Source: Streptomyces zinciresistens K42 (GTDB lineage: Bacteria; Actinomycetota; Actinomycetes; Streptomycetales; Streptomycetaceae). Taken from it: a stretch of DNA of 64,000 bases. Positions 1 through 64,000 of the stretch are shown here, one piece after another. Numbering within the stretch: the first letter of the stretch is position 1; every line of letters begins with the position of its first letter. The position numbers and the translations under genes are program-made. The DNA is taken from NCBI RefSeq assembly GCF_000225525.1, contig NZ_AGBF01000022.1:1-64000 (forward strand), written 5' to 3'. Below the pieces are notes generated by a model. The model saw only the letters and a program-made list of their open reading frames with translations. It had not been told where the DNA came from and ran no database searches.

Positions 1-1139
1 GGCCGGTCCGCGGCGAGGCCGACAGCGGTCAGCGCGTACTCGGCCTGCTCCTCGGACTGGCCGCGGGCGACGCCGCCGGATGGCCGGCCGCCCGCCACCG
101 GGCCGCCCGTATGCCCGACTGGACCCGCCGGCTCACACGCGAGCTGGAGACCTTCGCCGAGCAGAACGCCACCACCACGCTCCCGGTGCCCATCGCCCTC
201 AACCAGCCCCCGGAGCCGCTGCGCCTCGGCCCCTCCGACGACGCGGAATGGGCGGCCTTCACAGCGGAGGCGCTGCTGCGGGCGGGCGACGACACCGCCC
301 TCGGCGACCTCAGCCGGGAACGCCGCACCCGCGCCGCCATCGACCTCACCTGGAACGCCCTGGCCGCCGAGGTGGCCGCCGCCGCCGACCGCGCGCCCGA
401 GGTCGAGTCGGCCGTACTGCCCCTGCGCGCCCGGATCTCGGTGCGCGCCGGACTCGGCAACCTCGCCACCGGTCTGCGCCCGCCGGCCACCGGCCACGAC
501 AACCCCCACCACTTCGACGACGCGGCCTGCGTCCGGGCGTGCGTGCTGGCCGTCGCCCACCCGGGCGACCCCCGCGCCGCGGCCGGCCTCGCCGAGTTCG
601 ACGCCCGCTACACCCAGGACGGCGACGGCGTGCACGGTGCGCGGGCGATGGCCGCGGCCCTGGCCCTCGCGCTGGCCGGCGCGGACGCCGCCGCGTGTGT
701 GTCGGCCGCGCTCGCCGAACTGCCCGAGGCCACGGAGATCGGCCGCAACGCCCGCCACGCGCTCACCCTCGCGCGCGGCGCCGACAGCGCGTTCGCCCTG
801 GTCCCCCTGCTGGAGCACCAGATCGTCGACCACGTCTACAGCTACGGCGTCGCCGCCGCCGAGACCGTCCCGGTCGCCCTCGCCCTCGTGGCCGCCTCGC
901 ACGGCCGGATCGCCGAGGCGGTGCCCGCGGCGGCCTGCCTGTCGCGGGTCGCCGACTCGGCACCGGCCCTGGCGGGGGCCCTGACCGGCGCGCTCGGCGG
1001 CGGCGCGGCGATCCCCGCGGCCTGGCGCGCGGCGTGCCGCACCCTCTCCGGCTGCGCGCTCCCCCGGCTGACGGGCACCGACCTGGTGGAACTCGCCGAA
1101 CTGCTGGTAGCCGTACAACCGGCCCGACCGGAGGGATGA
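1..1139 (+). CDS. ADP-ribosylglycohydrolase-family protein, 5'-truncated by window edge, motif-degenerate
   Basis: The reading frame is open from base 3 and the true start lies upstream of the window. The visible N-terminus carries the family signature GLLLGLAAGDAAGWP, followed by SDDAEW where active members have DDT near the metal site. The C-terminal metal motif, normally D-x-D-S/T, reads SRVADS before ALAGALTGALGG. The fold is therefore recognisable, but the Thr of the first motif and one Asp of the second are replaced, which suggests weak or absent hydrolase activity. It ends 7 bases before the next, intact paralogue and is probably the first visible gene of the same operon. Family members remove ADP-ribose or ribosyl groups from proteins or small molecules; the substrate here is unknown. 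Confidence 0.85.
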   Translation, partial: PVRGEADSGQRVLGLLLGLAAGDAAGWPAARHRAARMPDWTRRLTRELETFAEQNATTTLPVPIALNQPPEPLRLGPSDDAEWAAFTAEALLRAGDDTALGDLSRERRTRAAIDLTWNALAAEVAAAADRAPEVESAVLPLRARISVRAGLGNLATGLRPPATGHDNPHHFDDAACVRACVLAVAHPGDPRAAAGLAEFDARYTQDGDGVHGARAMAAALALALAGADAAACVSAALAELPEATEIGRNARHALTLARGADSAFALVPLLEHQIVDHVYSYGVAAAETVPVALALVAASHGRIAEAVPAAACLSRVADSAPALAGALTGALGGGAAIPAAWRAACRTLSGCALPRLTGTDLVELAELLVAVQPARPEG

Positions 1140-1146
1140 TTCGGGC

Positions 1147-2322
1147 ATGACGCCCATCGCAGAAGAAGGCAGAGGGCCGCGTCTCGACGAGCGGATCACC
1201 GGCGCCCTGGTCGGCGCGGCGGTCGGCGACGCCCTCGGCGGGCCGGTGGAGGGCTACTCCCCCGACCAGATCCTGGAGCGCCACGGCGGCCGCGTCCACG
1301 GCGTCGTCGGCCCCTGGAACGGCGACGCCTGGCGCACGGCCCGCCCCCTCGCGCCGTACCACAAGGGCGACGGCCACGTCACCGACGACACGTTGATGAC
1401 CCACGCGCTGATCCGCGTCTACGCGGCCGTCCGCGACCACCTGGACGCGTACGCCGTCGCCGACCACCTGGTCCCGGACCTGATGACGAACCCCCGCTGG
1501 ATCCCGGAGCTGGAGGCCGAGGCGCTGCCCCTGCACCGCGTCTTCCTCGCCGAGAAGTGGCTGGTGGCCAGAATCCACTACGGCCACGCGGACCCGCGGG
1601 AGGCCGGCGTCGGCAACATCGTCAACTGCGGTGCCGCGATGTACATGGCCCCCGTCGGCCTGGTCAACGCGGCCGATCCGGGGGCGGCGTACGCCGAGGC
1701 GCTGGACGTCGCGGGCGCCCATCAGTCCTCGTACGGCCGGGAGGCGGCGGGCGTGTTCGCGGCGGCCGTCGCGGCGGCGTGCGCCCCCGGCGCGACACCT
1801 GACTCGGTCGTGGCGGCCTGTCTCGCCGTGGCCCGGGACGGCACGCGCACGGCGATCGAGAAGGTCTGCGAGGCGGCCCGCGGGCACACGGACTTCGAGT
1901 CCGCGCTGCTCCCGCTGCGCGCGGCGGTCGCCCCCTACGACACGGTCGGCCCCGACTACCGGCGGCCCTCGCTGGGCGCGCGCAGGCCCTCGCGGCTGCA
2001 CGCCGTCGAGGAACTCCCCGTCGCCCTGGGCATGTTGCTGGTCGCGGGCGGCGACGTCCGGCAGGCCGTCCTGGGCTCGGTCAACTACGGCCGCGACTGC
2101 GACTCGATCGCCACGATGGCGGGCGCGCTCGCGGGCGCGCTCGGCTCACCGGTCCCCGAGGACTGGGCGAAGGCGGTCGCCGAGGCCAGCCGGCTGGACC
2201 TGTGGGAGCCCGCGCGCACCCTCACCGGGGTGGCCCGCGAGATCCACTCCCGTGACGTGCGCCGCCGCCGCGCGCACGAGGCGGCGTTCGCCGCGCTGGA
2301 GGGCCGGCCGTGCTCCGGCTGA
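1147..2322 (+). CDS. ADP-ribosylglycohydrolase-family hydrolase (intact)
   Basis: 391 aa. The N-terminus has GALVGAAVGDALGGPVEG (about residues 19-36), DDTLMT follows at 80-85, and the C-terminal metal motif RDCDSIA has Asp317 and Asp319. These are the acidic residues that bind the two Mg ions in the ADP-ribosylhydrolase/DraG family, so this copy looks catalytically competent. The enzyme would hydrolyse an N- or O-glycosidic bond to (ADP-)ribose in the cytoplasm. Its 3' end overlaps the next gene by 13 bases, so translation is probably coupled. The neighbouring sugar kinase suggests a small-molecule ribosyl conjugate as substrate rather than a protein, but this is inference. Confidence 0.9.
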   Translation: MTPIAEEGRGPRLDERITGALVGAAVGDALGGPVEGYSPDQILERHGGRVHGVVGPWNGDAWRTARPLAPYHKGDGHVTDDTLMTHALIRVYAAVRDHLDAYAVADHLVPDLMTNPRWIPELEAEALPLHRVFLAEKWLVARIHYGHADPREAGVGNIVNCGAAMYMAPVGLVNAADPGAAYAEALDVAGAHQSSYGREAAGVFAAAVAAACAPGATPDSVVAACLAVARDGTRTAIEKVCEAARGHTDFESALLPLRAAVAPYDTVGPDYRRPSLGARRPSRLHAVEELPVALGMLLVAGGDVRQAVLGSVNYGRDCDSIATMAGALAGALGSPVPEDWAKAVAEASRLDLWEPARTLTGVAREIHSRDVRRRRAHEAAFAALEGRPCSG

Positions 2323-3692
2323 CCTGGGTGCAGCCCGAGGACCTCCTCGGCCACGAACTGCGCCAGGCGGCCCTGGACGGCCGGGAGCCGGCCCGCGTCG
2401 CGGAGCGCTGGCGGGCGGCGGGCGGCGGCGAGGCCCCCCTCGCGGCGGGCGCCTCACCGCGGCCCGCGTCCCGCTGCCTGCGGACCCTGGCCGAGGACCT
2501 GCTGGACGAACTGGCGGACCTGCCCAGCGGGTTGGCGGACCTGGAGCCCACCGGCCTCGCGCGGATCAGGGCCGCCTGCCCGGCCTGGCCCGCCCCGGCC
2601 GCGTCCCGGACCGTGCCCGCCGTGCACCGCTTCGAGGCGGCCTGGCTGGGCCGCGCCGTCGGCTGCCTGCTCGGCAAGCCGGTGGAGAAGCTGCCCCTCG
2701 GCGCGATCCGCGCACTCGCCGCGGCCACCGGCAACTGGCCCCTGAACACGTACTTCACGGCCCGGGGCGTCCCCGCGGAACTGCTCGCGGCCCACCCCTG
2801 GAACCGGCGCTCGGCGGCCACGTCCCTCGCCGAGAACATCGACGGGATGCCCGAGGACGACGACCTCAACTACCCGCTGCTCAACCTCCTGTTGGTCCGG
2901 CGCCACGGCCGCGGCTTCAGCACCGCGGACGTGGCCCGCCTCTGGCTCGACGAGCTGCCGCCCGGCCGTACCTTCACCGCCGAGCGGATCGCCGTGCGCA
3001 ACCTCCTCCTCGGCATCGAACCCCCGGACACCGCCCGCCACCGCAACCCCTTCCGGGAGTGGATCGGCGCCCTCATCCGCGCCGACGTGCACGGCTGGAC
3101 CAACCCCGGCGACCCCGCCGCCGCGGCCGAACAGGCGCACCGCGACGCGGTCCTCACCCACACCGCCAACGGCGTCTACGCCGCGATGTTCGCGGCGGCG
3201 GTCGTCGCCGCGGCGGCCACCGCGGACGGGCCCGGGGACGTCCACCGCTGCCTGCGCACCGGCCTCACCGTGGTCCCGCCGCGCTCACGGCTGGCCCGCG
3301 CGGTCCGGGACGCGATCCGGCTGGCGGGCGAGCACGCCGAGTTCGACACGGTCGTGGACCGGCTGCACGCCGCCCACGCGGGCACCCACCACTGGGTCCA
3401 CGCCGTCCCCAACACCGCGCTGATCGCCGCGGCCCTCACCCACGCCGACGGCGACTTCACCGGATCCGTCTGCCGTGCCGTGTCGGGCGGCTGGGACACC
3501 GACTCCAACGGCGCCGCGGCCGGCGGCGTCGCCGCCCTCCTCGCCGGTTCGCCCGCCGCGCTCCCGGCCCGCTGGACGGCCCCCCTCAAGAACCGGCTCA
3601 GCACCTCCGTCGGCGCCTTCGACGGCACCGGCTTCGACGAACTGGCCCGGCTCACCCACCGCCCCACCCCCTCGGAGGCCGCTCGCCCATGA
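2310..3692 (+). CDS. ADP-ribosylglycohydrolase-family hydrolase with N-terminal extension
   Basis: 460 aa. About 105 residues with no recognised domain precede the family core, which starts near residue 108 with FEAAWLGRAVGCLLGKPVEK. The acidic cluster DDDLN lies near residue 183, with Leu where Thr is usual, and the C-terminal motif GWDTDSNGA near 395 is textbook. The ATG lies inside the end of the preceding gene and the stop codon overlaps the start of the kinase gene (ATGA), so it is part of the coupled operon. Three paralogues side by side suggest division of labour or a hetero-oligomer. The substrate cannot be read from sequence. Confidence 0.9.
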   Translation: MLRLTWVQPEDLLGHELRQAALDGREPARVAERWRAAGGGEAPLAAGASPRPASRCLRTLAEDLLDELADLPSGLADLEPTGLARIRAACPAWPAPAASRTVPAVHRFEAAWLGRAVGCLLGKPVEKLPLGAIRALAAATGNWPLNTYFTARGVPAELLAAHPWNRRSAATSLAENIDGMPEDDDLNYPLLNLLLVRRHGRGFSTADVARLWLDELPPGRTFTAERIAVRNLLLGIEPPDTARHRNPFREWIGALIRADVHGWTNPGDPAAAAEQAHRDAVLTHTANGVYAAMFAAAVVAAAATADGPGDVHRCLRTGLTVVPPRSRLARAVRDAIRLAGEHAEFDTVVDRLHAAHAGTHHWVHAVPNTALIAAALTHADGDFTGSVCRAVSGGWDTDSNGAAAGGVAALLAGSPAALPARWTAPLKNRLSTSVGAFDGTGFDELARLTHRPTPSEAARP

Positions 3693-4582
3693 CCGACATC
3701 GTCGTGCTCGGCAGCACGAACATGGACCTCGTCACCTATGTGGAGAAGGCCCCGCAGCGCGGCGAGACCGTGCCGGGCCGGGAGTTGCGCACCATCCCCG
3801 GCGGCAAGGGCGCCAACCAGGCCATCGCGGCGGCCCGCGCGGGCGGCACCGTCTCGATGATCGGCGCCGTCGGCAACGACGCCTTCGGCACCCGGCTGCG
3901 CTCCACCCTCGAACACAGCGGCGTGGACACCGACGACCTCCGCACGGCCGACGGCCCCTCCGGCACCGCGCACATCGTCGTCGACGCCGAGGGCGGCAAC
4001 GCGATCGTCGTGGTCCCCGGCGCCAACGGCACCCTCGACCACCTCAGCCCCGGCGACGAGGGCGTCATCGCCTCCGCCTCGACCCTGCTGCTCCAGCTGG
4101 AGATCCCGCTCCCCGCGGTGCTGGCCGGCGCGCGGGCCGCCCGCCGCCACGGCGTCCGCACGGTCCTCACCCCCTCCCCCGCCCAGCCGCTTCCCGGCGA
4201 ACTCCTCGCCGCCGTCGACCTGTTGGTCCCCAACGAGCACGAGGCCGCCGTCCTCACCGGCCGCACCGACCCGCGCGAGGCGGCCGGCGCGCTGCTCGAC
4301 CGGGTGCCGGAGGTGGTCGTCACCCTGGGCGCCGCGGGCTGCCTCTACGCCGCCCGCGGCGCCGAGCCGCTGACCGTGCCCGCCCCCGAGGTCACCGCCG
4401 TCGACACCACGGGCGCGGGCGACACCTTCGTCGGCGCCCTCGCGGTCGCCTCCGGCGAGGGCCGCCCCATGCCGGACGCCCTGCGGTGGGCGGCCGCGGC
4501 GGCCGCGCTGTCGGTGCAGCGCGAGGGCGCCACGGTGTCGATGCCGTACCGCCCCGAGATCGACGAGCTGTACGCGTCATGA
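3689..4582 (+). CDS. PfkB-family carbohydrate kinase, ribokinase-like
   Basis: 297 aa. It has the two PfkB signatures: GGKGANQAIAAA (residues 38-49) in the sugar-binding half and DTTGAGDTFVGAL (about 239-251), with the catalytic Asp in GAGD. The opening LGSTNMDLVTYVEKAP is typical of ribokinase (RbsK) rather than fructokinase. It would use ATP to phosphorylate a pentose, or possibly a nucleoside, in the cytoplasm. The start overlaps the stop of the third glycohydrolase (ATGA), and its own stop overlaps the CoA-transferase start in the same way. Downstream of ribosyl hydrolases, phosphorylating released ribose is the simplest reading. Confidence 0.9.
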   Translation: MTDIVVLGSTNMDLVTYVEKAPQRGETVPGRELRTIPGGKGANQAIAAARAGGTVSMIGAVGNDAFGTRLRSTLEHSGVDTDDLRTADGPSGTAHIVVDAEGGNAIVVVPGANGTLDHLSPGDEGVIASASTLLLQLEIPLPAVLAGARAARRHGVRTVLTPSPAQPLPGELLAAVDLLVPNEHEAAVLTGRTDPREAAGALLDRVPEVVVTLGAAGCLYAARGAEPLTVPAPEVTAVDTTGAGDTFVGALAVASGEGRPMPDALRWAAAAAALSVQREGATVSMPYRPEIDELYAS

Positions 4583-5787
4583 GCGCCCCCGGCACCCGGC
4601 CCCCCGCCCCCCTGACCGGACTGCGCGTCCTGGACCTCGCCACCCTGTTCGCGGGCCCGCTGTGCGCCACGATGCTCGGCGACTTCGGCGCGGAGGTCAT
4701 CAAGGTCGAGCACCCCGACCGGCCGGACCCCTGCCGCGGCCACGGTCCCGCGAAGGACGGGGTGGGCCTGTGGTGGAAGGTCCTGGGCCGCAACAAGCGC
4801 ACCCTCACCCTGAACCTGTCCCGGCCCGGCGGCCGCACCACCCTGCTGCGGCTGGCCGCGACCGCGGACGTCGTCGTGGAGAACTTCCGCCCCGGCACCC
4901 TGGAGAAGTGGGACCTCGGCTGGCAGGAGCTGTCCGCCGTCAACCCCCGGCTGATCCTCACCCGCGTCACCGGCTTCGGGCAGTTCGGCCCCTACGCCCG
5001 CCGGCCCGGCTTCGGCACCCTCGCCGAGGCGATGAGCGGCTTCGCGGCGCTCACCGGCGAACCGGACGCGCCCCCGACGCTGCCGCCGTTCGGCCTGGCC
5101 GACTCCATCGCGGGCCTGGCGACCGCGTACGCCGTGATGACCGCGCTGGCCGCCCGTGAGCGCACCGGCGAGGGCCAGGTCGTCGACATGGCCCTCATCG
5201 AGCCGATGCTGCTGGCCCTCGGCCCCCAGCCGACCTGGTACGACCAGCTCGGCTATGTCCAGGAGCGCACCGGCAACCGCTCCGCGAACAACGCCCCGCG
5301 CAACACCTACCGCACCGCGGACGGCACCTGGGTAGCCGTCTCCACCTCCGCGCAGTCGATCGCCGAGCGGGTGATGCACCTGGTGGGGCGCCCCGAACTG
5401 ATCGAGGAGCCGTGGTTCGCGACGGGCGCCGACCGGGCCCGCCACGCCGACGTCCTGGACCGGGCGGTCGGCGACTGGATCGCCCGCCACACCCGCGCGG
5501 ACGTCCTCGCCGCCTTCGAGAAGGCGGAGGCGGCCATCGCCCCGATCCAGGACGTACGGGAGGTGATGACCGACCCGCAGTACGCGGCCCTGGACACGAT
5601 CACCACCGTCGAGGACCCCGAACTCGGGCCGCTGCGCATGCAGAACGTCCTGTTCCGGCTGTCCGCCACGCCCGGCGCCGTCCGCTGGGCCGGCCGCCCG
5701 CACGGCGCCGACACCGACGAGATCCTCGGCGAGCTCGGCATGACGGCGGCCGAGCTGGCGGACCTGCGGGCGGAGGGCGCCCTGTGA
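4579..5787 (+). CDS. CaiB/BaiF (class III) CoA-transferase
   Basis: 402 aa. The N-terminal GLRVLDLATLFAGPLCATML and LGDFGAEVIKVEHP are family hallmarks. The catalytic Asp that forms the acyl-anhydride intermediate is in VVDMALIEP (Asp near residue 203). The C-terminal NVLFRLSATPG region is also typical. Class III enzymes move CoA between carboxylic acids such as formate/oxalate, carnitine or dicarboxylates. It is coupled by ATGA overlap to the kinase upstream and by GTGA overlap to a CoA-ester lyase downstream, so the pair probably activates and then cleaves an acid as its CoA thioester. The acid is not identifiable from sequence. Confidence 0.93.
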   Translation: MSAPGTRPPAPLTGLRVLDLATLFAGPLCATMLGDFGAEVIKVEHPDRPDPCRGHGPAKDGVGLWWKVLGRNKRTLTLNLSRPGGRTTLLRLAATADVVVENFRPGTLEKWDLGWQELSAVNPRLILTRVTGFGQFGPYARRPGFGTLAEAMSGFAALTGEPDAPPTLPPFGLADSIAGLATAYAVMTALAARERTGEGQVVDMALIEPMLLALGPQPTWYDQLGYVQERTGNRSANNAPRNTYRTADGTWVAVSTSAQSIAERVMHLVGRPELIEEPWFATGADRARHADVLDRAVGDWIARHTRADVLAAFEKAEAAIAPIQDVREVMTDPQYAALDTITTVEDPELGPLRMQNVLFRLSATPGAVRWAGRPHGADTDEILGELGMTAAELADLRAEGAL

Positions 5788-6635
5788 CGGACCCGGCGGG
5801 CACCGCCCCCTACCCGCTGACCTGGCTGTACGCCCCCGGCGACCGGCCGCGCGTGGTGGCCCGCGCCCTGACCTCGGGTGCCGACGTCGTCATCGTCGAC
5901 CTGGAGGACGCGGTGGCCCCGGACCGCAAGGACTACGCGCGGGCGGCCACGGCCGACCTGCTCTGCGAGGCCGGTCATCCGGTGCCCGTCCACGTCCGGG
6001 TGAATCCGCTGGGCACCCCGCGCGCCGAGCGGGACGTGACGGTGCTGGCGGCCCTGCCCGGCCTGGCCGCCCTGCGGCTGCCGAAGGTGACCGCGCCCGA
6101 GCAGATCGTCCACCTCGCCGAGACCACCCCGGCGTCGGCCCCGGGCACCACCCCGCTGCACGCCCTGCTGGAGTCGGCCCTCGGCATCGAACGGGCGCAC
6201 GCGATCGCCGCCGCCCACCCGTCCCTGCGCGGCATCTCGCTCGGCGAGTCCGATCTGCGGGCCGACCTCGGCGTACGCGAGGACGCGGGCCTCGACTGGT
6301 GCCGCTCCCGCGTCGTGGTGGCCGCGCGGGCGGCGGGGCTGTCGCCGCCCGCGCAGTCGATCCACCCGGACATCCGGGACCTGGAGGGGCTCGCGGCGTC
6401 CTGCGCCCGGGGCCGCACCCTGGGCTTCCTGGGCCGGGCGGCCATCCACCCCCGTCAGCTCCCCGTGATCGAACGGGCCTATCTGCCCACGGAGGCGGAG
6501 CTGGAACAGGCGGAGACCGTCGTCAAGGCGGCCACCGCCCAGCAGGGCGCGCAGGCGCTCCAGGACGGCACGTTCATCGACGCGGCCGTGGTCGCCGCCG
6601 CGCAGCGCACCCTCACCCTGGTCCGCCGCACCTGA
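5784..6635 (+). CDS. CitE/HpcH-type CoA-ester lyase
   Basis: 283 aa with a GTG start overlapping the upstream TGA. It is a TIM-barrel member of the HpcH/HpaI aldolase/citrate lyase beta family: LYAPGDRPR at the N-terminus, VIVDLEDAVAP with the metal-binding acidic residues, ESALGI, LGESDL, and IHPRQ near the C-terminus. Relatives cleave malyl-CoA, citramalyl-CoA or HMG-like CoA esters to acetyl-CoA or another acyl-CoA plus a keto acid, with Mg. The adjacent CoA-transferase probably makes its substrate. It is the last gene of the operon; a perfect hairpin follows 19 bases later. Confidence 0.9.
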   Translation: MTDPAGTAPYPLTWLYAPGDRPRVVARALTSGADVVIVDLEDAVAPDRKDYARAATADLLCEAGHPVPVHVRVNPLGTPRAERDVTVLAALPGLAALRLPKVTAPEQIVHLAETTPASAPGTTPLHALLESALGIERAHAIAAAHPSLRGISLGESDLRADLGVREDAGLDWCRSRVVVAARAAGLSPPAQSIHPDIRDLEGLAASCARGRTLGFLGRAAIHPRQLPVIERAYLPTEAELEQAETVVKAATAQQGAQALQDGTFIDAAVVAAAQRTLTLVRRT

Positions 6636-6654
6636 CCCGGCCGCGGCAACGCGA

Positions 6655-6682
6655 AGGGCGCCCGGATCACTCCGGGCGCCCT
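6655..6682. terminator. Bidirectional hairpin between CoA lyase gene and lgt
   Basis: A perfect 11-bp inverted repeat (AGGGCGCCCGG and its complement) encloses the 6-base loop ATCACT. It lies between the convergent ends of the lyase gene and lgt. There is no long T-run, as is usual for Streptomyces terminators. Confidence 0.75.
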
Positions 6683-6700
6683 CCGTGCGTACGGTCGGTC

Positions 6701-7711
6701 TCACGCCTTCTTGGCCGTCGACCCCGCCTCGTCCTTGGCCTCGCCGGGTCCTTCGCGCGACACGTCGTCGCCGTCGCCGTGCTTCCCGTCACCGGTCGCC
6801 GTGTCCGTGGCCGTGTCCGCCTGATCCGTGGCGGCGTCCTCGGTCCCGGCGTCGTCCTTCGCGGTGTCCGCGGCCGCGGAGCCGTCGTCGTCGGAGGCGC
6901 CCGGCTCGACCACGGCCTCCCGGCCCGGCCGCTTCTTCGAGGAGAGCACGATGTAGACGACCGCGAGCACGAAGACGACCAGCGCGGTCCAGTTGTTCAG
7001 GCGCAGCCCGAGGATCTGCTTGGCCTCGTCCACCCGCAGGTACTCGACCCAGAACCGGCCCACGCAGTAGGCGGCGACGTACAGCGCGAACGCGCGCCCG
7101 TGGCCGAGCCGGAAGCGGCGGTCCGCCCAGATCACCAGCACGGCGACGCCGATGCTCCACAGGGACTCGTACAGGAAGGTCGGGTGGTAGGTGCCCGGCA
7201 CCCGCCCGTCCGTCGAGGACGTGATCTCCAGCGCCCACGGCAGATCCGTGGGACGGCCGTACAGCTCCTGGTTGAACCAGTTGCCCCAGCGGCCCAGCGC
7301 CTGGGCGATGGCGATACCGGGGGCGATGGCGTCGGCGTAGGCGGGCAGCGGGATACCGCGTCGGCGGCAGCCGATCCAGGCACCCACCGCGCCCAGCGCG
7401 ATCGCGCCCCAGATACCGAGTCCGCCTTCCCAGATCTTGAAGGCGTCGACCCAGTTCCGGCCTTCGCCGAAGTAGAGCTGGTAGTCGGTGATCACGTGGT
7501 AGAGGCGTCCGCCGACCAGGCCGAACGGCACGGCCCAGACCGCGATGTCGGCCACCGTGCCGGCCCGCCCGCCCCGGGCGATCCAGCGTTTGTTGCCGAG
7601 CCAGACGGCTACGAAGACACCGAGGATGATGCAGAAGGCGTAGCCGCGCAGCGGAATGGGACCGAGGTAGATCACTCCGCGCGACGGGCTGGGGATGTAG
7701 GCAAGTTCCAT
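6701..7711 (-). CDS. lgt: Prolipoprotein diacylglyceryl transferase
   Basis: 336 aa integral membrane enzyme that transfers diacylglycerol from phosphatidylglycerol to the lipobox Cys of prelipoproteins. Visible hallmarks are IPLRGYAF near the N-terminus, GGRLYHVITDY, the conserved GGLGIWGA, and the Lgt signature GRWGNWFNQELYG (about 144-156). About seven membrane segments can be drawn. The last 65 or so residues form an acidic, Asp/Ala/Thr/Gly-rich tail that is not part of the catalytic fold. It lies downstream of a DsbA-like gene; both act at the membrane on secreted proteins. Confidence 0.95.
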   Translation of the reverse strand: MELAYIPSPSRGVIYLGPIPLRGYAFCIILGVFVAVWLGNKRWIARGGRAGTVADIAVWAVPFGLVGGRLYHVITDYQLYFGEGRNWVDAFKIWEGGLGIWGAIALGAVGAWIGCRRRGIPLPAYADAIAPGIAIAQALGRWGNWFNQELYGRPTDLPWALEITSSTDGRVPGTYHPTFLYESLWSIGVAVLVIWADRRFRLGHGRAFALYVAAYCVGRFWVEYLRVDEAKQILGLRLNNWTALVVFVLAVVYIVLSSKKRPGREAVVEPGASDDDGSAAADTAKDDAGTEDAATDQADTATDTATGDGKHGDGDDVSREGPGEAKDEAGSTAKKA

Positions 7712-7810
7712 GGCAAGGACGACGCTACCCTGCCGGGCCGCACCGGTGGCGGGCAGCCCGGCTACGGGTCCATAACGGGCGGTGCCCGGCGCGGGCCCCG
7801 CGGCCCCGGC

Positions 7811-8584
7811 TCAGCCGGCGGCGGCCTGCTCCACCATCTGCTTGAGCTTGGCGGGCGTCATCGTCTGGTCCTGGTAGATGTTCTTGCCGTTCAGCAGGAC
7901 GGTGGGGGTGCCGCTGAAGCCGCCCTTCTGGAACGCCTCGGCGGACTTCTTGACCCAGCCGCTGTGGGTGCCCTTCTCCACGCACCGCCGGAAGGCGGGC
8001 GTGTCGAGGCCCTGGACCTTGCCCGCCAGCTTCAGCAGCGTGCTGTTCTCGGCGAAGGCGTCGTCGGTCTCCGGGGGCTGGTTGCGGTAGAGCACCTCGT
8101 GGTACTGCGGGAACTTCCCGACGTCCTGGGCGCAGGCGGCGGCGTTGGCCGCGTTGTGCGAGCCGTTGCCGCCCATGTTGCCGTCGATGATCGTCGCAAG
8201 GTGGTACTCGACCTTGAGCTTGCCGGCGTCGGTCAGCTCCTTGACCGTCGAGCGGTACGCGTCCTCATAGGCCCGGCAGGCCGGGCAGCGGAAGTCCTCC
8301 CAGACCGTGAGCGTCGACTTGGCACTCTCCTTGCCCACCGGGATCGCGAGGCCGTCCTTGCCCTGGGCGCCCGAGGGGCCGACGACCGGACCGGCGTCGC
8401 TGCCGCCGTCCTTGCCCGCGTTGGCCGCCACGACGCCGATCACCGCCGCGAGGCCCAGTACGCAGACGACGCTGGCGCCCACGATCAGCGCACGGCGCCG
8501 CTTGTCGGCGGCCTTCTGCTTCTCCCGCTCGACCGCCAGCCGCTCGCGGGCGGTCCGCTTCCCGTCACGATTCTTTTCGCTCAC
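7811..8584 (-). CDS. Membrane-anchored DsbA-family thioredoxin-fold protein
   Basis: 257 aa from the GTG at 8584 (VSEKNRDGKRTARER). A basic cytoplasmic N-terminus is followed by one membrane segment (about residues 31-52) and an extracytoplasmic thioredoxin domain. That domain has the redox motif CPAC in WEDFRCPACRAYED and the cis-Pro loop in SGTPTVLLNG. The family oxidises or isomerises disulfides in exported proteins. An in-frame ATG at 8638 would add 18 residues, but that stretch is a perfect hairpin, so I prefer the GTG. No strong Shine-Dalgarno is visible before either start. A second paralogue lies at 37.1 kb. Confidence 0.85.
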   Translation of the reverse strand: MSEKNRDGKRTARERLAVEREKQKAADKRRRALIVGASVVCVLGLAAVIGVVAANAGKDGGSDAGPVVGPSGAQGKDGLAIPVGKESAKSTLTVWEDFRCPACRAYEDAYRSTVKELTDAGKLKVEYHLATIIDGNMGGNGSHNAANAAACAQDVGKFPQYHEVLYRNQPPETDDAFAENSTLLKLAGKVQGLDTPAFRRCVEKGTHSGWVKKSAEAFQKGGFSGTPTVLLNGKNIYQDQTMTPAKLKQMVEQAAAG

Positions 8585-8598
8585 ACCCGCAGGAACGA

Positions 8599-8627
8599 AC
8601 CGGGGAGGCGCACCGCGCCTCCCCGGT
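8599..8627 (-). terminator. Perfect hairpin between trpA and the DsbA-like gene
   Basis: A 13-bp perfect stem (ACCGGGGAGGCGC and complement) with a 3-base loop lies 14 bases upstream of the DsbA-like GTG and 86 bases past the trpA stop. It may terminate trp transcription or attenuate read-through into the downstream gene. Confidence 0.6.
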
Positions 8628-8684
8628 CCCAGGTCCACCCGTTCGAGCGACTCGTACGAAAGACCCTTTGTCGGACAGTTCCTC

Positions 8685-8727
8685 CGCCCGGCGGCTGCTA
8701 CGCCCGGCGGCTGCTACGCCCGGCGGC
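8685..8727. repeat. 16-bp tandem repeat spanning the trpA stop codon
   Basis: The unit CGCCCGGCGGCTGCTA is present at 8685-8700 and 8701-8716, and partially (11 bases) at 8717-8727. The last full unit contains the trpA stop, and each full unit carries the same stop triplet on the minus strand. The first unit lies wholly downstream of the gene. It looks like local slippage duplication of the end of trpA. Confidence 0.85.
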
Positions 8728-9532
8728 GCACGCCCTCGGCCAGCTCGCCCGCGAGCGCGCGGACCGCCTCGACGCCCGCCGCCTCGTCGGGCGCGTCCAG
8801 CATCCGCTTGACGAAGGCCGAACCGACGATGACGCCGTCGGCGAAGCCGGCGACCTCGGCCGCCTGGGCGGCGTCGGAGACGCCGAGCCCGACGCAGACG
8901 GGCAGCGGGCTGCCGGTGGCGCGGGTGCGCTCCACCAGGTCCTGCGCCTGGGCGCCGACAGACGCGCGGGTGCCGGTGACCCCCATCAGGGAGGCCGCGT
9001 AGACGAAGCCGCTGCCCGCCGCGGTGATCTTCGCGAGCCGTTCTTCCCTGCTGCTGGGCGCCACGACGAAGACCGTCGCGAGCCCGTGCTTGTCGGCGTG
9101 CTCCCGCCACAGGGCCGACTCCTGGACCGGCAGGTCGGGCAGGATGCATCCGGCGCCGCCCGCCTGCGCGAGCTCCGCGGTGAAGCGCTCGACGCCGTAG
9201 CGGTCGACGGGGTTCCAGTACGTCATCACGAGGATCGGCTTGCCGGTGGCCTCGTACGCCTCGCGGACCGTGCGCAGGACGTCGGCGATCCGGACACCGC
9301 CGCGCAGGGCGATGTCGTCGGCGGTCTGGATGACGGGGCCGTCCAGGACGGGGTCGCTGTGCGGCAGCCCGACCTCCACGACGTCGGCGCCGCCGTCGAG
9401 GGCGGCCCTGACCGCCGCGATGCCGCCGTCCACGGTCGGGAACCCGGCCGGGAGGTAGGCGATGAGCGCCGCGCGCCCCTCGGCCTTCGCGGCGGCGAGG
9501 GTGTCGCTCAACAGCTGGATGGTGCCGCTCAC
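8714..9532 (-). CDS. trpA: Tryptophan synthase alpha chain
   Basis: 272 aa TIM barrel that cleaves indole-3-glycerol phosphate to indole and glyceraldehyde-3-phosphate. Seen are [13 protein letters not shown], the catalytic region [18 protein letters not shown] (here the Glu-Val-Gly-Leu-Pro form), [11 protein letters not shown], and [10 protein letters not shown] with the second catalytic Asp. The GTG start overlaps the trpB stop (GTGA), so the alpha and beta subunits of the complex are translationally coupled. The C-terminal RRRA lies in a 16-bp tandem repeat. Confidence 0.97.
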
Positions 9533-10815
9533 TTGGCGTCCCCCTCGATCTCGGCGGCGTCGGTGTCCGCGTCGGCCGCGACCTCGGCGTCGGTGTCGTA
9601 CAGGCCGAAGTAGCGTGCGGCGGTGTCCATGTCCTTGTCGCCGCGGCCGGACAGGTTGACGACGATCAGGCCGTCCTCGCCCAGCTCCCTGCCGACCTCC
9701 AGGGCGCCGGCGAGCGCGTGGGCGCTCTCGATCGCCGGGATGATGCCCTCGGTGCGCGACAGCAGGCGCAGTGCCCGCATGGCCGCGTCGTCGGTCACCG
9801 CGCGGTACTCGCCGCGGCCGCTGTCCTTGAGGTAGGAGTGCTCGGGGCCGATGCCGGGGTAGTCCAGGCCGGCCGAGATCGAGTACGGCTCGGTGATCTG
9901 GCCCTCGTCGTCCTGGAGGACGTAGGAGCGCGAGCCGTGCAGGATGCCGGGTTCGCCCGCGGTCAGGGTGGCCGCGTGCTCACCGGAGCCGATGCCGTGC
10001 CCGGCGGGCTCGCAGCCGATGAGGCGGACGTCCGCGTCGGGGATGAAGGCGTGGAAGAGGCCGATGGCGTTGGAGCCGCCGCCGACGCAGGCGACCGCCG
10101 CGTCGGGGAGGCGGCCGGTGCGCTCCAGGAGCTGGCGGCGGGCCTCGACGCCGATGACGCGGTGGAAGTCGCGGACCATGGCCGGGAAGGGGTGCGGGCC
10201 GGCGACCGTGCCGAAGAGGTAGTGGGTGCGGTCGACGTTGGCGACCCAGTCGCGGAACGCCTCGTTGATGGCGTCCTTGAGGGTGCGGCTGCCGGACTTC
10301 ACGGCGACGACCTCGGCGCCGAGCATGCGCATACGGGCCACGTTCAGGGCCTGGCGCTCGGTGTCGATCTCGCCCATGTAGATCGTGCAGTCGAGGCCGA
10401 ACAGCGCGCAGGCGGTGGCGGTGGCGACGCCGTGCTGGCCGGCGCCGGTCTCGGCGATCACCCGGGTCTTGCCCATCCGCTGGGTGAGCAGGGCCTGGCC
10501 GAGCACGTTGTTGATCTTGTGGGAGCCGGTGTGGTTGAGGTCTTCCCGCTTCAGGAAGATCCGGGCGCCGCCGGCGTGTCCGGCGAACCGCGGCACCTCG
10601 GTGAGGGAGCTGGGGCGGCCGGTGTAGTGGACCAGCAGGCCGTCGAGCTCGCGGGCGAACTCGGGGTCGTGCTTGGCCTTGTCGTACTCGACGGCCACCT
10701 CGTCCACGGCGGCGACGAGCGCCTCCGGGATGAAGGTGCCGCCGAACGCGCCGAAGTAGCCCTCGGCGTCGGGGACCCGGCCCTCCGGGTCGGGGATGAA
10801 GAACTCGCTGGGCAT
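9529..10815 (-). CDS. trpB: Tryptophan synthase beta chain
   Basis: 428 aa PLP enzyme joining indole and serine to make tryptophan. The PLP lysine is in [11 protein letters not shown]. The phosphate-binding [15 protein letters not shown], and [10 protein letters not shown] are canonical TrpB features, and [11 protein letters not shown] is at the expected N-terminal place. It follows trpM after a 59-base gap and overlaps trpA by four bases. Confidence 0.97.
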
Positions 10816-10874
10816 GCGGATACCTCACGGTGAGTGCGGAGAAGAGACACTGTTCGCCGTGGGGCGGGGGGTGA

Positions 10875-11090
10875 TCACACGACCGCGGTCCGTGTGCGGT
10901 CGCTCGGGCGGCTCCCCGCGCCCCTGGGGGCGCGCTGCCATCGGCGGCCGTTGACCTGCCCGGGTTCGTCCCCGATGACGTAGCGCACGCGACGGCCGTG
11001 CACCCGGCGTGCGGGCGCGCGGCAGCCACGGGGGCGGCAGCCGCGCGCGAGGCGGGCGTACCTGTCCGTGGTCGTCGTCGTGGGCGTCAT
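10875..11090 (-). CDS. trpM: TrpM, small protein linked to tryptophan synthesis
   Basis: 71 aa, very basic. The core RYARLARGCRPRGCRAPAR plus VRYVIGDEPGQVNG resembles the small protein encoded between trpC and trpB in streptomycetes (trpM, earlier trpX), which in S. coelicolor is reported to modulate tryptophan biosynthesis and differentiation. Position (21 bases after trpC, 59 before trpB) and orientation match. There is no recognised domain; two Cys and many Arg stand out. The C-terminal 20 residues differ in character from the core and may be poorly conserved. The ATG at 11090 is followed by a run of Thr codons. Confidence 0.7.
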   Translation of the reverse strand: MTPTTTTTDRYARLARGCRPRGCRAPARRVHGRRVRYVIGDEPGQVNGRRWQRAPRGAGSRPSDRTRTAVV

Positions 11091-11111
11091 CGGGGCGACT
11101 CTATCGGGTGA

Positions 11112-11921
11112 TCAGCCGCGGCCGTGCCGCAGCGCGGGGTGCTCGCCGGCCGCCACCAGGTCGGAGACCGCGGCCTTCGGGTCCTTGCCGGTGACCAGCG
11201 ACTCGCCGACCAGGACGGCGTCGGCCCCGGCGTTGGCGTAGGCGATGAGGTCGTGGGGGCCGCGCACGCCCGACTCGGCCACCTTGACGAGGGTGTCGGG
11301 GATCTCCGGCGCGATCCGCTCGAAGGTGCCCCGGTCCACCTCAAGGGTCTTCAGGTTGCGGGCGTTGACGCCGATGATCCGCGCGCCCGCGTCCACCGCG
11401 CGCTCGACCTCGTCCTCGTCGTGCACCTCGACCAGCGGGGTGAGGCCGATGGACTCGGCGCGCTCGATCAGGGACTCCAGCGCGGGCTGTTCGAGGGCCG
11501 CGACGATCAGCAGCGCGAGGTCGGCGCCGTACGCGCGGGCCTCCCACAGCTGGTACGAGGTGACGATGAAGTCCTTGCGCAGGACCGGGATGTCCACACG
11601 CGCGCGGACGGCCTCCAGGTCGGCCAGCGAGCCGCCGAAGCGGCGCTGCTCGGTGAGGACGGAGATGACGGCCGCGCCGCCCGCCTCGTAGTCGGCGGCG
11701 AGCGCGGCGGGGTCGGCGATCGCGGCCAGCGCGCCCTTGGAGGGGCTGGAGCGCTTGACCTCGCAGATGACCTTGACGCCGTCGCCCTTGAGCGCGGCGA
11801 CGCCGTCCTTGGCGGCGGGGGCCTTCGCCGCGCGCTCCTTGAGCTCGTCGAGGCTGACGCGCGCCTGCCGCTCCGCGAGGTCGGCACGGACTCCGTCGAT
11901 GATCTCGTCGAGCACACTCAC
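11112..11921 (-). CDS. trpC: Indole-3-glycerol phosphate synthase
   Basis: 269 aa with a GTG start. TIM-barrel enzyme closing carboxyphenylaminodeoxyribulose phosphate to indole-3-glycerol phosphate. Seen are [13 protein letters not shown] (with the catalytic Lys), [36 protein letters not shown] and [11 protein letters not shown]. It is the first gene of trpC-trpM-trpB-trpA; the 134 bases upstream are gene-free and should hold the promoter. A purine-rich GAAAGGGGG lies before the start. Confidence 0.96.
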
Positions 11922-12055
11922 GCGAGCGGCCCCCTTTCAGACGGTCGGCTGTGAAAGCGGTACGAAACCGGTGGTCACTGCGATGGTATCCGGAGCGGGG
12001 CGCGGGCCCCGCATCCGGTTGACGGCGGTCCCACTACCTGGACGTCCGCCGGTGA

Positions 12056-12502
12056 TCAAGGATGCAGCCAGCCACCGAACGGCAGGTTCCGGACAAGGGT
12101 GAAGACCAGCGTCAACGTGCCGAGCGCCCACATCCGCGCCGGTGAGAGGTCGAGGCGCGGCGGCCGCCCGCGCACGGCGCGGACCACCCAGACGGTCCAC
12201 AGCACGGCGAGGACGGCGAACCCGGCGACGGCGAGGGCGTTCGCCTGGAGGGCCGCCGGGAGGTCGCCCCCGACCAGGGCGTGGGCGCTGCGCAGTCCGC
12301 CGCAGCCGGGGCAGAAGACGCCGGTCAACCGCAGGAGCGGGCAGGGCGGGTAGTGGCCGGGTTCGTTGGGGTCGACGGCGCCCACGTAGGCGAAGGCGGC
12401 CGCGACGGCGGCGAGCACGCCCACCGGAACGGCCAGCCGTGCCGGCAGGGAGCGCGCGCCGGTCCGGGTCACCCGCTGGGTATCGGCGTTCACATCACGC
12501 AT
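12056..12502 (-). CDS. DUF2752 family membrane protein
   Basis: 148 aa. The DUF2752 signature CPLLRLTGVFCPGCGGLRS sits at about residues 55-73, with a Cys-rich CPGCGG motif just outside or at the start of a membrane helix. Three or four hydrophobic segments are visible: residues 24-43, one overlapping the motif, about 89-110, and 128-140. Function is not established for the family. It sits between the trp genes and other small membrane proteins on the same strand, 80 bases after the HGxxPAAW gene. Confidence 0.8.
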   Translation of the reverse strand: MRDVNADTQRVTRTGARSLPARLAVPVGVLAAVAAAFAYVGAVDPNEPGHYPPCPLLRLTGVFCPGCGGLRSAHALVGGDLPAALQANALAVAGFAVLAVLWTVWVVRAVRGRPPRLDLSPARMWALGTLTLVFTLVRNLPFGGWLHP

Positions 12503-12582
12503 TGTGCCCCGCTCACGCGAGAGGGGCGCCCCCGGGCACGCCGTACGGTGCCCGGTCGCCCCTCGGCGGAGACTGGCTCCGG

Positions 12583-12834
12583 TCAGCTCCTGGCAGCCGC
12601 CGCCTGGGCCGCCTGCTCCCTGAGCGACTCCAGGTGGGCGTCCTTGGTCTGGCCCATGCCCATCGAACTCATGAGCCGGCCGACGACGCCGCCGAGGACG
12701 ACGATGGCCATGCCCGCCCAGAAGCCCGCCGGCACGGCCATCACCATGAAGACGCCCGAGACGCAGAAACCGATGAAGGCGATCGAAACACCGGTCCAGG
12801 CGGCCGGGGTGTGACCGTGGCTGCTGCCCGCCAT
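12583..12834 (-). CDS. HGxxPAAW-family small membrane protein
   Basis: 83 aa. It begins MAGSSHGHTPAAW, the motif that names this actinobacterial family, followed by two membrane helices (about residues 14-33 and 36-52) and a soluble, Gln/Ala-rich C-terminal helix. Function is unknown. In streptomycetes it is commonly found next to trp genes, as here. The ATG at 12834 is preceded by GAGCAAGC, a weak ribosome binding site. Confidence 0.8.
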   Translation of the reverse strand: MAGSSHGHTPAAWTGVSIAFIGFCVSGVFMVMAVPAGFWAGMAIVVLGGVVGRLMSSMGMGQTKDAHLESLREQAAQAAAARS

Positions 12835-12991
12835 TGCTTGCTCCTCGTTGCCGTGTACGTGTCGTACGTGGGTGAGCCCGTCGCTCGCTGCCATTGTCCC
12901 GCACGCCCACCGGCGCCGTGCTCGGGGGTCGCCGCACACCCGGCCGGGACCCCGGCGAGGGCCGCCGCGGGCGGAGGGCGGCGCGGTGCTG

Positions 12992-13053
12992 GGGCGGGTT
13001 TCGAAAGGAGCGTCGTCCGCCCGCAGGGCGGGCGGGACTTTCGAAACCCGCCC
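12992..13053 (-). terminator. Long hairpin after the TIGR02234 gene
   Basis: A perfect 15-bp outer stem (GGGCGGGTTTCGAAA at 12992-13006 pairing with 13039-13053) encloses a second GC stem (GTCCGCCCGC with GCGGGCGGGAC, one bulge). It starts at the stop codon of the TIGR02234 membrane-protein gene, so it most likely terminates that transcript. Confidence 0.7.
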
Positions 13054-13694
13054 TAGGCTCCGGTCGGGTCCTCGCCGCGGTCGAGGGCCTTCCAGAGCTC
13101 CTCGGGGCGGTCGGGGTCGGGCGCCCGGGAGGCGGCGCGGGAGCGGGGGGCGCCGCCGCGCTCGTAGCGTCCGCCCATGCCCGGCCACTGCCGTCCGTAG
13201 CGCAGCGCCAGCAGTCCCGCGAGCAGGATCAGGGCACCGCCGACGGCCGCGACGTACGGCCACGCGGTGTGGGTGAGGGCCTGGACGGTGGCGGAGGTGT
13301 CGCCGGACGCCTCGGCGGCCTTCTCGTCGAGGGCCGCGCTGTCGGAGACGCCGGTGAGGGCGGCGGCGACGGTGCCCGCCCCGGAGAGCGCGAGCAGCCC
13401 GGCCACCAGGAGGCGGCCGGCCCGGCGCACGGCGAAGACGGCGACGAGCGCGGCGAGTCCCACTACGGCCAGGGCCGCGGGGACACCCGTGACGTCGCTG
13501 CCCTTGGCGGTGAGCGGGAAGGCGCCGCCGCCCACCGCGGTCGTGCCCTGCGACCAGAGCTGGCGGGTGGACAGCAGCGCCACGGCCGAGCCGAGGGCCC
13601 CGCACAGCAGGGCGACGGCGAGGCTCAGTCGGCCCGCCCGGACGGCGGCCGGGGCTTCGGAACGGGGGTGAGGTACGGCAGTCACGTACTCCAC
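13053..13694 (-). CDS. TIGR02234/Trp-region conserved membrane protein
   Basis: 213 aa. Four hydrophobic segments are visible: about residues 21-42, 74-90, 96-113 and 145-165. The sequence SQGTTAVGGG in the first loop resembles the actinobacterial family annotated as tryptophan-associated transmembrane protein, which sits next to trpE in many actinomycetes, as here. The C-terminus is a polar Arg/Pro-rich cytoplasmic tail. The GTG at 13694 has no clear ribosome site; a GTG three codons later (13685) has TGGAG in front and may be the real start. Function is unknown. Confidence 0.8.
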   Translation of the reverse strand: MEYVTAVPHPRSEAPAAVRAGRLSLAVALLCGALGSAVALLSTRQLWSQGTTAVGGGAFPLTAKGSDVTGVPAALAVVGLAALVAVFAVRRAGRLLVAGLLALSGAGTVAAALTGVSDSAALDEKAAEASGDTSATVQALTHTAWPYVAAVGGALILLAGLLALRYGRQWPGMGGRYERGGAPRSRAASRAPDPDRPEELWKALDRGEDPTGA

Positions 13695-13764
13695 TATCGC
13701 CCGGACCCGCGACGATCGGTCACCCGGGGTTCACGTGAGACGGGCCACGCGGGTCACCGGGCGG

Positions 13765-15258
13765 TCACGGCCGGCCGAGCCGGTTGGCGGTGTGCACCGC
13801 GCGCAGCACCGCCGCCGCCTTGTTGCGGCACTCGGTGTCCTCCGCGACGGGGTCGGAGTCGGCGACGACGCCGGCGCCCGCCTGGACGTACGCCGTGCCG
13901 CCGCGCAGCAGGGCCGTGCGGATGGCGATGGCCGTGTCGGAGTCGCCCGCGAAGTCGAGGTAGCCGACGCAGCCGCCGTACAACCCCCTTCTGGAGGGCT
14001 CCAGTTCGTCGATGATCTGCATCGCGCGGGGCTTGGGCGCGCCCGAGAGGGTGCCCGCCGGGAAGCACGCCGTCAGGACATCGAAGGCGGTGCGGCCGGG
14101 CGCGACGCGGCCGGTCACGGTCGAGACGATGTGCATCACGTGGGAGTAGCGCTCGACGGACATGAAGTCGACGACCTCGACCGAGCCGGGTTCGCAGACC
14201 CGTCCGAGGTCGTTGCGGCCGAGGTCGACGAGCATGAGGTGCTCGGCGCGCTCCTTGGGGTCGGCGAGCAGTTCGTCGGCGAGGGCCTGGTCCTCCTGCG
14301 GGGTCGCCCCGCGCCAGCGGGTGCCGGCGATGGGGTGCACCATGGCCCGGCCGTCCTCGACCTTGACCAGCGCCTCGGGTGAGGAGCCGACGACGTCGAA
14401 GCCGTCGAAGCGGAACAGGTACATGTACGGCGAGGGGTTGGTGGCCCGCAGGACGCGGTAGACGTCGAGCGCGCTCGCCGTGCACGGTGTCTCGAACCGC
14501 TGGGAGGGCACGACCTGGAACGCCTCGCCCGCGCGGATGCGCTCCTTGATGTCCTGAACGGCCTCCTGGAAGTCCTCGCCGCCCCACAGCGCGGTGTACT
14601 CGGGCAGCTCGGAGGGGGGCAGGACGGCCGGGGGCTGGGCGACGGGGCGCGCGAGGTCCGCCTCCATGGCGTCGAGGCGGGCGACCGCGTCGGCGTGGGC
14701 CTCGTCGACGCCGGTGTCGAGGTCGTTGTGGTTGATCGCGTTGGCGATCAGCCAGACGGAGCCCTCCCAGTGGTCCATGACGGCGAGGTCGCTGGTGAGC
14801 AGCATGGTCAGCTCGGGCAGCCGAAGGTCGTCGCGCTCGCCGGGGCCGATCCTCTCCAGGCGGCGCACGATGTCGTAGCCGAGGTAGCCGACCATGCCGC
14901 CGGTGAAGGGCGGCAGGTTCAGGTCGTGGGTGAGGTCGCGCGGGGTGTGCAGGGCCTCCACGGTGGCGCGCAGCGCGGCCAGCGGGTCGCCGTGCCGGGG
15001 CACGCCGACGGGCGCGGTGCCGAGCCAGTGGGCCTGTCCGGCGTGCTCGGTGAGGGTGGCCGCGGACCGGACGCCCACGAAGGAGTACCGGGACCAGGAG
15101 CGGCCGTTCTCCGCGGACTCCAGCAGGAAGGTGCCGGGGCGCTCGGCGGCGAGCTTGCGGTAGAGGGCGACCGGGGTGTCGCCGTCGGCGAGGAGCTTGC
15201 GGGTGACCGGGATGACGCGGCGGTCGGTGGCCAGCTTGCGGAACGTCTCGAGGTCCAT
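13765..15258 (-). CDS. trpE: Anthranilate synthase component I
   Basis: 497 aa. It converts chorismate to anthranilate using ammonia delivered by a TrpG partner not encoded here. The N-terminal LLESAENG (about residues 46-53) is the tryptophan feedback-inhibition motif. The chorismate domain has [36 protein letters not shown] and [21 protein letters not shown]. It lies 11 bases downstream of hisI, so it is probably transcribed with it; no Trp-rich leader peptide is visible in front. It may be one of several anthranilate synthases in the genome. Confidence 0.96.
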
Positions 15259-15269
15259 GGCGGCTGACC

Positions 15270-15668
15270 CTACTGATCCGCGGGCGCCGCGCCGGAACCG
15301 GCGGCGTCCAGCAGCACGTCGGCGTCGAAGCAGGTCCGCGCTCCGGTGTGGCAGGCGGCGCCCACCTGGTCCACCTTCACGAGCAGGGTGTCCGCGTCGC
15401 AGTCCAGGGCGACGGACTTCACCCACTGGACGTGGCCGGAGGTGTCGCCCTTGACCCAGTACTCCTGGCGGCTGCGCGACCAGTAGGTGCAGCGGCCGGT
15501 GGTGAGGGTGCGGTGCAGCGCCTCGTCGTCCATCCAGCCGAGCATCAGCACCTCTCCGGTGTCGTACTGCTGGGCGACGGCGGGCAGGAGGCCGTCCGCG
15601 CCGCGCTTGAGGCGTGCGGCGACGGCGGGGTCCAGCCGGCTGGGCTGACGGGGCGTGCTGGTGCTCAT
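15270..15668 (-). CDS. hisI: Phosphoribosyl-AMP cyclohydrolase
   Basis: 132 aa from the ATG at 15668 ([10 protein letters not shown]). Third step of histidine synthesis. Seen are [34 protein letters not shown], the metal site DCDADTLL, and the Cys pair in [10 protein letters not shown]. It carries the cyclohydrolase domain only, with no fused pyrophosphohydrolase, so HisE must be a separate gene elsewhere. Upstream in-frame ATGs at 15692 and 15677 would add 8 or 3 residues but lack a better ribosome site. Confidence 0.94.
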
Positions 15669-15760
15669 GCCCGCCATTGTGCCGCCTGCCACTGACAGTG
15701 ACGGACCGGTGTCCGACGGGTGGACGGGGGTGGCGGGTGGGCGGACCCGGCACGCGGTCG

Positions 15761-15773
15761 TAGGCTGGCGGCA
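15761..15773 (+). promoter_or_regulatory. Candidate leaderless promoter -10
   Basis: TAGGCT ends 6 bases before the ATG of the TIGR03085 gene. A weak -35 (TGGGCG) is 17 bases upstream. No Shine-Dalgarno lies between, so the mRNA may start at or next to the start codon. Confidence 0.35.
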
Positions 15774-16408
15774 TGTCGACCTTCGCGAAGCGTGAACGAC
15801 TTCTCCTGGCCGACCTCTTGGAGGCGGAGGGGCCCGAGGCCCCCACCCTCTGCGAGGGCTGGACGACCCGTGATCTCGCCGCGCACGTGGTGGTGCGCGA
15901 GCGGCGGCCCGACGCGGCCGCGGGCATGCTGGTCAAACCGCTGGCCTCCCGCCTGGACCGGGCGATGGAGGAGTTCGCGGCGAAGCCGTACGAGGAGCTG
16001 ATCCAGCTCATCCGCACCGGCCCGCCGCGCTTCTCGCCGTTCCAGCTCAAGCAGGTGGACGAGGCGTCGAACACGATCGAGTTCTACGTCCACACCGAGG
16101 ACGTCCGCCGGGCCCGGCCGGACTGGTCGCCGCGCGAGCTCGACCCGGTCTTCCAGGACGCCCTGTGGTCGCGTCTGGAGCGCGCGGCGCGGCTGATGGG
16201 CCGGGGCTCGCCCACCGGCGTGGTGCTGCGCCGCCCCGACGGCCAGACGGTGGTCGCCCACCGCGGCGCCCCCGTCGTCACCGTCACCGGCGACCCCTCG
16301 GAACTGCTGCTGTTCACCTACGGCCGGCAGGACGCGGCCAAGGTCGTCCTGGAGGGCGACGAGAACGCGATCGCCAAGCTGCACACGACACGGCAGCTGG
16401 GGATCTGA
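15773..16408 (+). CDS. TIGR03085 family metal-binding protein (DinB/mycothiol-dependent isomerase fold)
   Basis: 211 aa. The N-terminal four-helix region has [17 protein letters not shown], containing the first metal-ligand His of the mycothiol maleylpyruvate isomerase N-domain. [19 protein letters not shown] supplies the other His ligands, matching TIGR03085. Members are thought to use mycothiol or act as metal-dependent thiol transferases; the substrate is unknown. It is transcribed against the surrounding his/trp genes and separates hisI from hisF. Confidence 0.85.
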
Positions 16409-16410
16409 GA

Positions 16411-16432
16411 GCGGGCGCGCGGACGCGCCCGC
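16411..16432. terminator. Hairpin between TIGR03085 gene and hisF
   Basis: A perfect 9-bp stem (GCGGGCGCG and complement) with a 4-base loop CGGA sits in the 31-base gap between two convergent genes. Confidence 0.65.
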
Positions 16433-16439
16433 CCCGCGG

Positions 16440-17195
16440 TCAGCGCACGGGGTGGCCCGTCGCGCGGAGGGTTTCCTTGACCTCGCTGATGCGCAGGTCG
16501 CCGAAGTGGAAGACGGAGGCCGCGAGGACCGCGTCCGCGCCCGCGTCGACGGCCGGCGGGAAGTCGGTGAGTCCGCCGGCGCCGCCGGAGGCGATCACCG
16601 GGATCGTCACGTGCGCGCGCACGGCCCGGATCATCTCCAGGTCGTAGCCGTCCTTGGTGCCGTCCGCGTCCATCGAGTTGAGCAGGATCTCGCCCGCGCC
16701 CAGCTCGGCGGCCCGGTGGGCCCACTCGACGGCGTCGATGCCGGTGCCGCGGCGGCCGCCGTGGGTGGTGACCTCGAAGGTGCCCCCGGGGGTGCGCCGG
16801 GCGTCGACCGACAGCACCAGCACCTGCCGGCCGAACCGCTCGGCGATCTCGCGGATCAGTTCGGGGCGGGCGATGGCGGCGGTGTTGACGCCCACCTTGT
16901 CCGCGCCCGCGCGCAGCAGCTTGTCGACGTCCTCGGCGGTACGGACGCCGCCGCCGACCGTCAGCGGGATGAACACCTGCTCGGCGGTGCGGCGCACCAC
17001 GTCGTAGGTGGTCTCGCGGTCGCCCGAGGAGGCGGTGATGTCGAGGAAGGTCAGTTCGTCGGCGCCCTCGGCGTCGTACACCTTGGCCATCTCGACGGGG
17101 TCGCCCGCGTCGCGCAGGTTCTGGAAGTTGACGCCCTTGACGACCCGGCCGCCGTCCACGTCCAGGCAGGGGATGACTCGGACCGCCAGGGTCAT
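16440..17195 (-). CDS. hisF: Imidazole glycerol phosphate synthase, cyclase subunit
   Basis: 251 aa. With HisH it forms imidazole glycerol phosphate and AICAR. Seen are [20 protein letters not shown] with catalytic Asp11, [46 protein letters not shown] with the second catalytic Asp, and VIASGGAG. The start at 17195 (MTLAVRV) overlaps the stop of the RidA gene (ATGA) and is preceded by GGAG. An ATG 10 codons upstream is in frame but would deepen the overlap. Confidence 0.97.
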
Positions 17196-17605
17196 GGGAG
17201 CGGCTCCTCCAACGTGCTTCTGCATGCTTCCATTTCCACTTCGACCAGGATGCGCGAGTCCGCGAAGCCCTCCACGACGAGCAGCGTCGAGACGGGGCGC
17301 ACGCCGTCGAAGAGCTCCTTGTGGGCCCGGCCGACGGCCTCCACGTCCCGTGCGTGGACGAGGTACATCCGGGTGCGGATCACGGACTCGGCGCCGAGTC
17401 CGAACTCACCGATGGCGGCGAGCGCGTTGGCGAAGGCCACCCGTGCCTGCTCGTACGGATCGCCCTCGCCGTGGAGCACCTCGCCCCGGAAGGAGGTCGT
17501 CCCGCCGACCAGGACGCGGTCGCCCGCGGCGACGGCGCGCGCGAACCCGAACGCGTCCTCCCGGGGGCTGCCGCTCCGCGCGCGCCGTACGCCCTCGGAC
17601 GTCAT
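17192..17605 (-). CDS. RidA-family protein
   Basis: 137 aa from the ATG at 17605. The fold and motifs [53 protein letters not shown] and the C-terminal VEVEMEAC fit the RidA/YjgF/UK114 family, whose archetype deaminates reactive enamine/imine intermediates. The catalytic Arg appears to be in the IRTRMYL segment or the SRILVEVEM segment; which applies cannot be settled by eye. It sits between priA and hisF, overlapping hisF by four bases, so it is a co-translated member of the his operon. Confidence 0.88.
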
Positions 17606-17621
17606 GACACTGCGTCCGTCT

Positions 17622-18344
17622 TCATGACACGGCCTCCAGGGCTTCCTCCAGGGTGAACGCCTTCGCGTAGAGGGCCTTCCCGACGATGGAGCCCTCGACA
17701 CCGAGCGGGACCAGCTCGGCGATGGCCCGCAGGTCGTCGAGGGAGGAGACGCCGCCGGAGGCGACGACGGGGCGGTCCGTCGCCGCGCAGACGTTCTTCA
17801 GCAGTTCCAGGTTCGGGCCCTGGAGCGTGCCGTCCTTGGCGATGTCCGTGACGACGTACCGGGCGCAGCCCTCGGCGTTCAGGCGCTCCAGCGTCGTGTA
17901 GAGGTCGCCGCCGTCGCGGGTCCAGCCGCGGCCGCGCAGGGTGGTGCCGCGGACGTCGAGGCCGACGGCGATCTTGTCGCCGTGCTCGGCGATGACCTTG
18001 GCGACCCACTCGGGTGTCTCCAGGGCGGCCGTGCCGAGGTTCACGCGCGTGCAGCCCGTGGCGAGCGCGGCGGCCAGGGAGGCGTCGTCGCGGATGCCGC
18101 CGGACAGCTCGACCTTGATGTCCATCGCCCGTGCGACCTCGGCGATCAGCTCCCGGTTGTCGCCGGTGCCGAAGGCGGCGTCGAGGTCGACCAGGTGCAG
18201 CCACTCGGCGCCCGACCGCTGCCAGGCCAGGGCGGCCTCCAGTGGGGAGCCGTAGGAGGTCTCGGTGCCGGACTCGCCGTGCACGAGGCGCACGGCCTGG
18301 CCGTCGCGGACGTCGACGGCGGGGAGGAGTTCGAGCTTGGGCAT
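17622..18344 (-). CDS. priA: Bifunctional ProFAR isomerase / phosphoribosylanthranilate isomerase (PriA)
   Basis: 240 aa TIM barrel. [18 protein letters not shown] carries catalytic Asp11, and [15 protein letters not shown] carries the second catalytic Asp. [11 protein letters not shown] and [12 protein letters not shown] are phosphate-binding loops. In streptomycetes and mycobacteria this HisA homologue also does the TrpF reaction, and there is no trpF among the trp genes here, so both roles are likely. It lies 4 bases after hisH. Confidence 0.93.
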
Positions 18345-18348
18345 GTCT

Positions 18349-18993
18349 CTACAGGGTTCCGATCCAGTTGGTGAGCAGCTGCGCTCCGGCGTCGCCGGAC
18401 TTCTCGGGGTGGAACTGGGTGGCCCACAGCGGGCCGTTCTCGACGGCGGCCACGAAGGGCTTGCCGTGCGTGGACCAGGTGACCCTGGGCGGGGTCATCG
18501 CCGGGTTCAGCGTGTCGAAGCTCCACTCCTGGACGGCGTAGGAGTGCACGAAGTAGAAGCGCGCGTCGGCGTCCAGGCCGGCGAACAGTTCGCTGCCGGG
18601 CGCCGCGTCCACGGTGTTCCAGCCCATGTGGGGCACGATCTCGGCCTGGAGCGGCTCCACCGAGCCGGGCCATTCGCCCAGGCCCTCGGTCTCCTCGCCG
18701 TGCTCGATGCCGCGCGCGAAGAGGATCTGCATGCCGACGCAGATGCCCATCACCGGACGCCCGCCGGAGAGCCGGCGGTCGATGATCCAGTCGCCGCGTG
18801 CCCCGGTCAGCCCCTTCATGCAGGCGGCGAAGGCGCCCACGCCCGGCACGAGCAGCCCGTCGGCGTTCATGGCCGCGTCGAAGTCACGGGTGACCTCCAC
18901 GTCCGCACCCGCGCGCGTGAGGGCGCGCTCGGCGGAGCGGATGTTCCCGAAGCCGTAGTCGAAGACGACGACCTTCTTCGGGCCGGGGCTCAT
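18349..18993 (-). CDS. hisH: Imidazole glycerol phosphate synthase, glutaminase subunit
   Basis: 214 aa class I glutamine amidotransferase. It begins [20 protein letters not shown], has [12 protein letters not shown], the nucleophile Cys in [10 protein letters not shown], and the catalytic His-Glu in QFHPEKSG. It feeds ammonia to HisF, encoded two genes downstream. The ATG at 18993 overlaps the stop of the 55-aa membrane-protein gene (ATGA). Confidence 0.96.
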
Positions 18994-19157
18994 GAGTACC
19001 ACACCTCCAGCCGCACGATGCCCGCGGTGAGGCACATCGCGGCTGCTATCGCCAGCAGCACGACGATGTTCTTCGAGACCTTCTGCTTGATGAAGGAGTA
19101 CACGCCGCCGGCGAGGAAGAGGCCGACGACGATGAAAGCGGTGGACGAACCGTTCAT
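18990..19157 (-). CDS. Small membrane protein within the his operon (55 aa)
   Basis: 55 codons from the ATG at 19157. It reads [20 protein letters not shown], then FIKQKVSKN, then a second hydrophobic stretch (about residues 32-47) ending LEVWYS. Two membrane helices are joined by a short basic loop. It begins 4 bases after the hisB stop and overlaps the hisH start by ATGA, so its translation is locked to the histidine genes. No known family is assigned by eye; a membrane role in or near histidine synthesis is unproven. Confidence 0.75.
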
Positions 19158-19161
19158 GGGG

Positions 19162-19755
19162 TTAGAGCGCGCCCTTCGTGGAGGGGAGGATGCCGACCGC
19201 GCGCGGGTCGCGCTCGGAGGCGTACCGCAGGGCCCGTGCCAGCGCCTTGAACTGGCATTCCACGATGTGGTGGGCGTTGCGGCCGTAGGGCACGTGCACG
19301 TGCAGCGCGATCTGTGCCTGGGCGACGAAGGACTCCAGGATGTGCCGGGTCATCGTGGTGTCGTACTCGCCGATCATCGGCGCCATGGTCTCGGGCTCGG
19401 TGTGCACGAGGTAGGGGCGGCCGGACAGGTCGACCGTCACCTGGGCCAGCGACTCGTCCAGCGGGACGGTGCAGTTGCCGAAGCGGTAGATGCCCACCTT
19501 GTCGCCGAGGGCCTGCTTGAAGGCGGCGCCCAGCGCGAGGGCGGTGTCCTCGATGGTGTGGTGGGAGTCGATGTGCAGGTCGCCCTCGGTCTTCACGGTG
19601 AGGTCGAACAGGCCGTGCCGGCCGAGCTGGTCCAGCATGTGGTCGTAGAAACCGACCCCGGTCGCCACCTCGACCCTGCCGGTCCCGTCGAGGTCGATCT
19701 CGACGAGGACGGAGGTCTCCTTGGTGACGCGTTCCACGCGTCCTACCCGGCTCAT
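19162..19755 (-). CDS. hisB: Imidazoleglycerol-phosphate dehydratase
   Basis: 197 aa, the stand-alone dehydratase without a phosphatase domain. Two Mn-binding His clusters are seen, in [18 protein letters not shown] and [20 protein letters not shown], together with [14 protein letters not shown]. The ATG overlaps the hisC stop (ATGA). Confidence 0.97.
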
Positions 19756-20858
19756 GCGCTCTGCTCCTTCTTCACATCACGGACCGCGTCGAGGAACGCG
19801 TCGTTCTCTTCGGGGGTTCCGGCGGTCACCCGCAGCCATCCCGGCACGCCGTTGTCCCGGACCAGGACGCCCCGGTCGAGGATCTGCCGCCAGGCGGTGC
19901 GGGCGTCGGCGAAGCGGCCGAACTGCACGAAGTTCGCGTCGGAGGCGGTGACCTCGTAGCCGAGGGCGAGCAGTTCGCGCACCAGCCGGTCCCGCTCCGC
20001 CTTGAGCTGGTCGACATACTTCAGCAGCGTGTCGGTGTGCTCCAGGGCGGCCAGGGCGGTCGCCTGGGTGACGGCCGACAGGTGGTAGGGCAGCCGTACG
20101 AGCTGCACGGCGTCCACCACCGCGGGGTGCGCGGCGAGATAGCCCAGGCGCAGGCCGGCCGCGCCGAACGCCTTCGACATCGTGCGGGAGACGACCAGGT
20201 GGGGGCGGCCCTCGATCAGCGGCAGCAGCGAGTCGCCGTGGCTGAACTCGACGTAGGCCTCGTCGACGACGACCATGGAGGGCTTCGCGGCCTGGGCGGC
20301 CTCGTACAGGGCGAGGACGGTGTCGCCGGGGACCGCGTTGCCGGTGGGGTTGTTGGGGGTGGTCACGAAGACGACGTCGGGGCGGTGCTCGGCGATGGCC
20401 TTCTCGGCGGCGGCGAGGTCGATGGTGAAGTCGTCGTTGCGGGGGCCGGAGATCCAGCCGGTGCCGGTGCCGCGGGAGATCAGCGCGTGCATCGAGTACG
20501 ACGGCTCGAAGCCGATCGCCGTGCGGCCCGGTCCGCCGAAGGTCTGCAGGAGCTGCTGGAGGACCTCGTTGGAGCCGTTGGCGGCCCAGACGTTGGCGAG
20601 GCCGACCCGGTGGCCGGAGGTGTCGGTGAGGTACCGGGCGAGGCGGGTGCGCAGCTCCACCGCGTCCCGGTCGGGGTAGCGGTTGAGGTCGCGGGCCGCC
20701 GCGCGGACCCGCTCGGCGATCCGCTCGACCAGCGGCTCGGGCAGCGGGTAGGGGTTCTCGTTGGTGTTCAGCCGGACGGGGACGTCCAGTTGGGGCGCGC
20801 CGTAGGGGGACTTGCCGCGCAGTTCGTCCCGTACGGGGAGATCGTCGATGCCGCTCAC
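19752..20858 (-). CDS. hisC: Histidinol-phosphate aminotransferase
   Basis: 368 aa from a GTG at 20858 that overlaps the hisD stop (GTGA). Fold-type I PLP enzyme: [12 protein letters not shown] at the N-terminus, [21 protein letters not shown], the PLP Lys in [16 protein letters not shown], and [11 protein letters not shown] near the C-terminus with the carboxylate-binding Arg. Confidence 0.96.
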
Positions 20859-22180
20859 TTGCTTCCGGGTACCTTCCAGCCGAACCTCGCCTTGACCGCC
20901 GCCCCGTGGGCCGGCAGGTCCTCCGCCTCGGCCAGCGTCACCACGTGCTGTGCGACGTCGGCGAGCGCGTCCTCGGTGTAGTCGACGATGTGGATGCCGC
21001 GCAGGAAGGACTGGACGGACAGGCCGGAGGAGTGGCAGGCGCAGCCGCCGGTGGGCAGCACGTGGTTGGAGCCGGCGGCGTAGTCGCCGAGCGAGACCGG
21101 CGCCCAGGGGCCGATGAAGATCGCGCCGGCGTTGCGCACCCGGTCGGCGACGGCGGCGGCGTCGGCCGTCTGGATCTCCAGGTGCTCGGCCGCGTAGGCG
21201 TCGACCACGCGCAGTCCCTCGTCGACGCCGTCGACCAGGACGATCGCGGACTGCCTGCCCTTGAGGGCGGGCACGATCCGGTCGTCGATGTGCTTGGTGG
21301 CCGCGACCTGCGACTCCAGCTCCTTCTCGACCGCGTCCGCGAGTGCCGCGGAGTCGGTGACGAGGACGGCGGCGGCCAGCGGGTCGTGCTCGGCCTGGCT
21401 GATCAGGTCGGAGGCGACGTGGACCGGGTCGGCGGTGGCGTCGGCGAGGACCGCGATCTCGGTCGGGCCCGCCTCGGCGTCGATGCCGATCTTGCCGGTG
21501 AAGTAGCGCTTGGCGGCGGCGACCCAGATGTTGCCGGGGCCGGTGACCATGGTGGCGGGCGGGCAGGACTCGGTGCCGTGGGCGAACATCGCGACGGCCG
21601 TGGCGCCGCCCGCGGCGTACACCTCGTCGACGCCGAGCAGCGCGCACGCGGCGAGGATGGTCGGGTGCGGCAGCCCGCCGAACTCGGCCTGGGGCGGCGA
21701 GGCGAGGGCGATCGAGGGGACGCCGGCCTCCTGCGCCGGGACGGCGTTCATGATCACGGAGGACGGGTAGACCGAGCGGCCGCCCGGCGCGTACAGGCCG
21801 ACGCGGTCGACCGGCACCCACTTCTCGGTGACCGTGCCGCCGGGCACGACCTGGGTGGTGCGGTCGGTGCGCCGCTGCTCGCGGTGGACGAGGCGGGCGC
21901 GCCGGACGGACTCCTCCAGGGCGGCGCGCACGGCCGGGTCGAGCTCTTCGAGCGCGCGCGCGAGGGCGGCCTCGGGCACCCTGACCCGGTCGAGCCTGAC
22001 CCCGTCGAACTTCTCCGCGAAGTCGATCAGTGCCGCGTCTCCCCGATGGTGCACGGCCTCGCAGATCGGGCGCACCTTCTCCAGGGCGGCCGATACGTCG
22101 AACTCGGCCCGGGGCAGCAGGTCGCGCAGGGCCGGACCCTCGGGGAGGGCGTCGCCGCGCAGATCGATTCGGGAGATCAC
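20855..22180 (-). CDS. hisD: Histidinol dehydrogenase
   Basis: 441 aa from a GTG at 22180 ([15 protein letters not shown]). It oxidises histidinol to histidine in two NAD-dependent steps with Zn. Seen are [62 protein letters not shown] and [20 protein letters not shown], which include the Zn and catalytic residues. An in-frame ATG 16 codons upstream is less likely. It is the first gene of the his operon, facing a divergent gene across 174 bases. Confidence 0.97.
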
Positions 22181-22221
22181 GTGCCCAATTCTCTCAGACC
22201 CGCGTCGGGGGCCGTTCGCGC

Positions 22222-22238
22222 GTATCAATGGCTGATAC
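22222..22238. promoter_or_regulatory. Palindrome in the hisD divergent promoter region
   Basis: GTATCA and TGATAC form a perfect 6-bp inverted repeat with a 5-base spacer (ATGGC), 42 bases upstream of hisD and 117 bases upstream of the divergent gene. It is an operator candidate for either gene; the regulator is unknown. Confidence 0.4.
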
Positions 22239-22354
22239 AGAACGCGGCGGAATCCGGAAGATCCTCTTCACTTCCCGTGTTCGGCCGGTCACTCAGCGGG
22301 CATGACGGGGGTACGGGGCAACCGACTCGCCCGGCGGGGAGGGAGGGTGACGCG

Positions 22355-23932
22355 ATGACCGAGGGGGCCGGCGTCCGGGGCGGCGACCTGCCGGACGATC
22401 TCACCGCCGCCGAGGCGGGCATGTGGCAGGCCTTCCGCAACGGCAGCGTGTACGACCTGAGCAGCGGCGACCCGGTCGTCGACGACCCGCACGGCGGGCA
22501 TCCCTGGGGCGAGGAGCGCTCGGTGCGGGCGCGCATCGTGTGCTGGCTGCTGCTGGACGGGCCGCCCGCCCTCGCGGGCCGGGTCAGCGCGCTGAAGCTG
22601 GCGGGTGTGCGCGTGGACGGGGCGCTGGATCTGGCGGGCGGCCAGGTGGAGCCGTACGTGGAGATGCGGGCCTGCCGCTTCGAGCGGGAGGTGCTGCTGC
22701 CGGAGGCCCGGCTGTCGACCGTGCGGCTGGTGGACTGCTCCGTACCGCGCCTGGAGGCCGCGCGGGTCAGCACCGAGGGCGACCTGCATCTGCCGCGCTG
22801 CCGCTTCCACAACGGCGTCCGGCTCACCGACGCCCGCATCGGCACCGATCTGCTGCTCAACCAGGCGATCGTCTACCGGGACCGCAGCGGGCGCTCCATG
22901 GCCGCCGACGGCATGACGGTCGGCCAGGACCTCCAGGCGGAGATGCTGGAGTCGCACGGCGAGCTGAGCCTGCGCGGCGCGAGCATCGGCGTGTCGCTGA
23001 GCCTGCGGGGCGCGCGGCTGGTCAACCCCTACACCCGGCTCGCGCTGAACGCCCCGCAGCTGACCGTCGGCCGCACGCTGTACCTGACCCCGGCGGGCGT
23101 CGGCGGTCCGCTGCTGAGCGGCCGTACGCCCGCGCGCGGGACGCGTGTGCAGCGCTTCGAGTGCCGGGGCGGGGTGCGGCTGGACGACGGGCGGTTCGGG
23201 GACGCGGTCGACCTGGAGGGGGCCCGGTTCGCGTTCACCGAGGAGCAGGAGCTGTCGCTGCGCCGCGTCCAGACGCCGGAGCTGCGCTTCCTGGGCGAGC
23301 GTCCGGAGCGCGGCCGGGTGGTGCTGTCCGGGGCGCGCGTGGTCAACCTGATGGACCGGGCGGACGCGTGGCCGGGCCCCGGTCTGCTGCAGATGGGCGG
23401 CTTCACCTACGAGAACCTCGTGCCGCGCGGCCCGTTCCCGCTGCGGCGGCGGCTCGCCTGGGTGTCCGCGGCGACCGCCGAGTACCACCCGGAGCCGTAC
23501 GAGCGGCTGGCGGCCGTCCTGCGGGCCGGCGGTGAGGACGAGGACGCGCGCGAGGTGCTGCTCGCCAAGCAGCGCAGACGCCGCGAGACGCTGCCGCCCG
23601 CCGCCAAGCTGTGGGGCTACGCCCAGGACTGGATGGTCGCCTACGGCTATCGGCCCGGTCGGGCCGCCGTGTGGATGGCCGTGCTGTGGGCGGCGGGCTC
23701 GGTGGCGTTCACCTACGCCGACCCCCCGCCGGTCAGGAGCGGCGAGCGCCCGTCGTGGAACCCTCCCCTGTTCGCGCTGGATCTGCTGCTGCCGGTGATC
23801 GACCTGGGCCAGGTGGGGTTCTGGCTGTTCAGGGGCGCCTGGCAGTGGCTGGTCGCGGCGATGATCCTGCTGGGCTGGATTCTCGCGACGACGGTGGCGA
23901 CCGGGGCGACGCGGATGCTGCGCCGCAACTGA
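22355..23932 (+). CDS. Pentapeptide-like repeat membrane protein
   Basis: 525 aa from an ATG preceded by GGGAGGG. Residues 60-350 are made of repeated short strands such as VRVDGALDLAGGQV, STEGDLHLPRCRF and GVSLSLRGARLVN. This is the loose right-handed beta-helix pattern of degenerate pentapeptide proteins. Three hydrophobic segments follow at the C-terminus (about 440-460, 475-495 and 500-520), so the helix would sit on the cytoplasmic face. Database relatives in Streptomyces are often labelled membrane-associated oxidoreductase, but I see no cofactor motif that supports catalysis. Function unknown. Confidence 0.75.
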   Translation: MTEGAGVRGGDLPDDLTAAEAGMWQAFRNGSVYDLSSGDPVVDDPHGGHPWGEERSVRARIVCWLLLDGPPALAGRVSALKLAGVRVDGALDLAGGQVEPYVEMRACRFEREVLLPEARLSTVRLVDCSVPRLEAARVSTEGDLHLPRCRFHNGVRLTDARIGTDLLLNQAIVYRDRSGRSMAADGMTVGQDLQAEMLESHGELSLRGASIGVSLSLRGARLVNPYTRLALNAPQLTVGRTLYLTPAGVGGPLLSGRTPARGTRVQRFECRGGVRLDDGRFGDAVDLEGARFAFTEEQELSLRRVQTPELRFLGERPERGRVVLSGARVVNLMDRADAWPGPGLLQMGGFTYENLVPRGPFPLRRRLAWVSAATAEYHPEPYERLAAVLRAGGEDEDAREVLLAKQRRRRETLPPAAKLWGYAQDWMVAYGYRPGRAAVWMAVLWAAGSVAFTYADPPPVRSGERPSWNPPLFALDLLLPVIDLGQVGFWLFRGAWQWLVAAMILLGWILATTVATGATRMLRRN

Positions 23933-24091
23933 GCGGCCGGATGTGGCGGGAAGTGTGTGACATCTGAGCTGATTTCATGGATGTCCGACAGTTGTTGAAC
24001 GATTGACTTTTACTCTTTCTTGACCTGCCCGCGTACAACTTTCCGCCTCCTGGTCCTTCCCCCTGGCGTGGGTGCGACCGGCGGACTTTCA

Positions 24092-25135
24092 ATGGTCGAC
24101 ACCATGGCTCTCACGCTCCCGTTCGGCCGGGCCTCCCGGACGACAAGGAAGGCGGCACACCCCGCCGCCGGCTTGGCCTCCGACGCGGAGGTCCTGCTCG
24201 ACGCGCCCGACGACCGCCTCGGCCCCGCGCTGGTCGCGGCGGGGCAGGGCCGCCCCGAGCCCGCCGCCGCCGTGCTCGCCGCCACCCGCGAGAACGCGCA
24301 GTGGGAGCACCGCGACCGCTACACGCTGCATCTGGCCTCCTTCGCGCGCTCGCGCCCCGAGTGGCTGCAGACCTGGTACGCCGCCGCCCCGCACGACCCG
24401 GACGTCCTGCTGGTGCGCGCCCAGCTCGCGGTCGACCACGCCTGGCGCTCCCCCGCGCGCGCCGAGGTGCTGCGCGGGGTCAGCCCGCTGATCACCGCCG
24501 CCGCGCGCGGCGACGACCGCGACCCCGTGCCCTGGCGGCTCGCGCTGGACCACGCGCGCGGCTCCCGGGCCGGCCACACCTACTTCGGCGAGCTGTGGGA
24601 GGCGGCGCTGCGCCGCGCCCCGCTGCACTACGGCTGCCATGTGGCGGCCCTGCGCTATCTGCGCGCCTCCTGGCACGGCTCCCACCGCGAGTGCCTGGAC
24701 TTCGCCGACCGGGCCGCGCAGGACGCCCCGCCCGACTCCCTCGTCCAGGCCCTGCCGGCCCGCGCGGCCCTCGCCTACTACCACGACGGCTGCGGTCCGG
24801 GCGTGCCGCCCGAGCGGCTGGACGCGGCGGCCGACCGGGCCGTGGCGCTCTCCGCCAGGTTCCCGGCGGCCGACCTGTGGCCGGCGGCGGTCCGCAACAA
24901 GCTGACGTACGTCCTGGTGCGGCTCGGCCGCTGGGAGGACGCGCTGGAGCAGCTGCGCCTGATCGGGCCGTACGCCACGTCGTACCCGTGGAGCCGGTTC
25001 GCGGAGGATCCGCTCGGCCGGTTCCTGGAGGTGCGCGAGGAGGTCCGGCTGCGGGCGGGCGGCACGCCGAGCGCCGGACGCGGCGCGCGTCCGGCGGGTG
25101 GGCGGGCCGGACGCGTACCGCCCGCGGCCCATTAG
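24092..25135 (+). CDS. Conserved hypothetical protein, helical-repeat type
   Basis: 347 aa from the ATG at 24092; an ATG four codons later is an alternative. It is rich in Ala, Arg and Trp, with helix pairs such as HLASFARSRPEWLQTWYAA, PLHYGCHVAALRYLRASWH and LVRLGRWEDALEQLRLIGPY that resemble TPR repeats. No catalytic motif, signal peptide or membrane helix is seen. The Pro/Arg/Gly-rich C-terminus is probably disordered. It is preceded by an unusually AT-rich 40 bases (23997-24040) that may hold the promoter. Confidence 0.7.
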   Translation: MVDTMALTLPFGRASRTTRKAAHPAAGLASDAEVLLDAPDDRLGPALVAAGQGRPEPAAAVLAATRENAQWEHRDRYTLHLASFARSRPEWLQTWYAAAPHDPDVLLVRAQLAVDHAWRSPARAEVLRGVSPLITAAARGDDRDPVPWRLALDHARGSRAGHTYFGELWEAALRRAPLHYGCHVAALRYLRASWHGSHRECLDFADRAAQDAPPDSLVQALPARAALAYYHDGCGPGVPPERLDAAADRAVALSARFPAADLWPAAVRNKLTYVLVRLGRWEDALEQLRLIGPYATSYPWSRFAEDPLGRFLEVREEVRLRAGGTPSAGRGARPAGGRAGRVPPAAH

Positions 25136-25147
25136 GCTTTGGCGCCG
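25133..25147 (+). promoter_or_regulatory. Candidate -10 overlapping the upstream stop codon
   Basis: TAGGCT at 25133-25138 begins at the TAG stop of the upstream gene and ends 8 bases before the next GTG. There is no Shine-Dalgarno in between, so a leaderless transcript is possible; the -35 is weak. Confidence 0.3.
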
Positions 25148-25884
25148 TGACCGTCCGCCTTCCGCTCTTCCCCCTGAACTCGGTGCTCTTCCCGGGTCTC
25201 GTGCTGCCGCTGAACATCTTCGAGGAGCGCTATCGCGCGATGATGCGCGAGCTGCTGAAGACCCCCGAGGAGGAGCCGCGCCGCTTCGCCGTCGTGACGA
25301 TCCGCGACGGCCACGAGCTGGCTCCGAGCGCTCCCGGCATGCCGGACCCCGCCGCCGTGCCCGAGCGGGGCCCGGCGGCGGGCTTCGGCCCGGACCCGCT
25401 GAAGGCGTTCCACGCGGTGGGCTGCATCGCGGACGCGGCGACGATCCGGGAGCGCGCCGACGGCACCTTCGAGGTGCTGGCGACGGGGACGACCCGGGTG
25501 CGGCTGGTCTCGGTGGACGCCTCGGGCGCCTTTCTCAGCGCCGAGCTGGAGGAGCTGGCGGAGGAGCCGGGCGACGAGGCCGGGGCGCTGGCGGAAGGGG
25601 TGCTGCGGGCCTTCCGGCAGTACCAGAAGCGCCTCGCGGGCGCCCGCGAGCGGTCCCTGTCCGCGACGGCCGACCTCCCGGACCAGCCGTCGGTGGTGTC
25701 CTACCTGGTGGCGGCCGCGATGATGCTGGACACGCCGACCAAGCAGCGCCTGCTGCAGGCGCCGGACACGGCGTCCCGGCTGCGCGACGAGCTGCGGCTC
25801 CTGCGCGCCGAGTCCTCGATCATCCGTACGCTGCCCTCGCTCCCGGCGTCGGACCTGACCCGCGGGCCCACGAGCCTGAACTGA
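25147..25884 (+). CDS. Lon N-terminal (substrate-binding) domain protein
   Basis: 245 aa, GTG start. The N-terminus RLPLFPLNSVLFPGLVLPLNIFEERYRAMM is characteristic of the LON substrate-binding domain (PF02190). FHAVGCIADAATIRERADGT and LATGTTRVRLV continue it, and a helical C-terminus ends with SVVSYLVAAAMMLD and KQRLLQA. No AAA or Ser-Lys protease domain is attached, so it is not a protease by itself. Possibly an adaptor; role unproven. It is 28 bases upstream of ybaK. Confidence 0.9.
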   Translation: MTVRLPLFPLNSVLFPGLVLPLNIFEERYRAMMRELLKTPEEEPRRFAVVTIRDGHELAPSAPGMPDPAAVPERGPAAGFGPDPLKAFHAVGCIADAATIRERADGTFEVLATGTTRVRLVSVDASGAFLSAELEELAEEPGDEAGALAEGVLRAFRQYQKRLAGARERSLSATADLPDQPSVVSYLVAAAMMLDTPTKQRLLQAPDTASRLRDELRLLRAESSIIRTLPSLPASDLTRGPTSLN

Positions 25885-25912
25885 CGCACCACCTCTGGGG
25901 AGACCGGCCGCC

Positions 25913-26413
25913 ATGGCGAAGAAGTCGAAGAAACAGCAGTCCGCGGGGACGCCCGCGACCGTCGCGCTCACCGCGGCGGGCGTCGCGTTCACGGTCCACT
26001 CCTACGACCACGACCCCGCCCACCCCTCCTACGGCGAGGAGGCCGCCGAGGCGATGGGCGTCTCGCCGGACCGCGTCTTCAAGACGCTGGTGGCGGACGT
26101 GGACGGCGCACTGACCGTGGCCGTGGTCCCGGTGGCGGGCCGGCTGGACCTCAAGGCGCTGGCCGCCGCCGTCGGCGGCAAGCGGGCCGCGATGGCCGAT
26201 CCGGCCCTCGCCGAACGCGCCACGGGCTACGTCCTCGGCGGCATCTCCCCGCTGGGCCAGCGCAAGCGGCTGCCCGCGGTGCTGGACTCCACCGCCTCCG
26301 GGCACGCCACGATCTGCGTCTCGGCGGGCCGGCGCGGCCTGGAGATCGAGCTGTCCCCCGCGGACCTGGCCGCCCTCACCGGCGCGGTCCTCGCTCCCGT
26401 CGGCCGTGCGTGA
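25913..26413 (+). CDS. ybaK: Cys-tRNA(Pro)/Cys-tRNA(Cys) deacylase
   Basis: 166 aa YbaK/EbsC-type trans-editing enzyme, which removes Cys wrongly loaded on tRNA-Pro. Seen are PDRVFKTLVADVDG with the key Lys, GKRAAMADPALAERATGYVLGGISP with the GGISP loop, and STASGHATICVSAGRRGLEIELSPADL. The Lys-rich start MAKKSKKQQ is usual for actinobacterial copies. Confidence 0.92.
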   Translation: MAKKSKKQQSAGTPATVALTAAGVAFTVHSYDHDPAHPSYGEEAAEAMGVSPDRVFKTLVADVDGALTVAVVPVAGRLDLKALAAAVGGKRAAMADPALAERATGYVLGGISPLGQRKRLPAVLDSTASGHATICVSAGRRGLEIELSPADLAALTGAVLAPVGRA

Positions 26414-26417
26414 ACTC

Positions 26418-26446
26418 TCGACGGCGGGGGTGTCCCCGGTTAAGTA
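26418..26446 (+). promoter_or_regulatory. Candidate promoter of the bL37 gene
   Basis: TCGACG (26418-26423) and TAAGTA (26441-26446) are 17 bases apart, close to the vegetative sigma consensus. The expected start of RNA is within a few bases of the ATG at 26455. Confidence 0.4.
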
Positions 26447-26454
26447 CGGGGGAC

Positions 26455-26529
26455 ATGTCGAAGAGAACACGGAAGCGCAAGTGGCGCACCAGGAAGGGCC
26501 GCGCGAACCACGGACGCCGCCCGGCGTGA
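26455..26529 (+). CDS. Probable 50S ribosomal protein bL37 (24 aa)
   Basis: 24 codons: MSKRTRKRKWRTRKGR followed by ANHGRRPA. Length, extreme Lys/Arg content and the terminal ANHG-[KR]-RP pattern match bL37, the tiny actinobacterial large-subunit protein first seen in mycobacterial ribosome structures. GGGGGAC lies just before the ATG, a promoter-like pair is upstream and a perfect hairpin follows 8 bases after the stop, so it looks like a free-standing mini-gene. It is easily missed by gene callers. Confidence 0.75.
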   Translation: MSKRTRKRKWRTRKGRANHGRRPA

Positions 26530-26537
26530 GGCACCCC

Positions 26538-26568
26538 CGCCCAGGGGGCCGGCCGTGTCCCCTGGGCG
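26538..26568 (+). terminator. Terminator of the bL37 gene
   Basis: A perfect 10-bp stem (CGCCCAGGGG and complement) with an 11-base loop, followed by TTCCCC. It lies between bL37 and the convergent membrane-protein gene ending at 26579. Confidence 0.7.
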
Positions 26569-26578
26569 TTCCCCGGCG

Positions 26579-27334
26579 TCAGCCCAGCGGCGCGCCGTAG
26601 GGGTCCTTCGCCTGCCCCTGAGGGGGCTGCTGCGGGAACGGGTCCGGGTCGCGCGGGCCGAACAGCGCGGTCAGCCCGAGATGCGCCACCAGCGCGGCCA
26701 GCGGCCAGGCGAGCCAGGCCCCCTTGGCGCCGAGCTTGAGCGGCGCGGAGAAGGTGACGCCCTTGCCGACGTCCTTGGCGCGGGCCACGACGTCCTGGGC
26801 GGGTCCGAGCCACACCCCGACCCGCCAGGCCAGCAGGGACCCGAGGAACCCTCCGACGGCCAGGGCCACCACGAGCGGGACACCGCCGCGGCGCCGCCAC
26901 AGGAAGACCGCGAGCGCGCTGAGCAGCCCGAAGCCGAGCGCGAGCAGAGTGAACGTTCCGTCGACCCCGACGGCCTGCTCGCCCTCGGAGTCCTTGAGGT
27001 AGACGACCCAGCTCTTGTCGACGACGTCCCCGACCAGCGGCACGCTCGGCGCCAGCCACCACCACAGGACACCGAGGAGCGCCCCGAAGACGGCCACCGC
27101 CACCATGACCACGGCGGCCTCGCGCACTTCGGTCTTCATGCCGGGACCGTCCTGTCGGGACGAGCCGTACACGCCGTACGGCCCGGGAGGACCGTACGGG
27201 TCCCGGGCACCGCTCGGAGCGTCGGACAGGGCGTCGTACGGCCCGGCTGCCGGGTACCCGGCAGCGGGCTGCTGCCACCCCCCGTCGGGGGACGGTTCAC
27301 GCGGCGGGGGTGGAGGAGTCAGCGGAGCGGTCAC
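26579..27334 (-). CDS. Membrane protein with Pro/Gly/Tyr-rich N-terminus (DUF2567-like)
   Basis: 251 aa from a GTG at 27334. About 65 residues of low-complexity sequence (PPPPPREPSPDGG, repeated YG/PYG) precede four membrane segments (about 73-95, 125-145, 150-172 and 200-220). An extracytoplasmic loop after the first helix has WWWLAPSVPLVGD. The helix pattern and WWWLAP motif recall the actinobacterial DUF2567 family, but I am unsure of the assignment. It lies just downstream of an ABC exporter on the same strand and may be co-transcribed. Confidence 0.75.
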   Translation of the reverse strand: MTAPLTPPPPPREPSPDGGWQQPAAGYPAAGPYDALSDAPSGARDPYGPPGPYGVYGSSRQDGPGMKTEVREAAVVMVAVAVFGALLGVLWWWLAPSVPLVGDVVDKSWVVYLKDSEGEQAVGVDGTFTLLALGFGLLSALAVFLWRRRGGVPLVVALAVGGFLGSLLAWRVGVWLGPAQDVVARAKDVGKGVTFSAPLKLGAKGAWLAWPLAALVAHLGLTALFGPRDPDPFPQQPPQGQAKDPYGAPLG

Positions 27335-27368
27335 CCTGCCATCGTGCCAGGCCGACCTGTGCGGCGCG

Positions 27369-28193
27369 TCACCGGACGGCCGCCCGGCGGTACGCCCAGG
27401 TGGCCACGGCGAGCGAGACGACGCCGACCGCCGCGCACACGGCGAGGTCGCGCAGGACCAGCGCCCATTCGGGCCGCGCGCCGAACGTCCGGGCGAACGC
27501 CTCCACGCCGTACGTCGACGGCAGCAGGTCCCGGGCGAAGCGGACCGCCTCCGGCATCCGGTCGGCGGGCAGCACACCCAGCAGCAGCGCGGCGGACATG
27601 CCCAGCTGGCCCAGGAGCGTCGCCAGTTCCGGCCGGGGCGCGAGCAGGCCCAGGGCGGCGCCCAGCCCGGCGAGCGCGGCGCCCGCGAGCGGGATCACGG
27701 CGGCCAGCACCCACAGCTGCGCCACCGGCAGCCCGAACAGCGCGGACCCGAACAGGGCCGTCACCACGGTCCCCGGCACGGTGAAGGAGGCGTACGCCCC
27801 GGCCGCGCCCAGCACCACGGCGGCGGGCGGCACCGGCAGCGTGGCGTAGTGGTCGAGGCCGCCGCTGGCGCGCAGCTGGCCGAAGTACTGCGCGAGCAGG
27901 TTCAGCGCGACGAAGGCGACCACGAGCACGGACGAGCCGGCCACCACGGTCCGCGCCTCGGCCCCGCCGTCGACGACCCCGCGCATCAGGATCATGATCC
28001 CGACGGACTGGAAGGTCGCCACGAAGAGCAGCGGGATCCGCGCGACCCTCGCCCGGGACAGCTGCGCCCGGTAGACGGCGCACAGCGACGGCCACAGCCG
28101 CGCGCGCGGCCCGAGCTCGGCCATGGCCGCCCGGGACGGCTCGTCCGCGGCCAGGGCGCTGCCCGGCAGAACCTCGGCGGGTACGACACTCAC
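27369..28193 (-). CDS. ABC-2 type transporter permease
   Basis: 274 aa, GTG start. Six hydrophobic segments fit an ABC-2 (export) permease. LWPSLCAVYRAQLSRARVAR precedes the first helix, and QYFGQLRASGGLDHYATLPV is the typical cytoplasmic loop of YadH/NatB-like exporters. It pairs with the ATP-binding protein encoded 82 bases upstream. The substrate is unknown; drug or lipid export is common in the family. Confidence 0.9.
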   Translation of the reverse strand: MSVVPAEVLPGSALAADEPSRAAMAELGPRARLWPSLCAVYRAQLSRARVARIPLLFVATFQSVGIMILMRGVVDGGAEARTVVAGSSVLVVAFVALNLLAQYFGQLRASGGLDHYATLPVPPAAVVLGAAGAYASFTVPGTVVTALFGSALFGLPVAQLWVLAAVIPLAGAALAGLGAALGLLAPRPELATLLGQLGMSAALLLGVLPADRMPEAVRFARDLLPSTYGVEAFARTFGARPEWALVLRDLAVCAAVGVVSLAVATWAYRRAAVR

Positions 28194-28275
28194 GTGGCGC
28201 TGCTCCCTTTCACACGGGGGATCTCGGGGGAGGTGGCCCTGTTCCGTACAGATACGCACACGGGGGCGCGGGTGC

Positions 28276-29295
<1,020 letters not shown>

Positions 29296-29452
29296 AAAGG
29301 ACGAGAGTACGGGGTCCGGGCCCCGCTGCCGCCCTCGGGGCGGCCACTCGCCGCACATCGCCCGCGCGCGGCGCGAAACACCCCTGGTGCCCGCACCTGT
29401 GGGGCACGAGCGTCCGTCCCGTGCCGCCCGGCCGCACCGTCACCCGTCCGGC

Positions 29453-30676
29453 TCATTCTCCGGCGGGCGCCCGCTCCGTCGCGGTCCGGACGTCGATCTC
29501 CCGCCAGAACCCGGCCCGGATGGCGTACCGGTCGTGCTCGTCGATCTGGTCGTCCTTGTGCGCGAGGAGCCCGAACCGGGCCGCGTACCTGAGCAGTTCC
29601 CCGTCGATCCGGTGCGGGATCCGCGGATACATCCCGGACAGCTTCTGCAGACCGGCCTGCTCCCCGAGCCGCACCGTCCACCGCCGCGCGAAGACCTGTC
29701 CGACCTCGTAGGGGTCGCCGCCGACGGTCGTGATGTCCTCCTCCCGGTCGGCCCAGCGCTGCTCGGCCGTGGTCAGCTGCGCGAGGGTCGGCATGGCGGC
29801 CACCTCGGGCGGCTCGGCCGAGGCGCCGGGCCGGTCGACCCAGCCCTTGTCGGAGGACCAGCGCAGCGTGGCGCTCGCCGGGGGCTGGGCCGGCTGGACG
29901 CCGGGGGCGCGCAGCGCGGCGAGGTCCTTGGGCGTGGGCACGCCCTTGGGCGCCGGTACGCGCTCCTGTGTGCCGTTGTCCGCGGCGGCCTGGGCGTGTT
30001 CGGCGTCCTGCGCGGTGCGTTCGGCGCGCGCGCCGAGCGCGGCGTCGGGGAGGGGGGCGGACAGGATCGCGGCGATCTCGGGACGGGGCGCGGGCGGCGG
30101 GGCGCACACCCCGGAGAGCTCCTTGGCGCGGACGGCCCGGGTGATCCAGACGCGGTCCAGCACCCGGCGTTCGTCGGCCTCGGCGACCAGGTCCTCGGAC
30201 TGGTTGTAGTCGCCGTCGGCGGCCTGCACGGCCCACAGGTGCACGGCGACACCGTGCTCCTTGGCGGCCATCATGCCCGGCAGCAGATCGCCGTCGCCGG
30301 TCACGAGGACGATGTCGGAGCAGGCGCGGTTGCGGGCGAGTTCGGTCAGTTCGGCGTGCATCGCCGCGTCGACGCCCTTCTGCGCCCAGCGGCCGTCGCT
30401 GCGGGTCAGGGCGCCGAGCCGGACGGTGACCCGCGGCATCACCCGCAGTCTGCGGTGCTCGGGCTGCGGCACCCGGTCGGGGGCGCCGTCGAACCAGTAG
30501 ATGCGCAGCAGGGGGCGCTGGGTGTCGGACTCTGCGCGTTCGCGCAGCCCTTGGACGAGGGCGGCGTGGTCGACGGTGATGCGGGACCTGGAGGGTTCTC
30601 CGGCGAGCAGGCTGGCGGCGGCCCCCAGCAGATACCCGGCGTCCACCAGGACGATGCAGCGGTCCACGCGACTCAC
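29453..30676 (-). CDS. NYN-domain (PIN-like nuclease) protein
   Basis: 407 aa from a GTG at 30676. The N-terminal NYN domain (residues 5-185) has the conserved acidic residues in VLVDAGYLL, WAQKGVDAAMHAEL and DIVLVTGDGDLLPGM, which would bind metal for RNA cleavage. A Pro/Ala-rich linker (about 205-310) leads to a C-terminal winged-helix-like region, VGQVFARRWTVRLGEQAGLQ and IPHRIDGELLRYAARFG, that recalls OST-HTH/LOTUS RNA-binding domains. This architecture suggests RNA processing or decay. There are no obvious operon partners. Confidence 0.85.
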   Translation of the reverse strand: MSRVDRCIVLVDAGYLLGAAASLLAGEPSRSRITVDHAALVQGLRERAESDTQRPLLRIYWFDGAPDRVPQPEHRRLRVMPRVTVRLGALTRSDGRWAQKGVDAAMHAELTELARNRACSDIVLVTGDGDLLPGMMAAKEHGVAVHLWAVQAADGDYNQSEDLVAEADERRVLDRVWITRAVRAKELSGVCAPPPAPRPEIAAILSAPLPDAALGARAERTAQDAEHAQAAADNGTQERVPAPKGVPTPKDLAALRAPGVQPAQPPASATLRWSSDKGWVDRPGASAEPPEVAAMPTLAQLTTAEQRWADREEDITTVGGDPYEVGQVFARRWTVRLGEQAGLQKLSGMYPRIPHRIDGELLRYAARFGLLAHKDDQIDEHDRYAIRAGFWREIDVRTATERAPAGE

Positions 30677-30829
30677 CCTCTTTCCCGGGAGGTTTGCTTC
30701 CAGCTTCCTTCGAGTCTGCCCGACCGTGCGGGTGTTAACGGGCCGAACTCGATCTTCGGCGTGGCGTTCCGGGGTGCCGTGGCGCGGTCGCGCCGCACCG
30801 CGCGCCCCGACCTCCACTGTCACACACGG

Positions 30830-30857
30830 TAATTATCCGACATGCACTCTTTGTCAG
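30830..30857 (-). promoter_or_regulatory. Candidate vegetative promoter of the NYN gene
   Basis: On the minus strand, CTGACA (30857-30852) and TAATTA (30835-30830) are 16 bases apart. Transcription would begin near 30823, giving a leader of about 147 bases before the GTG at 30676. Confidence 0.4.
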
Positions 30858-30915
30858 CCTATGTGAATCTGATCCCGGCCCTGGCCCCTAGATCCCCCTC
30901 AGGAGGCAGATCACC

Positions 30916-31080
30916 ATGGCCAAGAACAAGAAGCAGGACCGGAAGCAGTCCCCGTCCGAGCGCGCTCAGCAGCAGTCGCAGCCCTCCGCGATGGAGCCGC
31001 AGGCGGAGCAGCGCATCACGCAGGTGACGCCGGGCGACATGGCCCGCAAGGGCCGGGAGAAGCGCTTCGGCCACAACTGA
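30916..31080 (+). CDS. Small conserved hydrophilic protein (54 aa)
   Basis: 54 aa starting MAKNKKQDRKQSPSERAQQQ and ending ARKGREKRFGHN. It is strongly polar, with Lys/Arg at both ends and a Gln/Ser/Ala-rich middle, and is probably disordered. AGGAGG lies 10 bases before the ATG, a good ribosome site that supports the gene. A perfect terminator hairpin follows. No family function is known to me; the gene is divergent from the NYN gene and convergent with dnaE. Confidence 0.75.
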   Translation: MAKNKKQDRKQSPSERAQQQSQPSAMEPQAEQRITQVTPGDMARKGREKRFGHN

Positions 31081-31116
31081 CTCTGCGTAGAGGGTGTTGA
31101 GACCCGGATACGGCGA

Positions 31117-31151
31117 AGGGGCGCGTCCCGAGAAACACGGGACGCGCCCCT
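31117..31151. terminator. Bidirectional terminator between the 54-aa gene and dnaE
   Basis: A perfect 14-bp stem (AGGGGCGCGTCCCG and complement) around a 7-base loop AGAAACA, midway between two convergent genes. Confidence 0.8.
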
Positions 31152-31175
31152 CACGCGTGGCGGCCGGGTGGCCGC

Positions 31176-34100
31176 TCAGCCCGCCAGGCAGGACGGCCCG
31201 AGCAGCACCTTGAGATCGCCGAACAGCGCCGGATCGGGCTTGACCCGGTGCCGGTCCAGCCGCAGGACGGTCGTCCTGGTCGGGCCTTGGAGCCGGATGC
31301 GGACCTCGCTCTCGCCCCGGTGGTGGGTGAGGATCTCGCCGAGCCGGCTGACCATCGGCGGGGTGACCCGGGTGGCCGGGATGGTGAGGACCACGGGCGC
31401 GTTGGTGCCCGCGTGGGACAGGTCGGGGACCTGGAGCTCCATCGCGACCAGCCGCGGCACGTCCTCGCGCTTGTCGAGCCGGCCCTTGACGAACACGACG
31501 GCGTCCTCGACGAGTTGGGTGGACACCAGCTGGTACGTGGCCGGGAAGAACATGCACTCCAGGGAGCCGGCGAGGTCCTCGACGGTGGCGATCGCCCAGG
31601 CGTTGCCCTGCTTGGTCATCTTGCGCTGGAGGCCCGAGATGATGCCGCCGATGGTCACCACCGCGCCGTCGGCGTGCTCACCCCCGGTGAGCTGGGCGAT
31701 GCCCGCGTCGGCCTTGTCGGACAGCACGTGCTCCAGGCCGAAGAGCGGGTGGTCGGAGACGTAGAGGCCGAGCATCTCCCGCTCCTGGGCGAGCAGATAC
31801 GTCTTCTCCCACTCCTCGTCGGTGAAGACCACGTCGAGCCCGAAGCCGGGCTCGTCGCTCTCCTCCTCGCCCATGCCGCCGAAGAGGTCGAACTGGCCCT
31901 CGGCCTCCTTGCGCTTGACCGCGACCACGTTGTCGATCATCGGCTCGAAGTGCGCGGTGAGGCCCTTGCGGGTGTGCCCCAGGGTGTCGAACGCGCCCGC
32001 CTTGATCAGCGACTCGGTGGTGCGCTTGTTGCAGGCGACCGCCTCGACCTTGTCGAGGTAGTCGGGGAAGGAGGCGTACTTGCCCTTGGCCTTGCGGCTC
32101 CTGATGATCGACTCGACCACGTTGGTGCCGACGTTGCGCACGGCTTCCAGGCCGAAGAGGATCACGTCGTCGCCCTGGGCGGCGAAGTTGTGCACCGACT
32201 CGTTGACGTTGGGCGGGAGCACCTTGATGCCCATGCGGCGGCACTCGTTGAGGTAGACGGCCGACTTGTCCTTGTCGTCCTTGACCGAGGTGAGCAGCCC
32301 GGCCATGTACTCGGCGGGGTGGTTCGCCTTCAGGTACGCGGTCCAGTACGAGACCAGGCCGTAGGCGGCGGAGTGCGCCTTGTTGAAGGCGTAGCCGGCG
32401 AACGGGACCAGCACGTCCCACAGGGCCTGGACGGCCTCGTCGCTGTAGCCGTTCTTCTGGGCGCCGGCCTGGAAGATGGTGAAGTTCTTCGCCAGTTCGT
32501 CGGGCTTCTTCTTGCCCATCACGCGGCGCAGGATGTCGGCCTCGCCGAGCGAGTAGCCGGCGATGATCTGGGCGGCCTTCTGCACCTGCTCCTGGTAGAC
32601 GATCAGGCCGTAGGTGACGTCCAGGACCTCCCTGAGGGGCTCTTCGAGCTCCTTGTGGATGGGGGTGATCTCCTGGAGCTTGTTCTTGCGCAGCGCGTAG
32701 TTGGTGTGCGAGTCCATGCCCATCGGGCCCGGACGGTACAGCGCGGAGACGGCGGAGATGTCCTCGAAGTTGTCGGGCTTCATCAGGCGCAGCAGGGACC
32801 GCATGGGGCCGCCGTCGAACTGGAAGACGCCCAGGGTGTCGCCGCGCTGGAGGAGTTCGAAGGTCTTCGGATCGTCGAGCGGCAGGGCCAGCAGGTCGAG
32901 TTCGACGCCCTTGTTGGACTTCACCATCTTGACGGCGTCGTCCATGATCGTCAGGTTGCGCAGGCCGAGGAAGTCCATCTTCAGCAGGCCGAGCGACTCG
33001 CACTGCGGGTAGTCCCACTGCGTGATGGTCACGCCGTCGGTGTGCCGCACCCAGATCGGGGCGTGGTCGACGATGGGCTCGCTGGACATGATCACGCCCG
33101 CGGCGTGCACGCCCATCTGCCGGACCAGGCCCTCGACGCCCTTGGCGGTGTCGATGACCTTCTTCACATCCGGCTCGTTCTCGTACATCCCCCGGATCTC
33201 GCCCGCCTCGTTGTAGCGCGGGTGGGTCGGGTTGGTGATGCCGTCGAGGTCGATGCCCTTGCCGAGGACGTCGGCGGGCATGGCCTTGGTGAGGCGGTCG
33301 CCCATCGCGTACGGGTAGCCCAGCACGCGCGCGGAGTCCTTGATGGCGTTCTTCGCCTTGATCTTGCCGTAGGTGCCGATCATGGCGACCTTGTCGGCGC
33401 CGTACTTCTCCGTCACGTACCGGATCACCTCGACGCGCCTGCGCTCGTCGAAGTCGATGTCGACGTCGGGCATGGAGACGCGCTCGGGGTTGAGGAACCG
33501 CTCGAAGATCAGGCCGTGCGGGATCGGGTCGAGGTCGGTGATGCCCATGGCGTACGCGACGATCGAACCGGCCGCGGAGCCTCGGCCGGGGCCGACCGCG
33601 ATGCCGTTCTTCTTGGCCCACATGATGAAGTCTGCGACCACGAGGAAGTAGCCCGGGAACCCCATCTGGATGATGACGTCCATCTCGTACTCGGCCTGCT
33701 TCTGGCGGTCGTCGGGGATGCCGCCGGGGAAGCGGCGCTCCATGCCGAGGCGGACCTCCTCCTTGAACCAGGTGACCTCGGTGTAGCCGTCGGGGATGTC
33801 GAACTTCGGCATCAGGTTCCGGGACTCGAACATGCCCTCGGTGTCGACCATCTCGGCGATCAGGAGGGTGTTGGCGCAGCCCTCCTGCCAGGCGTCCGAG
33901 GAGTCGATGGCGTACATCTCGTCCGTGGACTTCAGGTAGTAGCCGGTGCCGTCGAACTTGAAGCGGTCGGGGTCGGAGAGGTTCTTGCCGGTCTGGATGC
34001 ACAGCAGGGCGTCGTGGGCGGTCGCCTCGTGCGCGTACGTGTAGTGCGAGTCGTTGGTGACCAGCGGGGGGATGCCGAGCTTCTTGCCGATCTCCAGCAG

Positions 34101-34715
34101 GCCGTCGCGGACCCGGTGCTCGATCTCGATGCCGTGGTCCATCAGCTCCAGGAAGTAGCGGTCCTTGCCGAAGATGTCCTGGTAGTCGGCGGCGGCCTTC
34201 AGGGCCTCGTCGTACTGGCCGAGGCGCAGCCGGGTCTGGAGCTCGCCGGAGGGGCAGCCGGTGGAGGCGACGATCCCCTCGGACCACTGGGCGATGGTCT
34301 CCTTGTCCATCCGGGGCCACTTCTGGAGCCAGCCCTCGGCGTAGGCGTCGGAGGAGAGCCGGAAGATGTTGTGCAGGCCCGTCTTGTTCACGGCCCACAT
34401 CGTCTTGTGGGTGTAACCGCCGGAGCCGGAGACGTCGTCGCGCTTCTGGTGCGGCTGGCCCCACTGGATCTTGCGCTTGTTGCGCCGGGACTCGGGGGCG
34501 ACGTACGCCTCGATGCCGATGATCGGGGTGACGCCGGCCTTCTTCGCCGAGTGGAAGAAGTCGTAGGCCCCGTGGAGGTTGCCGTGGTCGGACATGGCGA
34601 TGTGCGTCATGCCCATCTCGTTGCACGCGTCGAACATGTCCTTCAGCCGCGCGGCACCGTCCAGCAGCGAGTACTGGGTGTGGACGTGCAGGTGCGTGAA
34701 CGGCGGCTTTGACAC
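31176..34715 (-). CDS. dnaE: DNA polymerase III alpha subunit
   Basis: 1179 aa from a GTG at 34715 (VSKPPFTHLHVHTQYSLLDG). Main replicative polymerase. The N-terminal PHP domain has HVHTQYSLLDG (about 9-19) and MSDHGNLHG. The polymerase active site has GPGRGSAAGS (about 375) and the triple-Asp motif PDVDIDF (about 415). AGYAFNKAHSAAYG and a C-terminal OB-fold region (VTIGGIISGLQRKMTKQG) follow. Length and order match DnaE1 of actinobacteria, not the short DnaE2. In-frame codons upstream to 34760 add 15 residues but have no ribosome site. Confidence 0.98.
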   Translation of the reverse strand: MSKPPFTHLHVHTQYSLLDGAARLKDMFDACNEMGMTHIAMSDHGNLHGAYDFFHSAKKAGVTPIIGIEAYVAPESRRNKRKIQWGQPHQKRDDVSGSGGYTHKTMWAVNKTGLHNIFRLSSDAYAEGWLQKWPRMDKETIAQWSEGIVASTGCPSGELQTRLRLGQYDEALKAAADYQDIFGKDRYFLELMDHGIEIEHRVRDGLLEIGKKLGIPPLVTNDSHYTYAHEATAHDALLCIQTGKNLSDPDRFKFDGTGYYLKSTDEMYAIDSSDAWQEGCANTLLIAEMVDTEGMFESRNLMPKFDIPDGYTEVTWFKEEVRLGMERRFPGGIPDDRQKQAEYEMDVIIQMGFPGYFLVVADFIMWAKKNGIAVGPGRGSAAGSIVAYAMGITDLDPIPHGLIFERFLNPERVSMPDVDIDFDERRRVEVIRYVTEKYGADKVAMIGTYGKIKAKNAIKDSARVLGYPYAMGDRLTKAMPADVLGKGIDLDGITNPTHPRYNEAGEIRGMYENEPDVKKVIDTAKGVEGLVRQMGVHAAGVIMSSEPIVDHAPIWVRHTDGVTITQWDYPQCESLGLLKMDFLGLRNLTIMDDAVKMVKSNKGVELDLLALPLDDPKTFELLQRGDTLGVFQFDGGPMRSLLRLMKPDNFEDISAVSALYRPGPMGMDSHTNYALRKNKLQEITPIHKELEEPLREVLDVTYGLIVYQEQVQKAAQIIAGYSLGEADILRRVMGKKKPDELAKNFTIFQAGAQKNGYSDEAVQALWDVLVPFAGYAFNKAHSAAYGLVSYWTAYLKANHPAEYMAGLLTSVKDDKDKSAVYLNECRRMGIKVLPPNVNESVHNFAAQGDDVILFGLEAVRNVGTNVVESIIRSRKAKGKYASFPDYLDKVEAVACNKRTTESLIKAGAFDTLGHTRKGLTAHFEPMIDNVVAVKRKEAEGQFDLFGGMGEEESDEPGFGLDVVFTDEEWEKTYLLAQEREMLGLYVSDHPLFGLEHVLSDKADAGIAQLTGGEHADGAVVTIGGIISGLQRKMTKQGNAWAIATVEDLAGSLECMFFPATYQLVSTQLVEDAVVFVKGRLDKREDVPRLVAMELQVPDLSHAGTNAPVVLTIPATRVTPPMVSRLGEILTHHRGESEVRIRLQGPTRTTVLRLDRHRVKPDPALFGDLKVLLGPSCLAG

Positions 34716-34865
34716 GGCTTGGCCTCCATGGAGAACACTCGGTGACGGGCGGGCGGACACTTCCCGGGACAGCTCGGAAGTCTATGCCTCGGGACTGACA
34801 CACGCGGGCCGCGCCCGCGTACCTTCACCACGAGGGGCGCGGGCACTTTCCCGCGGACCCACCCG

Positions 34866-34895
34866 TTGGAGACGACAGAAACGCTGTCGTACACA
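34866..34895 (+). promoter_or_regulatory. Promoter with palindromic operator, DUF2252 gene
   Basis: TTGGAG (34866-34871) and TACACA (34890-34895) are 18 bases apart. The spacer is filled by the perfect inverted repeat ACGACAG-AAACG-CTGTCGT (34872-34890). A palindrome lying exactly between -35 and -10 is typical of promoters under a MerR-type activator or a blocking repressor. Confidence 0.5.
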
Positions 34896-34916
34896 TGCAC
34901 CAGGAGGCACCCAGCG

Positions 34917-36242
34917 ATGTCGGTCCCCCAGCTCGACGACGAGCAGCGCGGCGACGAGATCCTCGCCGTCTTCGACACCGCCTTCGGCGAGCTCCTGGCC
35001 GCCGACCCGGCCGCCTTCCGCGTGAAGTTCCGGAAGATGGCGGCCTCGGCCTTCGCGTTCTACCGCGGCACGGCCTGCCTCTTCTACCACGACCTGGAGG
35101 GCGAGCGCCGCGGCGGCCCGTACCTGGACGAGCGCACGTCCCGGGTGTGGATCCACGGCGACCTGCACGCGGAGAACTTCGGCACCTACATGGACGCCAA
35201 CGGCCGGCTCGTGTTCAACGTCAACGACTTCGACGAGGCCTACGTCGGCCCCTTCACCTGGGACCTCAAGCGCTTCGCCGCCTCGGTAGCCCTCATCGGG
35301 TACGCGAAGGCGTTCGGCGACGACCAGATCACCGAGCTGGTGCGCGTCTACGCCGCCGCCTACCGCGAGCGCGTGCGCGCGCTGGCGACGGGCGCGAAGA
35401 GCGACGAGGTGCCGCCCTTCACGCTGGACACCGCCCAGGGCCCGCTCCTGGACGCGCTGCGCGACGCCCGCGCGCTGACCCGCTTCGGGCTGCTGGAGTC
35501 GATGACGGAGATCCGCGACTTCGAGCGCCGCTTCGCCCCGGGCGGCGGCTCCGTCGAACTGGACGCCGCCACGCGGTACAAGGTGCTCGCGGCCTTCGAC
35601 GGCTATCTGGAGACGCTGCCGGACGCCTCGCTGGCCCGCCCCGACTCCTACCGGGTCAAGGACGTGGTGGGCCGCCGCGGCATCGGCATCGGCTCGGCCG
35701 GGCTGCCGTCGTACAACATCCTGCTGGAGGGCCACACCGACGCCCTGGAGAACGACGTCGTGATCTACATCAAGCAGGCCCAGACCCCGGCCGTCTCCCG
35801 GCACGTCGCGGACCAGGCGCTGCGCGACTACTTCCAGCACGAGGGCCACCGCACGGTGATCTCCCAGCGCGCCCTCCAGGACAACGCCGACCCGTGGCTC
35901 GGCTGGACCGAGCTGGACGGCGCGGGCCAGCTGGTCGCCGAGGTCTCGCCGTACGCCGTGGACCTGGACTGGGGCGACATCGACGACCCGGAGGAGGTCG
36001 CGGCGGTGGTCGCCGACCTCGGCCGGGCCACGGCCACCATGCACGCGGCGGCGGACGAAACCTCGGGCGAGTCGCTGGTGCCGTTCTCCACCGAGCGGGC
36101 CATCGACGCGGCGATCGCGGCCGACGAGGACGGCTTCGCCGACGTGCTGGTCTCCTTCGCCCACGACTACGGCGCACGCGCGCGTGCCGACCACCAGATC
36201 TTCGTGGACCTGTTCCGCAACGGCCGGATCCCCGGTCTGTGA
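34917..36242 (+). CDS. DUF2252 protein (kinase-like fold)
   Basis: 441 aa. The ATG at 34917 has CAGGAGG 9 bases upstream, which fixes the start. Motifs FYRGTACLFYHD, WIHGDLHAENFGTYMD, FNVNDFDEAYVGPFTWDLKR and YIKQAQTP are those of DUF2252. The HGDLHxxNF and DFDE segments resemble the catalytic loop and metal-binding Asp of aminoglycoside phosphotransferase-like kinases, and VIYIKQAQ resembles the Lys strand. The substrate is unknown. The promoter carries a perfect palindrome, so expression is probably regulated. Confidence 0.88.
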   Translation: MSVPQLDDEQRGDEILAVFDTAFGELLAADPAAFRVKFRKMAASAFAFYRGTACLFYHDLEGERRGGPYLDERTSRVWIHGDLHAENFGTYMDANGRLVFNVNDFDEAYVGPFTWDLKRFAASVALIGYAKAFGDDQITELVRVYAAAYRERVRALATGAKSDEVPPFTLDTAQGPLLDALRDARALTRFGLLESMTEIRDFERRFAPGGGSVELDAATRYKVLAAFDGYLETLPDASLARPDSYRVKDVVGRRGIGIGSAGLPSYNILLEGHTDALENDVVIYIKQAQTPAVSRHVADQALRDYFQHEGHRTVISQRALQDNADPWLGWTELDGAGQLVAEVSPYAVDLDWGDIDDPEEVAAVVADLGRATATMHAAADETSGESLVPFSTERAIDAAIAADEDGFADVLVSFAHDYGARARADHQIFVDLFRNGRIPGL

Positions 36243-36330
36243 CGGCCCGGGGACCCAGGGTCGCGATCCGGCCGTCCGCGGACACCCTTTAGGGGTCTCT
36301 TACGGCAGTACGTGACACACTTCCAGCGCC

Positions 36331-37026
36331 ATGGACATTTCCGGGACCCAGCTGCGAGCCGTACGGGCGGCGCTGTTCACGTCACTCGTCGTGACGCTGA
36401 GCAGCGCGTCGCACGTGCTGCTGTCCCGGGCACCCCTGCCGCTGAACACGGTGGCCGTGCTCGCGGCCGTCGTGTTCGCCGTCGCCTACGCCCTCGCCGG
36501 GCGGGAGCGGACCTTCGGCCGGATCGCCGCGCTGCTGATCCCGCTGGAGCTGGCCGCCGACACGATCCTCACCACCGGGCAGCACATGTGCTACGGCCCT
36601 GCGGGCGGCCCGGTCGCGGGCCCGCTGGCCTCGGTCGGCTGGGACGTGCTGTGCGGCGACGGCACCGAGGTCGGCACCCCGCTGGCGCAGGTCAGCGGCG
36701 ACCCCGGCCGGGTCGCGGCGCTGCTCGCCGAGTCGACCCCGGCCACCGCCTGGCTGCTGCTGGCCGCGCACGTGTGCGTCGGCCTCGTCGCCGCCGCCTG
36801 GCTGCGGCGCGGCGAGCGGGCGCTGGTCCAGGTGCTGCGGGCGCTGGGCGCGAGCACCTTCCGGCCGCTGCGGATCGCGCAGGCGGCCGGCACGGCGCGC
36901 GCGACCGAGCGCCCCGGGCGCGGACCGCTCCCCCAGCGCCGGACGGCCTCCGCCCCGAACCTGCTCCTCGCGTACTCCCTGGGGCGGCGTGGACCGCCGT
37001 GCTCCCCCGCCCTCACCTGCGGGTGA
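36331..37026 (+). CDS. Membrane protein of unknown function
   Basis: 231 aa. Four hydrophobic segments lie at about residues 11-31, 40-57, 64-80 and 137-160. The loop between the third and fourth holds HMCYGPAGG and DVLCGDGTE, with two Cys that could face outside. The C-terminal 60 residues are basic and Pro/Arg-rich. It is followed after 76 bases by a DsbA-like gene on the same strand, so the two may act together at the membrane, but there is no CxxC motif. I do not recognise the family. Confidence 0.6.
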   Translation: MDISGTQLRAVRAALFTSLVVTLSSASHVLLSRAPLPLNTVAVLAAVVFAVAYALAGRERTFGRIAALLIPLELAADTILTTGQHMCYGPAGGPVAGPLASVGWDVLCGDGTEVGTPLAQVSGDPGRVAALLAESTPATAWLLLAAHVCVGLVAAAWLRRGERALVQVLRALGASTFRPLRIAQAAGTARATERPGRGPLPQRRTASAPNLLLAYSLGRRGPPCSPALTCG

Positions 37027-37102
37027 GCGGCGTCCGGCACCGCATTCCCACCCCCACGCATCCCGCACACGGCATGTGTGCGTTCCCATGGAGAAGACCG
37101 AC

Positions 37103-37942
37103 ATGAGCAAGCGGAACAACCAGGCGGCGAAGACGGCGGCGCGCGAGCGCCTGCGGATCGAGCGCGAGCGCGAGGCGAAGCGGGCGAAGGTGAAGCGGCA
37201 GGTCGTCGTGGCCTGCTCGCTCGTGGCCGTCCTCGCCGCGGCGGGCGGCATCGGCTACGCCGTCGTCCAGGCCAACAAGCCCAGCCAGTGGGAGGCCGTG
37301 AAGTCCGACAAGATCGTCGCCCCGGCCAACACCTCGGGCAAGGACGGCCTGACGGTCCTCGTCGGCAAGGACAGCGCGAAGAAGACCCTCAAGATGTACG
37401 AGGACCCGCGCTGCCCGGTCTGCGCCGCGTTCGAGCAGGCGGTCGGCACGACGGTCGAGAAGGACCTCGCGGCCGGCAAGTACAAGGTCCAGTACATCGG
37501 CGGCACGTTCATCGACGGCGACTCGCTGGGCAGCGGCAAGATCGGCTCGGGCGGTGAGGGGTCCAAGAGCGCGATGAGCGCCATGGGCGCCGCGCTCAAC
37601 GTCAGCCCCGACGCCTTCATGAAGTACAAGACCGCCCTGTACTCGACGAAGTTCCACCCCGAGGAGTCGCAGGACAAGTTCAAGGACGACGCCTACCTGA
37701 TCAAGGTCGCCGACACGGTTCCGGAGCTGAAGGGCAACGCCACGTTCCGGAACGCGCTGAAGAAGGGCACCTACGACGCCTGGGCGCTGGCGATGTCGAA
37801 GACCTTCGACACCAACAAGGACGGCGTCACGGGCACGCCGAGCTTCGTCATGGACGGCAAGATCCTCAAGACCGCGCAGGGCAGCCAGCCGATGACGGTC
37901 CCGGACTTCAACCAGGTCGTCGGGGCCGCGCTCAAGGGCTGA
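37103..37942 (+). CDS. Membrane-anchored DsbA-family thioredoxin-fold protein (second copy)
   Basis: 279 aa. A basic N-terminus (KTAARERLRIERERE) and one membrane helix (about 33-53) precede an extracytoplasmic thioredoxin domain. That domain has the redox motif CPVC in YEDPRCPVCAAFEQA and the cis-Pro loop GTPSFVMDG. It probably forms or isomerises disulfides outside the membrane. The ATG at 37103 has GGAGAAG 7 bases before it; an ATG five codons upstream is also in frame but has no ribosome site of its own. Organisation matches the copy at 7.8-8.6 kb, but the two sequences are diverged. Confidence 0.88.
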   Translation: MSKRNNQAAKTAARERLRIEREREAKRAKVKRQVVVACSLVAVLAAAGGIGYAVVQANKPSQWEAVKSDKIVAPANTSGKDGLTVLVGKDSAKKTLKMYEDPRCPVCAAFEQAVGTTVEKDLAAGKYKVQYIGGTFIDGDSLGSGKIGSGGEGSKSAMSAMGAALNVSPDAFMKYKTALYSTKFHPEESQDKFKDDAYLIKVADTVPELKGNATFRNALKKGTYDAWALAMSKTFDTNKDGVTGTPSFVMDGKILKTAQGSQPMTVPDFNQVVGAALKG

Positions 37943-37956
37943 CCCGCCGTCGGTGA

Positions 37957-37990
37957 AGAGCGGGCGAACATTCGGACGTTCGCCCGCTCT
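37957..37990 (+). terminator. Terminator after the second DsbA-like gene
   Basis: A perfect 13-bp stem (AGAGCGGGCGAAC and complement) with an 8-base loop, 14 bases after the stop codon. Confidence 0.8.
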
Positions 37991-38117
37991 CGTCCGTACC
38001 GAGCAGTAACCTGATCGGTCGTGACCAGTCGGCCCCTGGGCCCGCTCCTACCGGACCCTCAGCGGCACCCAGAAGGTCGAGCGCGCCCACGACCCCGTCT
38101 GACCCGCGCCGGGAGCG

Positions 38118-38687
38118 CTACAGGGAGCCGAGGAAGCCGAGCGCCACCCGCCAGGTGGCCTCGGCCGCCTCCGCGTCGTAGTCCGCCAGCCCCGGGTCGG
38201 TGTAGAGGTGGCCGGCGCCCCGGTAGCGGTGGACCTCGACGTCGGCGCCCGCTCTGCCCATCTGGAGATACCAGGCGCTGAGCCAGTCGTCGGTCTCGAA
38301 GGGGTCCGGCTCGGCCACGTGCAGCTGCACCGGCAGCTCCCGCACCGAGGCGCTCGCCGCGATGTCCGAGGTGCCGTGCAGGAGCAGCAGCCCGCGCGCC
38401 TTCTCGTCGCCGAGCGCCAGCGTCTGCGCCACGGAGGCGCCCAGCGAGAACCCGGCGTAGACCAGTCCCCGCCCGGAGTAGGGCGCGGCGGCCAGCACGG
38501 CCCGCTTCAGCAGCTCGTCCTTGCCGATCGACTCGTTGAACTCCATGCCCTCCTCGACCGTCTCGAACGTACGGCCCTCGAAGAGGTCCGGCGTCCACAC
38601 CTCGTGTCCGGCGGCCCGCAGCCGGTCGGCGGCCGCGCGCACCGCGGGCCTGAGGCCATAGGTCGAGTGAAAGAGCATGATGTCCAT
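38118..38687 (-). CDS. Dienelactone hydrolase-family protein
   Basis: 189 aa alpha/beta hydrolase. It starts IMLFHSTYGLRPAVRAAADRL. The nucleophile elbow reads GFSLGAS, with Ser where classical dienelactone hydrolase has Cys. The catalytic His is in GAGHLYTDP and the Asp is probably in AEPDPFE. The substrate is not predictable. It is divergent from mscS across 95 bases. Confidence 0.87.
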   Translation of the reverse strand: MDIMLFHSTYGLRPAVRAAADRLRAAGHEVWTPDLFEGRTFETVEEGMEFNESIGKDELLKRAVLAAAPYSGRGLVYAGFSLGASVAQTLALGDEKARGLLLLHGTSDIAASASVRELPVQLHVAEPDPFETDDWLSAWYLQMGRAGADVEVHRYRGAGHLYTDPGLADYDAEAAEATWRVALGFLGSL

Positions 38688-38782
38688 GGGGCCATGGTGC
38701 CAGCCGGGTACGACAACGCCGTGACGACCGCCTCACCGGCTCGGATGTTCACGACCCCCCGGGGCTGGTTACGTTCGAAGGC

Positions 38783-39901
38783 ATGGAGAACGTACTCCGA
38801 CCACTGATCGTCATCGGCGGCGCGGTGCTGCTCACCCTGTTCATCGGGTGGGCCACCGACCGTCTGCTCCGCAAGGCCGACGAACGGCACAGCGAGACGC
38901 CCCTGTGGGGCCTGCTGCGCCGGATACGGGTGCCGTACCAGCTCGTGCTGTGCACGGCCCTGCTGAGAGGGTCGTACGACGAGGCGAAGCTGCTGCTGGA
39001 GTACCGGGTCGCCCTCGGCCGGGGGCTGACCCTGGTGCTGATCGGCGCGGCCGCCTGGCTGGCGATCCGGATAGCGGCCGCCGTCGTGGAGACCTCGTAC
39101 AGCCGCTACGCGCGCGTCCACCGCGACGCCGCCCGGGTGCGCCGGGTGCGCACCCAGGTGACGCTGATCATGCGGGTGGTGTCCGCGGTGGTCGGCGTGG
39201 TCGCCGCAGCCGCGATGCTGCTGACCTTCCCCGCGTTCCGGGCGGCCGGAGCCTCCCTGCTGGCCTCGGCGGGCATCCTCGGCATCGTCGCCGGTGTCGC
39301 CGCCCAGTCCACGCTGAGCAACATGTTCGCCGGGCTGCAGATCGCCTTCGGCGACATGGTGCGCATCGGGGACACCGTGGTGGTCGACGACGAGTGGGGC
39401 ACCGTCGAGGAGATCACCCTGACGTTCCTGACCGTCCGGACGTGGGACGAGCGCCGGATCACCATGCCGGTCTCGTACTTCACCGCCAAGGCGTTCGAGA
39501 ACTGGTCGCGCGGCGGCGCCCAGATGACCGGCACCGTCTTCCTGCACCTGGACCACTCGGCGCCGATGGAGGCGATGCGCGCCCGGCTGCGCGACATCCT
39601 GCGCGGCTGCCCGGCATGGGACGGCCGCGACCACGGCCTCGTCGTCACCGACTCCACCCCGAGCACGATGGAGGTGCGGGCCCTGGTCACCGCGAAGGAC
39701 GCGGACGACCTGTGGACGGTCCGGGTCACGGTGCGCGAGCAGCTGATCCGCTGGCTGGCCGAGCAGCACCCGTACGCGCTGCCGCGCGTCAACGCCACGG
39801 ACGCGGCCCTGCCGCCCGGCTTCCCCGTCCCCGGCCGGATACCGGGCGCCCGCCGCACCGTCCACCACGACCATCAGCCGGTCCGCCCCGACCGGCCCTG
39901 A
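38783..39901 (+). CDS. MscS-family mechanosensitive channel
   Basis: 372 aa. Membrane segments lie at about residues 10-27, 70-92, 125-147 and 152-170. The pore helix region AGVAAQSTLSNMFAGLQIAFGD and the beta domain VRIGDTVVVDDEWGTVEEITLTF, followed by TMPVSYFTAKAFENWSR, are MscS hallmarks. It releases solutes on osmotic downshift. The ATG follows GAAGG closely. The stop codon falls in a 10-bp tandem repeat. Confidence 0.93.
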   Translation: MENVLRPLIVIGGAVLLTLFIGWATDRLLRKADERHSETPLWGLLRRIRVPYQLVLCTALLRGSYDEAKLLLEYRVALGRGLTLVLIGAAAWLAIRIAAAVVETSYSRYARVHRDAARVRRVRTQVTLIMRVVSAVVGVVAAAAMLLTFPAFRAAGASLLASAGILGIVAGVAAQSTLSNMFAGLQIAFGDMVRIGDTVVVDDEWGTVEEITLTFLTVRTWDERRITMPVSYFTAKAFENWSRGGAQMTGTVFLHLDHSAPMEAMRARLRDILRGCPAWDGRDHGLVVTDSTPSTMEVRALVTAKDADDLWTVRVTVREQLIRWLAEQHPYALPRVNATDAALPPGFPVPGRIPGARRTVHHDHQPVRPDRP

Positions 39902-39950
39902 CCGGCCCCGACCAGCCCTGACCGGCCCTGACCGGCCCTGACCGGCTCAG
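39891..39950. repeat. 10-bp tandem repeat between mscS-like and SDR genes
   Basis: Six consecutive 10-mers derived from ACCGGCCCTG fill 39891-39950; three are exact and the others differ at one to three positions. They cover the end of the channel gene, the 45-base gap and the end of the convergent SDR gene. Confidence 0.85.
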
Positions 39951-40687
39951 TGGCCGCGCTCGGCCCCTCCGTCGACCTGGACGATCTGCGAGGTGATGTG
40001 CCCGGCGCCGTGGGACGCCAGCCAGTGCAGGGTCGCGGCGACGTCCCCCGGCGTGCCGGCCCGTCCCGTCGAGGTCTCCGCGACGAGGCGGGCGCGCCGC
40101 TCCTCGTCCATGCCGGCGCCGAAGAACCCGGTGTCGTCGACATAGCCGGGGGCGACCACGTTCACGGTGATCCCGCGCGGGCCCAGCTGCCGGGCCAGGT
40201 CGTGGGCGTACGGGTGCAGCGCGGCCTTGGACGCCGCGTACGCCCCGCTGCCCGAACCCCGCAACGCGGCGATGGAGCTGAGGAAGAGCACCCGTCCGCC
40301 GGGGTCGGCCAGGCGGTCCTTGAGCGCCTCGGTGAGCAGGGCGGCGGTCAGGGTGTTCAGGCCGAAGTTCAGGGTCCAGTCGTGCAGGACGACGTCGAGG
40401 GGCTCGTCGCTGTCCACGCGCGGCTCCAGGTACCCGGAGCCGCCGGCGCTGTGGACGAGGACGTCCACCGTGCCGAGCCGGTCCGCCACGAACCGCTCCA
40501 CCGCGCGCACCTCGCGCGGCCTGCTCAGGTCCGCCGCGCAGACCAGGGCCCCGGGCACCGCGGCCCGCTCCAGCACCTCCGCGCGGCGGCCGAGCAGCAG
40601 GACCTGATCGCCGTCCGCCGCGAACAGCTGCGCCGTCGCGAGCCCGATCCCCGTACCGCCTCCGCTGATCACCACGTTGCGAGCCAT
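39947..40687 (-). CDS. Short-chain dehydrogenase/reductase
   Basis: 246 aa classical SDR. The Rossmann motif ISGGGTGIGLATA (residues 7-19) sits at the N-terminus. The NSAG-equivalent is HSAGGSG, the Ser lies in FLSSIAAL, and the catalytic YxxxK is YAASKAALH. PGYVDDTGFF follows, and the C-terminus HITSQIVQVDGG is typical of FabG-like members. The substrate is unknown. It lies 38 bases downstream of the antiporter gene and may be co-transcribed. Confidence 0.93.
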   Translation of the reverse strand: MARNVVISGGGTGIGLATAQLFAADGDQVLLLGRRAEVLERAAVPGALVCAADLSRPREVRAVERFVADRLGTVDVLVHSAGGSGYLEPRVDSDEPLDVVLHDWTLNFGLNTLTAALLTEALKDRLADPGGRVLFLSSIAALRGSGSGAYAASKAALHPYAHDLARQLGPRGITVNVVAPGYVDDTGFFGAGMDEERRARLVAETSTGRAGTPGDVAATLHWLASHGAGHITSQIVQVDGGAERGH

Positions 40688-40725
40688 GATCAGATCGTAC
40701 GAAGCAACGGGTCCCCGCACCACGT

Positions 40726-42342
40726 TCACCGCAGGCTGCGCACGTCCAAATGCCGCAGCACCCGGTCCACCACCTCCGGATCGGCACCCGGCTCGCTGCG
40801 CGCGGCCAGCACCTCGTGCCGGGCGGCGCTCAGCAGCTCGCCCTGGATGCGCCGGACCCGCTTCAGCCGGCGGACCCGGTGGTGGACCGCCTCCCTGCGC
40901 TCGTCCTCGCCCATCTCCGGGCTGATCCGCACCCCGATCTCGAAGGCCCGGCGCAGCATCTGCTCCGACAGCTCCTCCGGCAGGTCCTCCACGGACTCGA
41001 TCTCGCGGAGCCGGCGCTTGGCCGCCCGCGCCGCGCGCACCGCGAGCTGCTTCTCGAAGTCCCTCTCCCGCTCGCTGTCGGCGCGCACCCCGAGCCGCCG
41101 CACCAGCCGCGGCAGGGTCAGCCCCTGGAGCACCAGGGTCCCCATGATCACTCCGAAGGCGATGAACACGATCTCGTCCCGGTCCGGGAAGGGCGTGCCC
41201 GCGTCGGTCTCCAGGGGGATGGCCAGCGCCAGGGCCACGGACGCCACGCCGCGCATCCCGGACCACCACATGACGACGGTCTCGCGCCAGCTCATCGGGA
41301 TCTCCTCCTCGACGTCCCGCTTGGCGTGCATCCGTTGGGTGAGCCAGGTGGCCGGCAGCAGGTAGAGCAGCCGCACCAGGACGACGACGACGACCACCGC
41401 GGCGGCCCAGCCGAGCAGTTCCCCCCAGCGGCCGGAGGCCGTGCGCAGCGCGTTGTGCAGTTCGAGCCCGATCAGCCCGAAGGCGACGCCGGTGACGAGG
41501 GTGTCGACGATGTCCCAGAAGGTGTGCCCGGCGAGCCGCGTCATCACGTCGTCGGCGTCGGTGGCGTACTCGGAGAGGAACAGGGCCGTGGTCAGCACGG
41601 CGAGGACGCCCGAGCCGCGCAGTTCCTCGGCGAGCACGTAGGAGGCGTACGGCACGAGCAGGGTGAGCCCGATCTGGAGGGTGGCGTCGCCGAGCAGGTC
41701 CATCACCTTGTTGGCGCCCCAGCCGAGGGCGAGTCCGACGGCCACCGCCACGACCGCCGAGAGGACGAGGTCCAGGCCCGCCTGCCACGCCGAGAAGGAG
41801 CCGCTGACCACGGCGGCGATGGCCACGTGGTAGAGCACGATGGCCGTGACGTCGTTGAAGAGCCCTTCGCCCTCCAGGATGGACACCAGCCGGCGGGGCA
41901 GCCCGAGCCGGCCCGCGACGGCGGTCGCCGCGACGGGGTCGGGCGGCGCGACGAGCGCGCCGAGCGCCAGGGCGGCGGCGAGGGGCAGGCCGGGCACGAT
42001 GGCCTGGGCGACCGCGGCCACGCAGATCATCGTGACGAACACCAGCGCCACGGCCAGCAGGAGGATGGGCCGCACATTGGCCGCGAACTGCCGCCAGGAG
42101 GTGCGCCGTACGGCGGCGTAGAGCAGCGGGGGCAGCAGCAGGGGGAGGATCAGGTCCGGCGGCACGTTGACGTTCGGGACGAACGGCAGCAGCGCGAGGA
42201 CGATCCCGAGCAGGGTCATCAGCACGGGCGCCGGCAGCCCGAGCCGGTCCCCGGCCGGGACGCTCACCAGGGCCCCGAGCAACAGCACGAACAGCAGGGC
42301 CAACTGATCCACGGTCAGCACTCCGGAGAGATCGGTGTCCAC
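40726..42342 (-). CDS. CPA1-family Na+/H+ antiporter
   Basis: 538 aa. About twelve membrane helices span residues 10-410. The family motifs are ALVAPPDPVAATAVAGRLG, LEGEGLFNDVTAIVLY with the transport Asp, FGLIGLELHN, and MRGVASVALALAIP. A cytoplasmic helical tail of about 125 charged residues follows. It exchanges protons for Na+ or K+ for pH and salt control. The start at 42342 has no strong ribosome site. Confidence 0.93.
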   Translation of the reverse strand: MDTDLSGVLTVDQLALLFVLLLGALVSVPAGDRLGLPAPVLMTLLGIVLALLPFVPNVNVPPDLILPLLLPPLLYAAVRRTSWRQFAANVRPILLLAVALVFVTMICVAAVAQAIVPGLPLAAALALGALVAPPDPVAATAVAGRLGLPRRLVSILEGEGLFNDVTAIVLYHVAIAAVVSGSFSAWQAGLDLVLSAVVAVAVGLALGWGANKVMDLLGDATLQIGLTLLVPYASYVLAEELRGSGVLAVLTTALFLSEYATDADDVMTRLAGHTFWDIVDTLVTGVAFGLIGLELHNALRTASGRWGELLGWAAAVVVVVVLVRLLYLLPATWLTQRMHAKRDVEEEIPMSWRETVVMWWSGMRGVASVALALAIPLETDAGTPFPDRDEIVFIAFGVIMGTLVLQGLTLPRLVRRLGVRADSERERDFEKQLAVRAARAAKRRLREIESVEDLPEELSEQMLRRAFEIGVRISPEMGEDERREAVHHRVRRLKRVRRIQGELLSAARHEVLAARSEPGADPEVVDRVLRHLDVRSLR

Positions 42343-42398
42343 AGGGCAGCTTCAAGCCTGCCACGCCGCCGCTCTCACCAGCGGATACGGACGCCCCG

Positions 42399-42869
42399 CT
42401 ACAGAACGCGCCGCATGGAGCGGTGGGGTATCCCCGCGTCGGGGAACTCCGGGCCGTACGCCGCGTAGCCGAGACGCTCGTAGAACCCGAGCGCGTGGGT
42501 CTGGGCGTGCAGGTCCACGGCGGCGAGGCCCCGCGCGCGGGCCGCGTCCTCGACGGCCCGCACCAGCGCGGCGCCGACCCCGAGGCCGCGGGCCTGCCGG
42601 GTCACGGCCAGCCGGCCGAGCGAGCCCACCGAGGGATCGCCGCCGGTCCGGTCCGCGGCGGCCTCGCCGGAGAGCAGGCGTCCGGTGCCGAGCGGCTCGC
42701 CGTCCTCTCCGGTCGCGAGCACGTGCAGCGCGCCGGCGTCGAGGGCGTCGTACTCGATGTCCTGGGGGACGCCCTGCTCGACGACGAAGACCTCCTTGCG
42801 GACCGCGAAGCACGCCTCGCGGTCGGCGGGGTCCTCGGCGACGCGCACGGTGTACGTCGGTGTGCTCAT
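42399..42869 (-). CDS. GNAT-family N-acetyltransferase
   Basis: 156 aa. ElaA-like opening ([23 protein letters not shown]) and the acetyl-CoA loop [18 protein letters not shown], then [14 protein letters not shown]. The acetyl acceptor is unknown. The ATG overlaps the stop of the pseudouridine synthase gene (ATGA), so the two are translationally coupled. Confidence 0.93.
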
Positions 42870-43810
42870 GCCCACGTCTCCTCGCGGACCTGCTCCAGGG
42901 CGTCTCGGAGGTCGGCCGGGTAGTCGCTGGCGAACTCGGCCCACCGGCCGTCCCCGGGGTGCTCGAAGCCGAGGCGCACGGCGTGCAGCCACTGCCGGGT
43001 CAGCCGCAGCCGATTGGCGAGGGTCGGGTCGGCGCCGTAGGTCAGATCGCCGACGCAGGGATGCCGGTGGGCCGCCATGTGGACGCGGATCTGGTGGGTG
43101 CGGCCCGTCTCCAGCTTCACGTCGAGCAGGGAGGCCGCGCGGAACGCCTCGATGAGGTCGTAGTGCGTGACGGAGGGCTTGCCCTCTGCCGTGACCGCCC
43201 ACTTGTAGTCGTGCTGGGGGTGGCGGCCGATGGGGGCGTCGATGGTCCCGCTGGTCGGATCGGGGTGGCCCTGGACGAGCGTGTGGTACCGCTTGTCGAC
43301 CGTGCGCTCCTTGAACTGGCGCTTGAGCGAGGTGTACGCGTACTCGGACTTGGCGACGACCATCAGACCGGAGGTGCCCACGTCCAGGCGGTGCACGATG
43401 CCCTGGCGCTCGGCGGCCCCGGAGGTGGAGATCCGGTAGCCGGCGGCGGCCAGGCCGCCGATGACCGTCGGTCCGCTCCAGCCCGGACTCGGGTGCGCGG
43501 CGACACCGACCGGCTTCGCGATGACCACCACGTCGTCGTCGTCGTGCACGATCTCCATGCCCTCGACGGGCTCGGCGACGATCTGCACCGGGGCGGGCGC
43601 CTGCGGCATCTCCACTTCCAGCCAGGCGCCGCCGTGGACGCGCTCGGACTTGCCGACGACCGTGCCGTCGACCAGCACCTTGCCCGCCGCGGCCAGCTCG
43701 GCCGCCTTCGTGCGGGAGAAGCCGAACATGCGGGAGATGGCGGCGTCGACGCGCTCGCCCTCCAGGCCGTCGGGCACGGGCAGGGTACGGATCTCGGGAA
43801 TCGTGCTCAC
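42866..43810 (-). CDS. RluA/RluD-family 23S rRNA pseudouridine synthase
   Basis: 314 aa, GTG start at 43810. The N-terminal S4 RNA-binding domain ([31 protein letters not shown]) is followed by the catalytic domain. That domain has the invariant Asp in [19 protein letters not shown], plus YHTLVQGHP and [13 protein letters not shown]. It probably modifies helix 69 of 23S rRNA as RluD does, though the site cannot be proven from sequence. It lies 62 bases downstream of lspA. Confidence 0.93.
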
Positions 43811-43872
43811 CCGTCGAGTATGCCGGACGGGCCCGGCGGCCCCGTACGGGCCTGTGGAAAACCCCGCCGGGC

Positions 43873-44529
43873 TCAGTCCTTGTGGACGGTGCCGTCCGGG
43901 TCCAGGCCCTTGAAGGAGAGCAGCACGATCAGGATGCCGCCGCTGACGATCGCGGTGTCGGCGAGGTTGAACACGGCGAAGCCCTTGGGCGCGATGAAGT
44001 CCACGACGGCGCCCTGGAAGACGGCCGGGGCGCGGAAGATCCGGTCGGTGAGGTTGCCGAGGGCGCCTCCGAGCAGCAGGCCGAGCGCGATCGCCCACGG
44101 GACGCTGTACAGCTTGCGGGCAAGCCGGATGATCACCACGATCACGGCGGCCGCGATCGCCGTGAAGATGACGGTGAACGCCTCGCCGAAGCCGAAGGCG
44201 GCGCCCGCGTTGCGGATGCCCTCGAACCGGAGCCAGTCCCCGACGACGTCGATCGGCGGCTGGTGCTCCAGCTTGGCCACCACGAGCATCTTGCTGCTCA
44301 GGTCGATGGCGTACGCGATCATGGCGACCACGAAGAGCACGGCGATCCGCCGCCGTCCCCTGGGCCGGTCCGCGCCGGTCCCGAGCGGCGCGCCGTCGCC
44401 GGAGGGGTCCGCCGGCGCCGTGCCCCCGGCGTCGCCGGCGGCCTTCGCGTCCGCGTCGGACGGCTGGTGCCCGGCACCCGCGGGCTCCGGGGTGTCCGGC
44501 GTACCGATGATGCGCTCCGGCTCTGCCAC
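43873..44529 (-). CDS. lspA: Lipoprotein signal peptidase (signal peptidase II)
   Basis: 218 aa, GTG start. An extra N-terminal cytoplasmic region of about 60 polar residues precedes four membrane helices. The two catalytic Asp motifs are visible: GNLTDRIFR and VFNLADTAI, together with NAGAAFGFG. It cleaves signal peptides from diacylglyceryl-modified prelipoproteins made by Lgt. Confidence 0.96.
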
Positions 44530-44599
44530 GTGCGTCCCTCGACCTAGGTACCTGACTGAGGACGAGCGTACGGCACGTCCCGCGGGCCCGGCGTGCCCG

Positions 44600-45796
44600 T
44601 CAGTAGCGGCGCTCCTGCTTCTGCTTGCACTCCACGCACAGGGTCGCGCGCGGGAACGCCTGCATCCTGGCCTTGCCGATGGGGTTGCCGCAGCTCTCGC
44701 ACAGGCCGTAGGTGCCCGCGTCCAGCCGCTCCAGGGCGCGCTCGGCCTGCGTGAGCATCTCGCGCGCGTTGGCGGCGAGCGCCAGCTCGTGCTCACGCGT
44801 GATGTTCTTGGCACCCGTGTCGGCCTGGTCGTCGCCCGCGCCGTCCCCGGAATCCCTCATCAGGCCCACGAGTGACTGCTCGGACGAGGTGATCTCCGCG
44901 CGCAGCCGCACGACCTCGGCCGTCAGCTCGGCCCGCGCCTCCTCGACCTCCTGGGGCGTCCAGGGGTCCTCACCGGGGCGCACCGCGAGCTCGCCGGGCT
45001 CCGCCGCGGCCACGCGCGCGTCGGGAACGGCCTTCCGCACGGCCGTGGCCGTGTCAGGAGTCTTCTTCGCAACCACCGTCGTGGCTCCCGTCTGCTCCGC
45101 GGCCTGGGCCGCTCCCGCCTTCTTGGCCCTGCTCCCGGCGCCGCCCTCCTCGGCGGCCCCCTCGCCCGCGCCGCCCGCGCGTGCGGCGGGCTTCTCGTCC
45201 GCCGCCCGCCCGCGCGCCGCCTTCTTCCCGGTGGCCTTCTTGGTGACCGCCGTCCCGGCGGCCGGTGTCGCGGCCGTCTTCTTCGCGGCCGCCCTGCGGG
45301 TGGCCGTGCCGCCTCCTCCCGCCTTCTTCGCCGTCCCCCCGGCGGCGCTCCCGGCGGCCCGCCCGCCGCCGGTCTCACCGTCCGCCTCCGCGGGCCCGGC
45401 GGCGGCCCGGGAGGCTGCCTTGCCACCCGTCGCCTTCTTCGTCCCGGCCTTCCTCGCCTCGGCCTTCTTCGTCCCGGCCTTCTTCACCTGGGCCTTCTTC
45501 GCTTCGGCCTTCTTCGCGGTGCTCCTCCTGGCCGCGCTCCGCTCGGCCGCGCTCGTCCCGGCCGTGCCCGCCGTGCCCGCACCGGAAGCCGCCGCCCTGC
45601 CGCCGCCGGCCTCCCGCACCGTCTTCACCGGCGGGCGGTCCGGCGTGCCGCGCTCCCCCGCGGAGCCGCCCCGCGCGCTCTTCCTGCCGCTCACGTCCTT
45701 GGCCGCGGCGTCTGCGGGAGCCGCCCCTCCGGAGGCGTCCGCATGAGGGGACCTGCTCGACGCCGACTGCCGTACGGCGGTCTTCTTCGCCACCAT
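44600..45796 (-). CDS. TraR/DksA zinc-finger protein with long Lys/Ala (histone H1-like) N-terminus
   Basis: 398 aa. Residues 290-398 are a normal DksA/TraR module: a helical hairpin ([19 protein letters not shown]), then the zinc finger with four Cys in CESCGNPIG and CVECKQ. The first 280 residues are low-complexity, rich in Lys, Ala, Gly and Thr, with repeated [20 protein letters not shown]-like units such as those of HupS/Lsr2-type or H1-like DNA-binding tails. It may bind RNA polymerase through the C-domain and nucleic acid through the tail. Typical DksA-like proteins are about 110-150 aa, so the extension is unusual. The start is the ATG at 45796. Confidence 0.85.
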
Positions 45797-46080
45797 GCCG
45801 CGGCCCCTTCACATATTGTGATCTTGCTCGCGAATCGTGCTGGGACGATAAATCGACTCCGGTCCCGCGGCAACGGGGCACACCACCCGATTCGCCCGCC
45901 TCGCGCAGGGAGCACGCCAGACATGCATGCGTTGTGCCCAGCTCCCCGCCGGGTATGCCGCCGGGGCGGCCGTCCCGGAATCCGGACGGGCGCACCGCGC
46001 CATTCGGGTCAGCGCACCGGCCGCGCCCGCCGGCCCCCGGCTGCCCGGAAATCCGGTCGGCCGCTGTCACCGGGGCGCCG

Positions 46081-46086
46081 TACACT
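46081..46086 (+). promoter_or_regulatory. Candidate -10 box of ileS
   Basis: TACACT just upstream of the T-box leader; RNA would begin near 46093. No convincing -35 at 16-18 bases. The rest of 45797-46080 holds no gene I can support; it should contain the promoter of the divergent DksA-type gene. Confidence 0.4.
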
Positions 46087-46092
46087 GGGCGC

Positions 46093-46385
46093 AGCGAAAC
46101 AGCATCGATGGGGACGAGTAGCGACGTACGCGGCCCAGAGCGACCCGGGGACGGTGTGAGCCCGGGGGCGAGCGCGACGTGAAGATCACCCCGGAGCCGT
46201 CGGAAGAAAGCCTCCCCGAGGCGAGTAGAACCGGCATCGCGACCCCAATGAGGGGGCTCACCGGCGCACACCCCGCGCCGAGGAGCCAAGGAGGGTGGTA
46301 CCGCGGGAGCGCGCCGAAACCGGCGCAGGCAGGACACGGCTCTCGTCCCTCCGGACGGAAGGCAGCAAGTCCGCCGGAGGAAGCC
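46093..46385 (+). promoter_or_regulatory. T-box riboswitch of ileS
   Basis: The leader starts with GATGGGGACGAGTAG, a usual T-box opening, and holds the core T-box sequence AGGGTGGTACCGCGG at 46292-46306 that pairs with the tRNA acceptor end. The best specifier candidate is ATC (Ile) at 46185-46187 in GTGAAGATCACC. Downstream, CCTCCGG (46348-46354) can pair with CCGGAGG (46374-46380), which is the ileS ribosome binding site. This points to control of translation rather than of termination: uncharged tRNA-Ile would free the site. Confidence 0.92.
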
Positions 46386-46390
46386 CGCTG

Positions 46391-49300
46391 ATGACACAGC
46401 CGACGTACCGCCAGGTGCCCGCCCAGGTCGACCTGCCCGCGCTCGAACACGCGGTGCTCGACTTCTGGCGCGAGCAGAAGATCTTCGCCAAGAGCCTGGA
46501 GCAGTCCGAGGGACGCCCCGAGTGGGTGTTCTACGAGGGCCCGCCCACCGCCAACGGCATGCCCGGCGCCCACCACATCGAAGCCCGCGTCTTCAAGGAC
46601 GTCTTCCCCCGCTTCCGCACCATGCGCGGCTACCACGTGGCCCGCAAGGCCGGCTGGGACTGCCACGGCCTCCCCGTGGAGCTGGCGGTCGAGAAGGAGC
46701 TCGGCTTCTCCGGCAAGCAGGACATCGAGGCGTACGGCATCGCCGAGTTCAACGACAAGTGCCGCGCGTCCGTGACCCGGCACACCGACGCCTTCGCCGA
46801 GCTGACGACCCGTATGGGCTACTGGGTCGACATCGACGACGCCTACCGCACGATGGACCCCGAGTACATCGAGTCCGTGTGGTGGTCGCTCAAGGAGATC
46901 TTCGGCAAGGGCCTGCTGGTGCAGGACCACCGCGTCGCCCCCTGGTGCCCGCGCTGCGGAACCGGCCTGTCCGACCACGAGCTGGCGCAGGGCTACGAGA
47001 CGGTCGTCGACCCCTCGGTGTACGTCCGCTTCCCGCTCACCTCCGGCCCGCTCGCCGGCGAGGCCGCCCTGCTGGTGTGGACGACCACGCCGTGGACGCT
47101 CGTCTCCAACACGGCCGTGGCCGCGCACCCCGACGTCACCTACGTCGTCGCGACGAACGGCGAGGAGAAGGCCGTCGTCGCCGAACCGCTGGTCGCCAAG
47201 GCCCTCGGCGAGGGCTGGGAGACCACCGGGGAGTCCTTCACCGGCGCCGAGATGGAGCGCTGGACCTACCGGCGCCCCTTCGAGGTGATCGACTTCCCGG
47301 CCGAGGCCCACTACGTGGTCAACGCCGAGTACGTCACCACCGAGGACGGCACGGGCCTGGTCCACCAGTCCCCCGCCTTCGGCGAGGACGACCTCAAGGT
47401 CTGCCGGGCGTACGGCCTGCCCGTGGTCAACCCGGTCCGCCCCGACGGCACCTTCGAGGAGGACGTGCCGCTGGTCGGCGGCGTCTTCTTCAAGAAGGCG
47501 GACGAGCGGCTCACCGAGGACCTCCAGCGGCGCGGCCTGCTCTTCCGTCACATCCCGTACGAGCACAGCTATCCGCACTGCTGGCGCTGCCACACGGCGC
47601 TGCTGTACTACGCGCAGCCGTCCTGGTACATCCGCACCACTGCCGTCAAGGACCGCCTCCTCCAGGAGAACGAGAACACCAACTGGTTCCCGGACACGGT
47701 CAAGCACGGCCGCTACGGCGACTGGCTGAACAACAACATCGACTGGGCGCTGTCCCGCAACCGCTACTGGGGCACCCCGCTGCCGATCTGGCGCTGCGAG
47801 GACGACCACCTCACCTGCGTCGGCTCGCGCGCCGAGCTCACCGAGCTGACCGGCGCCGACCAGTCCGCCCTGGACCCGCACCGCCCGTACATCGACGACG
47901 TGACCTTCGGCTGCCCCCAGTGCGGCCAGACGGCCACGCGCGTACCCGAGGTGATCGACGCCTGGTACGACTCGGGCTCGATGCCGTTCGCGCAGTGGGG
48001 CTACCCGTACAGGAACAAGGAGCTGTTCGAGGCCCGCTACCCCGCGCAGTTCATCTGCGAGGCCATCGACCAGACCCGCGGCTGGTTCTACACGCTGATG
48101 GCGGTCGGCACCCTGGTGTTCGACAAGTCCTCGTACGAGAACGTCGTGTGCCTCGGCCACATCCTCGCCGAGGACGGCCGCAAGATGTCCAAGCACCTGG
48201 GCAACATCCTCCAGCCGATCCCGCTGATGGACCAGCACGGCGCCGACGCGGTGCGCTGGTTCATGGCCGCCGGCGGCTCCCCGTGGGCGGCACGCCGCGT
48301 GGGCCACGGCACGATCCAGGAGGTCGTCCGCAAGACGCTCCTGACGTACTGGAACACGGTCGCCTTCCAGGCCCTGTACGCCCGTACGTCGAACTGGGCG
48401 CCCTCCGCCGCCGACCCGGCCCCGGCCGACCGCCCGGTCCTGGACCGCTGGCTGCTGTCCGAACTGCACGCGCTGGTCGACCAGATGACCCAGTCCCTGG
48501 ACGCCTACGACACCCAGCGCGCCGGCAAGCTCCTGTCGGCGTTCGTCGACGACCTGTCGAACTGGTACGTCCGCCGCTCGCGCCGCCGCTTCTGGCAGGG
48601 CGACAAGGCCGCGCTGCGCACCCTGCACGAGGTCGTCGAGACGGTCACGAAGCTGATGGCCCCGCTGACCCCGTTCATCACCGAGCGGGTCTGGCAGGAC
48701 CTGGTCGTCCCGGTCGTCCCGGACGCCCCGGAGTCGGTGCACCTCGCGTCCTGGCCGGAGGCCGACCTGTCGGCGATCGACCCGGAGCTGTCCCGGCAGA
48801 TGGTCCTGGTCCGCCGCCTGGTCGAACTCGGCCGCGCCACGCGCGCGGAGTCGGGCGTCAAGACCCGCCAGCCGCTGTCGCGCGCCCTGATCGCGGCCAC
48901 CGGTTTCGAGGCCCTGGACACCGAGCTGCACGCGCAGATCACCGAGGAGCTGAACGTCGCCTCGCTCGCCTCGCTCTCCACGGTCGGCGGCAGCCTGGTG
49001 GACACCACCGCCAAGGCCAACTTCCGGGCGCTGGGCAAGCGGTTCGGCAAGCGGGTCCAGGACGTGGCGAAGGCCGTCGCCCACGCGGACGCCGCGGCCC
49101 TGTCGCTGGCCCTGCGGGAGGGCACGGCCTCGGTCGAGGTCGACGGTGAGACGGTCACGCTCGCCCCCGACGAGGTCATCATCACGGAGACCCCGCGCGA
49201 GGGCTGGTCGGTGGCGTCGGACTCGGGCGCGACGGTCGCGCTGGACCTGGAGATCACGGAGGAGCTGCGCCGGGCCGGCCTGGCCCGGGACGCGATCCGC

Positions 49301-49528
49301 CTGATCCAGGAGGCCCGCAAGAACAGCGGTCTGGACGTGGCCGACCGGATCGCCCTGCGCTGGACGGCGACGGACCCCGCGACGACCGCGGCGCTCACCG
49401 AGCACGCCGGGATGATCGCCGACGAGGTCCTGGCGACGGACTTCGCGCGGGGCGGGGCGGACTCCGGTTACGGCGACCCGTTCACGGACGAGGCCCTGAC
49501 CCTGGCGTTCCGCCTGCGCAAGGCGTAG
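46391..49528 (+). CDS. ileS: Isoleucyl-tRNA synthetase
   Basis: 1045 aa from the ATG at 46391, with GGAGG 11 bases before it. Class Ia synthetase. The HIGH-type motif is in GPPTANGMPGAHH (about 50-62), the editing domain has VWTTTPWTLVSNTAVA, and KMSKHLGN lies at about 597. The C-terminus holds the anticodon-binding region (FVDDLSNWYVRRSRRRFW). Length and motif style fit the eukaryote-like IleS clade found in actinobacteria, which in other species tolerates mupirocin. It is controlled by the T-box in its leader. Confidence 0.97.
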   Translation: MTQPTYRQVPAQVDLPALEHAVLDFWREQKIFAKSLEQSEGRPEWVFYEGPPTANGMPGAHHIEARVFKDVFPRFRTMRGYHVARKAGWDCHGLPVELAVEKELGFSGKQDIEAYGIAEFNDKCRASVTRHTDAFAELTTRMGYWVDIDDAYRTMDPEYIESVWWSLKEIFGKGLLVQDHRVAPWCPRCGTGLSDHELAQGYETVVDPSVYVRFPLTSGPLAGEAALLVWTTTPWTLVSNTAVAAHPDVTYVVATNGEEKAVVAEPLVAKALGEGWETTGESFTGAEMERWTYRRPFEVIDFPAEAHYVVNAEYVTTEDGTGLVHQSPAFGEDDLKVCRAYGLPVVNPVRPDGTFEEDVPLVGGVFFKKADERLTEDLQRRGLLFRHIPYEHSYPHCWRCHTALLYYAQPSWYIRTTAVKDRLLQENENTNWFPDTVKHGRYGDWLNNNIDWALSRNRYWGTPLPIWRCEDDHLTCVGSRAELTELTGADQSALDPHRPYIDDVTFGCPQCGQTATRVPEVIDAWYDSGSMPFAQWGYPYRNKELFEARYPAQFICEAIDQTRGWFYTLMAVGTLVFDKSSYENVVCLGHILAEDGRKMSKHLGNILQPIPLMDQHGADAVRWFMAAGGSPWAARRVGHGTIQEVVRKTLLTYWNTVAFQALYARTSNWAPSAADPAPADRPVLDRWLLSELHALVDQMTQSLDAYDTQRAGKLLSAFVDDLSNWYVRRSRRRFWQGDKAALRTLHEVVETVTKLMAPLTPFITERVWQDLVVPVVPDAPESVHLASWPEADLSAIDPELSRQMVLVRRLVELGRATRAESGVKTRQPLSRALIAATGFEALDTELHAQITEELNVASLASLSTVGGSLVDTTAKANFRALGKRFGKRVQDVAKAVAHADAAALSLALREGTASVEVDGETVTLAPDEVIITETPREGWSVASDSGATVALDLEITEELRRAGLARDAIRLIQEARKNSGLDVADRIALRWTATDPATTAALTEHAGMIADEVLATDFARGGADSGYGDPFTDEALTLAFRLRKA

Positions 49529-49550
49529 CCCTCGGGGCGGGAGACAGCGC

Positions 49551-49593
49551 GAGGGCCCGGTGCCGCCAGGATTCCCGGCGGCACCGGGCCCTC
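49551..49593 (+). terminator. Terminator of ileS
   Basis: A perfect 17-bp stem (GAGGGCCCGGTGCCGCC and complement) with a 9-base loop, 22 bases after the ileS stop. It is the strongest simple hairpin in the window. Confidence 0.85.
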
Positions 49594-49666
49594 GGTGCCG
49601 CACGGCCGGGACAACTGCCCCATGGCCGAACACAGCAGGCATAGGACGTGAACACGCGTAGCACAA

Positions 49667-49702
49667 GGGCGGGGCCCCGGATCGAAATCCGGGGCCCCGC
49701 CC
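49667..49702 (-). terminator. Terminator of divIVA
   Basis: A perfect 16-bp stem (GGGCGGGGCCCCGGAT and complement) closed by a CGAA tetraloop, 36 bases past the divIVA stop on the minus strand. Confidence 0.85.
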
Positions 49703-49738
49703 TGAACGCTGCCGACGCCTATGGCGTACTACCGAACG

Positions 49739-50962
49739 TCAGTTGTCGTCCTCGTCGATGAGGAACCCGCGCATCGGCGAGGGAGCCTGGCCCATCGGGC
49801 CGGGGCCCTGCGGCCGGACCGGAGCCATCGGCTGGGTCATCGCCGGGGACATCTGCTGCTGACCGCCGTAGGACGGAGCGGCCGGGGAGGGGCCGCCGCC
49901 CATCGGGTTGCCGCCGTAGGACGGGGCGCTCGCGCCGGCCGGAGCCATCGAGGGCGCCGGGGACGGCGGGAGGGACGCGGCGGCCGGCGTGCGCGGCGGG
50001 GCGAGCGAGTCGTCCGCCTGGGTCTCCAACTGGCGCAGCTGGGACTCCAGGTAGGACTTCAGCCGCGTGCGGTACTCGCGCTCGAAGCCGCGCAGGTCCT
50101 CGACCTTGCGCTCCAGCGTGGCGCGGGCGGACTCCAGGGAGCCCATCGCGACACGGTGCTTCTCCTGGGCGTCCCGCTCCAGGGCGTCGGCCTTGGCACG
50201 GGCGTCGCGCTCCAGACCCTCGGCACGCGAACGGGCCTCACCGACGATCTTGTTGGCCTCGGAACGCGCCTCGGCGATCGCCTGGTCGGCGGTCTGCTGG
50301 GCGAGCGACAGAACGCGGGCCGCGCTGTCGCCGCCGGGGCCGCCCTGACCGGGACCGCCCATGGGGCCACCCATCGGACCGCCCATGGGGCCGCCCATCT
50401 GCTGCATGGGGGGCTGGCCCATCTGCCCCTGACCCATCGGACCCTGGCCCATCTGCCCCTGACCCATCGGACCCTGGCCCATCGGACCCGGACCCTGGCC
50501 CATCGGGCCGGGACCCTGCGGACCACCCTGACCGCCGGGGCCGGCGGGCAGCTGCGGGGCACCGCTCGGCAGCTGGGGCGGACCACCCATGGGGCCACCC
50601 ATCTGCTGCTGCGGCGGGCCCGATATCCCGGCGGGGACGGGACCCCCGTGACCGCGCATGCCCTGCTGCGGCATCCCGCCCTGGGGCATTCCCCCCTGAG
50701 GCATGCCCTGGGGCATGCCGCCCTGCTGGTCCTGCGGGCCGCCAGGACCCTCCGGCGGCTTGCGCATGTTCTGCTGGTTCTGGGCAGCAGCACGCGTCGC
50801 CGCGGCCAGCTTGGCGCGCAGGTCCTCGTTCTCGCGGAGCAGCCGGGTCAGCTCGGCTTCGACCTCGTCGAGGAAGGCATCGACCTCGTCCTCGTCATAG
50901 CCTTCTCGGAGGCGGACGGTCGTGAACTGCTTGTTCCGCACGTCCTCGGGGGTCAACGGCAT
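49739..50962 (-). CDS. divIVA: DivIVA polar growth protein
   Basis: 407 aa. The N-terminal membrane-targeting domain reads [20 protein letters not shown] (residues 1-20), then [21 protein letters not shown] as the start of the first coiled coil. A linker of about 150 residues (about 66-215) is rich in Gly, Pro, Met and Gln, with repeated [14 protein letters not shown] units. A second coiled coil (about 220-315) and a disordered Pro-rich tail ending GFLIDEDDN follow. In streptomycetes DivIVA marks hyphal tips and directs apical wall growth. It is transcribed from the ylm/ftsZ side. Confidence 0.96.
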
Positions 50963-51017
50963 CTCTTCACCTCAACGTAGTCATCGGCAGTCGGCAGGAC
51001 CGTATCTGTCACATCGT

Positions 51018-51305
51018 TCACATCGCGCCTCGCACGAGTGTGATCAGGATGTAGACGATGATCATCAGAACGAAGAAGGACAGGTCGAGCGCCACGCCCC
51101 CGAGACGCAGCGGCGGGATAACCCGCCGCAGAAGCTTGAGCGGTGGATCAGTGACAGTGTAGGTGGCCTCCAGAACGACCACCATCGCCTTGCCGGGTTG
51201 CCAGGAGCGGGCGAACTGGAAGACGTAGTCCATGACCAACCGGAAGATGAGCACGATGAGGAAGACCATCAGCGCGATGTAGAGAACCTGCAAGACCACG
51301 CTCAT
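51018..51305 (-). CDS. ylmG: YggT-family membrane protein YlmG
   Basis: 95 aa. Two membrane helices (about 5-27 and 73-92) flank the family signature YTVTDPPLKLLRRVIPPLRL. YggT/YlmG proteins lie next to sepF and divIVA in Gram-positive division clusters, as here, and are linked to division or membrane organisation. Spacing is 55 bases to divIVA and 59 from sepF. Confidence 0.93.
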   Translation of the reverse strand: MSVVLQVLYIALMVFLIVLIFRLVMDYVFQFARSWQPGKAMVVVLEATYTVTDPPLKLLRRVIPPLRLGGVALDLSFFVLMIIVYILITLVRGAM

Positions 51306-51364
51306 GTCCGGTGTTTCCCTCTCCCCTGCCCCTGGCTTTGTGCCGTTGCTTCCGGTGGTGCGTC

Positions 51365-52006
51365 TCAGCTCTGGTTGAAGAACCCGCCCTCTGCGATACG
51401 GGCCTTGTCCTCCGCCGTGACATCGACGTTAGCAGGCGACAACAGGAACACCTTCTGCGTCACCCGCTCGATGCTGCCGTGAAGACCAAACACCAAACCG
51501 GCCGCAAAGTCGACAAGTCGCTTCGCGTCTGTGTCGTCCATCTCAGTCAGATTCATGATCACCGGAGTACCTTCACGGAAGTGTTCCCCGATGGTACGGG
51601 CCTCGTTGTAGGTCCGTGGGTGAAGTGTGGTGATCCGGTACGGCTCTCGTTCCGACACGACCTTGGGCATGATCACCGGTGCGTTCTTCTCCAGGCTTGC
51701 GCGTTCTTGTGTGATGGACGCCACGGGCGCGATGCGCGCGGGGCGGCCGGATTCCGCGGCGAGCGAAGCCGAACGGGCCACCGGTTCGCGCTGCGCGGGA
51801 GGATGGGCGATTCGCACTTCTTCGTCCCTTTGGGACTGATGTGCGTTGTGGGACTGGTGCGACGGCTCGCGCCGTCGGTGGTCCCGCTCGATCTCCGGGT
51901 CCAGTTCGGGTTCGAAGTCGTCGTCGGGGTCGAACCCCCGGCCGTCGTACCCATCGTCCTCCACGAGGCCGAGGTAGACCGCCATCTTGCGCATCGCGCC
52001 GGCCAT
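51365..52006 (-). CDS. sepF: Cell division protein SepF
   Basis: 213 aa. The N-terminal amphipathic membrane-targeting helix is [15 protein letters not shown]. An acidic, then His/Gln/Arg-rich linker (about 20-105) leads to the SepF fold: [52 protein letters not shown] and [12 protein letters not shown]. SepF tethers FtsZ to the membrane in organisms without FtsA; no ftsA is present in this cluster. Streptomycetes usually have further SepF-like paralogues elsewhere. Confidence 0.96.
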
Positions 52007-52128
52007 GCTCCGAGTCCTCCGCTCTGTGGTGGATCGACTGCCAAGTGCCCGCGATCCACGCGGTCGTTACGCCCGCCTTTCGGCGACATTGACCATATTT
52101 TCTGCTGTGGTCCGACTTCTTGGCGACG

Positions 52129-52854
52129 TTACCCGAGCCCGGGGCGGACTCCGAGTACCGCAGTGCCGACGCGTACATGTGTCGCACCGGCCGCAACAGC
52201 CTCTTCGAGATCCGCACTCATGCCTGCGGACACCATGTTCGCAGCCGGATGGGCTCTGCGCAGGTCGGTCGACAAATCCATCAACCGCCCGAAGGCCGCC
52301 CGTTGCCGGCCCGCGTACTCCCCGGTGAGCGGGGCGACGGTCATCAGTCCGTCCAGTCTCAGCCCCGGGGCGGCGGCCACGAGGGCGGCCAACTCCTCGA
52401 TGCCGCCCGGCGCCACACCACCGCGCTCGCCCCGCCCGCTCTCACCCGCGTCGAGGGCGACCTGGAGGAGGCAGCCCAGCTCGCGTCCGCGCCGGACGGC
52501 CTCCCTGGACAGCGCCGTCACCAGCTTCGAGCGGTCGACGGACTGCACGACGTCCGCGTAACCGGCGACGGAGCGCACCTTGTTGGTCTGGAGCTGGCCC
52601 ACGAAGTGCCAGGTGAGCGGCAGATCCGAGCAGGCCGCGGCCTTGGGTGCCGCGTCCTGGTCGCGGTTCTCGGCGACATGGCGCACCCCGAGCTCCGCGA
52701 GGACGCGCACATCACTCGCGGGGTAGGTCTTCGTGACGACGATCAGGGTCACCTCCTCGCGGGGGCGCCCGGCGGCCGCGCACGCCTCCGCGATGCGCTG
52801 CTCCACTCTCGCCATATTCGCGGCGATTTCGTCCTTACGGTCCGTCATGTCCAT
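52129..52854 (-). CDS. ylmE: YggS/PLPBP-family pyridoxal phosphate homeostasis protein (YlmE)
   Basis: 241 aa. Fold-type III PLP barrel: the PLP Lys is in LIVVTKTYPASDV, followed by WHFVGQLQTNK, LDGLMTVAPL, VSAGMSADLEEAV and HVRVGTAVLG. Such proteins buffer PLP rather than catalyse a single reaction. The ATG directly follows the stop of the upstream gene (TGAATG); a second ATG two codons in is equally possible. Confidence 0.93.
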   Translation of the reverse strand: MDMTDRKDEIAANMARVEQRIAEACAAAGRPREEVTLIVVTKTYPASDVRVLAELGVRHVAENRDQDAAPKAAACSDLPLTWHFVGQLQTNKVRSVAGYADVVQSVDRSKLVTALSREAVRRGRELGCLLQVALDAGESGRGERGGVAPGGIEELAALVAAAPGLRLDGLMTVAPLTGEYAGRQRAAFGRLMDLSTDLRRAHPAANMVSAGMSADLEEAVAAGATHVRVGTAVLGVRPGLG

Positions 52855-53583
52855 TCAGTCCAGCCACACATAGCCCGCGAGCCGGCCCGTGGCCCGGTCG
52901 CGTCGGTACGAGAAGTGGTCCGACGACTCCCGCGTGCACACCGGGGACTGCTCCCGGTCGTGCACTCCGAGGCGCGCGAGCTGGGCGTGCACTCCGGCGG
53001 CCACGTCGACGGCGGGCGTGCCCCAACTCGTTTCGGCGTACGCCCCCGGCTCGACGGCGGACACCTCGGCGCGCATGGCTTCCGGCACTTCGTAGCACCG
53101 GCCGCAGACGGTGGGTCCGGTGCGGGCGACGATCCGGGCGGGGTCGGCGCCCAGCGCCGCCATCGCGCGCAGCGTCTCCGGGACGACCCCGGCGACCATG
53201 CCCGGCCGGCCCGCGTGGGCCGCGGCCACGACGCCGGCGACCGGGTCCGCCAGCAGCACCGGCACGCAGTCGGCGGTGAGCACCGCGAGGGCCAGGCCCC
53301 GCCGCGTGGTGACGACGGCGTCCGCCTTCGGCACCGGCCGCTCGCCCCAGGGTCCGTCGACCACGACGACGTCCGTGCCGTGCACCTGGTTCATCCAGAC
53401 CACGTCCCCGGCGCCGAGGCCGAGGGACGCGGCGGCGCGTTCGCGGTTGGCCGCGACGGCCGCGGGGTCGTCACCGACCGCGCCGCCGAGATTGAGCTCC
53501 TCGTACGGAGCGGCGCTCACCCCGCCCCACCGGTCGGTGAAGCCGAAGTGCGCGCCGCTCACGGTGTCGCGCTGTCCTATCAC
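52855..53583 (-). CDS. pgeF: YfiH/PgeF-family purine nucleoside phosphorylase-like protein (YlmD)
   Basis: 242 aa, GTG start. Laccase-domain (DUF152) signatures are WMNQVHGTDVVVVDG, LTADCVPVLLAD, AAAHAGRPGM and GPTVCGRCYEV, which hold the His/Cys zinc ligands. The family was called polyphenol oxidase; characterised members act on purine nucleosides or edit UDP-MurNAc-Ser. The gap to ftsZ is 10 bases, so it is co-transcribed with division genes. Confidence 0.93.
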   Translation of the reverse strand: MIGQRDTVSGAHFGFTDRWGGVSAAPYEELNLGGAVGDDPAAVAANRERAAASLGLGAGDVVWMNQVHGTDVVVVDGPWGERPVPKADAVVTTRRGLALAVLTADCVPVLLADPVAGVVAAAHAGRPGMVAGVVPETLRAMAALGADPARIVARTGPTVCGRCYEVPEAMRAEVSAVEPGAYAETSWGTPAVDVAAGVHAQLARLGVHDREQSPVCTRESSDHFSYRRDRATGRLAGYVWLD

Positions 53584-53593
53584 GTCAGAGGGA

Positions 53594-54796
53594 TCACTTC
53601 AGGAAGTCCGGGACGTCCAGTTCCTCCGCCGCGCTGTCGGCGTAGGTCCGCGACGGCGGGACGGGCGGGGCGACCGGGACGTCGGCGACCGGCTCGGGCG
53701 CCGGGGCCGGCTCCTCCTTCGGCGTCACGCTGCCGAGCGAGCCGAAGGACGGGCGGCTCTCGGTCTGCTGCGGCCGGGACGGGGCGGGCTCCTCGCGGCG
53801 GGCCGAGGACGAGGCCGAGCCGAGGACGTTGTCCCGGCGGGCCGGCGGCTGGCCGCCGTCGAAGCCGGCGGCGATCACGGTGACGCGGACCTCGTCGCCG
53901 AGGGCGTCGTCGATGACCGCACCGAAGATGATGTTGGCCTCGGGGTGGGCGGCCTCGCTGACCAGCTGGGCCGCCTCGTTGATCTCGAACAGGCCGAGGT
54001 CGGAGCCGCCGGAGATGGAGAGCAGCACACCGCGGGCGCCGTCGATGGACGCCTCCAGCAGCGGCGAGGAGATCGCCATCTCGGCCGCGGCCACCGCGCG
54101 GTCGTCGCCGCGGGCCGAGCCGATGCCCATGAGTGCCGAACCGGCCTCGGACATGACCGACTTGACGTCGGCGAAGTCGAGGTTGATGAGACCGGGGGTG
54201 GTGATGAGGTCGGTGATGCCCTGGACACCGGAGAGCAGGACCTGGTCGGCCGACTTGAAGGCGTCCAGCACCGAGACCTGGCGGTCCGAGATGGACAGCA
54301 GCCGGTCGTTGGGGATCACGATGAGGGTGTCGACCTCTTCGCGGAGTTCGGCGATGCCGTCCTCGGCCTGGTTGGCGCGGCGCCGTCCCTCGAAGGTGAA
54401 GGGGCGCGTGACCACACCGATGGTGAGGGCACCCAGCGAGCGGGCGATGTTGGCCACGACGGGCGCGCCGCCGGTGCCGGTGCCGCCGCCCTCGCCGGCC
54501 GTGACGAAGACCATGTCGGCCCCCTTGAGGACCTCCTCGATCTCCTCGCGGTGGTCCTCGGCGGCCTTGCGGCCGACGGCCGGGTTGGCTCCGGCGCCGA
54601 GTCCGCGGGTGAGTTCCCGGCCGACGTCGAGCTTGACGTCGGCGTCGCTCATCAACAGAGCTTGCGCGTCGGTGTTGATGGCGATGAACTCGACGCCCTT
54701 GAGACCGACCTCGATCATCCGGTTGATGGCATTGACACCACCGCCGCCGACACCGATGACTTTGATGACTGCGAGGTAGTTCTGCGGTGCTGCCAC
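53594..54796 (-). CDS. ftsZ: Cell division GTPase FtsZ
   Basis: 400 aa from the GTG at 54796 ([20 protein letters not shown]), which has GAGAGG 8 bases upstream. The tubulin signature [10 protein letters not shown] (about 105-114), VITRPF-like [10 protein letters not shown], the T7 synergy loop [11 protein letters not shown] and the C-terminal binding peptide DVPDFLK are all intact. A Pro/Glu/Ser-rich linker spans about 325-385. It assembles the ladder of Z-rings in sporulating hyphae. An in-frame ATG 20 codons upstream lies in the promoter region and is unlikely. Confidence 0.98.
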
Positions 54797-54908
54797 GTCG
54801 AAGGCCTCTCGCCTCGAGTTACGGGTCGTCGGATCACGGGAAGCGCTCTGCTTCACGAAACCGGCGACTGATGCCGAAGGGGACGGTCCATAGCGCCGAC
54901 CCGAACCC

Positions 54909-54929
54909 TAACCCTGAAGTTTAGGGTTA
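54909..54929. repeat. Inverted repeat in the ftsZ promoter region
   Basis: TAACCCT and AGGGTTA, perfect complements separated by 7 bases, about 113 bases upstream of the ftsZ GTG. It could be an operator or an RNA hairpin in the long ftsZ leader. Confidence 0.45.
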
Positions 54930-54964
54930 CCAGTGTGTCTGTTCCCTGAAGTCTTCTGAACAGG

Positions 54965-54994
54965 ACACTAAGTCGACAAGTGGCGCGCGTTCAA
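54965..54994 (-). promoter_or_regulatory. Candidate ftsZ promoter
   Basis: On the minus strand, TTGAAC (54994-54989) and TAGTGT (54970-54965) are 18 bases apart. RNA would start near 54958, about 160 bases before the GTG. The 288-base ftsQ-ftsZ gap is known to hold several ftsZ promoters in S. coelicolor, including a sporulation-controlled one. Confidence 0.45.
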
Positions 54995-55084
54995 CGAACA
55001 CGCCGAACCTCCCGTTTTTCTTTTCACCCTATGTGATCAGCCGTGTCGCTGCCCAACCAGGGTGCTGACCTGCGCAGACGTGCG

Positions 55085-55882
55085 TCAACTCCCGGCTGAC
55101 GCCGGGGCGGTGGGAACGCTGACGTCGAAGTGCCGCGCACGCGGCGAGGCTTTCATGAGAGCGGTGAGCGCACGCGCCTTGGCCGCACCCTTTTCGCCAC
55201 TGCCCCAGGAGACCGTGGTGCCGCCGGTCAGGACGAGCGAGATGTCGTCGTAGGAACGGACCTTGACGACCTGGGTGCCCCGCGCGACGGCCGCCGGGAG
55301 CGCGCCGGCCACCCGCACCGCCTCGCGCACCAGCCGGGCCTCTCCGAAGCGGCGCAGGCCGGCCGCGCCGGTGCCCGTGCGGGACACCGCCACCTGCAGC
55401 GCGGGGACGCCCTTCGGGGCCTGGGAGACCGTGGCGAACCGGACGCCCTCCTTGTCCACTTCGATGAAGTCCCGGTCCTTCTGGACGACGAGGACCGCGG
55501 TGCGCTCCACCACTCGGAGGCCGATTCCGCGCGGCCAGGCGCGCACGACGTCGACCTCGTCGATGCGGGGCAGCGCCCGGCGCAACCGGGCCTCGATCGC
55601 CCCGGTGTCGACGGAGACCAGCGGTGATCCGACCGGGACGTCGGCCGCCTCGCGGACCTGTGCGGGCGTCAGGACCCTGGTGCCGGAGATCGACACGCGG
55701 GTGACGCGCAGCCACTGGGAGCCGTACAGCAGCCAGACGGAGCCCCCGGGGAGGAGCACCAGGACGACGGCAAGAATGATGATCGTACGAAGACGGTTCC
55801 CTCTCAACCGCCGCCGGGCGAGGGGCGGGTCGGACGACTCCTGCTGGCGTTCACCGCGCTCGGCGGTCGTCGGTCCGGCCAC
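55085..55882 (-). CDS. ftsQ: Cell division protein FtsQ
   Basis: 265 aa, GTG start. A short cytoplasmic Arg-rich region (ARRRLRGNRLR) and one membrane helix (about 33-52) precede an outside POTRA domain: VTRVSISGTRVLTPAQVREAADV, VVRAWPRGIGLRVVERTAV. The FtsQ/DivIB beta domain follows. It bridges the septal wall synthases. It lies 26 bases after murG; the gene-free ftsZ leader follows. Confidence 0.95.
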   Translation of the reverse strand: MAGPTTAERGERQQESSDPPLARRRLRGNRLRTIIILAVVLVLLPGGSVWLLYGSQWLRVTRVSISGTRVLTPAQVREAADVPVGSPLVSVDTGAIEARLRRALPRIDEVDVVRAWPRGIGLRVVERTAVLVVQKDRDFIEVDKEGVRFATVSQAPKGVPALQVAVSRTGTGAAGLRRFGEARLVREAVRVAGALPAAVARGTQVVKVRSYDDISLVLTGGTTVSWGSGEKGAAKARALTALMKASPRARHFDVSVPTAPASAGS

Positions 55883-55908
55883 GCTCCCTGCCCTCCGTCA
55901 TACGGTTC

Positions 55909-57000
55909 CTAGCGGCGCTGCGAGGCGATCGCCTCGTACACCATGCCGACGAGCAGGTCGTCGGCGTCCCGGCGCCCGAACTCGCTTGCCGCGCGCGACA
56001 TCTCGTACAGCCGGTGCGGGTCGGCGAGCACGGGCAGGACGTTCTGCTGCACCCACTCGGGCGTGAGTTCCGCGTCGTCGACCAGCAGTCCGCCGCCGGC
56101 CTTGACCACCGGCTGGGCGTTCAGCCGCTGTTCGCCGTTGCCGATGGGCAGCGGGACGTAGGCGGCCGGGAGCCCGACGGCGGAGAGTTCGGCGACGGTC
56201 ATCGCGCCCGCGCGGCAGAGCATCATGTCCGCCGCGGCGTACGCGAGGTCCATCCGGTCCAGGTAACTTACCGGGATGTAGGGGGGCATGCCCGGCATCT
56301 GGTGCACCTGCGGCAGTTCGTTCTTCGGGCCGACCGCGTGCAGGATCTGGATGCCGGCCTGCTGGAGCCAGGGCGCGACCCGCTGGACGACCTCGTTGAG
56401 CCGGCGTGCACCCTGTGAGCCGCCGGAGACCAGCAGGGTGGGCAGGTTGGGGTCGAGCCCGAACGCCGCACGGGCCTCGGGGCGCACGGCGGCCCGGTCC
56501 AGCGTGGCGATGGTGTGGCGCAGCGGGATGCCGATGTAGCGGGAGTTGCGCAGCTTGCTGTCCGGGGTGGCCACGGCGACCTGGGCGGCGTACCGCGAGC
56601 CGATCTTGTTGGCCAGACCCGGGCGGGCGTTGGCCTCGTGGATGACGATCGGCACCCCGGCGCGCTTGGCGGCGAGGTAGCCGGGCAGGGCCACGTATCC
56701 GCCGAAGCCCACGACGGCGTCCGCCTTGGTGCGCTCCAGGATCTGCTCGGTCGCCTTGATCGTGCCCCGCAGCCGGCCCGGGACGGTGATCAGCTCGGGC
56801 GTCGGCTTGCGCGGCAGCGGTACGGCCGGGATCAGCGCGAGCTCGTAGCCGCGCTGCGGCACCAGCGTGGTCTCCAGGCCGCGCTCCGTGCCCAGGGCCG
56901 TGATCCCCACGGTCGGGTCCTGCCTGCGCAGGGCGTCCGCGAGGGCGAGCGCGGGCTCGATGTGGCCGGCGGTCCCCCCGCCGGCGAGTACGACATGCAC
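55909..57000 (-). CDS. murG: UDP-GlcNAc:lipid I N-acetylglucosaminyltransferase
   Basis: 363 aa, GTG start. It makes lipid II on the inner face of the membrane. N-terminal GGGTAGHIEPALALADALR (residues 7-25), VVGFGGYVALPGYLAAKRAG, IHEANARPGLANK, LLVSGGSQGARRLNE, and the donor-site MLCRAGAMTVAELSAVGLPA are all MurG motifs. It lies 6 bases after ftsW. Confidence 0.97.
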   Translation of the reverse strand: MHVVLAGGGTAGHIEPALALADALRRQDPTVGITALGTERGLETTLVPQRGYELALIPAVPLPRKPTPELITVPGRLRGTIKATEQILERTKADAVVGFGGYVALPGYLAAKRAGVPIVIHEANARPGLANKIGSRYAAQVAVATPDSKLRNSRYIGIPLRHTIATLDRAAVRPEARAAFGLDPNLPTLLVSGGSQGARRLNEVVQRVAPWLQQAGIQILHAVGPKNELPQVHQMPGMPPYIPVSYLDRMDLAYAAADMMLCRAGAMTVAELSAVGLPAAYVPLPIGNGEQRLNAQPVVKAGGGLLVDDAELTPEWVQQNVLPVLADPHRLYEMSRAASEFGRRDADDLLVGMVYEAIASQRR

Positions 57001-57006
57001 CGAAAT

Positions 57007-58368
57007 TCACCGCTCTCCGGACGAACGCGCCGCCGAGGCGCGCCGTCGCATCGTGTTCCATCTCCGAGGCCCCCGGTCAAGCACGGCCCCTCCCGCACGC
57101 TTTCTACCAAAGCGGGGCTGCCGCACGGAAAGCGCTGCCCGCGCAGCGGGCTCGTCGCGTGCGAAGGCGATCAGCAGCCCGATGGCGAACATGGTCGGCA
57201 GCAGGGCTGAACCTCCGTAGGAGAACAGCGGGAGGGGGACACCGGCGATCGGCAGCAGGCCGAGCACCGCACCGATGTTGATCACGGCTTGCGCGGTGAT
57301 CCAGGTGGTCACGCCTCCCGCGGCATACCTGACGAAGGGGTCTTCCGAGCGTCCGGCCACGCGGATACCCGCATAGCCTAGAGCCGCGAAGAGACCGAGC
57401 ACCGACAGCGTCCCCGCGAGGCCCAGTTCCTCACCGGTGACGGCAAAGATGAAGTCCGTGTGGGCTTCGGGGAGTTGGCCCCATTTCTCCACACTCGCGC
57501 CGAGCCCGGAGCCGAAGATCCCGCCCGAGGCGAGCGCGTAGATGCCGTGCACGGCCTGCCAGCAGTCGACGGGTCCGGACTGCGGTTCGGTGGCCCCGAG
57601 GCACTGGAGCCGGCCCATGCGGTTCGCGCTGGTCTTGATCAGCACCAGGCCGATCGCGCCGGCGACCGACAGCACCCCGACGAAGAGCCGGGTCGGCGCC
57701 CCCGCGATCCAGAGCAGGCCGAACAGGATGGCCGACAGGATGATCGCCGTGCCCATGTCGCCGCCGAGCATGATCAGCCCCAGCAGCATGAAGGCGACCG
57801 GCACCAGCGGCACCAGCATGTGCTTCCACTGCGTCAGCAGCTTCTTGTCCTGCTTGCGGGCGATCAGGTCCGCGCCCCACAGCACGAGGGCGAGCTTGCC
57901 GAACTCACTGGGCTGGATCTGGAAGGAGCCGCCGAGGGCGATCCAGTTCTGGTTGCCGTTGACCGCGACCCCTATCCCGGGCACCTGCACCAGCGCCATC
58001 AGGAAGACGGCGCCCGCGAGGAGCGGGTAGGCCAGCGCCCGGTGCAGCTTCACGGGCATCCGGGAGGCGGCGAGCAGCAGGCCGGTGCCGATCGCGGCGG
58101 CCAGCAACTGCTTGCGGAAGAAGTACGACCCGGGCAGCGACATCTGCAACGCGGTGATCTGGGAGGCCGAGTAGACCATCACCAGGCCCAGCACGGTGAT
58201 CAGCAGGCTGCCGCCGAGGATCAGGTAGTACGCGGTCAGCGGCCGGTCCCAGGCCCGCTGAAGGCGCGTGCGCAGCCGCCGCGGGCCGCTCTCGCGCGGC
58301 CGGCGCGGGGGAACGGTCCGGGCCGCGGCCCGCTGGACGGGAGGCCGTCCGGTACGGCTACCGGGCAT
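57007..58368 (-). CDS. ftsW: Septal peptidoglycan glycosyltransferase FtsW
   Basis: 453 aa SEDS-family protein. About ten membrane helices follow a 35-residue basic cytoplasmic N-terminus. Motifs: GLVMVYSAS, KQLLAAAIG, NGNQNWIALGGSFQIQPSEF with the KLALVLW helix, MLGGDMGTAIIL, AHTDFIFAVTGEELGLAG and PLPLFSYGGSALL. It polymerises lipid II with a class B PBP at the septum. The C-terminal 50 residues are basic. The gap of 103 bases from murD is the longest in the mur run. Confidence 0.96.
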   Translation of the reverse strand: MPGSRTGRPPVQRAAARTVPPRRPRESGPRRLRTRLQRAWDRPLTAYYLILGGSLLITVLGLVMVYSASQITALQMSLPGSYFFRKQLLAAAIGTGLLLAASRMPVKLHRALAYPLLAGAVFLMALVQVPGIGVAVNGNQNWIALGGSFQIQPSEFGKLALVLWGADLIARKQDKKLLTQWKHMLVPLVPVAFMLLGLIMLGGDMGTAIILSAILFGLLWIAGAPTRLFVGVLSVAGAIGLVLIKTSANRMGRLQCLGATEPQSGPVDCWQAVHGIYALASGGIFGSGLGASVEKWGQLPEAHTDFIFAVTGEELGLAGTLSVLGLFAALGYAGIRVAGRSEDPFVRYAAGGVTTWITAQAVINIGAVLGLLPIAGVPLPLFSYGGSALLPTMFAIGLLIAFARDEPAARAALSVRQPRFGRKRAGGAVLDRGPRRWNTMRRRASAARSSGER

Positions 58369-58471
58369 CGGCCCTCACCGCCCCGCCGGGAACGTCCCTG
58401 CTGTCCGGCCACATCCGAGTCACGCGTCCCTCCAAGGGTCCCGAAGCACCCGCTGTGGCCGAGACCCGCCG

Positions 58472-59881
58472 TCAGGCGCCCGCGCCGAGTCCGCGAACCG
58501 CCTCCGCGAACGCGTCACCGCGCTGGTTGTAGTTGGCGAACATGTCCATCGAGGCGCACGCCGGGGCAAGGAGCACCGTGTCTCCGGGCTGTGCGAGCCG
58601 CCGCGCCTGCTGGACTGCCGCGAGCATCGCCCCAGTGTCGGTCCGGTCGAGGTCGACGACGGGTACTTCCGGGGCGTGTCGCGCGAGGGCTTCACTGATC
58701 AGGCCGCGATCGGCGCCGATCAGCACGGCGGCGCGCAGCCGCCCGGCCGACCGCGCGACCAGTTCCCCGAACTCGGCGCCCTTGGCGAGCCCGCCGGCGA
58801 TCCAGACGACGGACTCGTACGCGGCCAACGACGCCTGTGCCGCGTGGGTGTTGGTGGCCTTGGAGTCGTCGACGTAGGCGACGCCGTCCACGTCCGCCAC
58901 GTGCGCGATGCGGTGGGCGTCCGGGGTGAAGGCCCGCAGGCCGTCCCGTACGGCCTCGGGGGGCACCCCGAAGGCGCGGGCGAGGGCCGCGGCCGCGAGG
59001 GCGTTGGCGACGTTGTGCGGGGCGGGCGGGCTGACGTCGGCGACCCCGGCCAGCTCCTGGGCGCTCTTGTGCCGGTCCGGCACGAAGGCGCGGTCGACCA
59101 GGATGCCGTCCACGACGCCGAGTTGGGAGGGGGCGGGGGCGCCGAGGGTGAAGCCGACGGCCCGGCAGCCCTCCTCGACGTCCGCCGCGCGGACCAGGTC
59201 CTCGGTGGCCTTGTCGGCGGCGTTGTAGACGCAGGCGACCCGGTTGCCCTCGTAGACGCGGCCCTTGTCGGCGGCGTACGCCTCCATGGAGCCGTGCCAG
59301 TCGAGATGGTCGGGCGCGAGGTTGAGCACGGCGGCGGAGTGGGCGCGCAGCGAGGGCGCCCAGTGCAGCTGATAGCTCGACAACTCCACGGCGAGGACGT
59401 CGTACTGCTCCTCGCCGAGCACCGCGTCGAGCAGCGAGACGCCGATGTTGCCGACGGCGGCGGTGCGCAGGCCCGCCGCCTTCAGGATCGAGGTGAGCAT
59501 CTGCACGGTGGTGGTCTTGCCGTTGGTGCCGGTGACGGCGAGCCAGGGCGCGGCGCCGGGGCCGCGCAGCCGCCAGGCGAGTTCGACGTCGCCCCAGACG
59601 GGGACGCCGGCCCGCCCGGCCGCGGCGAACAGCGGCTTGTCCGGCTGCCAGCCGGGCGCGGTGACGATCAGGTCGGTGCCGTCGGGCAGGGTCGCCCCGT
59701 CGCCGAGGCGGACGGTGATGCCCAGCGCCTCCAGCTCGTCGGCCTGGGCACGCGCGCGTGCGTCGTCGCCGTCGTTGACGACGGTGACCCTCGCGCCGAG
59801 TCCGTGCAGCGCCTTGGCCGCCGGGATCCCGGAGACGCCGAGCCCGGCGACGGTGACGTTCTTCCCCTGCCAGTCGGTCAC
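58472..59881 (-). CDS. murD: UDP-MurNAc-L-Ala:D-Glu ligase
   Basis: 469 aa from a GTG at 59881 that overlaps the mraY stop. Mur ligase: N-terminal VTVAGLGVSGIPAAKAL, the P-loop VTGTNGKTTTVQML (about 122-135), LAVELSSYQLHW, NLAPDHLDWHGSMEAYAADK, APHNVANALAAAALAR and DDSKATNTHAAQASL. It adds D-Glu to the nucleotide precursor. An ATG five codons upstream (59896) is an alternative start. Confidence 0.97.
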   Translation of the reverse strand: MTDWQGKNVTVAGLGVSGIPAAKALHGLGARVTVVNDGDDARARAQADELEALGITVRLGDGATLPDGTDLIVTAPGWQPDKPLFAAAGRAGVPVWGDVELAWRLRGPGAAPWLAVTGTNGKTTTVQMLTSILKAAGLRTAAVGNIGVSLLDAVLGEEQYDVLAVELSSYQLHWAPSLRAHSAAVLNLAPDHLDWHGSMEAYAADKGRVYEGNRVACVYNAADKATEDLVRAADVEEGCRAVGFTLGAPAPSQLGVVDGILVDRAFVPDRHKSAQELAGVADVSPPAPHNVANALAAAALARAFGVPPEAVRDGLRAFTPDAHRIAHVADVDGVAYVDDSKATNTHAAQASLAAYESVVWIAGGLAKGAEFGELVARSAGRLRAAVLIGADRGLISEALARHAPEVPVVDLDRTDTGAMLAAVQQARRLAQPGDTVLLAPACASMDMFANYNQRGDAFAEAVRGLGAGA

Positions 59882-60951
59882 TTGTCCGCTGCCCATCCGG
59901 CGTAGAAGAGGCCGAGTCCGACAATCACACAGATGCCCTGGATGATCCAGAAGCGGACCACCACAAGTACCTCGGACCAGCCTTTGAGTTCGAAGTGATG
60001 CTGGAGCGGCGCCATACGGAAGACGCGCTTGCCGGTGAGCCGGAAGGAGCCGACCTGGATGACCACGGACATGGTGATCAGGACGAACAGACCGCCCAGG
60101 ATGGCGAGCAGCAGCTCGGTGCGCGAGCTGATGGCGAGACCGGCGAGCGCGCCGCCGAGGGCCAGCGAGCCGGTGTCCCCCATGAAGATCTTGGCGGGCG
60201 AGGTGTTCCACCACAGGAAGCCGAGGCAGGCGCCCATCAGCGCCGAGGAGACGACGGCGAGGTCGAGCGGGTCGCGCACCTCGTAGCAGGCGCCCGGGTT
60301 GGTGAGGGTCTGCGCGTTGGCGCAGGACTCCTGGAACTGCCAGACGCCGATGAAGGTGTAGGCGCCGAAGACCAGCACGGAGGCGCCGGTCGCGAGACCG
60401 TCCAGACCGTCCGTCAGGTTCACGCCGTTCGACATGGCGAGGATCATGAACAGGGCCCAGACGACGAACAGCACCGGGCCGATGGACCAGCCGAAGTCCT
60501 GCACGAAGGAGAGCTTGGTGGAGGCCGGGGTGTTGCCCCGGTTGTCCGCGAACTGCAGGGAGAGCACGGCGAAGGCGATGCCGCCGAGCAGCTGGCCGGC
60601 CATCTTGGCCTTGGCCCGCAGACCCAGCGAGCGGCGCTTGACGATCTTGATGTAGTCGTCGAGGAAGCCGACCAGGCCCATGCCCGTCATCAGGCCGAGC
60701 ACCAGCAGACCCGAGTAGGTCACGGGCTTGCCGGTGATCACCTTCGACAGGAAGTACGCCACGATCGTGGCCAGGATGAAGGCGATGCCGCCCATCGTCG
60801 GCGTACCGCGCTTGCTGGCGTGCTCGCGCGGGCCGTCGTCGCGGATGTACTGGCCGTAGCCCTTGCGGGCGAGGAGCTTGATCAGCAGCGGGGTGCCGAT
60901 CAGTGTCAGGAAGAGCCCGATGACACCCGCGAACAGGATCTGATTCATCAT
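59878..60951 (-). CDS. mraY: Phospho-MurNAc-pentapeptide transferase (lipid I synthase)
   Basis: 357 aa, ten membrane helices. Catalytic motifs: GTPTMGGIAFIL, GFLDDYIKIVKRRSLGL with the Asp pair, NLTDGLDGLATG, and the His region PLQHHFELKGWSE. It moves phospho-MurNAc-pentapeptide to undecaprenyl phosphate. The ATG overlaps the murF stop (ATGA); a second ATG directly follows. Confidence 0.97.
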   Translation of the reverse strand: MMNQILFAGVIGLFLTLIGTPLLIKLLARKGYGQYIRDDGPREHASKRGTPTMGGIAFILATIVAYFLSKVITGKPVTYSGLLVLGLMTGMGLVGFLDDYIKIVKRRSLGLRAKAKMAGQLLGGIAFAVLSLQFADNRGNTPASTKLSFVQDFGWSIGPVLFVVWALFMILAMSNGVNLTDGLDGLATGASVLVFGAYTFIGVWQFQESCANAQTLTNPGACYEVRDPLDLAVVSSALMGACLGFLWWNTSPAKIFMGDTGSLALGGALAGLAISSRTELLLAILGGLFVLITMSVVIQVGSFRLTGKRVFRMAPLQHHFELKGWSEVLVVVRFWIIQGICVIVGLGLFYAGWAADK

Positions 60952-62357
60952 CGGGCGTCGACCCCACCCTCGGTGCCCCCGGCGAGCAGCGCCTCGGCGA
61001 CGCTCTCCAGACCGACCGAACGGGACGCCTTCACGAGGACGACGTCCCCCGGGCGCAACTCGCTGCGCAACAGGTCGACCGCCGCCTGTGCGTCGGACAC
61101 GTGCACCGACTCCTCACCCCACGAACCCTCGTTATATGCGCCCAGTTGCAGCCAGGACGCTTCCCTGCCCCCGACCGCGACGAGCTTGCCGACATTGAGC
61201 CGGACGGCGAGCCGTCCGACCGCGTCGTGCTCGGCGAGCGCCTCGTCCCCGAGCTCGGCCATCTTGCCGAGCACCGCCCACGTACGCCGCCCCTTGCCCA
61301 TGGCCGCCAGCGCACGCAGGGCGGCCCGCATGGACTCGGGGTTCGCGTTGTAGGCGTCGTTGACGACCGTCACGCCGTCCGGGCGCTCGGTGACCTCCAT
61401 ACGCCAGCGGGAGAGGGAGCCCGCCCCGGAGAGCGCGGTGGCGATCTCCTGCGCGGACATGCCCAGCTCATGGGCGACGGCGGCCGCGGCGAGCGCGTTC
61501 GACACGTGGTGCTCACCGTACAGGCGCATGGTCACATCACTGCACCCGGAGGGTGTGCGAAGCATGAAGGAAGGCTGTCCGCTGTCCGTGAGTCGCACGT
61601 TCTCGGCGCGTACGTCCGCTTCGCCGGACTCCCCGAAAAGCGTCACCTTCGCCTTCGTTCGGGACGCCATGGCCCGTACGAGCGGATCGTCGGCGTTGAG
61701 GATCGCGACGCCGTCCCGCGGCAGGCTCTCCACCAACTCGCCCTTGGCCTGGGCGATCTGCTCGCGGCCGCCGAACTCGCCGATGTGGGCGGTGCCGACG
61801 TTGAGCACCAGACCGACCCGAGGGGGCGTCAGACCGGCGAGGTAGCGGATGTGGCCGATGCCCCGCGCGCCCATCTCCAGGACGAGGAACCTGGTCTCCT
61901 CGGTGGCGCTCAGGGCGGTCAGCGGCAGCCCGATCTCGTTGTTGAGCGAGCCCGGCGTGAACACGGTGGGCGCCTTGTGGCGGAGCACCTGGGCGATGAG
62001 GTCCTTGGTGCTGGTCTTGCCGGCCGAGCCGGTCAGCGCCACGAGGGTCGCGCCGAGCCGCTGGACGACATGGCGGGCGAGGGCGCCGAGCGCCTTCTGG
62101 ACGTCCGCCACGACGATGACGGGGACGCCGTCCACGGGGCGCGAGCCGAGGACGGCGACCGAGCCCGCCGCGACGACCGCGCGCGCGTAGTCGTGGCCGT
62201 CGACGCGCTCGCCGACGAAGGCGACGAAGAGGCTGCCGGGCCCCGCCTCACGCGAGTCCCGGACGACGGATCCGGTGACCTGCACGGACGGATCCGGTAT
62301 GTCGTACGTCTGCCCGCCGACGACTTCTGCGATCTCGGCGAGGGAGAGGGCGATCAC
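60948..62357 (-). CDS. murF: UDP-MurNAc-tripeptide:D-Ala-D-Ala ligase
   Basis: 469 aa, GTG start. The N-terminal substrate domain is followed by the P-loop VALTGSAGKTSTKDLIAQVL (about 104-123). Then come NNEIGLPLTAL, LEMGARGIGHI, LNVGTAHIGEFG, HHVSNALAAAAVA and VVNDAYNANPESMRAALRAL. It adds the terminal dipeptide, completing the pentapeptide. The start is 4 bases after the murE stop. Confidence 0.97.
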   Translation of the reverse strand: MIALSLAEIAEVVGGQTYDIPDPSVQVTGSVVRDSREAGPGSLFVAFVGERVDGHDYARAVVAAGSVAVLGSRPVDGVPVIVVADVQKALGALARHVVQRLGATLVALTGSAGKTSTKDLIAQVLRHKAPTVFTPGSLNNEIGLPLTALSATEETRFLVLEMGARGIGHIRYLAGLTPPRVGLVLNVGTAHIGEFGGREQIAQAKGELVESLPRDGVAILNADDPLVRAMASRTKAKVTLFGESGEADVRAENVRLTDSGQPSFMLRTPSGCSDVTMRLYGEHHVSNALAAAAVAHELGMSAQEIATALSGAGSLSRWRMEVTERPDGVTVVNDAYNANPESMRAALRALAAMGKGRRTWAVLGKMAELGDEALAEHDAVGRLAVRLNVGKLVAVGGREASWLQLGAYNEGSWGEESVHVSDAQAAVDLLRSELRPGDVVLVKASRSVGLESVAEALLAGGTEGGVDAR

Positions 62358-62361
62358 AAGT

Positions 62362-63891
62362 TCATCCCTGGGTCTTCTGGATAGCTTCGCGAAGCACCTG
62401 GCGGTCGTCGAAGGGACGGACGACCCCGGCGATGTCCTGGCCCTGCTCGTGCCCCTTGCCCGCGACCAGCACGGTGTCGCCGGGCTTCGCGCGGGCCACG
62501 GCCGCGCTGATCGCGGCGGCCCGGTCCTCGAAGACCTGGACCTCGCCGCGCTCGTGCGCCGGCACCGACGCCGCGCCCTGGAGCATGGCGGCGAGGATCG
62601 CGAGGGGGTCCTCGGAGCGGGGGTTGTCGGAGGTGAGCACGGCGGTGTCGGCGAGCCGGGCGGCCGCGGCGCCCATCGGCTCGCGTTTGGTCCTGTCGCG
62701 GTCCCCGCCGCAGCCGAGCACGATGTGGACGGCGCCCTCGGTGACCTTGCGCAGCGCCTTGAGCACGGACTCGACGGCGTCGGTCTTGTGGGCGTAGTCC
62801 ACGACCGCGAGGTAGGGCTGGCCCGCGTCCACGCGCTCCAGCCGGCCCGGCACGCCCGGCACGGCGGCGATGCCGTCGGCGGCGGTCTGCGGATCGAGGC
62901 CGGCGGCGGCCAGGGCGACGACGGCGGCGAGGGTGTTCGCCACGTTGAAGGGACCCGGCAGCGGCGACCTGGCGGAGATCCGCTCGTCCTTGGGGCCGAT
63001 CACGGTGAACGTCGCGTCCATCGGGCCGACCAGGACGTCCTCGGCACGCCAGTCGGCGTCCGGGTGGCCCTCGGCCGAGTAGGTCACGACGGGCACGCCG
63101 GACTCCTTGGCGAGCCTGCGGCCGTACTCGTCGTCGTGGTTGACGACGCCGAGCCTGCTGCGCGGGGGCGTGAACAGCTGCGCCTTGGCCTGGAAGTAGT
63201 CCTCCATTCCGGAGTGGAACTCCATGTGCTCCGGGCTGAGGTTGGTGAAGACCGCGATGTCGAAGACGCAGCCGTCGACGCGGCCGAGCACCAGCGCGTG
63301 GCTGGAGACCTCCATGGCGACCGCCTCGACCCCGCGCTCGCGCATGACCGCGAACAGGGCCTGGAGGTCGGTGGCTTCGGGGGTGGTGCGCTCGGACTTG
63401 ACGCGCTCGTCGCCGATGCGCATCTCGACCGTCCCGATCAGACCGGTCGACCGCAGGGTCTTCAGGCCGCCCTCGACGAGATAGGCGGTGGTGGTCTTGC
63501 CGGAGGTGCCGGTGATGCCGATCTGGAGGAGGTCGCGGCCGGGGTGGCCGTAGATCGTGGCCGCCAGTTCGCCCATCCGACCGCGCGGGTCGTCGACGAC
63601 CAGGACCGGCAGGCCGGTCGCCGCGGCGCGCTCGGCGCCGGTCGGGTCGGTCAGCACGGCCGCGGCGCCGAGGCCCGCGGCCTGCGTGACGAAGTCCGCG
63701 CCGTGCAGCCGGGCGCCCGGGAGGGCGGCGTACAGATCGCCGGGGCGCACGGCACGCGAGTCATGGGTGATGCCCGTGACCTCGACGGCCGCCGCGGTGC
63801 CCGCCGGGGTGGTGACACCCGGCTGACCGGCGAGTTCCGCGAGGGATGTGGCGGAGACCTGCGCCGGCCTGGGCGGCCCGGGGTACGTCAC
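62362..63891 (-). CDS. murE: UDP-MurNAc-tripeptide synthetase (DAP-adding)
   Basis: 509 aa from the GTG at 63891, which has AAGGGG 7 bases before it; a GTG at 63936 would add 15 residues without a ribosome site. Motifs: THDSRAVRPGDLYAALPG, P-loop GITGTSGKTTTAYLVEGGL, MEVSSHALVLGRVDG, FTNLSPEHMEFH, PFNVANTLAAV, VVDYAHKTDAVESVLKALR and TSDNPRSEDP. The DNPR motif marks diaminopimelate as the amino acid added; streptomycetes use LL-DAP. Confidence 0.96.
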   Translation of the reverse strand: MTYPGPPRPAQVSATSLAELAGQPGVTTPAGTAAAVEVTGITHDSRAVRPGDLYAALPGARLHGADFVTQAAGLGAAAVLTDPTGAERAAATGLPVLVVDDPRGRMGELAATIYGHPGRDLLQIGITGTSGKTTTAYLVEGGLKTLRSTGLIGTVEMRIGDERVKSERTTPEATDLQALFAVMRERGVEAVAMEVSSHALVLGRVDGCVFDIAVFTNLSPEHMEFHSGMEDYFQAKAQLFTPPRSRLGVVNHDDEYGRRLAKESGVPVVTYSAEGHPDADWRAEDVLVGPMDATFTVIGPKDERISARSPLPGPFNVANTLAAVVALAAAGLDPQTAADGIAAVPGVPGRLERVDAGQPYLAVVDYAHKTDAVESVLKALRKVTEGAVHIVLGCGGDRDRTKREPMGAAAARLADTAVLTSDNPRSEDPLAILAAMLQGAASVPAHERGEVQVFEDRAAAISAAVARAKPGDTVLVAGKGHEQGQDIAGVVRPFDDRQVLREAIQKTQG

Positions 63892-63955
63892 GGGATGCCC
63901 CTTCTGGGTGGTTTGGGACTGATCAGCGTGTGGCACGGCGGTGAGCGTACCGGGC

Positions 63956-63992
63956 GCACCCCCCCGCGGGCGAAGCGAGGGGCGGGGGGTGC
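63956..63992 (-). terminator. GC-rich hairpin upstream of murE
   Basis: GCACCCCCCCGC at 63956-63967 can pair with GCGGGGGGTGC at 63982-63992 (one bulged C). It lies 65 bases upstream of the chosen murE start, probably ending or attenuating a transcript that enters from outside the window. Confidence 0.5.
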
Positions 63993-64000
63993 CGTGGTTC

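Follow-up and report, generated by a model that had tools for sequence, protein, structure and literature searches.

A W-type bL37-like mini-gene beside ybaK in Streptomyces, with a promoter-like element in a predicted hairpin

The window analysed here, 64,000 nucleotides of Streptomyces zinciresistens K42 (contig NZ_AGBF01000022.1, positions 1 to 64,000), contains an ORF of 24 codons between two convergent genes. A first-pass annotation took the product to resemble the ribosomal protein bL37 and placed a promoter-like pair before the ORF and a terminator after it. The locus raises the question of whether so short an ORF is a gene, whether its product is a ribosomal protein, and how it might be expressed. 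The ORF (26455..26529, + strand) lies where that annotation had put it, extends from an ATG at 26455 to a TGA at 26527-26529, is conserved in relatives and encodes MSKRTRKRKWRTRKGRANHGRRPA. We refer to this peptide and its relatives as W-type, after a tryptophan at residue 10.

Conservation of the mini-gene and its relation to bL37

A profile built from 14 relatives identified the protein in 51 of 150 genomes of the genus (E ≤ 4.9e-10; loose prefilter, at most 57 candidates scored per genome). In an order-wide profile search, 60 of 197 genomes matched at E ≤ 0.001; 57 of these are from the same genus, one with a partial match (G317), and the three outside the genus match more weakly. Of 305 pattern matches among GTDB contigs, 183 encode a relative, and 80 of these were looked at by name: 79 carry a Streptomyces title and the remaining one is called 'Actinobacteria bacterium'. 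As the 80 named loci were chosen by the pattern MSK[KR]TRKR[KR], conservation of residues 1-9 among them is by construction; the 134 loci used below were chosen by another motif, of which Trp-10 and HG.RP are part. The first-pass annotation had made its case depend on the 24 codons being conserved in related genomes, and this conservation is present.

Fifty distinct full-length genes from the profile search give a pN/pS of 0.207 for codons 2-24 and 0.211 for codons 10-24 alone. In the two other reading frames the ratios are 1.8-2.0. By this measure the mini-gene is under purifying selection, and it is almost certainly a real gene. An ORF arising by chance in a G+C-rich intergenic region would be in keeping with the shortness of the mini-gene and with the other ORFs that overlap it in several frames, but the difference in ratio between frames and a truncated W-gene remnant, still recognisable in one genome, both argue to the contrary; this explanation is ruled out by conservation and purifying selection and retains virtually no credence. 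Scanning the window for Rfam families and tRNAs gave no matches.

The W-type peptide has the length (~24 residues), the Lys/Arg-rich composition and the NHGxRP tail of a bL37. Against the NCBIfam bL37 model (NF047428) the window peptide scores 27.2 bits, below the equivalog cut-off of 30, and two other W-type peptides score 23.8 and 20.8; with the whole type below the curated naming model, it has probably been missed in annotation. Two of three bridging peptides exceed the cut-off, namely a sister-genus form with the same Trp, MSKRTRKRSWRRRKANHGRRPNCR (32.9 bits), and a form from another family of the order, MSKKTNKRRARRRRKANHGRRPA (30.9 bits), and the third scores 25.7. Since the sister-genus form with Trp passes the cut-off, we read the W-type as a divergent bL37 variant outside the NCBIfam equivalog. 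The best match of the window peptide to PDB sequences has an E value of 0.16, and each of the five hits obtained is either a bL37 or an unnamed small chain that aligns to bL37; a W-type profile matches solved bL37 chains at E 0.0053, versus 1e-9 for a canonical-type profile. On these comparisons the mini-gene very probably belongs to the bL37 family in the broad sense, so that the resemblance first noted stands as a relationship, but to a divergent type that falls short of the family cut-off. No report of Streptomyces bL37 types was found in literature searches for bL37 as a ribosomal protein or with Streptomyces, and the word 'bL37' does not occur in the available main text of the S. lividans re-annotation paper (PMC8079986).

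Of the 51 profile-found proteins, 49 have the signature Trp-10; the genes at L157 and L159 have Gly and Arg, respectively, in its place. N18, H19, G20, R22 and P23 are invariant in all 81 W-type loci, and all 51 profile-found proteins retain the NHGxRP tail. Position 12 is the most variable (T/V/I/L/M/A) and Thr-5 is invariant. The suggestion that Trp and Thr substitutions in the middle of the peptide are lineage-specific is thus borne out for the Trp, a group signature, but not for Thr-12.

A stable address and three types

The mini-gene follows a ybaK-type gene with an aminoacyl-tRNA editing domain (25913..26413, + strand; Pfam PF04073, E 2.1e-24), and the 41 nt from the ybaK stop to the mini-gene ATG is the commonest of 128 measured spacings. 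Downstream lies a convergent DUF2567-like gene (26579..27577, - strand, start codon uncertain; Pfam PF10821, E 0.0019), which at 18.7 bits is below the family cut-off of 30. This arrangement recurs. A YbaK homologue is present at 80 of 81 W-type loci and is upstream on the same strand in 79, the exceptions being L195, in which ybaK is downstream on the other strand, and L247, which is cut by a contig end. A DUF2567-like homologue is present at 76 of the 81 and in 73 lies downstream, no more than 630 nt separating its near end from the ATG. By blastn, 31 of 33 upstream flanks and 30 of 32 downstream flanks of the usable W loci cluster together, four atypical loci of the 37 having failed the motif and been excluded. 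The C- and S-type loci introduced below (L115-L140 and L044-L073, respectively) have scattered neighbourhoods: the upstream flanks of 25 C loci fall into 10 clusters and those of 30 S loci into 20, numbers that are upper bounds because blastn was used with a 200 nt minimum.

In all 20 genomes chosen as lacking the W-type, the ybaK and DUF2567-like genes face each other with no W gene between them. At L328, a 5′-truncated W-gene remnant, IKKGRSNHGRRPA, which has lost the promoter and the first half of the gene, is situated between these two genes. W-type presence requires at least 13 changes on a tree of YbaK from 131 loci with and 21 loci without the W-type; the tree is rough because it is built from a single short protein. 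An address common to the W-type and the bL37 of other groups was considered and rejected, as 11 of 12 bL37 genes have no YbaK homologue within up to 8 kb on each side. The exception is L331, from another family, in which a canonical bL37 gene (8001-8072) lies ~1.4 kb from a YbaK homologue (9437-9922) on the same strand.

One reading of this patchy presence, taken together with the very basic composition, is that the peptide derives from bL37 and has left the ribosome, for example as a cationic antimicrobial or another RNA-binding peptide, and the C. acnes bL37 is described as inhibiting Gram-positive bacteria in the available part of PMC10085706. Such a departure seems improbable to us given the invariant NHGxRP tail, the lack of a secretion signal visible by eye and the stable address beside housekeeping-type genes.

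Two further types were recognised in Streptomyces, represented by the C-type sequence MAKRGNKRRARKKKKANHGKRPNA (47.8 bits to NF047428) and the S-type sequence MSSKRRRKKKARRKNGANHGKRPQS (34.5 bits). Both have the tail motif of the W-type and neither has Trp-10. With cut-offs of our own choosing (S ≥ 40 bits, C ≥ 49 bits, W E ≤ 4.9e-10), applied after the loose prefilter, the W-, S- and C-types are present in 51, 54 and 26, respectively, of the 150 genomes of the genus. C and S never occur together, S and W do so in 20 genomes and C and W in three; W is alone in 28, and 42 genomes have none of the three. By these searches, some Streptomyces species carry closer relatives of bL37 than the W-type, at times beside it, and the 42 genomes without any type suggest that part of the genus can do without bL37. 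In a search across the class, 157 of 246 genomes match at E ≤ 0.01, 151 of them from outside the genus, and 149 of these 151 have a single match. The W-type does not show this one-copy, widespread pattern, being patchy (51 of 150 genomes) and occurring together with another type in 23. A search with a DNA pattern for ANHGxRP fits this picture of types, matching 101 of the 150 genomes versus 20 by our count for a reversed control. Some S copies are near contig ends of near-complete genomes, 30 kb from the end in G005 and 59 kb in G031.

In the genome of the window, W is the only type found. Protein, family and profile searches gave no other good match for a second bL37 in this genome; the weak hits (E 1.05-1.79, and one at E 0.049) do not resemble bL37, and an additional match to the ANHGxRP pattern (C263:3826) is not within a Lys/Arg-rich mini-ORF.

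Upstream regions also differ among the bL37 types. Many of those of the C- and S-types have a Shine-Dalgarno-like stretch, judged by eye. Upstream of C-type genes, inspection by eye also showed that a CTAGACT-like box recurs, together with a TGCGG stretch and then a leader with GGGAG; this looks like a different conserved promoter.

The W-type could be an accessory isoform that, where an S- or C-type is also present, replaces it in some ribosomes under certain conditions, the exchange changing the pocket near the peptidyl-transferase centre. Consistent with this, 23 of the 51 W-bearing genomes also hold an S-type (20) or a C-type (3), Trp-10 and a different tail distinguish the W-type, and upstream regions vary between the types; but the other 28, the window's among them, show no other type, so that W would be the sole bL37 there. 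We regard the accessory role as unlikely, if less so than a departure from the ribosome. The preferred reading, that the W-type is a 50S protein in its own right, is consistent with the NHGxRP tail common to all the bL37 types here, which probably places it in the same 23S pocket, and we consider it quite likely that the peptide is present in 50S subunits.

Promoter-like element, predicted start hairpin and downstream repeat

The promoter-like pair consists of a -35-like CTCGAC (26417..26422, + strand; the hexamer TCGACG is at 26418-26423) and a -10-like TAAGTA (26441..26446, + strand), giving TCGACG-N17-TAAGTA when counted from the hexamer. The -10-like box ends 8 bases before the ATG and lies in and beside the loop of a predicted hairpin. 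The string CT[CG]GAC-N18-TA precedes 67 of 81 W loci (shuffled mean 0.05), and the broader T[CTG][GT]AC-N18-TA precedes 114 of 134 (0.5 expected, as the shuffled mean), leaving 20 without it. The N18 spacing is kept while the distance from the element to the ATG spans 12 to 52; it is 14 in 78 of the 114 loci, 12-13 in 16 and 24-52 in 20. In the 48 loci with the geometry of the window, the TA of the -10-like box is present in 48 of 48, this geometry being defined by TA, and the sixth base is A in 48 of 48. The box is therefore TAnnnA and not TAnnnT, and a generic scan of 25900-26800 called no consensus sigma-70 promoter. In S. lividans, according to the available text of PMC8079986, 17% of transcripts are leaderless, the distance from the -10 box to the RNA start averages 6.3 nt (range 4-9), and the last T of the -10 box is present in 97.4% of leaderless promoters. 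An ordinary principal-sigma promoter would carry the final T of TAnnnT, and its absence here speaks against one. Within the window genome, CTCGAC-N14-CGGYTA was found 14 times, versus 8 for a reversed control, and no regulon is concluded from this.

An RNA start 6-8 nt after TAAGTA would be within 3 nt of the ATG, giving a predicted leader of 0-3 nt, and the RNA of the mini-gene is likely near-leaderless in the window species. The proximity of the start codon to the expected RNA start, proposed initially, fits the position of TAAGTA. The companion proposal, that GGGGGAC might serve as a ribosome site, is disfavoured, as this stretch varies among the 48 relatives of the same geometry (GAGGGAC, CGAGGAC, AAGGGGC and others) and forms one arm of the hairpin.

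This hairpin (26430..26456, + strand; predicted fold -17.1 kcal/mol) would be full only in RNA that reads through from upstream. Its stem pairs 26430-26437 with 26449-26456, with two inner pairs (26439-26440 with 26446-26447), so including the A and U of the AUG. In the window its z score is -2.85, with 2 of 200 dinucleotide shuffles folding at least as well; the 48 loci sharing this geometry have a mean z of -2.02 and the remaining 33 one of -1.48, where control stretches inside ybaK give 0.03 and -0.20, respectively. Where a Shine-Dalgarno-like stretch is present, 10 of 34 loci have a hairpin z below -2, and the median pairwise upstream identity of these ten is 0.44, though four are nearly identical. 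Some leader-bearing loci, L204 and L234 among them, have their Shine-Dalgarno stretch covered by an arm, with up to 17 bp, and L279 has a similar energy. Arms also fit their own partners better than those of other loci, at -9.03 versus -7.88 kcal/mol in 86 leaderless-like loci and -24.64 versus -21.82 kcal/mol in 18 leader-bearing loci (0 of 300 permutations each), and at 5.70 versus 4.90 with a simpler stem score (0 of 1000), in permutations that ignore the relatedness of the species. Covariation in a fixed register was not above column shuffles (64.4% paired versus 64.3%; score matched by 40 of 500 shuffles). The 33 loci at 80-200 nt from ybaK have no clearly structured 32-nt stretch, with a mean z of -0.38 before the ATG and -0.44 after the ybaK stop.

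Loci with ybaK at a distance or not upstream show weaker pairing (p 7e-4, 104 versus 9 loci; in further comparisons p 0.017, 121 versus 7, and p 0.0035). The far sets differ between tests, the nine of the first including three in which ybaK is not upstream and the second having seven; from the set of nine, L150 was dropped, having no promoter match, and L247 and L293 were excluded. These tests were not blind, as L191, L249, L268, L195 and L251 had been inspected by eye beforehand, and the far or non-upstream loci are not phylogenetically independent (6 changes), with an independent-pairs test speaking neither for nor against a link to distance. Pairing energy correlates with ybaK distance with the opposite sign (Spearman -0.26, p 0.004), a correlation in which the rule used probably put the -10 box of some leader-bearing loci in the wrong place; for z the value is 0.12, not significant.

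We propose tentatively that the start hairpin filters out read-through RNA. Dyad symmetry over a -10 box is also the usual position of operators, and the dyad might be an operator or a terminator of ybaK instead, an interpretation to which we give comparable, similarly limited weight. The negative result in a fixed register agrees with either, and a ybaK terminator would also account for the weaker hairpins at loci with ybaK distant or not upstream. Against this interpretation, the arms differ among species yet stay complementary, no T-run follows the hairpin, and at L204 and L234 one arm lies over the Shine-Dalgarno stretch.

Downstream of the mini-gene and before its convergent neighbour there is a perfect 10-bp inverted repeat (26538..26568, + strand), CGCCCAGGGG / CCCCTGGGCG, with arms at 26538-26547 and 26559-26568 and an 11-base loop. 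The sequence that comes after it, TTCCCCGGCG, has no T-run, and the scan of 25900-26800 called no T-tailed terminator on the + strand, so that 'perfect terminator' overstated what is a perfect repeat. Perfect arms of at least 7 bp are found within 120 nt after the stop at 40 of 80 loci versus 19 of 80 in shuffled sequences (one shuffle each).

Proposed role and comparison with known systems

As a whole, the locus is best explained, and with reasonable probability, as encoding a Streptomyces-type variant of 50S bL37. The W-type peptide would sit in the H39/H40/H72/H89 pocket near the 5S tip, serving as the bL37 of the window species. Less securely, its RNA would start within 0-3 nt of the AUG, and RNA reading through from ybaK may fold so as to cover the start codon, or in other species the site at which the ribosome binds. 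Translation of the mini-gene would then depend mainly on RNA made from its own promoter, the RNA of the neighbour perhaps not being translated into the mini-gene.

The distribution of the types points to a ribosomal protein near the peptidyl-transferase centre that comes in more than one type and is not universal in Streptomyces. More speculatively, and in our estimate improbably, streptomycetes might use bL37 as a swappable ribosome part, with C, S and W isoforms often moved or lost and W the one at a stable address, guarded by a promoter within a hairpin that blocks read-through. If so, the isoform would tune the pocket of H89, the peptidyl-transferase centre and 5S, and perhaps affect tolerance, in these antibiotic producers, to antibiotics that bind there. 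If confirmed, a promoter within a hairpin would provide a simple test of how a tiny ribosomal gene is shielded from the transcription of its neighbour.

A hairpin over the start region, like that predicted in the window, is known for phage T4 I-TevI, soc and e (PMC2988022) and for B. subtilis sigG (PMC5942855). In the available parts of these reports, the promoter is inside the hairpin, which blocks translation of read-through RNA and cannot be formed by transcripts from the gene's own promoter. The window differs in that pairing over the start region in read-through RNA is a prediction (z -2.85), the gene's own transcript would be leaderless and the gene is ribosomal-protein-like. For the peptide, the best family match and the best PDB match are both to the bL37 of Mycobacterium smegmatis, M. 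tuberculosis and Cutibacterium acnes (NF047428; PDB chains such as 5o60_3, 7kgb_v and 8crx_V), which, in the available text of PMC5876184 and PMC10085706, has a ~13-residue N-terminal helix and occupies a pocket of H39/H40/H72/H89 in the 50S subunit. The W-type shares with these proteins a length of 24 residues, a Lys/Arg-rich N-terminal part and the NHGxRP tail. It differs from them in Trp-10, in one residue more before ANHG and one fewer after it (RRPA, not KRPNA), in a score below the equivalog cut-off, and in having its own address and its own promoter-like element.
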